IMG/VR virus record: IMGVR_UViG_3300032240_001806
Span: 1-26,679 of that record
Strand: one strand, 5' to 3'
DNA: 26,679 nt
DNA from: a virus
Shown: piece after piece, positions 1-26,679 of the stretch
How positions within the stretch are numbered: the first letter of the stretch is position 1
Layout of the letters: the number at the start of each line of letters is the position of its first letter
The notes under the pieces: model-generated
What the model saw: the letters and a program-made list of their open reading frames with translations, nothing else
Databases searched by the model: none
What the model was told of the DNA's origin: nothing
Made by a program: the position numbers and the translations under genes

Positions 1-78
1 AAAGAAACAAACACACAACAACCATTAACAGAGCTAGATGATGCATACCATGCCCAACAGTTTAGAACACCTAAATAA
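1..78 (+). CDS. 3' end of an unknown gene (partial)
   Basis: Frame 1 is open from the first base to a TAA at 76-78, giving 25 residues that end AQQFRTPK. It overlaps the start of the helicase gene by about 30-40 bases, which fits the tightly overlapping gene order seen throughout this rightward block. The visible part is too short to recognise a family. It could instead be a chance open frame, but the next gene has no clear ribosome site of its own and would gain from being coupled to an upstream reading frame. Confidence 0.5.
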   Translation, partial: KETNTQQPLTELDDAYHAQQFRTPK

Positions 79-1678
79 AATTAGGAATAAGACTATTAAG
101 TATTATGGCCCGCCAGGAACGGGTAAAACTAATACATTAGTTCAAGAAATACTTACTAAGCATTTAGCTGAAGGTATTAAACCACAAGATATAGCTTTTA
201 TATCTTTTACAAATAAAGCTGTTAACACAGCAATAGCTAGAGCTCTAAATGCATTTCCACAATACACTATAAAAGATTTTCAAAGATTTAAAACATTACA
301 TAAATATTGTAAGAAATATTTTACTCATGAAGTATTTGATCCACAAAGATGTATGATTGATTTTGCATTAGAAAGTCAAATTATAAAAAGTTCTGATAAT
401 AGATTAGATGATGATTCTTTTGTTTATACAGATTGGTCTTTACATATCTATGATAAAGCAAGAAACATGATGCAACCTGTTGAAGAAGTTTATCGTAAAG
501 AAACATATAAAAGAGAATCCTTACATTTATTATTAAAAAAGGTTGAAGCCTACAATAAATATAAAAAACAAGGAGAAACTAAATATATGGATTTCACTGA
601 TATGATTGAACGTACTATTGATGAAGTTAATTTTCCACCATTAGAAGTTCTAATATTAGATGAGGCACAAGATTTTACACCATTACAATGGTCAGTTGTT
701 TATAAGATGGCGGATAACGCTAATAAGATTTATCTAGCTGGAGATGATGACCAAGCAATTTATAGATGGAATGGTTCAGAATATAAATACTTTACAACAT
801 ATTTTCCTGGCGAAAAGAAAGTTCTTACTCAAACAAGACGATTTGGAAAAGAGATACATAGGTTTTCTCAAATAGTAAGACAAGGAATATTAGATAGTGA
901 AGAAAAACAATTTTTACATAATCCTGATATTAAAGATAGTGTTAATGGATATAGAGCATTTAATGATGTTAAGTTTGATAAGTATAAAGGCAGTTGGTAT
1001 TTATTGGGTAGAATTAGCACAACTGTTAATGAACTTAGAATGATGGCTAAGACTAAAGGTTTATACTTTATGGATAATAAAGGTAATAAATCTTTTACTA
1101 ATAATAAATGGAAAGCTATTAAAACTTGGAAAACATTATGCAATGGAGAAAAGATAGGTAAAGAAGAAGCACAAAACTTTTATAAATATACTAGATATAT
1201 AGCTAAAGATTTATATAGAAAAAAAGAATTCTGGGATGAACAAGATAAATTTAACTTATATAGTTTTGAAGATTTAAAATCATGGTGTGGATTAACTATA
1301 AAAGATGAACTTAAAGGAAAGGATTGGTCTCATGTTTTAAAAAGAAATATTACACCAACAGAAGTTACTTATATCAATATTCTATTACAGAAGTACGGAG
1401 AAGATCAGTTAGATAAAGAACCTAATATGATTATAGATACTGTGCATTCTGTAAAAGGAGGGGAGGCAGATAATGTTTTGGTTTATTTTAAAGCAGATTA
1501 TGCTTCTCAATATCAAAACAAAACGGTGCAGGAAAAAATGGACGAAAAAAGAGTAGTTTATGTTGCTGTAACCAGAGCTAAGTATTCATTACATTTACTA
1601 AGCTCTGATCACAAGTATAACTATCCAATAGGGGAAGACTACTTAAAATACTTAAAGGAAAAAAGAAATGACCAATAA
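38..1678 (+). CDS. UvrD/Rep-like superfamily 1 DNA helicase
   Basis: ATP-driven 3'-5' DNA helicase, probably for phage replication or repair. All SF1A signature motifs are present in order: Walker A GPPGTGKT at residues 24-31, Walker B DEAQD at 208-212, motif III GDDDQAIYR at 235-243, motif V with HSVKGGE at about 470-476, and motif VI VAVTRAK at 509-515. At 546 residues it is shorter than bacterial UvrD (about 720), as is common for phage versions. ATGs at 38, 41 and 50 are all possible starts and none has a good Shine-Dalgarno, so the exact N-terminus is uncertain. The next gene overlaps its end by 11 bases and the polymerase follows, so it belongs to the replication operon. Confidence 0.93.
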   Translation: MMHTMPNSLEHLNKIRNKTIKYYGPPGTGKTNTLVQEILTKHLAEGIKPQDIAFISFTNKAVNTAIARALNAFPQYTIKDFQRFKTLHKYCKKYFTHEVFDPQRCMIDFALESQIIKSSDNRLDDDSFVYTDWSLHIYDKARNMMQPVEEVYRKETYKRESLHLLLKKVEAYNKYKKQGETKYMDFTDMIERTIDEVNFPPLEVLILDEAQDFTPLQWSVVYKMADNANKIYLAGDDDQAIYRWNGSEYKYFTTYFPGEKKVLTQTRRFGKEIHRFSQIVRQGILDSEEKQFLHNPDIKDSVNGYRAFNDVKFDKYKGSWYLLGRISTTVNELRMMAKTKGLYFMDNKGNKSFTNNKWKAIKTWKTLCNGEKIGKEEAQNFYKYTRYIAKDLYRKKEFWDEQDKFNLYSFEDLKSWCGLTIKDELKGKDWSHVLKRNITPTEVTYINILLQKYGEDQLDKEPNMIIDTVHSVKGGEADNVLVYFKADYASQYQNKTVQEKMDEKRVVYVAVTRAKYSLHLLSSDHKYNYPIGEDYLKYLKEKRNDQ

Positions 1679-1883
1679 AGCGTTTTTTAAACAAGTAGGT
1701 GGTTCTCATTACAAAGTTATGAAGATACAGCCTTCTAAATTTATAAATGAAAATAATTTACTATTTGCAGAGGGTAATGCAATAAAGTATATATGCAGAC
1801 ACAAATTAAAAGGAAAAAAAGAAGATATTTTAAAAGCCATTCATTATTTAGAAATGGTTTTAGAAAGGGATTACAATGGCTAG
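1668..1883 (+). CDS. DUF3310 family small protein
   Basis: 71 residues matching the pattern of the phage family DUF3310 (also called SaV-like or nucleotide-kinase-like). It has an N-terminal VGGSHYK, then IQP..FI..N, then EGNAIKYICRHK, and a C-terminal KAIHYLEM helix. The biochemical function of the family is not established; members commonly sit among phage DNA metabolism genes, as here between helicase and polymerase. It overlaps the helicase by 11 bases and the polymerase by 8, consistent with translational coupling. Recognition of the family is confident; any enzymatic role is not. Confidence 0.85.
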   Translation: MTNKAFFKQVGGSHYKVMKIQPSKFINENNLLFAEGNAIKYICRHKLKGKKEDILKAIHYLEMVLERDYNG

Positions 1884-3747
1884 TTTGCAGTATTCATTAA
1901 CATTTAAAAAAAGTATTTGGTTATGTCCTTCTGAATATAAGGATTTATCTAATGCAACTGAAATAGCAATTGACTTAGAAACTAGAGACGATGGCATTAG
2001 TGAAGGATTAGGAGCTGGTTGGGCTATTGGTAAAGGTTATGTAATAGGTTTTGCTGTGGCAGTTGAAGGATGGCAAGGTTATTATCCATTTGATCACTTT
2101 GGTGGTGGCAACATGATACCTGAACAAGTTATTAGCTATATGAAAGAAGTTTGTGCACTACCTTGTAAAAAAATATTTCATAATGCTCAATACGATTTAG
2201 GTTGGCTACAAGCTATGGGTATTCAAGTTAATGGAGAAATTGTAGATACAATGGTTGCAGCAGCAATCGTTGATGAAAACAGATGGGCATATAATCTAAA
2301 CTCATTGGCTAAAGATTACTTAGGCGAAATTAAAGCTGAGACTGATCTTAAAGAAGCTGCCAAAGATCATGGCATTGATCCTAAAGCTGAGATGTGGAAG
2401 TTACCAGCAGAACATGTTGGTTTCTACGCGGAACAAGATGCACGGCTCACGCTAAAGCTATGGGGATTTCTAAAGAACGAAATCATTAAACAAAATCTAA
2501 CTACTATTTGGGAAATGGAATCTAAATTACTTCCTATTCTAATTAAGATGAGACAAAAAGGAATTAGAGTAGATGTGGATAAAGCCCAAACAATGATTAA
2601 AGATTTTGAAAAACAAGAGAAACAAATCTTATTAAAGATTAAAGCTATTGTTGGTAAAGATATAGATATCTGGGCGGCAAGACAAATAGGAGAAGCTTTT
2701 GATAAGTTAAAGATAGCTTATCCAAGAACTGCTAAGAGTAATGAACCAAGCTTTACAGCTAACTGGTTAACTAATTGTAATCATGAAGTAGCTAAACTTA
2801 TAGTTCAAGCTAGAGAGATAAATAAATTTCATGGAACTTTCTTGCAAAGCATTATGAGATATCAGATAAAAGGTAGAATACATGCTGAGATTAATCAATT
2901 AAGATCAGATTCAGGAGGAACTGTATCTGGACGTATCTCTATGTCTAATCCAAACTTACAACAGATACCTGCTCGTAATAAAGATTTTGGTCCTAAGATT
3001 AGATCTTTATTTTTACCAGATGAAGATTGTAAGTGGGGTTCATTTGACTATTCACAACAAGAACCACGAATGGTTGTGCATTACGCAGCGTCAGTTGGCT
3101 ATGAAGGATCACAAGAACTTATTAAAGCATATGAAAATGCTTCAGCAGACTTTCACCAAACAGTTGCTGATATGATAGGTATAGATCGTTCACAAGCTAA
3201 AACAATTGGTTTAGGTTTAATGTATGGAATGGGTAATACTAAACTTGCAACGTCTTTAGGTTTATCTAAAGAAGAAGCAGAAGATATTATTATCAAATAT
3301 AATAGAAAAGTTCCATTTGTTAAAAAGCTTATTAATCTTTGTATGGATAAAGCATCTAAAGAAGGTGCTATTAGAACTAAAAAAGGTCGTAAGTGTAGGT
3401 TTGATAGATGGGAACCTAAAGATTGGGTAATGGTAAATTCTGAAACATTTGAAACAGCTATTGCTAAATTTGGTGGACAAGAAAACATTAAAAGAGCTGG
3501 AACATATAAAGCTTTAAATAGACTTATACAGGGTTCGGCAGCCGATCAAACTAAACAAGCAGTTATTGATTGTCATGAAGCAGGACATACTCCGTTACTA
3601 CAGATCCATGATGAATTATGTTTTAACATTAAAGATGAAGCTAAAGATGTTAAAATAATTAAAAAGACTATGGAAAGCTGTATAGAGTTTAAAGTTCCAA
3701 GCTTAGTTGATGTAGCAATAGGTAATAGTTGGGGCGAAGTTGAATGA
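1876..3747 (+). CDS. polA: Family A DNA polymerase with 3'-5' exonuclease domain
   Basis: Replicative DNA polymerase of the Pol I family, 623 residues, with no 5'-nuclease domain. The proofreading exonuclease is intact: Exo I D33/E35 (DLE), Exo II D107 (NAQYD) and Exo III Y184xxxD188. Polymerase motif A has FDYSQQEPR with D391, motif B has RSQAK...YG at 438-451, and motif C has HDE at 578-580. At the position equivalent to E. coli Phe762 the residue is Leu446, a variant known from marine virioplankton polymerases and associated by others with replication style. It overlaps the DUF3310 gene by 8 bases and the HNH gene by ATGA. A GC-rich CACGGCTCACG repeat lies within the Exo III coding segment. 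Confidence 0.96.
   Translation: MASLQYSLTFKKSIWLCPSEYKDLSNATEIAIDLETRDDGISEGLGAGWAIGKGYVIGFAVAVEGWQGYYPFDHFGGGNMIPEQVISYMKEVCALPCKKIFHNAQYDLGWLQAMGIQVNGEIVDTMVAAAIVDENRWAYNLNSLAKDYLGEIKAETDLKEAAKDHGIDPKAEMWKLPAEHVGFYAEQDARLTLKLWGFLKNEIIKQNLTTIWEMESKLLPILIKMRQKGIRVDVDKAQTMIKDFEKQEKQILLKIKAIVGKDIDIWAARQIGEAFDKLKIAYPRTAKSNEPSFTANWLTNCNHEVAKLIVQAREINKFHGTFLQSIMRYQIKGRIHAEINQLRSDSGGTVSGRISMSNPNLQQIPARNKDFGPKIRSLFLPDEDCKWGSFDYSQQEPRMVVHYAASVGYEGSQELIKAYENASADFHQTVADMIGIDRSQAKTIGLGLMYGMGNTKLATSLGLSKEEAEDIIIKYNRKVPFVKKLINLCMDKASKEGAIRTKKGRKCRFDRWEPKDWVMVNSETFETAIAKFGGQENIKRAGTYKALNRLIQGSAADQTKQAVIDCHEAGHTPLLQIHDELCFNIKDEAKDVKIIKKTMESCIEFKVPSLVDVAIGNSWGEVE
2441..2451 (+). repeat. Heptad repeat copy in polA (CACGGCTCACG)
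   Basis: The 11-mer CACGGCTCACG matches the core of the dispersed (CACGGNN)2 repeat found at 4755, 9391 and 11699. Here it encodes A-R-L-T immediately after the Exo III aspartate, where the protein sequence is conserved, so this copy may be coincidental. The CGG arginine codon is unusual in this AT-rich gene. Confidence 0.4.
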
Positions 3748-4259
3748 AGACCTGTACAAGATGCGGTAAAACATTAAGTCTTGATAGCTTTTATAAAAGA
3801 AAAAAAGCAACTGATGGACTTAATAGTGAATGTAAAAACTGTACATGGGACATAAATAAAACATATAGGAGCACTGAAAATGGTTTTATGACTAATCTTT
3901 TTCTTCGTATAAAATATAGGGTAAATAATTCACAACGTGTTAAAAATCTTCCTGAAAATGAAAAAGATAAACATCGTTGTACTATAACAAAAAAAAGATT
4001 TATAGAACTTTTTGAATTACATAAAAAAAGATACGGATATACTTGTGCATTAACAGGAGTTCCAATAGTACCTAAACCCACCTCTATGAAAGAAACTAAT
4101 AAAAGTAATTCAGTTAGTGTAGATAGATTAGACCCAAATATTGGATATACAGAAGAAAACATTATATTTGTTTCTAATAAAGTTAATCAAATGAAAAGTG
4201 CAGTAACAAAAGAATTATGTATTGCTATTATAAAAGCATATGAAGAAAAGGGTTTATGA
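3744..4259 (+). CDS. HNH endonuclease-like protein with N-terminal zinc finger
   Basis: 171 residues. The N-terminus has two CxxC pairs (CTRC at about 4-7 and CKNC at about 30-33), suggesting a zinc ribbon. The C-terminal half has an HNH-like pattern: CALTG, then VSVDRLDP, GYTEENI and a final VNQMKS. This arrangement is typical of phage HNH nucleases with a Cys-x-x-Thr-Gly and DRxD core. It begins at the ATGA that ends polA, and free-standing HNH genes are often found next to replication genes, where they may act as homing endonucleases. A homing role here is inference; it could equally be a host-DNA or recombination nuclease. Confidence 0.75.
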   Translation: MKTCTRCGKTLSLDSFYKRKKATDGLNSECKNCTWDINKTYRSTENGFMTNLFLRIKYRVNNSQRVKNLPENEKDKHRCTITKKRFIELFELHKKRYGYTCALTGVPIVPKPTSMKETNKSNSVSVDRLDPNIGYTEENIIFVSNKVNQMKSAVTKELCIAIIKAYEEKGL

Positions 4260-4489
4260 ATTTAACAATTTATAAATGGGTAGCCGCAAGTATTAGTATT
4301 GCTTGTTCTATAATACAGGCAAGTGCAATTATTAATTTACAATGGATTGCATTTATTTTTTTAACTATATCTGTTTTAATGTGGACTTATATTTCATATA
4401 TTGAAAAAGATATGGCAAGATTATCACAACAAATAGTATTTATATTACTTAGTTTTGTTGCTATATATAATTGGATTAAATATAAATGA
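4256..4489 (+). CDS. Small three-helix membrane protein
   Basis: 77 residues with three predicted membrane segments: roughly residues 7-25, 30-48 and 59-74. Short polar links and a C-terminal IKYK lie between and after them. It starts at the ATGA overlap with the HNH gene and its stop overlaps the next start the same way. I do not recognise a characterised family; the three-helix layout vaguely resembles very short PnuC-like or holin-like proteins, but no motif supports either. Confidence 0.75.
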   Translation: MNLTIYKWVAASISIACSIIQASAIINLQWIAFIFLTISVLMWTYISYIEKDMARLSQQIVFILLSFVAIYNWIKYK

Positions 4490-4548
4490 TTACTTATTTA
4501 GCTATCAGCACAATGCTTTTAGTAGCAATGGCAATGTTTGGAATATGA
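4486..4548 (+). CDS. 20-residue transmembrane microprotein
   Basis: An ATG at 4486 opens a 21-codon frame (MITYLAIS... ending MAMFGI) that fills the gap between two genes exactly. Its ATGA overlaps the stop of the three-helix protein, and its own stop at 4546-4548 overlaps the next ATG (4545) in another ATGA. The peptide is almost entirely hydrophobic and long enough for one membrane span. Double ATGA coupling and hydrophobicity argue for real translation; length alone does not. Function unknown. Confidence 0.6.
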   Translation: MITYLAISTMLLVAMAMFGI

Positions 4549-4733
4549 TTAGGATAAACCCTCCTATTCCATTAAGTACTCCTAAAGGAGATGCTTATGC
4601 TCATTTCTTAATTGATTACGGTATGGAAGAAGATTTATTATGGGTATGTTTTATAAACAAGACAGGTGAGTGTTGGACATTTAAGAATAGTAAGATAAGA
4701 CTGAAAACTAATTATACATTTAATAGAAAATGA
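4545..4733 (+). CDS. Conserved phage hypothetical protein
   Basis: 62 residues from the ATG at 4545 (MIRINPPIPL...). The frame is open further upstream to 4455, but that extension would run through the two preceding genes, and the internal ATG sits in an ATGA overlap, so I choose it. The protein begins with a proline-rich IRINPPIPL stretch followed by GDAYAHFLIDYG, DLLWVCF and a TGECWTF segment, which looks like a small beta-rich domain of a type I have seen in tailed phages. No function is known. Its stop overlaps the ParB-like gene by ATGA. Confidence 0.8.
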   Translation: MIRINPPIPLSTPKGDAYAHFLIDYGMEEDLLWVCFINKTGECWTFKNSKIRLKTNYTFNRK

Positions 4734-5191
4734 CCGAGACTAAGTTATCAGGAATCACGGCTCACGGGCCTTTGACAGTTATACATCCTCTGTATCAAAT
4801 ATTTCCACATAGATTAGAAGTTATTAAGTTTGAAGATATTATGACTACTCATGTTCCTCATCATGAATTTAAGATACAGATAAGAGAAGATATAAAGAAA
4901 AACGGTCTGTTGTGTCCTTTAGTACTTACTAAAGAAAATGATAAATATGATTTACATAGTGGTAATCATAGATATGCTTTTATTAAAAAACATGCAAATG
5001 CTTCATTATGCTATGTTGCAAGAAATAAAGATGAGTTATTTTTTTTAACTGCTCTTAATAAAATAGTTTGGGAAAAACATAGTAATAAAGAATTAATATC
5101 AAATTTTGAATTTTTATTTGAAGATAAAATGAAAAAGCACACAGACAAGTGTCTTCATCTCCTGACTGAAGGAGTTATAAAAAGTAGATAA
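4730..5191 (+). CDS. ParB/sulfiredoxin-like domain protein
   Basis: 153 residues. After an N-terminal tail there is a ParB N-terminal-like fold: KFEDIMTTHVPH, then an IREDIKKNGLLCPLVL helix-strand, then LHSGNHRYAFIKK, which carries the G-x-H-R signature of ParB/Srx CTPase-nuclease domains. No helix-turn-helix follows, so it is a stand-alone domain like those in many phages and conjugative elements; it could bind nucleotide or act as a nuclease. The N-terminal residues I-T-A-H-G-P are encoded by a copy of the dispersed GC-rich repeat (4755-4770), as if it had been inserted near the 5' end. This is the last gene of the first rightward block. Confidence 0.75.
   Translation: MTETKLSGITAHGPLTVIHPLYQIFPHRLEVIKFEDIMTTHVPHHEFKIQIREDIKKNGLLCPLVLTKENDKYDLHSGNHRYAFIKKHANASLCYVARNKDELFFLTALNKIVWEKHSNKELISNFEFLFEDKMKKHTDKCLHLLTEGVIKSR
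4755..4770 (+). repeat. Heptad repeat copy in the ParB-like gene
   Basis: TCACGGCTCACGGGCC, two CACGGNN units in tandem. The 14-mer TCACGGCTCACGGG is repeated exactly at 9391-9404, and its last 13 bases at 11699-11711. It is strikingly GC-rich against its surroundings and encodes residues about 9-14 of the ParB-like protein. Confidence 0.85.
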
Positions 5192-5199
5192 ATTAAGAA

Positions 5200-5406
5200 C
5201 TAAGAAGCGATATCTAAATCTTCTTCTGCTAGTTCTTGTCTGATATTAAATACAGCTTGTTCTCTTAACTGTCTCTTAATTTCTTTAAGTTCCAGTTCAA
5301 TCTGCATCATATCTATTGTCTCTGATCCTTTTTCTAAAAACATTTGATTCCATTTTGATTCAAGAATCATTTTTTTAGCGACTAGAGACTCATTGTTATG
5401 AAACAT
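5200..5406 (-). CDS. Small hypothetical protein, helical
   Basis: 68 residues if started at the ATG at 5406, which has AGGAA five bases upstream; an earlier ATG at 5418 lies deeper in the preceding gene. The sequence is charged and helical (ELELKEIKRQLREQ), ending EEDLDIAS, and could form a coiled coil. It overlaps the end of the 5396-5587 gene and ends eight bases from the convergent ParB-like gene. Family not recognised. Confidence 0.65.
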   Translation of the reverse strand: MFHNNESLVAKKMILESKWNQMFLEKGSETIDMMQIELELKEIKRQLREQAVFNIRQELAEEDLDIAS

Positions 5407-5587
5407 TAAGTTCCTCATATGTTAGGAAAACTTTAGACGGACTATAAGTTACTTCTTTAGCCCAAGATCCTTTGCCTTCACTAAGCTCTGTTAAGAAGTT
5501 ACGCTTCGCTTCATCATCATCTACTGCATTTACGTCAAGCACTATGCGTTGACCAGCATACCTAGCGGTAAAGCGATACGACTTCAT
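5396..5587 (-). CDS. Small hypothetical protein
   Basis: 63 residues (MKSYRFTARYAG...), possibly a small beta-alpha domain: an RFTARYAG strand, IVLDVNAVDDDEAKRNFL, then a WAKEV strand. Its start lies only a few bases downstream of a good promoter at 5594-5622, so the message may have almost no leader. It heads a two-gene leftward unit that diverges from the RHH regulator gene at 5697, which may control it. Family not recognised. Confidence 0.65.
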   Translation of the reverse strand: MKSYRFTARYAGQRIVLDVNAVDDDEAKRNFLTELSEGKGSWAKEVTYSPSKVFLTYEELNVS

Positions 5588-5593
5588 AAGATA

Positions 5594-5622
5594 ATCTTAT
5601 ATAAGCTAAGACGGTTTGTCAA
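5594..5622 (-). promoter_or_regulatory. Leftward sigma70-type promoter with near-leaderless start
   Basis: On the minus strand TTGACA (5622-5617) is followed after 17 bases by TAAGAT (5599-5594). The ATG of the 63-residue gene begins only 6 bases after the -10 box, so initiation would fall at or next to the start codon. A second TTGACA points the other way at 5629-5634, so the two -35 boxes form an inverted repeat, TGTCAA-N6-TTGACA (5617-5634), which could double as an operator. Confidence 0.6.
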
Positions 5623-5636
5623 TATTAGTTGACATT

Positions 5637-5667
5637 TTGATAGGATAGACTTAACTAAAGATATTAT
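5637..5667 (+). promoter_or_regulatory. Possible rightward promoter for the RHH regulator
   Basis: TTGATA (5637-5642) and TATTAT (5662-5667) are separated by 19 bases, longer than ideal. A perfect TTGACA at 5629 lacks a good -10 at normal spacing. The AGGAG ribosome site at 5686-5690 leads into the ATG at 5697. A rightward promoter is expected in this divergent gap, but its exact position is uncertain. Confidence 0.35.
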
Positions 5668-5696
5668 GATAAAAATTAAACTTTTAGGAGACCTCA

Positions 5697-5894
5697 ATGG
5701 ATATAAGTAAATGGAAAAGCGTTGCAATACGAATTGAAGATTATAAAATATTAAAAAGTTTATGTGGTAAAAAGTTTAGAGCTCCAGCAAGTATGATTTC
5801 TAAATTAGTTCACGATTACTGTAAATTTCAAGCTACAAAAGAAAAAGTAAAATACGAAGTATTTATTAAAAATCTTTTAAATAATAAAAATTAA
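5697..5894 (+). CDS. Ribbon-helix-helix (RHH) DNA-binding protein
   Basis: 65 residues. The first 45 fit an Arc/MetJ/CopG-type RHH: a beta strand KSVAIRI, a helix EDYKILKSLCGKK, a turn with RAPASM, and a second helix ISKLVHDYCKF. RHH proteins dimerise and insert the paired strand into the DNA major groove, usually as repressors. It has a clear AGGAG ribosome site and diverges from two leftward genes across a palindromic -35 region, so autorepression or control of the leftward pair is plausible. It is similar to the 57-residue protein at 9575-9748 (shared SKxKSV...IExYKIL), suggesting a paralogous pair. Confidence 0.7.
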   Translation: MDISKWKSVAIRIEDYKILKSLCGKKFRAPASMISKLVHDYCKFQATKEKVKYEVFIKNLLNNKN

Positions 5895-5900
5895 TGTTGC

Positions 5901-5925
5901 TTTATTAGCTGATTATGCTAATAAA
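5901..5925 (+). other. Perfect 9-bp hairpin before the next start codon
   Basis: TTTATTAGC (5901-5909) pairs perfectly with GCTAATAAA (5917-5925) around a 7-base loop. It lies six bases after the RHH stop and five bases before the ATG at 5931, with no T-run after it. It is more likely a translation-masking or mRNA-stability element than a terminator. Confidence 0.5.
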
Positions 5926-5930
5926 CTAAT

Positions 5931-6218
5931 ATGGATGAAGATCAAGAAGATATACATACAGAATTTTTACATTGTTTAAGTTTTCTTTCTAAAAAATTAA
6001 CTAAATTTCAATACGAACTTGTATGCCAAATTATGTTTAACTTATATATGGGTAAAACGTATGGATTTGATCCTGCTTTTGATGAAAGATTTATGCCTTT
6101 AACTAAAATTTATTGGTATAGCAAAGGTAAAAACAACTTTAATAAAAAAAATATTCCTAAAACTGAGAAAAACGCTAAAATATTTACAGTGTATGATGGT
6201 GGTAAAACTAAAAAATAA
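5931..6218 (+). CDS. Hypothetical protein
   Basis: 95 residues: acidic N-terminus (DEDQEDIHTEF), a helical middle (LSFLSKKLTKFQYELVCQIMFNLYMG) and a basic lysine-rich C-terminus. No Shine-Dalgarno is visible and a hairpin lies immediately upstream of the start, so translation may be controlled or coupled. I do not recognise a family. Confidence 0.6.
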   Translation: MDEDQEDIHTEFLHCLSFLSKKLTKFQYELVCQIMFNLYMGKTYGFDPAFDERFMPLTKIYWYSKGKNNFNKKNIPKTEKNAKIFTVYDGGKTKK

Positions 6219-6234
6219 CATTTACAATGTACGT

Positions 6235-6468
6235 ATGAAACGTACAAAACCTTTAAAACTCAAAGGACGTAGAGATTTATTTAATATTGATAAGCTCCAA
6301 AACATTATAGATGGCAACTTTTCTTCATGGAGTGGACAGGAGATAACAGACTTGCTATTAGCAATACATGATAACTACGATTATTTTGCTAAAAGCAAAC
6401 ATAGTCCCGAGATGACATTATATTATCATGACTTACTCGGTAGACTTGTTAAGACTTATGGGCATTGA
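6235..6468 (+). CDS. Hypothetical protein
   Basis: 77 residues from ATG 6235 (MKRTKPLKLKGRRDLF...). An in-frame ATG at 6193 would overlap the previous gene and add an unlikely N-terminus. The protein has a basic start and a helical core (WSGQEITDLLLAIHDNYDYFAKS) ending in LLGRLVKTYGH. Its stop lies inside the start of the next gene. Function unknown. Confidence 0.6.
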   Translation: MKRTKPLKLKGRRDLFNIDKLQNIIDGNFSSWSGQEITDLLLAIHDNYDYFAKSKHSPEMTLYYHDLLGRLVKTYGH

Positions 6469-6892
6469 ATTTGCTCAAACTATATTAGAAGATAAAGAAA
6501 TAGCTTCTGAACAGAAGTTATGGCGTGGAGTCTTGTGTAATGCAATAGAAGATACAATGCAAGGTTTATCAGATCGCAAAACAAGTATCTATAAAATGGA
6601 AGCACATGAATGGATAATAAACAAGGATGCTGATTTTCAATACGTATGTTATTGGTCAGGGTTTGATCCTGATTTAGTTAAAGAAAAATATTTATTAGCA
6701 GTTAAACGTGGAGATATTAAATTTACAGAAAAACAAATTAATTGGATAAAATATTATAGACATTACGAAGCCTATAAAAAAGAAAAAGATAAAGATAAAC
6801 GAAAAGAATATAAAAAGTTGGCAGATAAGTGGCGAAATATTGTTTTAAGTAGCACCACAGCTTTAGTAAGTTCTTTTTTAATAAACAGTTGA
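6458..6892 (+). CDS. Conserved phage hypothetical protein
   Basis: 144 residues from ATG 6458 (MGIEFAQTILEDKEIAS...), which overlaps the previous gene by 11 bases; an upstream in-frame ATG at 6428 is less likely. Features are a helical LWRGVLCNAIEDTM region, HEWIINKDADFQYVCYWSGFDPDLVKEKYL, and a strongly basic helix (YKKEKDKDKRKEYKK), suggesting nucleic-acid or protein contact. The layout reminds me of an uncharacterised protein common in marine phages, but no function can be assigned. Confidence 0.7.
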   Translation: MGIEFAQTILEDKEIASEQKLWRGVLCNAIEDTMQGLSDRKTSIYKMEAHEWIINKDADFQYVCYWSGFDPDLVKEKYLLAVKRGDIKFTEKQINWIKYYRHYEAYKKEKDKDKRKEYKKLADKWRNIVLSSTTALVSSFLINS

Positions 6893-6937
6893 TCCCATTA
6901 ATTTTATTTGAGATCATTACTGCCGAAAGGAGTATCT

Positions 6938-7075
6938 ATGGCAAAGAAAAAAGCAGAAACAATTCAAGATATCTTAGATAGAATACAAGAAGATATTGAT
7001 AATCTAAGAGAAAAAGTTGAAGAATTAGAATCTGATGTAGAATCTGATTTTGATGACGAAGAAGATGAAGAATAG
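6938..7075 (+). CDS. Acidic coiled-coil small protein
   Basis: 45 residues starting MAKKKAETIQDILD with a strong AAAGGAG ribosome site 8 bases upstream. A short basic start leads into a heptad-like helix (IDNLREKVEELE) and an extremely acidic tail of Asp/Glu. It ends just before a canonical terminator. The acidic coiled coil suggests a partner-binding or DNA-mimic role, but this is speculation. Confidence 0.75.
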   Translation: MAKKKAETIQDILDRIQEDIDNLREKVEELESDVESDFDDEEDEE

Positions 7076-7087
7076 TCTATAAATTAT

Positions 7088-7116
7088 TAGGGGCAGTTAA
7101 TCTGCCCCTATTCTCT
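7088..7116 (+). terminator. Rho-independent terminator
   Basis: Nine perfect base pairs, TAGGGGCAG (7088-7096) with CTGCCCCTA (7102-7110), around a 5-base loop, followed by a pyrimidine-rich TTCTCTCTGTT. It sits 12 bases after the acidic protein's stop and closes the transcription unit starting at the RHH gene. Confidence 0.8.
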
Positions 7117-7133
7117 CTGTTATAAAGCCCTTA

Positions 7134-7162
7134 TTGACATATATCACATTTCACATGATAAT
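7134..7162 (+). promoter_or_regulatory. Strong sigma70-type promoter P1 upstream of hsp20
   Basis: Perfect -35 TTGACA (7134-7139), a 17-base spacer, and -10 GATAAT (7157-7162, five of six consensus bases). This is the best promoter match in the window. Transcription would begin near 7169, where a terminator-like hairpin starts. Confidence 0.7.
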
Positions 7163-7168
7163 TAAATC

Positions 7169-7191
7169 ATAGAGTCTTTACTCTATTTTTT
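7169..7191 (+). terminator. Hairpin plus T-run at the P1 start site (attenuator-like)
   Basis: ATAGAGT (7169-7175) pairs with ACTCTAT (7180-7186) around a CTTT loop and runs into TTTTTCC. The structure looks like a weak intrinsic terminator placed right where P1 transcripts should start, so it could cause early termination, make a very short RNA, or terminate read-through from upstream. Confidence 0.5.
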
Positions 7192-7211
7192 CCTTTCATT
7201 GTTTAAAGTTT

Positions 7212-7235
7212 CCTGCCTCTTGAAAAAGAGGCAGG
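7212..7235 (+). other. Perfect 10-bp inverted repeat with GAAA loop overlapping P2
   Basis: CCTGCCTCTT (7212-7221) pairs perfectly with AAGAGGCAGG (7226-7235) around GAAA. The -35 box of the second promoter lies in the loop and inner stem, so on DNA this may be an operator, and in P1 transcripts a stable GNRA-type tetraloop hairpin. It lacks a convincing T-run. Confidence 0.6.
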
Positions 7236-7249
7236 TTTACCTATATAAT
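7219..7249 (+). promoter_or_regulatory. hsp20 promoter P2, sigma70 and heat-shock sigma-like
   Basis: TTGAAA (7220-7225) and a perfect TATAAT (7244-7249) are 18 bases apart, a good sigma70 match. The same bases can be read as CTTGAA (7219-7224) and CCTATAT (7240-7246) separated by 15 bases, which resembles the alphaproteobacterial RpoH pattern CTTGAA...CYTATNT apart from a slightly short spacer. Either reading would start transcription about 50 bases before the hsp20 ATG. Confidence 0.6.
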
Positions 7250-7308
7250 ACTTAAGACTGCACCATAGGGGTGGGTCAATTAACTTGCTTTTAACAAAGG
7301 AGATAATT

Positions 7309-7731
7309 ATGACAAACATTGATGTTTTCAATAATTTAAGCAAACAATTATTCAACGGCTCAACAAAGTTTTTTGATGAGACTTTTGAAAATATTTTTGA
7401 CACATGGTCAAAAGTACAATCATTTCCATTCTACAACGTAGTTAAATACTCTAAAGGTAAATACGGATTAGAAATCGGTTTAGCTGGATACAATAAAAAA
7501 GATGTTCTTGTAGAAGTTAAAGACGGTATTTTAACTGTTGAAGGAAAAGTAGATGATAAAGAAGTAGATTACGTTCAAAAAGGTTTGGCGTTCAGACAGT
7601 TTTTTAAACAATTTGAACTTGCTAAAGATGTAATAGTGGACGAAGCTGAAATGGAAAATGGACTACTTAAGATTAAACTTGGTTTTAATGATCCAAAAGA
7701 AATCGAAGGCGTTAAAATAGAAGTAAAATAA
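7309..7731 (+). CDS. hsp20: Small heat-shock protein, Hsp20/alpha-crystallin family
   Basis: 140 residues from ATG 7309, chosen for its AAAGGAGA ribosome site; an in-frame ATG at 7285 lacks one. An N-terminal arm (about 1-45, with F/W-rich KFFDETFENIFDTW) precedes an alpha-crystallin domain: YGLEIGLAGYNKKDVLVEVKD, then ILTVEGKV, and the signature AEMENGLLKIKL near the C-terminus. Hsp20 proteins are ATP-independent holdases that keep unfolded proteins soluble. The usual C-terminal I-x-I/V anchor may be the terminal VKIEV. It is a single-gene unit with its own two-promoter leader and is coupled by TAATG to a membrane microprotein. Hsp20 is known from several marine phages. Confidence 0.92.
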   Translation: MTNIDVFNNLSKQLFNGSTKFFDETFENIFDTWSKVQSFPFYNVVKYSKGKYGLEIGLAGYNKKDVLVEVKDGILTVEGKVDDKEVDYVQKGLAFRQFFKQFELAKDVIVDEAEMENGLLKIKLGFNDPKEIEGVKIEVK

Positions 7732-7814
7732 TGAGTGTACTTTTACAATTATCATTGATTTTTGTAATTGGTTTAATTGTAGTTTTATATCTTATTTATA
7801 AAGATAACAAATGA
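7731..7814 (+). CDS. 27-residue transmembrane microprotein
   Basis: The hsp20 stop and this ATG share a base (TAATG). The peptide, MSVLLQLS... ending YLIYKDNK, is one hydrophobic segment of about 21 residues with a basic C-terminal tail, ideal for a single membrane span. A further 13-codon frame begins at 7811 with ATGA overlap (7811-7852, MMPYNSEEF...) and may also be translated, but is too short to judge. Function unknown. Confidence 0.6.
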   Translation: MSVLLQLSLIFVIGLIVVLYLIYKDNK

Positions 7815-7859
7815 TGCCTTATAATTCTGAAGAATTTGATTGGTTAAATTAAATTAAAA

Positions 7860-7890
7860 GAGGGATTAGAACTATGAAAACTAATCCCTC
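7860..7890. terminator. Hairpin between converging units, likely terminator
   Basis: GAGGGATTAG (7860-7869) and CTAATCCCTC (7881-7890) form a perfect 10-bp stem with an 11-base loop. It follows the hsp20/microprotein unit and lies before the end of the leftward operon, so it could serve both directions. The T-run is weak on both sides. Confidence 0.6.
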
Positions 7891-7998
7891 CATTGTTTAT
7901 TATGGTAAGGTATGTTTTATATCGTACCTAAACGATGCCTAACTAAACTAAAAAAGCTAGTAATTGAAATATAGTTATTATTTCCTATTTGTCAAATA

Positions 7999-8067
7999 TT
8001 ATTTTTTTTCAAAAATAACTATTAAAAGCCAAGTAATAAATATTATAATTGCTATAAATTGCATCAT
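7999..8067 (-). CDS. 22-residue transmembrane microprotein
   Basis: Frame from ATG 8067 (a second ATG follows at 8064): MMQFIAIIIF... ending VIFEKK. It is nearly all hydrophobic with a basic end and begins four bases after the stop of the preceding microprotein. It is the last recognisable gene of the leftward operon. About 108 bases from here to the hairpin at 7890 hold no supported gene. Confidence 0.5.
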   Translation of the reverse strand: MMQFIAIIIFITWLLIVIFEKK

Positions 8068-8071
8068 ATTT

Positions 8072-8158
8072 TTATCTTGTTATAATTAAGTATATTACTA
8101 TTAATATGCCTATCGAGACTATTCCCGATAGCCCTGCGTCTATTAATAACTCCATCAT
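8072..8158 (-). CDS. 28-residue transmembrane microprotein
   Basis: MMELLIDAGLSG... ending YLIITR, starting at ATG 8158 (or 8155) in a TAATG overlap with the upstream microprotein. It has one hydrophobic span rich in Ile/Leu and a terminal arginine. Second of three consecutive membrane microproteins in the operon. Confidence 0.55.
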   Translation of the reverse strand: MMELLIDAGLSGIVSIGILIVIYLIITR

Positions 8159-8223
8159 TAGAATATGATAGCTATTATTACAAACATTAATATGCCTTGT
8201 ATGATTTGATCTATTGCTTCCAT
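8158..8223 (-). CDS. 21-residue transmembrane microprotein
   Basis: MEAIDQIIQG... ending IIAIIF: a short amphipathic start and a hydrophobic span. Its ATG overlaps the stop of the 93-residue gene upstream (TAATG), and its stop overlaps the next microprotein's ATG in the same way. This nested TAATG chain is the main argument that these tiny frames are real genes. Confidence 0.55.
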   Translation of the reverse strand: MEAIDQIIQGILMFVIIAIIF

Positions 8224-8504
8224 TAGTTTATTTTATCCTCTTTAGGTTTATCTGGTTTAAATTCAAATAAAGGTTTGATACTCATGCTTTTAGCATTATT
8301 AACTATTACTTGAATTGTTTCATCAAAGGTCTTTTGATCCATTATTCCTCTGTATAATCTTAAGCCTTGTGCAACGAGTGTTGATGCTAGTATCTCGGGG
8401 TCAACTTTATCATCTAACATCTTTTTAACTACAGTTAGCATATCATTATATACTTTTAGTAATTGTGATTGTCTTAGTACGTCCATTTGTTTTTTTTCAG
8501 TCAT
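8223..8504 (-). CDS. Hypothetical helical protein
   Basis: 93 residues from ATG 8504, preceded by an AAAGGAAAA ribosome site; the longer frame to 8588 would run through the upstream gene. Sequence is MTEKKQMDVLRQ, then a helical region with DMLTVVKKMLDDKVDPEILASTLVAQGLRLY and a polar PDKPKEDKIN tail. Overlaps its upstream neighbour by 8 bases. Family not recognised. Confidence 0.65.
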   Translation of the reverse strand: MTEKKQMDVLRQSQLLKVYNDMLTVVKKMLDDKVDPEILASTLVAQGLRLYRGIMDQKTFDETIQVIVNNAKSMSIKPLFEFKPDKPKEDKIN

Positions 8505-8655
8505 TTTTTTCCTTTTGTTTTGCTTGGTCTCCTTTAAACAGATATTCCATATACTGTTTATAGTAATGGTCTGATAAATCAGCGTCATCTGTTTCTTTGC
8601 TTTTACGAAGATACTCTTTGGCTCTTTCGTAATAACTTTTTGTATCTTTATTCAT
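8497..8655 (-). CDS. 52-residue charged hypothetical protein
   Basis: MNKDTKSYYERAKEYLR... ending KQKEKND. The ATG at 8655 shares a base with the upstream stop (TAATG), and its end carries the ribosome site of the next gene. Tyr/Lys-rich helix with a pattern of aromatic repeats (YYERAKEYL, HYYKQYMEYLF). Function unknown. Confidence 0.65.
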   Translation of the reverse strand: MNKDTKSYYERAKEYLRKSKETDDADLSDHYYKQYMEYLFKGDQAKQKEKND

Positions 8656-8924
8656 TAGTGTAGTTTCTTTTTGTTATATGTTTTAACGTGCTTCATTATA
8701 CGTTTCTTTATATCCCCTTCCCCTAACAATTTCCAATCGTTTGTAAAAGGTTGCATCATGTTCCTAATGATTTCTTCTTCTATGATTTCATATATTTCCC
8801 TACCAAGATCGGTGCTTTCGCTATAATCTTCTTTTTCAACGATACACTTATCTTTTATGTCTAAGTAATTTATAAAATAAATATATAAATCATTTGCAAG
8901 TTCATAGACACTAGGGTTTTGCAT
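8655..8924 (-). CDS. Hypothetical protein
   Basis: 89 residues: MQNPSVYELANDLYIYFINYL, an acidic centre (VEKEDYSESTDLGREIYEIIEEEI) and a basic C-terminus (KRIMKHVKTYNKKKLH). TAATG overlaps occur at both ends. No family recognised. Confidence 0.7.
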   Translation of the reverse strand: MQNPSVYELANDLYIYFINYLDIKDKCIVEKEDYSESTDLGREIYEIIEEEIIRNMMQPFTNDWKLLGEGDIKKRIMKHVKTYNKKKLH

Positions 8925-9178
8925 TATGAGTGCCTCCCAAACGCTTTTGTATCACGTCTAATGGATATTACATTACTATCCATAAGTTCTAGCTCTCTGC
9001 GTTGCTTTACTTCATCTTCTAGTTCTTCGTCAGTAAAGTTCCAATAACCTTTAAAACCATCTTCAAGATAACTATACAATAATTCTTCCCCTAAATTATC
9101 TAATTCGTTTGTGATGAAGTCAAAGTCTTTTTGTACTAAGTACTTTATTGCCTCATCTCTTGTCATTTCTTTTTTCAT
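8924..9178 (-). CDS. Acidic hypothetical protein
   Basis: 84 residues with a strongly acidic middle (NELDNLGEELLYSYLEDG, FTDEELEDEVKQRREL). The first ATG (9178) has AAGGAAAA upstream and forms ATGA with the preceding stop; MTRDEAIKYL at codon 5 is an alternative start. Function unknown. Confidence 0.7.
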   Translation of the reverse strand: MKKEMTRDEAIKYLVQKDFDFITNELDNLGEELLYSYLEDGFKGYWNFTDEELEDEVKQRRELELMDSNVISIRRDTKAFGRHS

Positions 9179-9363
9179 TGTTTTTCCTTTTGTTTTTTTT
9201 CGTATTCTATTTCTGCTACTGCTTGTTGTTCTTCTTCCTCATCGCTGAGTATAGGCTCACTACCCTCAGTAAACTCCTCATAAGCAAGTTTACACGCCTC
9301 TGCATAAGAATAGCCCTCTGCCTCAAACGCCTCTACGAGTTTGACGTATCTATCATCACTCAT
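9175..9363 (-). CDS. Small acidic protein
   Basis: 62 residues from ATG 9363, which has a GGAGG ribosome site; the longer frame to 9387 has none. The protein MSDDRYVKLVEAFEAEGYS... contains a helix-turn-helix-like AEACKLAYEEF and a tail rich in Glu, Gln and Lys. It is coupled by ATGA to genes on both sides. A DNA-binding role is possible but not shown. Confidence 0.7.
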   Translation of the reverse strand: MSDDRYVKLVEAFEAEGYSYAEACKLAYEEFTEGSEPILSDEEEEQQAVAEIEYEKKQKEKQ

Positions 9364-9578
9364 CGTGCCTCCTGATTGTTGTCGCAAGTCTCACGGCTCA
9401 CGGGAACTGCTAGATATTTTTTATCAAACTTATAGCCTAAAGTCCAAGCCAATAGTTCTTGTGCCATTCTGTATCTAATCTCGTCTGCTTTAGATACATA
9501 GTTATGTTGCTCAACTGCCATTTCAAAATGGGCTAGTTCTTCTTCCAACCACGCTACAACGTCTTTTATATCTTTCAT
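9360..9578 (-). CDS. Helical hypothetical protein with repeat-derived tail
   Basis: 72 residues: two predicted helices (VVAWLEEELAHFEMAVEQHN and ADEIRYRMAQELLAWTLGYK) and a short tail. The tail AVPVSRETCDNN is encoded over a copy of the dispersed GC-rich repeat (9391-9404), as if the C-terminus had been extended by it. Coupled by ATGA at both ends. Family not recognised. Confidence 0.65.
   Translation of the reverse strand: MKDIKDVVAWLEEELAHFEMAVEQHNYVSKADEIRYRMAQELLAWTLGYKFDKKYLAVPVSRETCDNNQEAR
9391..9404 (+). repeat. Heptad repeat copy in the 9360-9578 gene
   Basis: TCACGGCTCACGGG, identical over all 14 bases to 4755-4768 but lying on the opposite strand relative to its host gene. It encodes P-V-S-R-E near the C-terminus. 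Confidence 0.85.
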
Positions 9579-9748
9579 AGTTTATATCCACTTTCTTTTG
9601 CTGTTCGTTTCGCAAGTAGTTCTATTGTCTTGCTTATTGTTAAGTGCATATCATTATCATCTATAAGTTTTCCCTTACTTAAGTAAGTGAGTATCTTATA
9701 AACCTCTATGGGTACTGATACTGATTTGTATTTACTTGTGTCTGCCAT
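9575..9748 (-). CDS. Second ribbon-helix-helix-like protein
   Basis: 57 residues from ATG 9748 with a strong AAAGGAG ribosome site. The segment SKYKSVSVPIEVYKILTYL matches SKWKSVAIRIEDYKILKSL of the RHH protein at 5697-5894 at most conserved positions, and a second helix (HLTISKTIELLAKR) follows. It is likely an RHH DNA-binding protein inside the leftward operon, perhaps acting against or together with the first. Its coding region contains a 14-bp perfect palindrome, CTTACTTAAGTAAG, at 9674-9687. Confidence 0.6.
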   Translation of the reverse strand: MADTSKYKSVSVPIEVYKILTYLSKGKLIDDNDMHLTISKTIELLAKRTAKESGYKL

Positions 9749-9929
9749 TTTTTCTCCTTTGTTTGTTTATTAGTTCTTCTTGGCACAATAATGCCTTGTC
9801 CTCATTTGTAAAGAAATAAAAGTCATTGGCTTTTATTTTCTTGTTATTTATTTCCTCGAATAATGTTTCAAGGGTATAATAAATTCCGAAAGATAAATCT
9901 TTTTTATTTACAATAAATGATCTAGTCAT
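9732..9929 (-). CDS. Hypothetical protein
   Basis: 65 residues if started at ATG 9929 (MTRSFIVNKKDLSF...); the in-frame ATG at 9947 would overlap the upstream gene by 17 bases and is also possible. It has a mixed helix/strand pattern with TLETLFEEINNKKIKANDFYFFTNEDKALL and a basic tail. Its end overlaps the RHH-like gene and carries that gene's ribosome site. Function unknown. Confidence 0.6.
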   Translation of the reverse strand: MTRSFIVNKKDLSFGIYYTLETLFEEINNKKIKANDFYFFTNEDKALLCQEELINKQRRKNGRHK

Positions 9930-9930
9930 A

Positions 9931-10218
9931 TTAATAATAGTTAACATAAGTTTTATATTTTTTAGCAAGTTTGTAAGCATAGTTTTCTGCTTTTTTCTCT
10001 GCCTCATCTATTGTTTCGTGTTTATCAATATGAAAATCTTTTTCAGCAATCATATCAATTTCGCCGTCTTTATATCCTATGTCATACCATACACAAACAT
10101 TTGTAACCTCTTTTCTGTTGTCTGTATAAGTTAAGCCGTCCATTCCATCTTTTTTAATGGTAGCTGGTCTTGATAAGTGCATACGCACCTCTCTGAACTC
10201 TATTTTTGGTTTAGTCAT
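9931..10218 (-). CDS. Hypothetical protein
   Basis: 95 residues: EFREVRMHLSRPATI, then TYTDNRKEVTNVCVWYDIGYKDGEIDMIAEKDFHI, and a long helix (DEAEKKAENYAYKLAKKYK). The beta-rich core with a C-terminal helix suggests a compact alpha/beta domain. Overlaps the upstream gene by 8 bases. Family not recognised. Confidence 0.65.
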   Translation of the reverse strand: MTKPKIEFREVRMHLSRPATIKKDGMDGLTYTDNRKEVTNVCVWYDIGYKDGEIDMIAEKDFHIDKHETIDEAEKKAENYAYKLAKKYKTYVNYY

Positions 10219-10441
10219 AGTTTTCTTCTGCCTCTATTTTATAGTTAGTTGTTTCTTTAGTGTCGTTTACAAAAGTAGTTTTTATACCTTTGTATTCGTC
10301 AATTGTGTTCCATTCTTTTGTATCAACATCATTAATACAATCTTCTATATCTTCTTGTATTAAAGGTTTATCACTTTCAATCGTGTAGTGATAAGTATGA
10401 TCACAATTTTTTTCTACTGTGTACTTATATTTTTTAGTCAT
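10211..10441 (-). CDS. MTKKYKY-type small protein, copy A
   Basis: 76 residues with alternating strands (KYKYTVEKNCDHTYHYTIESDKPLI) and an acidic helix (QEDIEDCINDVD). It shares the start MTKKYKYxVE, an ESD at about residue 23 and a following D/E-I--CI pattern with the 77-residue protein at 11118-11351, so the two are probably paralogues from a duplication in this operon. Function unknown. Confidence 0.65.
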   Translation of the reverse strand: MTKKYKYTVEKNCDHTYHYTIESDKPLIQEDIEDCINDVDTKEWNTIDEYKGIKTTFVNDTKETTNYKIEAEENYD

Positions 10442-10625
10442 TATCTTCCTTTTCGTTTATAAGGTCTTCGTCCCAACCTAAATCTAAAAGATATTCTTTA
10501 AATTCTTCATCATTTAAGTCTTTTACATTGTTATAAAAGTATTCTCTTAATACTCCTGCAACAAATTTCATATCATCAAACGCACTTTCTACTTCGTTAT
10601 CAACGTATTCTTCTTTAGTTATCAT
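10434..10625 (-). CDS. Small acidic protein
   Basis: 63 residues, MITKEEYVDNEVESAFDDMK... with an acidic helical second half (NDEEFKEYLLDLGWDEDLINEKEDND). The ribosome site AAGGAAAAA is upstream of the ATG. Overlaps the next gene by 8 bases. No family recognised. Confidence 0.65.
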   Translation of the reverse strand: MITKEEYVDNEVESAFDDMKFVAGVLREYFYNNVKDLNDEEFKEYLLDLGWDEDLINEKEDND

Positions 10626-10634
10626 AGTTTTTCC

Positions 10635-10781
10635 TTATAGTTGTTTTTCAAGTTTGTCGGCTATATTTCGAAGGTCTGCAATATATTCAAACGTACTATA
10701 TTCACAGTCATCAAAATTCTCGTGTTCTTGTATTTTATCTTCTAATAAATCAACAAGAATTTTTATTTCTTCTTTAGTCAT
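10635..10781 (-). CDS. 48-residue helical protein
   Basis: MTKEEIKILVDLLEDK..., then QEHENFDDCEYSTFEYIADLRNIADKLEKQL: two amphipathic helices joined by an acidic loop, a small helical hairpin. Its ATG forms ATGA with the upstream stop. Function unknown. Confidence 0.65.
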   Translation of the reverse strand: MTKEEIKILVDLLEDKIQEHENFDDCEYSTFEYIADLRNIADKLEKQL

Positions 10782-10945
10782 ACTCCAATACCTCTTGTGC
10801 TTATTTCTTGTTTAATAAAGTCCTTGAAATAGTTTTCAAGTATCGTTGGTCGTTGAATAGAGGTATATAATCTATATTCCTCTCTCAATCTTCGGTCATT
10901 AAAAGTTTTAATGTACTGTTTAATTGTTTTTATATTGTCATTCAT
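10778..10945 (-). CDS. 55-residue basic protein
   Basis: MNDNIKTIKQYIKTFNDRRL..., ending KQEISTRGIGV. Basic, Arg/Lys-rich and helical. Its ATG shares a base with the upstream stop (TAATG), and its stop is ATGA-coupled to the next gene. It contrasts with its acidic neighbours and may bind nucleic acid, though nothing specific shows this. Confidence 0.6.
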   Translation of the reverse strand: MNDNIKTIKQYIKTFNDRRLREEYRLYTSIQRPTILENYFKDFIKQEISTRGIGV

Positions 10946-11118
10946 TAAAATAACTCCTTTAAGTTTTTTGTTTCATTGTCAAACTTTTCTTGCATTTCTG
11001 CTGTGTTTCCGTTTTCGTTTATATTATCCCAATCATATAAAACGATTTTTGCGTCATTGTTTGAAAAAACATATTGAAGTACGCCACCCTCAATTGACAA
11101 TATTATTTTGTTATTCAT
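10945..11118 (-). CDS. Small phage protein with EGGVLQ motif
   Basis: 57 residues from ATG 11118, which overlaps the upstream stop (TAATG) and has GGTGGAA before it; the longer frame to 11148 would lie within the upstream gene. The opening NKIILSIEGGVLQYVFSN followed by a strand (AKIVLYDWDN) resembles a small beta-domain found in assorted phages with I-x-IEGGVVQ signatures. No function is known. Confidence 0.65.
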   Translation of the reverse strand: MNNKIILSIEGGVLQYVFSNNDAKIVLYDWDNINENGNTAEMQEKFDNETKNLKELF

Positions 11119-11351
11119 TATTCCACCTCTGATATGTTTACTTGGCAATCATCGCCAAAATCAGTTCCAGTATATTGGGTATAGGTTTTGTGTCCTTTTA
11201 TTTTTAACCCAGTTTTAGTGTTTTCATTAAAAGTAGAGTTTGAAATACATTGAACTATTTCATCGTGATTTAATTCAATATCACTTTCAACAAAAAAACT
11301 TCTTGTATCTTGTGAGTATTCTTCTACTTCGTATTTATACTTTTTTGTCAT
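11118..11351 (-). CDS. MTKKYKY-type small protein, copy B
   Basis: 77 residues, first gene of the long leftward operon, with an AAAGGAAAA ribosome site. Its opening MTKKYKYEVEE and following strand/helix pattern (FFVESDIELNHDEIVQCI) match the protein at 10211-10441, indicating paralogy. Its position next to the control region makes it the first product made when leftward transcription starts. Function unknown. Confidence 0.65.
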   Translation of the reverse strand: MTKKYKYEVEEYSQDTRSFFVESDIELNHDEIVQCISNSTFNENTKTGLKIKGHKTYTQYTGTDFGDDCQVNISEVE

Positions 11352-11528
11352 AGTTTTCCTTTTGTTATAGTTTCCTAATCATTCCCACAATTTGATTTAA
11401 AGATAAAGAAAAAAATGAATAATAAGCAAAGATTTTTAGATTTAAAAACAATAACTTATTTCGTACAATCTAAGGTTGCGTGAGACGTGATTGTTGTGCC
11501 TTTAATGTAGTCTAATGAAAAATATTCC

Positions 11529-11560
11529 TTGACAATAAAATTTTTATAAAATAATCATAT
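11529..11560 (+). promoter_or_regulatory. Possible promoter in the control region
   Basis: TTGACA (11529-11534) with an AATCAT -10-like hexamer 18 bases later (11553-11558). A transcript would start near 11565 and immediately enter two stem-loops (11566-11587 and 11604-11632) with no reading frame, so it could make a small structured RNA. The -10 match is weak. Confidence 0.35.
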
Positions 11561-11603
11561 ACGAAGTTGATACAAAATAGTATTAACTCCTTTTAATTAG
11601 TAG

Positions 11604-11632
11604 TCTAGGGCGTTTGACACTAACGCCCTAGA
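11604..11632. other. Perfect 11-bp stem-loop
   Basis: TCTAGGGCGTT (11604-11614) pairs with AACGCCCTAGA (11622-11632) around a 7-base loop. It is GC-rich for this region and has no T-run on either strand, so a terminator is less likely than a structured RNA or protein-binding element. Confidence 0.6.
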
Positions 11633-11649
11633 TGTATGTCGCTAAGTCC

Positions 11650-11668
11650 TTGATTTATATGTCTTTTT
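11650..11668 (+). repeat. 19-base control-region repeat, copy 1
   Basis: Matches TTGATTTATATNNCTTTTT with GT at the variable positions, followed by further T bases. Confidence 0.75.
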
Positions 11669-11698
11669 TTATTTGTTGGTGTTGCAATTTGCTCGGAA

Positions 11699-11711
11699 CA
11701 CGGCTCACGGG
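11699..11711 (+). repeat. Heptad repeat copy, intergenic
   Basis: CACGGCTCACGGG, identical to 4756-4768 and 9392-9404. It is the only copy outside a gene and sits between copies 1 and 2 of the 19-base repeat in the control region. Confidence 0.85.
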
Positions 11712-11724
11712 GGCTGTTAAATAA

Positions 11725-11743
11725 TTGATTTATATAACTTTTT
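11725..11743 (+). repeat. 19-base control-region repeat, copy 2
   Basis: Matches TTGATTTATATNNCTTTTT with AA at the variable positions. It starts 75 bases after copy 1. Confidence 0.75.
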
Positions 11744-11966
11744 TGATAAATAGGTTAGCTTTACGAACTAAATTTTTGGAAAATGACATAGTTGGCTGGG
11801 TTTCAGACTGGGAAAAAAAATGACGAGCCAAATAAGCCATTTTTCAGACTTTGTTGGGATTATCCCATGTGAGTAGGAACGAATAACCATTGGTGCATAT
11901 AGCTTTTCCTACTTTCAGCCTATTTGTACAACTTCTGCAAAAAAAAATAAAGTTTTTTTCTATATA

Positions 11967-12040
11967 GAGGGTTTAGGACTGAAATTGGGAAAAATGGCGT
12001 AAATGCTTGTTTATTTTTTCCGACTTTCAGCCCTCTTTTT
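11967..12040 (+). terminator. Long interrupted inverted repeat followed by T6
   Basis: The arms 11979-11994 (CTGAAATTGGGAAAAA) and 12015-12030 (TTTTTCCGACTTTCAG) pair at 14 of 16 positions around a 20-base loop. The outer GAGGG (11967-11971) pairs with CCCTC (12031-12035) after a 7-base bulge on the left side. TTTTTT follows at once. As RNA this looks like a strong intrinsic terminator for a rightward transcript that carries no gene, or an origin stem-loop. Confidence 0.5.
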
Positions 12041-12058
12041 TGTGTCATTGGTAAACCA

Positions 12059-12077
12059 TTGATTTATATATCTTTTT
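12059..12077 (+). repeat. 19-base control-region repeat, copy 3
   Basis: Matches TTGATTTATATNNCTTTTT with AT at the variable positions. It lies 120 bases before the terS start. I found no fourth copy elsewhere in the window by eye. Confidence 0.75.
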
Positions 12078-12146
12078 CGTATTCCCAGTAAATGAGGGTT
12101 AGAACTATGCGGGTTATTTGAGGGTGTGTAGATAAAATACGTCATT

Positions 12147-12152
12147 TATAAT
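12147..12152 (+). promoter_or_regulatory. Possible -10 box for terS
   Basis: A perfect TATAAT sits 27 bases before the terS ATG, but no good -35 hexamer is found at 16-18 bases upstream. It could be an activator-dependent late promoter or a chance match in AT-rich DNA. Confidence 0.3.
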
Positions 12153-12178
12153 ATTATAAGGTCAAGAATTTATATTTT

Positions 12179-12694
12179 ATGGCAAAACGCAAAAATTCAG
12201 TAAAATTAACAAGTGAGCTAACACCCAAACAAAGAATGTTTGTAGATATACTTGTTGCGAATTGGGGCAGTATTTCAAAGGCAGACGCTTGTTTACAAGC
12301 AGGATATACAACAAAAGATCCTAACAAAAAACCTTTTGAGATTGCATCACGTCTTACAAACCCAGAATTAAACCCCCACGTTTGCAGATATTTAGAAAAA
12401 AGATTAAGCCAAGAATTGCATAAATACGAAAAAGATAAACTAAGGTCATATAAAGTATTTGAAAGATTACGAACTAAAGCAGAGGAAAAAAACCAATACG
12501 CATCAGCGATTAATGCTGAATATAGAGCTGGGCAAATGGCAGGTTTCTTTGTAGATAAAAAAGAGATAAACCATATAGGACTAGAGGGAATGAATAGAGA
12601 GCAGTTAGAAAAACGATTAAGTGAACTTGAAAAAAATATAAATGAAAACAAACAAATCATCGATATTACTGCTGAGACAATCGTTGAAAAATAA
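12179..12694 (+). CDS. terS: Terminase small subunit
   Basis: 171 residues. The N-terminal LTPKQRMFVDILVANWGSISKADACLQAGY region is the helix-turn-helix of the Terminase_2 type of small subunits, followed by ASRLTNPELNPHVCRYL. A helical oligomerisation segment and a charged coiled C-terminus (GMNREQLEKRLSELEKN) complete the fold. TerS binds the packaging start site on phage DNA and recruits TerL. It lies beside the repeat-rich control region, which could include its recognition site. TerL is about 2.5 kb further on, separated by a leftward gene block, an unusual distance. There is no clear ribosome site. Confidence 0.85.
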   Translation: MAKRKNSVKLTSELTPKQRMFVDILVANWGSISKADACLQAGYTTKDPNKKPFEIASRLTNPELNPHVCRYLEKRLSQELHKYEKDKLRSYKVFERLRTKAEEKNQYASAINAEYRAGQMAGFFVDKKEINHIGLEGMNREQLEKRLSELEKNINENKQIIDITAETIVEK

Positions 12695-12809
12695 CGATTG
12701 GGAAAAGTTTATTACTGTATTTAATAAAGTACATAATAAGCATTTAAGTAGTAGTGTTGGAACTGTACAAATTAAAACAAATGATAAAAAGAAAACTAAC
12801 AATAAATAA
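12642..12809 (+). CDS. Possible 55-residue protein overlapping terS
   Basis: Frame from ATG 12642 (MKTNKSSILLLRQS...), overlapping the terS end by 53 bases and the next gene's start by 29. It contains NNDWEKFITVFNKVHNKHL and a basic tail. It fills the 86-base gap between terS and the next gene, but the long overlaps reduce confidence and the start has no strong ribosome site. Confidence 0.4.
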   Translation: MKTNKSSILLLRQSLKNNDWEKFITVFNKVHNKHLSSSVGTVQIKTNDKKKTNNK

Positions 12810-13080
12810 AAAAGCTAAAAGAGAAATTGATCGTTTTCCATTGGTACAAATTAAATGGTTAGATATTACCTCTGATAGTTCTTGGCAAGATATAGAGGAG
12901 TTTTTAAAAGTAAAACTTCCAGTATGTACTACAAAAGGACATCTTATATCACAAGCCAACGGCTTAACTAGAGTATTTGGCGACTTTGCCTTAAAAGATG
13001 AAAAAACGGGGCAAATAGATGAAATCGCCAACACCACAATCATTCCAAATTCAGTTATAATAGAGATTAAAAAGATTTAA
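12781..13080 (+). CDS. Conserved phage hypothetical protein
   Basis: 99 residues from ATG 12781 (MIKRKLTINKKAKREID...); a GTG at 12754 in frame is an alternative. A basic N-terminus is followed by IKWLDITSDSSWQDIEEF, KGHLISQANGLTRVFGDFAL and a C-terminal TTIIPNSVIIEIKKI. This looks like a small beta-rich protein seen near terminase genes in marine phages. Its stop codon interlocks with that of the convergent gene at 13077. Confidence 0.7.
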   Translation: MIKRKLTINKKAKREIDRFPLVQIKWLDITSDSSWQDIEEFLKVKLPVCTTKGHLISQANGLTRVFGDFALKDEKTGQIDEIANTTIIPNSVIIEIKKI

Positions 13081-13301
13081 AAATAAGCATATTCATTTTT
13101 TTCTATTAATTCAAAATCTTTAACTGTTTTAAAAAAGTTATTTCTCTTTTTTTCAGTTTTAAACCACATTGTTTCAATATGTTCGTCATCCTCATCATAA
13201 AAATAAACACCATAAATTAAACCCTCATTATCTGGTCTATCCTCTTTATAGTATTTGTCTAATTCTTCATCATACCAATTTACATAAACAGCTTTATTCA
13301 T
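13077..13301 (-). CDS. Hypothetical protein, aromatic and acidic
   Basis: 74 residues (MNKAVYVNWYDEELDKYYKED...), rich in Tyr, Asp and Glu, with a central GLIYGVYFYDEDDEHIETMWF strand pair and a basic KKRNNFF patch. AAAGAGG precedes its ATG. Last gene of the second leftward operon; its stop shares TTA/TAA bases with the convergent stop at 13078-13080. Function unknown. Confidence 0.65.
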   Translation of the reverse strand: MNKAVYVNWYDEELDKYYKEDRPDNEGLIYGVYFYDEDDEHIETMWFKTEKKRNNFFKTVKDFELIEKNEYAYF

Positions 13302-13335
13302 TTCAACCTCTTTGTTTTGTTTTCTTTGTTATTGT

Positions 13336-13503
13336 TTATTTTACCCATTTATCAACGCTGTATTTATTGGCGTTAATGCGTGTTGCTTTATACTTTTTAT
13401 CAAAATTATTTGTTTTATTAAAATTAATAATCTTAATAAATTCCCTTAATACAATTATTAAAAAAATAACAGCAATAATTGTAATTGATATATTATAAGT
13501 CAT
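13336..13503 (-). CDS. 55-residue single-span membrane protein
   Basis: Starts at ATG 13503 in a TAATG overlap with the Cys-rich gene. An N-terminal hydrophobic segment (SITIIAVIFLIIVL) is followed by a basic polar tail with KKYKATRINANK, so it would be anchored with the tail in the cytoplasm. Another example of TAATG-coupled small membrane proteins in this genome. Function unknown. Confidence 0.65.
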   Translation of the reverse strand: MTYNISITIIAVIFLIIVLREFIKIINFNKTNNFDKKYKATRINANKYSVDKWVK

Positions 13504-13895
13504 TAGTTTACTGCCCTTTCTATTTCTTTTATTGTTTTATCTGCACAAGGAACACACCAAAAATCAGAAAAACTTACATTGTGTTTTTCTTCGTATTTTT
13601 CAACACTATCCTCATAATCTTCGCAAATATCGGATATATCTAAAAAGCCGTCATCTAAATGATGTTGAGTTTTACATAATTCGCAAGTGTGTTTCCTCGC
13701 ATATATGCCGTTTAAACTTTGTCTATTCCAAACATTTTCCTTATCCCAATTATCCCTTTTGTCATAACAATCACAACAAACAACCCATTCATCGTGCATA
13801 AAAAAATAATCATCTGTTTCAGTATAACCTCTTTCTTTAAGCATCTCTTTTGTTATGTTGTCGTCATCTGCATAGCATAAATCACATTGTGCCAT
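13503..13895 (-). CDS. Cysteine-rich putative zinc protein
   Basis: 130 residues with four CxxC-type pairs: CDLC at residues 4-7, CCDC at about 40-43, CELC at about 71-74 and CVPC near residue 114. The spacing suggests two zinc-binding knuckle pairs forming two small domains. The rest is rich in Asp, Trp and His (HDEWVVCC, WDKENVWNR). Such proteins may bind nucleic acid or host proteins. I do not recognise the family. It overlaps the upstream gene by 14 bases. Confidence 0.65.
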   Translation of the reverse strand: MAQCDLCYADDDNITKEMLKERGYTETDDYFFMHDEWVVCCDCYDKRDNWDKENVWNRQSLNGIYARKHTCELCKTQHHLDDGFLDISDICEDYEDSVEKYEEKHNVSFSDFWCVPCADKTIKEIERAVN

Positions 13896-14079
13896 TGTTT
13901 ATTGTCCTTTCATTTATTGTTTGTTTTATTTTGTCTATTATTTCTGCCCTTGTGTAGTCCATATAACGCTTTGTAAAGTAATCATTATCACTTCGGACTG
14001 ATACAAGAACTACACCAGTTAAATACTGCGTTAAAGAAATAAAGCAGTCTTTATATGTAAAGTAATGTTCTTTATTCAT
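13882..14079 (-). CDS. Hypothetical protein
   Basis: 65 residues: MNKEHYFTYKDCFISLTQYLTGVVLVSVRSDN, then a helix DYTRAEIIDKIKQTINER. The middle is mildly hydrophobic but not a clear membrane span. It is part of the second leftward operon. Function unknown. Confidence 0.6.
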   Translation of the reverse strand: MNKEHYFTYKDCFISLTQYLTGVVLVSVRSDNDYFTKRYMDYTRAEIIDKIKQTINERTINNGTM

Positions 14080-14082
14080 ATA

Positions 14083-14421
14083 TTAATTACACAGATAAAG
14101 TTCTTCTAAATATTCATCTAGGCCCAGACTGTCCGTTGGATATGAAATATGACAAGTATCATTCCACCAATAGCCCTCAACTGTTTTTGTTTGTGTATTA
14201 ATCCAAATATTAGGGCCACCAAAGGCAACTAATACCCTTGCACCTAAATATTTCTTATCATTACTAATAATGTATTGAATATCTAAAACATCTTCTAAGT
14301 AGTCATAAGCACAAGGGCCATCAATATAGTCTGTGTCATACTGGCCCAGTCTTATTGTTTCAGCAATATGCTTAACTTGATTTCTTAAATTATTATTTTC
14401 TTTTAGTTGTGTTTGTGTCAT
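14083..14421 (-). CDS. Conserved hypothetical protein with GGPNIW motif
   Basis: 112 residues. An N-terminal helix (LKENNNLRNQVKHIAETI) leads to AYDYLEDVLDIQYII, then ARVLVAFGGPNIWINTQTKTVEGYWW and a C-terminal LDEYLEELYLCN. The GARxLVAxGGPNIWVxTxxxxVEGYWW pattern is familiar from uncharacterised proteins of phages and mobile elements in diverse bacteria. The role is unknown. First gene of the second leftward operon. Confidence 0.7.
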   Translation of the reverse strand: MTQTQLKENNNLRNQVKHIAETIRLGQYDTDYIDGPCAYDYLEDVLDIQYIISNDKKYLGARVLVAFGGPNIWINTQTKTVEGYWWNDTCHISYPTDSLGLDEYLEELYLCN

Positions 14422-14572
14422 AGTTTTATTGTCTTTTGTTATTGTTTAATAACTGTTAATTATCATTGTTAATATATAATGCAACATAATAGTAGAATAT
14501 CCCATAAGAAATAAAACAACAAAAACAAAGACTTATTGACTTAATATAAATACAGCTTTAGGTTGTGCTGAT
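14422..14572. promoter_or_regulatory. Divergent intergenic region
   Basis: 151 bases between a leftward and a rightward start, which must contain promoters for both. I see only weak matches, such as TTGACT at 14536-14541 without a good -10, so positions are not assigned. The DNA is very AT-rich. Confidence 0.4.
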
Positions 14573-14968
14573 ATGTCAAAGACTAATGAAAGTAAGTTAT
14601 ATAATTTAATTAAAAAAACAATTAAAACTGCACACTTTACAAGAATTGAAAGCCATACAATCAACGGCATACCAGACCTTAACTGTGTATATAAAGGGCA
14701 GGAATTCTGGCTCGAACTTAAAGCAAACAACATCAAGAACTGTAATTTATCTAAGTACCAGATTAACTGGATATTACACCACCAACAACATGGCGGTCAT
14801 GTCTTTATCTTGAATAAGGCAGTCAAGCAGTCTGCTCTTAAACTGTATAGACTTGAGCCAAGTGCCGTGTGCCGTGAAGTCTTATCCACGACACCAGATG
14901 CAAAGGGCATTGAGCAAGTATTTGAGTATATTGCAACGCAACATAGTTATGTTGCAACGCAAGGGTGA
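14573..14968 (+). CDS. VRR-NUC/PD-(D/E)XK-type nuclease
   Basis: 131 residues. The core NGIPDLNCVYKGQEFWLELKA carries the G-x-PD...E-x-K catalytic motif of VRR-NUC and Holliday-junction-resolvase-like nucleases, followed by KYQINWILHHQQHGGHVFIL, the usual helix-strand. It may process replication intermediates or packaging substrates. The C-terminal tail after about residue 95 is unusual: it contains a heptad-repeat copy (14865-14877) and an ATQHSYVATQ segment made by an 11-base direct repeat. The stop is followed by a 184-base gap with only a short leader frame before TerL. Confidence 0.8.
   Translation: MSKTNESKLYNLIKKTIKTAHFTRIESHTINGIPDLNCVYKGQEFWLELKANNIKNCNLSKYQINWILHHQQHGGHVFILNKAVKQSALKLYRLEPSAVCREVLSTTPDAKGIEQVFEYIATQHSYVATQG
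14865..14877 (-). repeat. Variant heptad repeat in the nuclease tail
   Basis: On the minus strand it reads TCACGGCACACGG, two CACGGNN units with CA in the variable positions. It encodes A-V-C-R-E in the nuclease tail. Confidence 0.55.
14931..14962 (+). repeat. Direct and inverted repeat at the nuclease 3' end
   Basis: TTGCAACGCAA occurs at 14931-14941 and 14952-14962, a 21-base period that keeps frame. Between and overlapping these copies GCAACATA (14938-14945) pairs with TATGTTGC (14948-14955). Confidence 0.6.
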
Positions 14969-15005
14969 TAACATTTAATTATCGGAACTACTTATAGAGG
15001 GTAGA

Positions 15006-15024
15006 ATACAACCATAGGTTGTAT
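15006..15024. other. Perfect 8-bp inverted repeat, part repeated downstream
   Basis: ATACAACC and GGTTGTAT flank a 3-base centre. The segment CATAGGTTGTAT (15013-15024) recurs with one change as CATAGGTTGCAT (15063-15074). They lie in the gap before terL and could be binding sites for a regulator; no tRNA fold fits. Confidence 0.4.
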
Positions 15025-15152
15025 CGTGGCTCGTGTAGCTAGGTCGTTGAGGCTCATACACGCATAGGTTGCATTTGTTTATTGTGTGTATCTATTAGGG
15101 ATTAATTAAAAAAAGAGTGTCTTTGTAAGTGACCCTTGCGCAGGACTTATAC

Positions 15153-15185
15153 ATGCACTACAGTAGATTTTTGTATGGACCCTAA
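15153..15185 (+). CDS. Possible 10-codon leader peptide overlapping terL start
   Basis: ATG 15153 has AGGA seven bases upstream and encodes MHYSRFLYGP, stopping at 15185 just past the terL ATG at 15175. TerL itself has no Shine-Dalgarno, so translating this leader could deliver ribosomes to terL by reinitiation. Confidence 0.4.
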   Translation: MHYSRFLYGP

Positions 15186-16662
15186 AATTACAAATGTTGA
15201 CCTATTAACCACTGATCAATTACGTGAGAAAGTTGAGCACGCATGGATCCAACATATTAAGCTGTGCCAAGATAATTTTTTATATTTTGTGAAAGAGATG
15301 TGGCCAGACTTCATTTTTCGTAAAGAAACTGAAAGGACCCGATGGGGACACCATCAGATAATTGCTAATGAGTTTACTCGTATAGCAAATGAGAAAAAAG
15401 GGAGGCTCATTATAAACATGCCCCCTAGACATACTAAATCTGAGTTTGCATCTATTTATTTTCCTGCTTGGATTATAGGGAAGTATCCTAAGATGAAATT
15501 AATGCAGGTATCCCACAATGCGGAATTATCAGGAAGATTTGGTAGTAAGGTTCGTAACTTAATTGATTCACCACAGTATAAACAAATCTTTGGTGACGTA
15601 AGGCTCAGAGAAGACTCAAAAGCCAAAGGTCGTTGGGAAACGAATCATGGCGGTGAGTATTATGCTGCGGGGGTCGGCGGAGCTATTACTGGACGAGGTG
15701 CTGATTTATTAATTATTGATGATCCTCATACTGAACAAGACTCATTATCCAATACTGCTATGGAAAGATCTTATGAGTGGTATCTTTCAGGACCCAGACA
15801 GCGTTTACAACCAGGTGGTTCCATATTGTTAGTTATGACTAGATGGGCAGAAGATGATTTGACTGGTAGATTAATTAAGGCTCAAACAGAACCAAAAGCA
15901 GATAAGTGGAAATTAATTTCATTTCCAGCAATTTTAAATTCAGGGAAACCAGTTTGGCCTGAATATTGGAACCTAGAAGAATTAGAAAAGGTAAAAGCTT
16001 CATTAAGCATTAGGAACTGGTCGGCTCAATATATGCAGAATCCTACATCTGAGGAAGGTGCAATTATAAAACGAGAATGGTGGCAGGAATGGAAACATGA
16101 TCATGTACCTAATTTACATCATATCATTCAAAGTTATGATACTGCATTTAGTAAAAAGGAAACTGCCGATTATTCTGCTATTACTACATGGGGTATTTTT
16201 CAACCAAGAGAAGATGGTCCATTTGCTATTATCCTATTAGATGCTGTTAAAGGTAAATATGATTTTCCAGAACTTAAGAACGTAGCTTTTGATGCTTACA
16301 AGTATTGGGAACCTGAAACAGTACTAATTGAAGCCAAAGCTTCAGGACAACCTTTACTACAAGAGTTTAGACGAGCAGGTATTCCAGCTGTAGATTTTGT
16401 TCCTAATAAGGGAAATGATAAGTTTACTAGGGTAAATGCTTGTGCACCTATATTTGAATCAGGCAATGTTTTCTTTCCAAAAGGCGAAAAGTTCGCTACA
16501 GACGTGATTGAGGAGTGCGCCGCATTTCCTCATGGAGAATATGATGACTATGTTGATAGTATGACACAAGCTGTGTTAAGATACCGTCAAGGTAGCTTTA
16601 TTAGTACATATAGGGATTATGTGGAAGAAGACAGGCCACCAAAAGAATATAAATATTATTAG
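15175..16662 (+). CDS. terL: Terminase large subunit
   Basis: ATPase and nuclease that translocates and cuts phage DNA during head packaging, 495 residues. The N-terminal ATPase has the Walker A-like MPPRHTKS (residues 82-89), Walker B LLIIDDPH with D182/D183, and a coupling segment VMTRWAED. The C-terminal RNase H-like nuclease shows D322 (SYDTAFSKKETADYS), E386 (VLIEAKA) and D457/D458/D461 (EYDDYVDS). I start at ATG 15175; a TTG-initiated extension to 15136 has no ribosome site. The Walker A variant with Thr in place of the usual Gly is seen in other marine phages. It heads the long rightward structural operon. Confidence 0.95.
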   Translation: MDPKITNVDLLTTDQLREKVEHAWIQHIKLCQDNFLYFVKEMWPDFIFRKETERTRWGHHQIIANEFTRIANEKKGRLIINMPPRHTKSEFASIYFPAWIIGKYPKMKLMQVSHNAELSGRFGSKVRNLIDSPQYKQIFGDVRLREDSKAKGRWETNHGGEYYAAGVGGAITGRGADLLIIDDPHTEQDSLSNTAMERSYEWYLSGPRQRLQPGGSILLVMTRWAEDDLTGRLIKAQTEPKADKWKLISFPAILNSGKPVWPEYWNLEELEKVKASLSIRNWSAQYMQNPTSEEGAIIKREWWQEWKHDHVPNLHHIIQSYDTAFSKKETADYSAITTWGIFQPREDGPFAIILLDAVKGKYDFPELKNVAFDAYKYWEPETVLIEAKASGQPLLQEFRRAGIPAVDFVPNKGNDKFTRVNACAPIFESGNVFFPKGEKFATDVIEECAAFPHGEYDDYVDSMTQAVLRYRQGSFISTYRDYVEEDRPPKEYKYY

Positions 16663-16670
16663 GAGATATT

Positions 16671-17450
16671 ATGGCAGACGATAGTCAAGATAAGTTTAAT
16701 GAGCCTGGTTATAAAAAAGACGTAGAAAGAATTAAAAAACTTTTTTCAACAGACAATACTCGTCCTGGAATGAGAAAAACTAATATGTCTTACACAAGCC
16801 CCACTAGTACAACAAAATCAGATTCAACAACATCAGAGGATAATACTCGTCCTGGAATGAGAAAAGCTAATATGGCTTATTCAGCAAAAACAGAATCTAC
16901 AACTACACCAAGTTCTGCTTCTAATACAATGTCTAGTTTTGGAAAAACTTTTTCTGATGCAAGAAAAGCAGGTAGTTCGGAATTTGAATATCAAGGTAAA
17001 AAATACGCAGCAGTTACAAAAGATGAAGTTAGTAAATCAGGTTCAAAAAATTTAGCAGAATATTTAAATAAAAATAAATCTACAGCAGTTGCTGATAAAG
17101 GTAAAACAGAACCAGATGATTATTCACAACTTGATTCATCTGTACAAAGAACAGCCACTACACAAGGTAAAACAGAACCAGATGATTATTCACAACTTGA
17201 TTCATCCGTACAAAAAACATCTACAGCAGATTCATCTGATATTTTTTCTACAGCAAAAGATTATGTTAAAAAAACATTTGGTTTAAGAAAAGGTGGAATG
17301 CCAGAAGATGTATCTATGGAAAGAGCTCGTGGCGTGACTCCTGAACAATACGCAGAAGAAAACAAAATACCACATTCTAAAAATAAATACAAAGATGGTG
17401 GAGATATTCATATTACTAAAGGACACGATTACATTAAAGACTTACTATAA
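16671..17450 (+). CDS. Low-complexity repeat protein with GHDYIKDL tail
   Basis: 259 residues, rich in Ser, Thr and Lys. It contains two copies of DNTRPGMRKxNMxY (about 28-72) and two copies of GKTEPDDYSQLDSSVQ (about 144-185). A short folded-looking segment (FEYQGKKYAAVTKDEV...KNLAEYLN) lies between, and the protein ends GGDIHITKGHDYIKDLL. The tail matches those of the proteins at 18453 and 18702. It has a TAGGAGATA ribosome site 8 bases after terL. Position between terL and portal suggests a virion or head-assembly role. No enzymatic motif is visible. Confidence 0.75.
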   Translation: MADDSQDKFNEPGYKKDVERIKKLFSTDNTRPGMRKTNMSYTSPTSTTKSDSTTSEDNTRPGMRKANMAYSAKTESTTTPSSASNTMSSFGKTFSDARKAGSSEFEYQGKKYAAVTKDEVSKSGSKNLAEYLNKNKSTAVADKGKTEPDDYSQLDSSVQRTATTQGKTEPDDYSQLDSSVQKTSTADSSDIFSTAKDYVKKTFGLRKGGMPEDVSMERARGVTPEQYAEENKIPHSKNKYKDGGDIHITKGHDYIKDLL

Positions 17451-17458
17451 GGCACAGC

Positions 17459-18076
17459 ATGAAAAGCGGATCTAAACAAAGTAAGATTAAGACAGTGATG
17501 AAAGAATGGAAAGAAGGAAAGTTAAAATCAGGTACGTCAGATAAAAAAGTGACGAACCCTAAACAAGCGATAGCAATCGCATTATCGGAGGCAGGTATGT
17601 CAAAAAATAAAAAAAGAGGCGGCGGAGCAATTATGGCTGATAAAAAATCTACTATGGGTGAAGCTTTAAAAAAAGGCGGATCTTTATTTAAAGGTAAGGA
17701 AACTTACGGAGAAGAGTTATCAGAAGCTAAGTCGGTTAAGTCTGGAAAAACATCACCATCAGAATTTGTTAAAGGTGAAAAGTCTGAAGGACATAAAGGT
17801 GAAGAAAAGAATTTATCTAAACAAGCAAAAGATATTAAATCTGGAAAAGTATCTCCAGAAGCTTATGCTAAAATGGAAGCAGAAGAACCAGAAACTAAAC
17901 GCGGTGGTGGAGCTATAATGGCATCTAAAAGATCTACTATGGGTGAAGCACTTAGAGGTGGCGGAGCTATAATGGCATCTAAAAGATCTACTATGGGTGA
18001 AGCTTTATCAGAAGGCGGAGAAGTTAAAGGTACTGGAGTTGCTATAAAAGGTTTTAGACCAGCTAAAATGTCATAA
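17459..18076 (+). CDS. DUF6496-like repeat protein
   Basis: 205 residues. The first 50 (KIKTVMKEWKEGKLKSG...NPKQAIAIALSEAG) match the DUF6496 pattern found in many phage and bacterial proteins. Three copies of GGGAIMAxKxSTMGEAL follow (about 53, 148 and 166), the last two being near-identical at the DNA level. The end GGEVKGTGVAIKGFRPAKMS is another GG-E-V...KG tail like its neighbours. It is highly basic, which would suit packaging with DNA. Function unknown. Confidence 0.75.
   Translation: MKSGSKQSKIKTVMKEWKEGKLKSGTSDKKVTNPKQAIAIALSEAGMSKNKKRGGGAIMADKKSTMGEALKKGGSLFKGKETYGEELSEAKSVKSGKTSPSEFVKGEKSEGHKGEEKNLSKQAKDIKSGKVSPEAYAKMEAEEPETKRGGGAIMASKRSTMGEALRGGGAIMASKRSTMGEALSEGGEVKGTGVAIKGFRPAKMS
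17909..18003 (+). repeat. Tandem 54-base repeat in the DUF6496-like gene
   Basis: A 41-base block (17909-17949) is repeated exactly at 17963-18003, giving an 18-residue period. A more diverged copy begins near 17624. The identity of the last two copies points to recent duplication. Confidence 0.8.
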
Positions 18077-18080
18077 TACT

Positions 18081-18443
18081 ATGTCTGAGGATAAGAAAAA
18101 AAAATCAGACTATAATATTGATGATGCTACAAGAGATGTAGGTCCTGTCTATACAGATTCTAAAGGAAAAAAATCACAAATCCCTTCTAAAGAAATGTAT
18201 GATAAAATGCATCCATCTGATGAACAAGTAAAAAATATAAAAGCTCTTGAAGATAGAGATAGAATTGAATCTGAAATAGCTAATGTAGATCAATTAGGAA
18301 ATGTAATATATCCAAATAAAACCTACGCAATGGGTGGTTTAACTGAACAACCTCATTTAGGATATATACCAAGAACTAAAGGCGGATCAATTTTAGCTAA
18401 AGGAAATAAATTAGCTAAACACAAACCAACTAAATTATACTAG
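18081..18443 (+). CDS. Small protein with AKHxPTKLY tail
   Basis: 120 residues, polar and basic (MSEDKKKKSDYNIDD...), with a central IPSKEMYDKMHPSDEQVKNI and a GNVIYPNKTYAMGGL segment. It ends GGSILAKGNKLAKHKPTKLY, nearly the same tail as the protein at 18945 (GGEVLAKGNKIAKHRPTKLY). This tail is a second tail type in the cluster. Role unknown, probably virion-associated. Confidence 0.75.
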   Translation: MSEDKKKKSDYNIDDATRDVGPVYTDSKGKKSQIPSKEMYDKMHPSDEQVKNIKALEDRDRIESEIANVDQLGNVIYPNKTYAMGGLTEQPHLGYIPRTKGGSILAKGNKLAKHKPTKLY

Positions 18444-18452
18444 GAGATAATT

Positions 18453-18692
18453 ATGAGTATTATAGATGATATTATGGATATACCAGGAGAAATTTTTGGT
18501 AGTAAAAAAAGTTCAAAAACAGTTGCTCCAGAAGGACAACCGTTAGGAACAGTGACTGATCCTAAAGTAATAGCTAATCAACTATATGGTGCAGATAATA
18601 CAAATATTATTCAATCTAAGGCTACTTTAAGTCATGGCGGAGAAGTAGAAATTATTAAAGGTCACGATTATATTAAAGATTTAATTAAATAG
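18453..18692 (+). CDS. Small protein with GHDYIKDLIK tail, copy A
   Basis: 79 residues. A hydrophobic start (MSIIDDIMDIPGEIFGSK) and polar spacer precede HGGEVEIIKGHDYIKDLIK. Both the tail and the junction TAGGAGATAA that joins it to the next gene are repeated in the next cassette. It may be a decoration or internal head protein; this is inference from position. Confidence 0.75.
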   Translation: MSIIDDIMDIPGEIFGSKKSSKTVAPEGQPLGTVTDPKVIANQLYGADNTNIIQSKATLSHGGEVEIIKGHDYIKDLIK

Positions 18693-18701
18693 GAGATAAA
18701 T

Positions 18702-18935
18702 ATGGGAATAGAAGATTTTATTTTAGGAGGAGCAGGATTAGGATTACTTTATGATAAATTTACTAAAGATAAAAAAAGTGATACTCAAGTAGCAAATACA
18801 ACAACCAATACTACATCCCCTTCTCTTTTAGAAAATGAAAATGTTAATGTTATTAATCCAAAAGTTCGATTAAAACATGGCGGAGAAGTAGAAGTTCTTA
18901 AGGGACATGACTATATTAAAGATTTAATTAAGTAG
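18702..18935 (+). CDS. Small protein with GHDYIKDLIK tail, copy B
   Basis: 77 residues, built like its upstream neighbour: a hydrophobic start with GGAGLGLLYDKFTKDKK, a Thr/Asn-rich linker, and HGGEVEVLKGHDYIKDLIK. The DNA of the tail (from CATGGCGGAGAAGTAGAA at 18876) is close to that of copy A (18633), while the N-terminal halves differ. This suggests tail duplication or recombination rather than whole-gene copying. Confidence 0.75.
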   Translation: MGIEDFILGGAGLGLLYDKFTKDKKSDTQVANTTTNTTSPSLLENENVNVINPKVRLKHGGEVEVLKGHDYIKDLIK

Positions 18936-18944
18936 GAGATAAAA

Positions 18945-19394
18945 ATGTTTCTTATAGAACAATTACTTAATTCAGGAATAATAAAAAAAATGAGCCCTAA
19001 TTCAAGTCCAGTTACTAATAACGATTTGAATAATTCACCAAGGCCCGTGGACATTAATCAACCTAGAGCTGTTCCATTTTCTGGACAAGGCGGAACTGGA
19101 TCACCAGCAGATATTAATCAGCCAAGAACTGCTCAATTTGCTGGAGCAGATATTAATTCTAATACATATGGAAAAAACGAAGCTGAAGATTTTTTAAAAA
19201 AAATATTTATTGCAAAAAAAGGCGGAGAGATTAGTAAAGGCAAAAATGGTGGTGAAACTATTAAAAAAAAATTTGGTCATGAAGGAGCTATTGATCCTAA
19301 AAAAGCTCAAGTAACTAAACTTCTTAAAAGTGGTGGAGAAGTTTTAGCAAAAGGCAATAAAATAGCAAAACATAGACCAACCAAACTATATTAA
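18945..19394 (+). CDS. Small protein with AKHxPTKLY tail and DINQPR repeats
   Basis: 149 residues. Two DINQPRxxxFxG repeats (about 32 and 54) lie in a Gly/Pro-rich linker, then EAEDFLKKIFIAKKGGEISKG, and the tail GGEVLAKGNKIAKHRPTKLY shared with the 18081 protein. It carries extra internal GGE segments, as if several tail modules had been strung together. Precedes the portal gene. Function unknown. Confidence 0.75.
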   Translation: MFLIEQLLNSGIIKKMSPNSSPVTNNDLNNSPRPVDINQPRAVPFSGQGGTGSPADINQPRTAQFAGADINSNTYGKNEAEDFLKKIFIAKKGGEISKGKNGGETIKKKFGHEGAIDPKKAQVTKLLKSGGEVLAKGNKIAKHRPTKLY

Positions 19395-19434
19395 AGCTTT
19401 ACTTTAGTACGGTTTAGTATACAAGAGTTTAACT

Positions 19435-21843
19435 ATGGCAACAGAAGATAATACAGAAATACCTAATCTACCTACTGGAGAAGTAGCACCATCAGAAAAT
19501 CAAACTGATATGTCAGTTCCTGCAGAACCAGTTAATGTTCAAATTGAAGGACAAGAACAACCCGCAGAAGCACCTGTAGATCCACAACAAGATTTTCATA
19601 AAAATCTTGCAGAAGACATGGATAAAAAAATGCTTAATAAAATTGCTAATGGTTTAATTACAGAATACAAACAAGACAGAGATTCAAGACAAGATTGGGA
19701 AAAGGCTTATGTAGAAGGTTTGGATCTTTTAGGATTTAGATACCAAGATCAAACTAAACCATTCCAAGGAGCGTCAGGCGTGACTCATCCATTACTAGCA
19801 GAAGCCGTTACACAATTTCAAGCACACGCTTATAAAGAATTACTACCAGCATCAGGTCCTGTAAGAACACAAGTTGTAGGTGATGCTACTATGGAAACAG
19901 AACAACAAGCTCAACGAGTAGAAGACTTCATGAACTTTATGCTAATGGAAGAGATGGAAGAATATACTCCAGACTTTGATCAATTATTATTTTATTTACC
20001 ATTATCAGGATCAGCATTTAAAAAGATTTATTTTGATGAAGTATTACAAAGAGCCGTATCTAAATTTATTCCATCAGAAGATTTAGTAGTTCCATATTAC
20101 GCAACTGATTTAAAAGATTGTGAAAGAATTACACACGTTCTTAAAATGTCTGAGAACGAAGTTATTAAAAATCAAAAAGCAGGATTTTATAGAAACATAG
20201 AATTGAGAATGGCAACAGAGCCAAACCCTAGTGATATTAAAAAGAAATATAGTCAGATAGAAGGAATTAAACCAGCAGCTTATACAGATAATCAATATAA
20301 TATTTTAGAGATGCATGTTGATTTAGATTTAGATGAATATGAATTACCAAAAAAAGAAAATGATATAACAGATAAAAATGTTAAAGTTCCTTACATTGTA
20401 ACTATCGATGAAGGCTCACAAGAAATACTTTCTATTTATAGAAACTGGGATATGCAAGATTCTCTTAAAACTAGAAAAGATTATTTCGTACACTTTAAAT
20501 TTCTACCAGGTTTAGGATTCTACGGTTTTGGTTTAATTCATATGATAGGAGGATTATCTAGATCAGCTACAACTGCATTAAGACAATTGTTAGATGCAGG
20601 AACCTTATCTAACTTACCTGCTGGATTTAAAGCTAGAGGACTTAGAATCAGGGACGATGATCAACCATTCCAACCAGGTGAGTTCAGAGATGTAGATGCA
20701 CCAGGCGGAAACATCAAAGATCAGTTTCAGTTATTACCTTTCAAAGAACCGAGCACCGTGCTTTATCAATTAATGGGCTATTGTGTTGAAGCAGGTCAAC
20801 GTTTTGCAACGATTGCTGATATGCAAGTAGGTGATGGAAATCAAGCTGCTGCAGTAGGCACGACTATAGCTCTTTTAGAAAGAGGATCTAGAGTTATGTC
20901 AGCTATTCATAAACGATGTTACTATTCTATGAAATCAGAATTTAGATTACTTGCAGAAATATTTAAAACATATTTACCACCAGTATATCCATACGCAGTA
21001 CACAACGCAGATAGATTTGTTAAAGTAAAAGATTTTGATGATAGAGTAGATGTTATACCAGTTGCAGATCCTAATATATTTTCTTTATCTCAAAGAATAA
21101 CATTAGCTAATGAAACATTAAGAGTTGCAATGTCAGCTCCAGATTTACACGATCTTAGAGAAGCTTACAGAAGAGTTTATAGAGCATTAGGTGTTCATAA
21201 CATTGATGAAATTTTAAAAACAGAACCACCAAAGATTCCAAAAGATCCAGCTATGGAAAATATGGAAGCCTTACAAATGAAATTACCAATAGCGTTTCCA
21301 CAACAAGATCATGATGCACATATAGCGGCACATTCATTATTTATTAAAACAAGAATGGTACAAATTAATCCAGCTGTATATGCTTTATTACAAGGACATA
21401 TATCAGAACATATTTCACAAAAAGCATCACAAGAAGTTGTTGAAGCTTTAGCACAAAGTCCTGCTGATAAAATATTATCTAAACAAAACCCACAAATGTT
21501 TACAATCAAAATGAATGGTATGATTGCACAAAGAGTTGTAGAATTAACTGCTCAGTTACAACAAGCAGAAGCAGCAGGAGAACAACAAGTAGATCCATTA
21601 GTTCAATTGAAACAAAGAGAATTAGATTTAAGAGCTGTTGAGTTACAAAGAAAACAACAAGCAGATTCTATAAATCATTCTATGGATGCTTCTAAATTTA
21701 AAGTGGATACTCTAATGAGACAGCATGAAATAGAAGTTAAAGATAGACAATCTAATGATAGATTAGAAATCGCTAAAGATAAAATTGATTTACTTAGACA
21801 AAAATACGATACATACGATCAAAACAAAAATGTACCAAAGTAA
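19435..21843 (+). CDS. Portal protein, P22-type
   Basis: 802 residues. It forms the dodecameric ring at the capsid vertex through which DNA enters and leaves. Recognisable parts are the N-terminal RQDWEKAYVEGLDLLGFRY and GASGVTHPLLAEAVTQFQAHAYKELLP, then LLFYLPLSGSAFKKIYFDE, a wing region, the stem-like GLIHMIGGLSRSATTALRQLLDAG, and AAVGTTIALLERGSRVMSAIHKR. The last 110 residues form a Gln/Lys-rich coiled coil. Length and motifs match the long portals of podoviruses of the P22 group and related marine phages. An Asn/Glu/Pro-rich N-terminal 50 residues may be disordered. Confidence 0.9.
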   Translation: MATEDNTEIPNLPTGEVAPSENQTDMSVPAEPVNVQIEGQEQPAEAPVDPQQDFHKNLAEDMDKKMLNKIANGLITEYKQDRDSRQDWEKAYVEGLDLLGFRYQDQTKPFQGASGVTHPLLAEAVTQFQAHAYKELLPASGPVRTQVVGDATMETEQQAQRVEDFMNFMLMEEMEEYTPDFDQLLFYLPLSGSAFKKIYFDEVLQRAVSKFIPSEDLVVPYYATDLKDCERITHVLKMSENEVIKNQKAGFYRNIELRMATEPNPSDIKKKYSQIEGIKPAAYTDNQYNILEMHVDLDLDEYELPKKENDITDKNVKVPYIVTIDEGSQEILSIYRNWDMQDSLKTRKDYFVHFKFLPGLGFYGFGLIHMIGGLSRSATTALRQLLDAGTLSNLPAGFKARGLRIRDDDQPFQPGEFRDVDAPGGNIKDQFQLLPFKEPSTVLYQLMGYCVEAGQRFATIADMQVGDGNQAAAVGTTIALLERGSRVMSAIHKRCYYSMKSEFRLLAEIFKTYLPPVYPYAVHNADRFVKVKDFDDRVDVIPVADPNIFSLSQRITLANETLRVAMSAPDLHDLREAYRRVYRALGVHNIDEILKTEPPKIPKDPAMENMEALQMKLPIAFPQQDHDAHIAAHSLFIKTRMVQINPAVYALLQGHISEHISQKASQEVVEALAQSPADKILSKQNPQMFTIKMNGMIAQRVVELTAQLQQAEAAGEQQVDPLVQLKQRELDLRAVELQRKQQADSINHSMDASKFKVDTLMRQHEIEVKDRQSNDRLEIAKDKIDLLRQKYDTYDQNKNVPK

Positions 21844-21955
21844 AGAAAAATTAAGAGCAGCAATGCCAGGCAAAAGATTTGGGCCACCTCCTTTAAAAGG
21901 ACCAGCATCACAAGGTCTTAAAAAAGGAAAGATTGTTAGAAAGAAGAAAAAATAA
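21830..21955 (+). CDS. 41-residue basic peptide
   Basis: MYQSKEKLRAAMPGKRFGPP..., ending KKGKIVRKKKK. It overlaps the portal end by 14 bases and the holin start by TAATG. It is strongly basic and Pro/Gly-rich with no hydrophobic segment, so it could bind DNA or the portal. Too short for the usual gene callers. I recognise the MPGKRFGPPP style from marine phages but know no function. Confidence 0.65.
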   Translation: MYQSKEKLRAAMPGKRFGPPPLKGPASQGLKKGKIVRKKKK

Positions 21956-22377
21956 TGTTTCCAATGTTAAGTGCTATTGCTCCAATAGCTAAGATACTTT
22001 TTAATACAATTGATAAAGCAGTAGAAGATAAAGATCTTGCTAATAAATTAAAAGCAGATTTACAAGCACAATTGTTACAATCTAATACAGAAGAACTAAA
22101 AGCGGCAGCTTCTATTATTGAAGCAGAAGCTAAATCAGGCTGGTATGTTTCTGGATGGAGGCCTACGCTTATGTACGTATTAATTTTTATATTAGTATGG
22201 AATTATATTTTAGGACCTATCTCATTAATTATATTTAAATCACAAATTACATTTTCACTACCTGGCGATGTATGGACTTTACTGACTGTTGGGGTTGGCG
22301 GTTATACGCTAGGCCGTTCTGGAGAGTCTATTGCAAGAACAATGGCTAGTAAACCACAGGATTCAGATAAAAGCTAA
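21955..22377 (+). CDS. Holin, GTA_holin_3TM-like
   Basis: 140 residues. An N-terminal amphipathic region (PMLSAIAPIAKILFNTIDKA) precedes a charged helix (LKADLQAQLLQSNTEELKAAASIIEAEAKSG). The WYVSGWRPTLMYVLIFILVWNYIL segment starts the membrane part, a second span is near LGPISLIIF, and a third covers WTLLTVGVGGYTLG. The SGWRP sequence before the first span is typical of the three-span holin family first described from gene transfer agents. It would form membrane lesions for lysis, but no endolysin is in the window. Confidence 0.8.
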   Translation: MFPMLSAIAPIAKILFNTIDKAVEDKDLANKLKADLQAQLLQSNTEELKAAASIIEAEAKSGWYVSGWRPTLMYVLIFILVWNYILGPISLIIFKSQITFSLPGDVWTLLTVGVGGYTLGRSGESIARTMASKPQDSDKS

Positions 22378-22379
22378 TA

Positions 22380-22475
22380 ATGTCTTTTAAAGATAAAGGA
22401 CCTAATGATTTAGAAAAGATCATTTTTAACTTGCAAAAACAAATTAAATTGTTAAAAAAGAAGTTAAAAAAATGA
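22380..22475 (+). CDS. 31-residue coiled-coil peptide
   Basis: MSFKDKGPNDLEKI..., a single Lys-rich amphipathic helix. It starts 2 bases after the holin stop and ends in ATGA with the next peptide. Real coding is supported by its place in an overlapping chain. Function unknown. Confidence 0.55.
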   Translation: MSFKDKGPNDLEKIIFNLQKQIKLLKKKLKK

Positions 22476-22567
22476 TTTTTAAATTAATAAAAAAATTCTC
22501 TTCTTGGCTTGACCATTGGATTTGGAAACAAGAATTAAAAAAAAGATTTAAAAGAAATAATGGCTAA
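22472..22567 (+). CDS. 31-residue Trp-rich basic peptide
   Basis: MIFKLIKKFSSWLDHWIWKQ... ending KRNNG. An amphipathic helix with three Trp residues and many Lys/Arg, suggesting association with a membrane surface. It is joined by ATGA upstream and overlaps the epimerase start by 8 bases. A lysis-accessory role next to the holin is possible but unproven. Confidence 0.55.
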   Translation: MIFKLIKKFSSWLDHWIWKQELKKRFKRNNG

Positions 22568-23567
22568 AAGAATTTTAGTCACAGGGGCCGCAGGGTTTCT
22601 AGGTTCGCATATTTGTAAAGAATTATTAAATAGACAATACGAAGTTAAAGGTGTTGATAATCTATTAGGTGGGGATAAAGATAATATTCCATTTTTAAAA
22701 ACATTCTTTAAAGCTGATTGTGCAGACTTTAAAATGATGCTTACAGTTACAAAAGACATTGATGTGTTGTTTCATTGTGCAGCTACAGCTCATGAAGGAT
22801 TATCTGTATTCTCACCTTATACAATTACACAAAATAATATTATGGCAACCGTGGGCGTTGCAACGGCAGCCATTCAAAATGGAGTTAAAAGAATTATATA
22901 TTGTTCTTCTATGGCAAGATATGGAGACCAACAAAGTCCATTTACAGAAGATATGCCAACCAAACCAGTTGACCCTTATGGTATATCCAAAGTTGCTGGA
23001 GAAGAAATATTAAAAGTATTATGTAAAGTTCATAATATAGAATTAGTTATTGCAGTACCCCACAACATTATTGGACCTAATCAAAAATACGATGATCCTT
23101 TTAGAAATGCCGTATCTATTTTTATTAATAGAATGTTACAAGGCAAACCTCCAATTATTTATGGAGATGGATTACAGACAAGATGTTTCTCATATGTAGA
23201 TGATTGTTTAAGTTCATTATTAAAAATGATCGAGGACCCGTCAGTCGTGGGTCAAGTAATTAACATCGGGCCTGATGAAGAATTTGTCACAATAAAAGAA
23301 GTCGCTGAAACGTGTGCCAATCTCACTGGATATAACGGCGAGTTCCAATATGTACCAGATAGACCCCAAGAAGTTAAACATGCAGTATGTTCATCAGATA
23401 AAGCAAGAAAGCTTCTAGGTTATAAGACTACAGTTTCTATGAAAGAAGGCGTAAAGAAGACTTATGAATTCATCAAGGAACACGGACCACGGGCCTTTCA
23501 ATATCATCTAGACATAGAAATTATAAATGATAAAACTCCAAAGACCTGGACAAAAAAATTAATATGA
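22560..23567 (+). CDS. NAD-dependent sugar epimerase/dehydratase
   Basis: 335 residues, extended short-chain dehydrogenase fold. The nucleotide-binding GAAGFLG is at residues 9-15, catalytic Ser near 116-117 (YCSSMARYG), and Y140xxxK144 (YGISK). FSYVDDC and VINIGPDEE in the C-terminal half are typical of GalE/WcaG-type enzymes acting on nucleotide-sugars. Substrate cannot be told from sequence. With the methyltransferase and glycosyltransferase that follow by overlap, it probably makes and attaches a modified sugar to host surface polysaccharide or to the virion. A GC-rich heptad repeat variant is encoded near its C-terminus. Confidence 0.88.
   Translation: MAKRILVTGAAGFLGSHICKELLNRQYEVKGVDNLLGGDKDNIPFLKTFFKADCADFKMMLTVTKDIDVLFHCAATAHEGLSVFSPYTITQNNIMATVGVATAAIQNGVKRIIYCSSMARYGDQQSPFTEDMPTKPVDPYGISKVAGEEILKVLCKVHNIELVIAVPHNIIGPNQKYDDPFRNAVSIFINRMLQGKPPIIYGDGLQTRCFSYVDDCLSSLLKMIEDPSVVGQVINIGPDEEFVTIKEVAETCANLTGYNGEFQYVPDRPQEVKHAVCSSDKARKLLGYKTTVSMKEGVKKTYEFIKEHGPRAFQYHLDIEIINDKTPKTWTKKLI
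23481..23495 (+). repeat. Variant heptad repeat in the epimerase gene
   Basis: CACGGACCACGGGCC, differing from 4756-4770 at two central positions, and followed like that copy by TTT. It encodes H-G-P-R-A near the C-terminus. Confidence 0.65.
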
Positions 23568-24124
23568 AATCTACTACTTATAGATTTGAAATAGGCATAA
23601 ACGACCTTACTGATTTTTGGTTTAATTTTTCTAAATGGAATAAATCAGATATTAATGAACATATTGCTATGATGCACAGATATGCAAATCAATGTGAACA
23701 TGTAACTGAGTTTGGAGTTAGAACTGGAGTTAGTACTTGGGCTTGGCTTGCATCACGAGCAAAGACTGTAAGATGTTATGACATTGAGAATGTTATTCAT
23801 AACCTTGAACACCATACACAATCAGCACAAGATACTAGAAAAGATTTTAAGTTTAAACAACAAGACACTGTGTTAGATGGATTTGAAATAGAGCCTACAG
23901 ATTTATTATTTATAGACACAGACCATACATATAAACAATGTGCTAAAGAATTAAAAATGCACGCAAGTAAAGTTAAAAAGTATTTAATATTTCATGATAC
24001 CGTAAATTGTGGCAGTGAATTAATGCCAGCCATTAATGAATTTTTAAAACAAAACCCAAATTGGATTATAAAAGAAAACGTTTGGGAAAATAATGGTTTA
24101 ATGGTATTGGAAAAAACACAATGA
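23564..24124 (+). CDS. SAM-dependent methyltransferase (Methyltransf_24-like)
   Basis: 186 residues. Motif I of class I methyltransferases is visible as VTEFGVRTGVSTWAWL (E-F-G-x-x-x-G), followed by an acidic strand end (VRCYDIENV) and a DLLFIDTDHTYKQCAKEL segment like the metal- or substrate-binding D-x-D-H of O-methyltransferases of polysaccharide clusters. Coupled by ATGA with epimerase and glycosyltransferase. It likely methylates a sugar. Target unknown. Confidence 0.82.
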   Translation: MKSTTYRFEIGINDLTDFWFNFSKWNKSDINEHIAMMHRYANQCEHVTEFGVRTGVSTWAWLASRAKTVRCYDIENVIHNLEHHTQSAQDTRKDFKFKQQDTVLDGFEIEPTDLLFIDTDHTYKQCAKELKMHASKVKKYLIFHDTVNCGSELMPAINEFLKQNPNWIIKENVWENNGLMVLEKTQ

Positions 24125-24990
24125 GCCACGTATTTTGTTTTGTAAGTTCTAAAAATACAGAAAATTTTTCTAAATTAGCTTTAGATAGTTTTTTTAAACA
24201 CACTAAGTTAGAAAAAGATGACATATTTGTATTTGTAAATAATGATGGAACTAATGCTTTTAGAAAAGATTACCCAATAAACGTATATGTTAATAATAAA
24301 ACACCTAAAGCTTGGGCTACAAACTTTAATAAAGGTTTAAGAGTAGCTAAAAAATTTGAAAAAGACTTTGTAGTCATAACAAATGATATCATTTTTACTG
24401 AAGGTTGGTTTGAACCGTTAAAACAAAGAGATGATTGCATACTAATTCCATCTTGTAATATTAATAATATCTATAAAGCTGATCAATTTAAGTTTGAATT
24501 TGTAGTTCAGTTAGAAGATTACTTAGGAAAAGAACATTTTTTAGATGAAGTTGTAAAATTTCATAAAAAAAGATTTAATTTTGATAGTGTAGAAGAAAAA
24601 ATATTTATGCAAATGTATTTAGGACGTATTCCATACAAAATTCATGCTGATGTTGGATATTTTGATGATACTTTTTCTAATTGCGGAGGAGAAGATATGG
24701 ATTTTAGAATTAGATGTGCAATTAAAGGGTATAAAACAATGGTAGCTAACCATCCATTCGTATTACACTTTCATGGTAAATCGTCTTGGGACGGGGAGGA
24801 GACTGATGCACAAGAAAAATTACGTAGAATAAGTTATTTAAGAAGAGGTTTGGAAAAATGGGGAGAAGATTTAACAAATATATTTATTTCAGGTAGATTT
24901 GCTAAAGAAATAGCTTATAGTTTGGGCCTTAAAGAATTATTTGATAAAGGTGAAGCATATAAAATTATGAGGATATTAACTAAATGTTAG
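24121..24990 (+). CDS. Glycosyltransferase, GT2-like
   Basis: 289 residues with a GT-A type pattern. N-terminal HVFCFVSSKNTENFSKLALDSFFKHT is followed by IFVFVNNDG, AWATNFNKGLRVAKK, and FVVITNDIIFTEGWFEPL, the usual nucleotide-sugar site with an acidic pair. The acceptor region VGYFDDTFSNCGGEDMDFRIRCAIKGYK has the ED motif of GT2 enzymes, and HPFVLHFHG follows. It would transfer a sugar, probably the product of the two preceding genes. It overlaps the methyltransferase by ATGA and the next small gene by 7 bases. Confidence 0.82.
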   Translation: MSHVFCFVSSKNTENFSKLALDSFFKHTKLEKDDIFVFVNNDGTNAFRKDYPINVYVNNKTPKAWATNFNKGLRVAKKFEKDFVVITNDIIFTEGWFEPLKQRDDCILIPSCNINNIYKADQFKFEFVVQLEDYLGKEHFLDEVVKFHKKRFNFDSVEEKIFMQMYLGRIPYKIHADVGYFDDTFSNCGGEDMDFRIRCAIKGYKTMVANHPFVLHFHGKSSWDGEETDAQEKLRRISYLRRGLEKWGEDLTNIFISGRFAKEIAYSLGLKELFDKGEAYKIMRILTKC

Positions 24991-25205
24991 ATTACGGTAC
25001 AGTTCAAGAAATTAAGCGAGTAATAAACAAGCAAATAAACCAGATAAAAGAAGAACTTTGCTATGGTATAGACACGCTTGATAAACTTCATTATTCTAGG
25101 GGTCAAATCAGAGCTTTAGAAGCTCTGCTTCAGGATCTTAATGACCTGCTAAAAAAGGAGAATGATGATGACGATGACGACAGCGGAGGTACCTTCAAAA
25201 GTTGA
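24984..25205 (+). CDS. Small helical protein with poly-Asp tail
   Basis: 73 residues. A helical body (VQEIKRVINKQINQIKEEL, GQIRALEALLQDLNDLLKK) ends in NDDDDDDSGGTFKS. The Asp run is encoded by the same bases, in another frame, that form the clustered ATG starts of the co-chaperonin gene. The helical part resembles small phage proteins found beside scaffold genes. Function unknown. Confidence 0.7.
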   Translation: MLDYGTVQEIKRVINKQINQIKEELCYGIDTLDKLHYSRGQIRALEALLQDLNDLLKKENDDDDDDSGGTFKS

Positions 25206-25617
25206 AGGATTATTAAACGCTTATAAAGAGGAACAAGAAATTACAAAAGTTCTTGATCCAAACTCAATAGAAAAATCCACTTTAGATAGAATGCCTAATC
25301 CAACAGGCTACCGATTATTGGTATTGCCTTATGCTGGACCTGCTACAACTAAAGGTGGAGTAATTCTATCAGATACTTCAAAAGACACTATTCAGATGAC
25401 TACTGTTTGTGCTTACGTTCTTAAAATGGGAGATCTTTGTTATAGTGATAAAAATAGATTTCCAAATGGACCGTGGTGCAAAACAGGAGATTGGGTAATC
25501 TTTGGAAGATATGCTGGTAGCCGATTCAGAATAGAAGGCGGAGAAGTTAGAATTCTTAATGATGATGAAATCATTGCTAAGATTGATAATCCTGCTGACA
25601 TTCTGCACATGTACTAA
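25168..25617 (+). CDS. groES: GroES-like co-chaperonin
   Basis: 149 residues from the third of four clustered ATGs (25162, 25165, 25168, 25174); the third has the best spacing from AGGAG at 25156-25160. The Cpn10 fold shows PTGYRLLVLPYAGP, then the mobile-loop area TTKGGVILSD (compare GGIVL of GroES), and GDWVIFGRYAGSRFRIEGGEVRILNDDEIIAKI. At about 149 residues it is longer than GroES (97), with an N-terminal extension of about 40 and an insertion (DLCYSDKNRFPNGPWCK). Like T4 gp31 it probably partners host GroEL to fold the capsid protein, and it lies next to the scaffold gene. No GroEL is encoded here. Confidence 0.85.
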   Translation: MTMTTAEVPSKVEGLLNAYKEEQEITKVLDPNSIEKSTLDRMPNPTGYRLLVLPYAGPATTKGGVILSDTSKDTIQMTTVCAYVLKMGDLCYSDKNRFPNGPWCKTGDWVIFGRYAGSRFRIEGGEVRILNDDEIIAKIDNPADILHMY

Positions 25618-25626
25618 GGAGGACAC

Positions 25627-26673
25627 ATGGAAAACAAACAAGTAGTAAATACACAACCAGATATAGAATTAGATCTGGATGATGTAAAAGAAACTTCAAT
25701 AGAAGTTAAAGAAGAAAAACAAAAAACTGATAAACCACAAACACCTAATTTAAATATGGGTGAAGTGGATTTAGGTTATACAACTCATGAACCAAAAAAC
25801 AGCAAACAAGAAAAACCCGTTGTTGAAATTCAAGAGATAGAAGATAAGCCAGAGCTTAAAGTTAAAGTAGAAAAGAAAACTGAAGGCAAGCCTGAAGTTG
25901 ATGACTTAAGCCAATATACTGAAAGCGTTAAAAAACGTATTGATAAGATTACTTATAGATTACGTGAAGCAGAAAGAAGAGAACAAGCTGCTTTAGAATA
26001 CGCTAAAGGTCTACAAAAAAGATATTCAGAAACAGAAGCTAAATATTTAGATGTAGACACAAACTATATTAAAGAATTTGATGCTAGAGTTGATGCTCAA
26101 AGAGAACAGGTTAAAGCAAAGCTTAAATCTGCCATTGAAGCTCAAGACGCTACTCAAATAATGGAAGCTAATGATGAGTTAACTAAGTTATCCGTTGAGA
26201 AGGAAAAGGCACGTATTGTTATGAGCGAACGCGCTGCAGCTAAAAAAGCCTTTGAGGAAGAACAGAAAACTCAAAAAGCTCAACCAGTAACACCTCAAAA
26301 AACTGCTACACCTAGTCCTAAAGCTAAAGTTTGGGCTGAAAAAAATGAATGGTTTGGCAATGATAAATACATGACAAATTCTGCATTTATGCTCCATGAA
26401 GACTTGGTTAGTCAGGGGTTTGACGCAGAGAGCGATGAGTATTATAATGAGGTAGATAAACGTATGAAGGAGTTATATCCTCATAAGTTTACAGCACAAT
26501 CTCAGGAAACTGAGGTTAAAGAGGAGCCAAAGAAACCCGTCCAAACTGTGGCTTCCGCTGGAAGAAAACAACAAGGACGCAGAACCGTGACACTCACCAA
26601 GTCACAGGTGGCTATTGCTAAAAAATTAGGGGTGCCACTAGAAGAGTACGCTAAATACGTGAAGGAGGTATAA
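25627..26673 (+). CDS. Scaffold-like head assembly protein
   Basis: 348 residues. An acidic, Lys/Glu-rich disordered N-terminus of about 90 residues leads to a long coiled coil (SVKKRIDKITYRLREAERREQ..., to about 215). Then come KVWAEKNEWFGNDKYMTNSAFMLHEDLVSQGFD and a basic C-terminus (RKQQGRRTVTLTKSQVAIAKKLGVPLEEYAKYV). Such composition, length and location between co-chaperonin and the next gene fit internal scaffolds of P22-like and marine podoviruses, whose basic C-terminus contacts the capsid protein. AGGAGG precedes the next start. Confidence 0.75.
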   Translation: MENKQVVNTQPDIELDLDDVKETSIEVKEEKQKTDKPQTPNLNMGEVDLGYTTHEPKNSKQEKPVVEIQEIEDKPELKVKVEKKTEGKPEVDDLSQYTESVKKRIDKITYRLREAERREQAALEYAKGLQKRYSETEAKYLDVDTNYIKEFDARVDAQREQVKAKLKSAIEAQDATQIMEANDELTKLSVEKEKARIVMSERAAAKKAFEEEQKTQKAQPVTPQKTATPSPKAKVWAEKNEWFGNDKYMTNSAFMLHEDLVSQGFDAESDEYYNEVDKRMKELYPHKFTAQSQETEVKEEPKKPVQTVASAGRKQQGRRTVTLTKSQVAIAKKLGVPLEEYAKYVKEV

Positions 26674-26679
26674 TGAGCG
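26673..26679 (+). CDS. Start of the next gene (partial, probably major capsid)
   Basis: An ATG at 26673 shares a base with the scaffold stop (TAATG) and is preceded by AGGAGG at 26663-26668, among the strongest ribosome sites in the window. Only two codons are visible. The assignment to the capsid protein rests only on the usual order scaffold then capsid. Confidence 0.5.

Follow-up and report, generated by a model that had tools for sequence, protein, structure and literature searches.

MgrB, AcrZ, KdpF and CydX are small host-encoded membrane regulators, each a single short helix that binds a larger membrane protein, and IbsC, TisB and DinQ are type I toxin peptides. MgrB has been treated as a small bacterial membrane regulator (PMC8404706), TimP is a type I toxin peptide (PMC7667032), and small ORFs of phages and microbiomes are gathered in the survey catalogue GMSC (PMC11364881). 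Three of the minus-strand genes found between the replication genes and the terminase of HTVC027P are expressed early or early-to-middle, and the early genes of HTVC027P are all of unknown function (PMC12753301).

The window analysed here is the whole stretch of 26,679 nucleotides, positions 1 to 26,679 of IMG/VR record IMGVR_UViG_3300032240_001806. Its nearest relative is HTVC023P (TerL 78% over 97%), with which it has in common the gene order helicase, DNA polymerase A, endonuclease, p6428-type gene and small terminase. On these sequence grounds the phage is an HTVC023P-type pelagiphage, a relative of the viruses that infect SAR11, an abundant bacterium of the ocean. The features of interest are the following.

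4256..4489, plus strand: 77-aa multi-span membrane protein upstream of M20, with 12 relatives
4486..4548, plus strand: M20, probable 20-aa hydrophobic microprotein MITYLAISTMLLVAMAMFGI, ATGA at each end
4545..4733, plus strand: 62-aa conserved phage protein (MIRINPP) downstream of M20, with 109 relatives in viral contigs
7309..7731, plus strand: hsp20, small heat-shock protein (PF00011 8e-11, phrog_432 1e-28), coupling partner upstream of A and F
7731..7814, plus strand: family A, 27-aa predicted single-TM microprotein MSVLLQLSLIFVIGLIVVLYLIYKDNK, TAATG overlap with the hsp20 stop
7811..7852, plus strand: family F, soluble peptide MMPYNSEEFDWLN of 13 aa that overlaps A by ATGA; not in the earlier note
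7852..7967, minus strand: putative structured small RNA of ~110 nt with a terminator hairpin at its end; missed by the earlier note
7968..7995, minus strand: sigma70-type promoter TTGACA-16-TATATT of the putative small RNA, 11/12 consensus
7999..8067, minus strand: E, 22-aa hydrophobic frame MMQFIAIIIFITWLLIVIFEKK, candidate gene only, 4 nt after C
8072..8158, minus strand: family C, 28-aa predicted single-TM microprotein MMELLIDAGLSGIVSIGILIVIYLIITR, TAATG overlap with the B stop
8158..8223, minus strand: family B, 21-aa predicted single-TM microprotein MEAIDQIIQGILMFVIIAIIF, TAATG overlap with 8223-8504
8223..8504, minus strand: 93-aa predicted three-helix protein, coupling partner upstream of B, C and E

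The five hydrophobic frames (A, B, C, E and M20) were found where the earlier note had put them and with the joins that it described, each starting at the stop of hsp20, of the 93-aa protein, of the 77-aa protein or of another microORF. A scan of the window for chained ATG ORFs of 15-40 aa with hydropathy of at least 2.1 and a start -4 to +8 nt from the stop of a same-strand gene returned exactly these five and no others. When the sequence following each of 54 gene stops was shuffled 400 times with its dinucleotides kept, a mean of 0.07 frames resulted, with at most 1 and in no case a chain of 2, which bears out the statement that the set is hard to explain by chance; for scale, one such frame per 667 genes was found in 78 diverse phage loci, versus 5 per 47 here. 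The single-span size ascribed to the frames was likewise confirmed, the best 15-residue hydropathy being at least 2.2 in all five and, as a measure of composition only, 2.97-3.07 in A, B and C, each of which is predicted from composition to form one membrane-length hydrophobic helix. The basic end said to be frequent was present at 7731 (..YKDNK), 8072 (..ITR) and 7999 (..EKK) but not at 8158 or 4486. A strong Shine-Dalgarno sequence is absent before A, C, E and M20, while hsp20 carries its own, AAAGGAG.

Since the microproteins are too short for a direct locus search, homologues were reached via the neighbouring genes. Homologues of A, B and C, from about 9 to 17 relatives, retain the frame, a near-constant length, the hydrophobicity and the close coupling, and the overlap geometry is retained although the sequence drifts. 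A, B, C and M20 all showed a synonymous excess in the stated frame, and second codon positions changed least, as expected were hydrophobicity the property kept. The comparison of synonymous and nonsynonymous change proposed in the earlier note thus indicated frame-specific purifying selection on A (dN/dS ~0.48, p=0.002), B (~0.35, p=0.008) and C (~0.61, p=0.0005); for M20 it drew on one informative pair only (~0.40, p=0.03), and E offered no homologue. Frames broken beside intact neighbours, set beforehand as the sign against these genes, were seen only at L003, where A is frameshifted, the following F has a stop and hsp20 is intact. A was intact at 18 of the 19 places having it, and B and C in all 10-11 examined loci carrying the region. 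Selection maintains most of the peptides in related phages, and these are therefore real proteins: it is near certain from the comparisons that A, B and C are genuine protein-coding genes, and M20 is probably a genuine microprotein.

Family A was recovered with the same overlap, a TM segment and a Y-x-N-Y/N-K end in 17 other loci, and its distribution is patchy: the hsp20 tree calls for six or more gain or loss events on branches with good support. Family B occupied the same place in 9 relatives (18-21 aa), with zero second-position changes in four independent pairs, and family C followed directly after B in 10 relatives (28-36 aa), where 121 substitutions had produced zero stops versus 8.4 expected. 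The 93-aa partner protein is conserved in 6 relatives; its AlphaFold model had a pLDDT of 76, a PDB structure search gave no match and a viral search no significant match. HTVC027P, whose minus-strand region corresponds to the B/C region here, has a TerL identity of 60%; it is a rather distant source for expression timing. The M20 homologue MITYLVASTVVLVVMAMFGI of L056/L188 is joined by ATGA to the gene downstream, as here, and L060 lacks M20. In most of the 80 MIRINPP loci a basic 46-aa protein stands upstream, with no TM peptide.

No homologue of E was found by tblastn in the sister L045 or other relatives, nor in 2.9 million viral contigs by a degenerate DNA scan, which assumed the residues of the window, so that distant homologues would escape it. 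The E slot holds an unrelated TM microORF in L025, L034 and L038. E is possibly a gene, its position and hydrophobicity together being improbable by chance. The Pfam search of all microproteins gave nothing above cut-off: HRG for E (0.0098) and FeoB_associated for A (0.33) lay far under the curated cut-offs and were taken as composition, and the PHROGs search left A, B and C without a match. Comparison of the loci indicates that the membrane frames are exchanged like cassettes, of which the relatives carry further families. Gene-abutting hydrophobic microORFs (such as MMHLIAFIFRAAVFYPLTVILILSLLFI after gp26) also occur in the isolate HTVC023P, whose annotation lacks them, so that calling the set hidden was fair; HTVC027P has such microORFs of its own. 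The observation of the earlier note is confirmed, and its set is incomplete, as it lacked the PYNEEE peptide and the other membrane families of relatives.

The peptide M-x-PYNEEE (family F, 13-24 residues) followed hsp20, or hsp20 and A, in 46 of 47 hsp20 loci, always coupled, either to A or straight to hsp20, and in two genome contexts. Its dN/dS was ~0.53, falling to 0.38 in the core of codons 2-9, with p<0.0005. F often overlaps a terminator hairpin, and at some loci EEW-KFIST lies in the hairpin. That F is merely this hairpin, or a TATAAT element (PYN reads TATAAT), was rejected as a full account, since its Tyr and Asn codons carry synonymous variation and the dN/dS of codons 2-9 is the low one just given. 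F is one of the shortest peptides from a phage to show selection at the protein level in such a comparison. A pattern search of 85,000 bacterial genomes gave no match to F, nor did a tblastn search of isolate phages, a weak one with a 22-aa query.

What the membrane peptides do can be proposed tentatively. The reading we favour, at somewhat less than even odds, is that A, B, C, probably M20 and possibly E are translationally coupled accessory membrane peptides modulating host inner-membrane proteins. They would be made by termination-reinitiation, as we infer, with their amount tied to that of the upstream protein, and each would enter the inner membrane as a lone helix, a basic C end probably giving the orientation N-out/C-in. 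In the membrane they may pack against host membrane proteins such as transporters, proteases or respiratory enzymes in host takeover, with a mode of action like that of MgrB, AcrZ or KdpF. Each peptide would be dispensable singly and swapped in or out as a cassette. The count of frames against the shuffles, the selection on A, B, C and M20, the retained overlaps, the lack of strong Shine-Dalgarno sequences before A, C, E and M20, the patchy presence of A and M20 with the refilled E slot, a dedicated holin in the late block and the early minus-strand genes of HTVC027P speak for this reading; the loss of A and F at L003 beside an intact hsp20, the distance of the isolate that supplies the timing and the missing homologue of E speak against it.

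Besides inhibition of host membrane enzymes and exclusion of superinfection, both of which stay guesses, the earlier note had suggested that the peptides tune lysis, and antiholin-like or pinholin-like helices that time lysis via a 3-TM holin would fit their size and hydrophobicity, phages often carrying lysis helpers. This suggestion is weakened, since an ordinary holin, GTA_holin_3TM, lies at 21955-22377 (Pfam 6e-15, PHROG holin 4e-26) in the late block, ~14 kb from the microORFs and in another transcription unit; A, B and C adjoin hsp20 and small unknown genes rather than an endolysin, and neither PHROGs nor Pfam gave a lysis-family match. A primary lysis role is therefore unlikely. It is just as unlikely that the peptides are early products placed in the inner membrane to exclude superinfecting phages: small membrane proteins are a usual form for such functions, and fast drift and cassette exchange suit phage-phage competition, but similarity to known exclusion proteins was not found and each genome would need two to four different families.

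The putative small-RNA gene sits between the hsp20/A/F and B/C/E clusters, directly downstream of the latter. Its promoter is kept in 10 of 11 loci, its three helices show compensatory changes in 5 pairs with 99.5% of cells paired, and its model matched at this locus alone in 5 of 5 relatives. Such a conserved RNA gene with its own promoter next to lone hydrophobic helices of 18-29 residues recalls type I toxins of the Ibs/TisB/TimP kind under the control of the adjacent RNA. We regard this as improbable, since the RNA is co-oriented with B and C and not antisense to them, no microORF was among the best sites when its single-stranded part was scored for duplexes with the gene starts of the window, and host-toxic peptides of a lytic phage need no antitoxin. 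No small-RNA target was consistent across three genomes.

In a further reading that we also consider improbable, A would anchor Hsp20 at the membrane or recruit it there, with F as a short chaperone client or adaptor. The near-constant coupling of F to hsp20 and the finding that hsp20 of other phages has neither A nor F speak for it, but A is absent from most of these loci, F exists without hsp20 (for example in L223 and L232, after a 35-aa ORF) and F frequently overlaps a hairpin. Similarly doubtful is the wider proposal that hsp20, optional A and near-universal F form a dedicated chaperone-membrane module exchanged whole between unlike marine phages, in which A directs Hsp20 to the inner membrane and F is its short partner. 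That the frames are non-genes, arising by chance in T-rich sequence with TAATG and ATGA joins due to chance or another cause, is very improbable: the small size of the frames, the bias of AT-rich DNA towards Ile, Leu and Phe codons and the broken A of L003 favour it, but shuffles of the same dinucleotides and the synonymous excess in A, B, C and M20 oppose it. For A, B and C it is already contradicted, and E alone may be such a frame.

Selected but unannotated membrane peptides, set as exchangeable cassettes on the stop codons of other genes, are small and readily synthesised, which makes them concrete candidates for agents of takeover in a host with a streamlined genome, and hydrophobic microORFs on stop codons may offer a cheap gene-finding route elsewhere. 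Like MgrB, AcrZ, KdpF and CydX, the phage peptides are predicted single short helices with no enzyme domain, whereas those regulators are host-encoded, have known partners and are mostly 29-50 aa, similarity having been searched here in Pfam and PHROGs. With IbsC, TisB, DinQ and TimP they share the form of an 18-38-residue hydrophobic peptide with a small RNA gene nearby; unlike in those systems the RNA is non-complementary to the frames, the microORFs are coupled to other genes, and several dissimilar families stand in a row in a phage. GTA_holin_3TM (PF11351) is likewise a phage-encoded membrane protein, but the microproteins, each with a single predicted helix, gave no match, the canonical three-TM holin being elsewhere in the window. 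They resemble the GMSC ORFs in being short genes missed by annotation, many of which, in that catalogue, have a membrane helix; unlike in that survey, coupling, cassette exchange and selection were examined here family by family.

Inspection of the window indicated that the five frames claimed in an earlier note to be hidden membrane microproteins of 20-28 residues, held by stop/start overlaps, have the coordinates and joins described there; the set is borne out, while a further family, F, had been missed. The features are:

4486-4548, plus strand: M20, upstream of the MIRINPP gene (4545-4733)
7731-7814, plus strand: family A, hydrophobic peptide on the hsp20 stop
7811-7852, plus strand: family F, M-x-PYNEEE peptide after A
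8223-8504, minus strand: 93-aa protein, predicted three-helix
8158-8223, minus strand: family B, downstream of the 93-aa protein
8072-8158, minus strand: family C, next after B
7999-8067, minus strand: E, hydrophobic frame, candidate gene
7995-7968, minus strand: promoter TTGACA-16-TATATT, kept in 10 of 11 loci
Within 7852-7995, minus strand, 3' of the promoter: putative structured small RNA of ~110 nt, two small hairpins and a terminator

A scan of the 54 gene stops of the window for chained ATG frames of 15-40 codons, with hydropathy of at least 2.1 and a start at -4 to +8 bases of the stop, returned these five hydrophobic frames and no others. The joins and hydrophobicity are beyond chance, as had been argued, since in 400 dinucleotide-preserving shuffles the mean was 0.07 frames and the maximum 1; the threshold was chosen with the five frames already known, which makes the test somewhat favourable to them, but the excess over the shuffles is wide. 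Applied to 78 diverse phage loci, the scan yielded 1 frame per 667 genes versus 5 per 47 in the window. Each of four relatives contained 3-4 such frames, and Pelagibacter phage HTVC023P two distinct frames; loci from one genome overlap slightly in these counts. Two hydrophobic microORFs with ATGA joins lie 3' of HTVC023P gp26 (15305-16003) and gp45 (29263-29919) (loci L055/L177) and are absent from the record annotation.

The large terminase of the window showed 78% identity to that of HTVC023P and 60% to that of HTVC027P, and the order helicase, DNA polymerase A, endonuclease and small terminase is common to the window and HTVC023P. Judged from sequence, the window is an uncultured HTVC023P-like phage, presumably of a SAR11 host; it carries hsp20 and HTVC023P does not. 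Ahead of the portal gene, a series of small genes (16671-19394) shows repeated C-terminal tails (..GHDYIKDLIK in three, ..AKGNKxAKHxPTKLY in two), which looks like the reuse of a single tail. A 55-aa protein at 13336-13503 (minus strand) has an N-terminal membrane helix and a tail (YKATRINANKYSVDKW) conserved in the related genomes G001 and G002.

Homologues of hsp20 (75-91% identity) were found in 45 viral contigs, and 47 loci (from the hsp20 search, three from another search, and the window) were readable past the hsp20 stop. All 47 carried TAATG at that stop, and in 18, window included, its ATG opened a hydrophobic peptide of 24-27 residues. The A peptides are of two types, MSIPLQL... and MTTITIF..., with an end in common such as IYNNYK. 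Across eight independent pairs 38% of 56 changes were synonymous versus 23% expected under random placement of the same substitutions (p=0.002), and dN/dS was ~0.48 for A and 0.22 for hsp20. A is gained and lost readily, since it requires 12 changes on the hsp20 tree, of which 6 or more fall on well-supported branches. A broken frame beside an intact neighbour was found for A in locus L003 only (hsp20 intact, A frameshifted, a stop in the next peptide); A, B and C are otherwise under selection on the frame.

The motif M-x-PYN-[E/D/S]-E-E followed by Trp or Phe, in peptides of 13-24 residues, was present in 46 of the 47 hsp20 loci, straight after A via ATGA or TAATG or, where A is absent, on the hsp20 stop itself. 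The F reading frame is under selection (p<0.0005; dN/dS 0.38 for codons 2-9), and conservation of the region may lie partly at the RNA level because in one phage group the second half of F is inside a terminator hairpin convergent with a helicase gene. By DNA scan the motif occurs in 41 viral contigs, in most of them 3' of hsp20 and in some 3' of unrelated genes, and a few loci couple F to other small genes (L223:4203-4271, L232:1359-1421); bacterial genomes gave no match. Both A and F were absent beside hsp20 of the isolate phages examined (Mosig, HTVC008M, HTVC115P, HTVC103P and cyanophages). In four loci of a different phage lineage (L189, L190, L191 and L192) the hsp20-(A)-F block recurs; it is preceded by what reads in the sequences as an S-adenosylmethionine-decarboxylase-like gene and is convergent with a gene read as a helicase. 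This suggests that unlike phages have exchanged the block.

B was found in nine relatives (18-21 aa, such as MEQIIDGILAFILLFLIF) and C in ten (28-36 aa, such as MIELISDMGFGWFIASIVICVLFYALMKK), in unchanged order and tightly packed, the join being TAATG in the window and its sister L045 and 1-2 spacer bases in the others. Selection was detected on B (dN/dS 0.35, p=0.008) and C (dN/dS 0.61, p=0.0005), the latter with 0 stops among 121 substitutions versus 8.4 expected; the modest values fit selection that preserves the hydrophobic character of a helix more than its exact residues. E had no homologue, by degenerate scan either, and L045 lacks the whole stretch despite a close match at B and the downstream promoter. 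In L025, L034 and L038 the E slot holds an unrelated hydrophobic frame (MLHVIFYTAIVVFFLYLMIARSRF), preceded in L038 by AGGAGG. Since its placement is unlikely by chance and the slot is filled by another such frame, E is on balance a probable, if unproven, gene.

M20 recurred in one further case (L056/L188, MITYLVASTVVLVVMAMFGI), also with an ATGA overlap with the MIRINPP gene, but preceded by an inserted 46-codon ORF; the same ORF is present in L060, which lacks M20, and MIRINPP loci elsewhere mostly have an unrelated basic protein upstream. The single pair gave dN/dS 0.40 (p=0.03), and M20 is likely a real gene. Two more single-TM families occur in relatives and not in the window: the Trp-rich D (MDIIFTTEFWLIIGWASFLIWLTWLGRNN; dN/dS ~0.30; L157:5384-5473, L014:5461-5550), convergent with F, and G (MNIKKYERNIWLLVIIVAWLLLIVSIIVWK; L157:6836-6928, L169:6833-6925), elsewhere on the minus strand. 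The general picture is of a phage group with stop-codon slots filled by different single-helix peptides.

For the putative small RNA, which lies between the two clusters, alignment of ten sequences showed that 99.5% of cells pair and that five pairs change on both sides, double changes which mostly separate two sequence groups and so represent few events; sliding the structure by one base abolished the pairing and covariation signal. No Rfam family matched. The RNA model matched only this locus in the genomes carrying it (relatives G001, G002, L186 and L187), with no match in HTVC023P, HTVC027P or the other hsp20 lineage. The RNA is predicted to be transcribed.

The microprotein frames are under selection, joined to upstream genes and of single-helix size. 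They would be translated by reinitiation, since no strong Shine-Dalgarno sequence precedes A, C, E or M20, and would insert into the membrane and act on a host membrane protein. Among the minus-strand genes of the corresponding region in HTVC027P, three have early or early-to-middle expression (PMC12753301), which by analogy with this distant isolate would fit host takeover. Superinfection exclusion and a toxin role are less probable alternatives. The interpretation given in the earlier note is upheld in part: selection acts on the frames, and its suggestion that they may tune lysis is disfavoured by the separate canonical 3-TM holin (21955-22377) and by the location of the microproteins. No family matched Pfam, and A, B and C had no match in PHROGs. 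Phage membrane microproteins as a kind are already known; a limited search of open-access papers turned up neither the stop-codon cassette organisation nor the hsp20-A-F arrangement.
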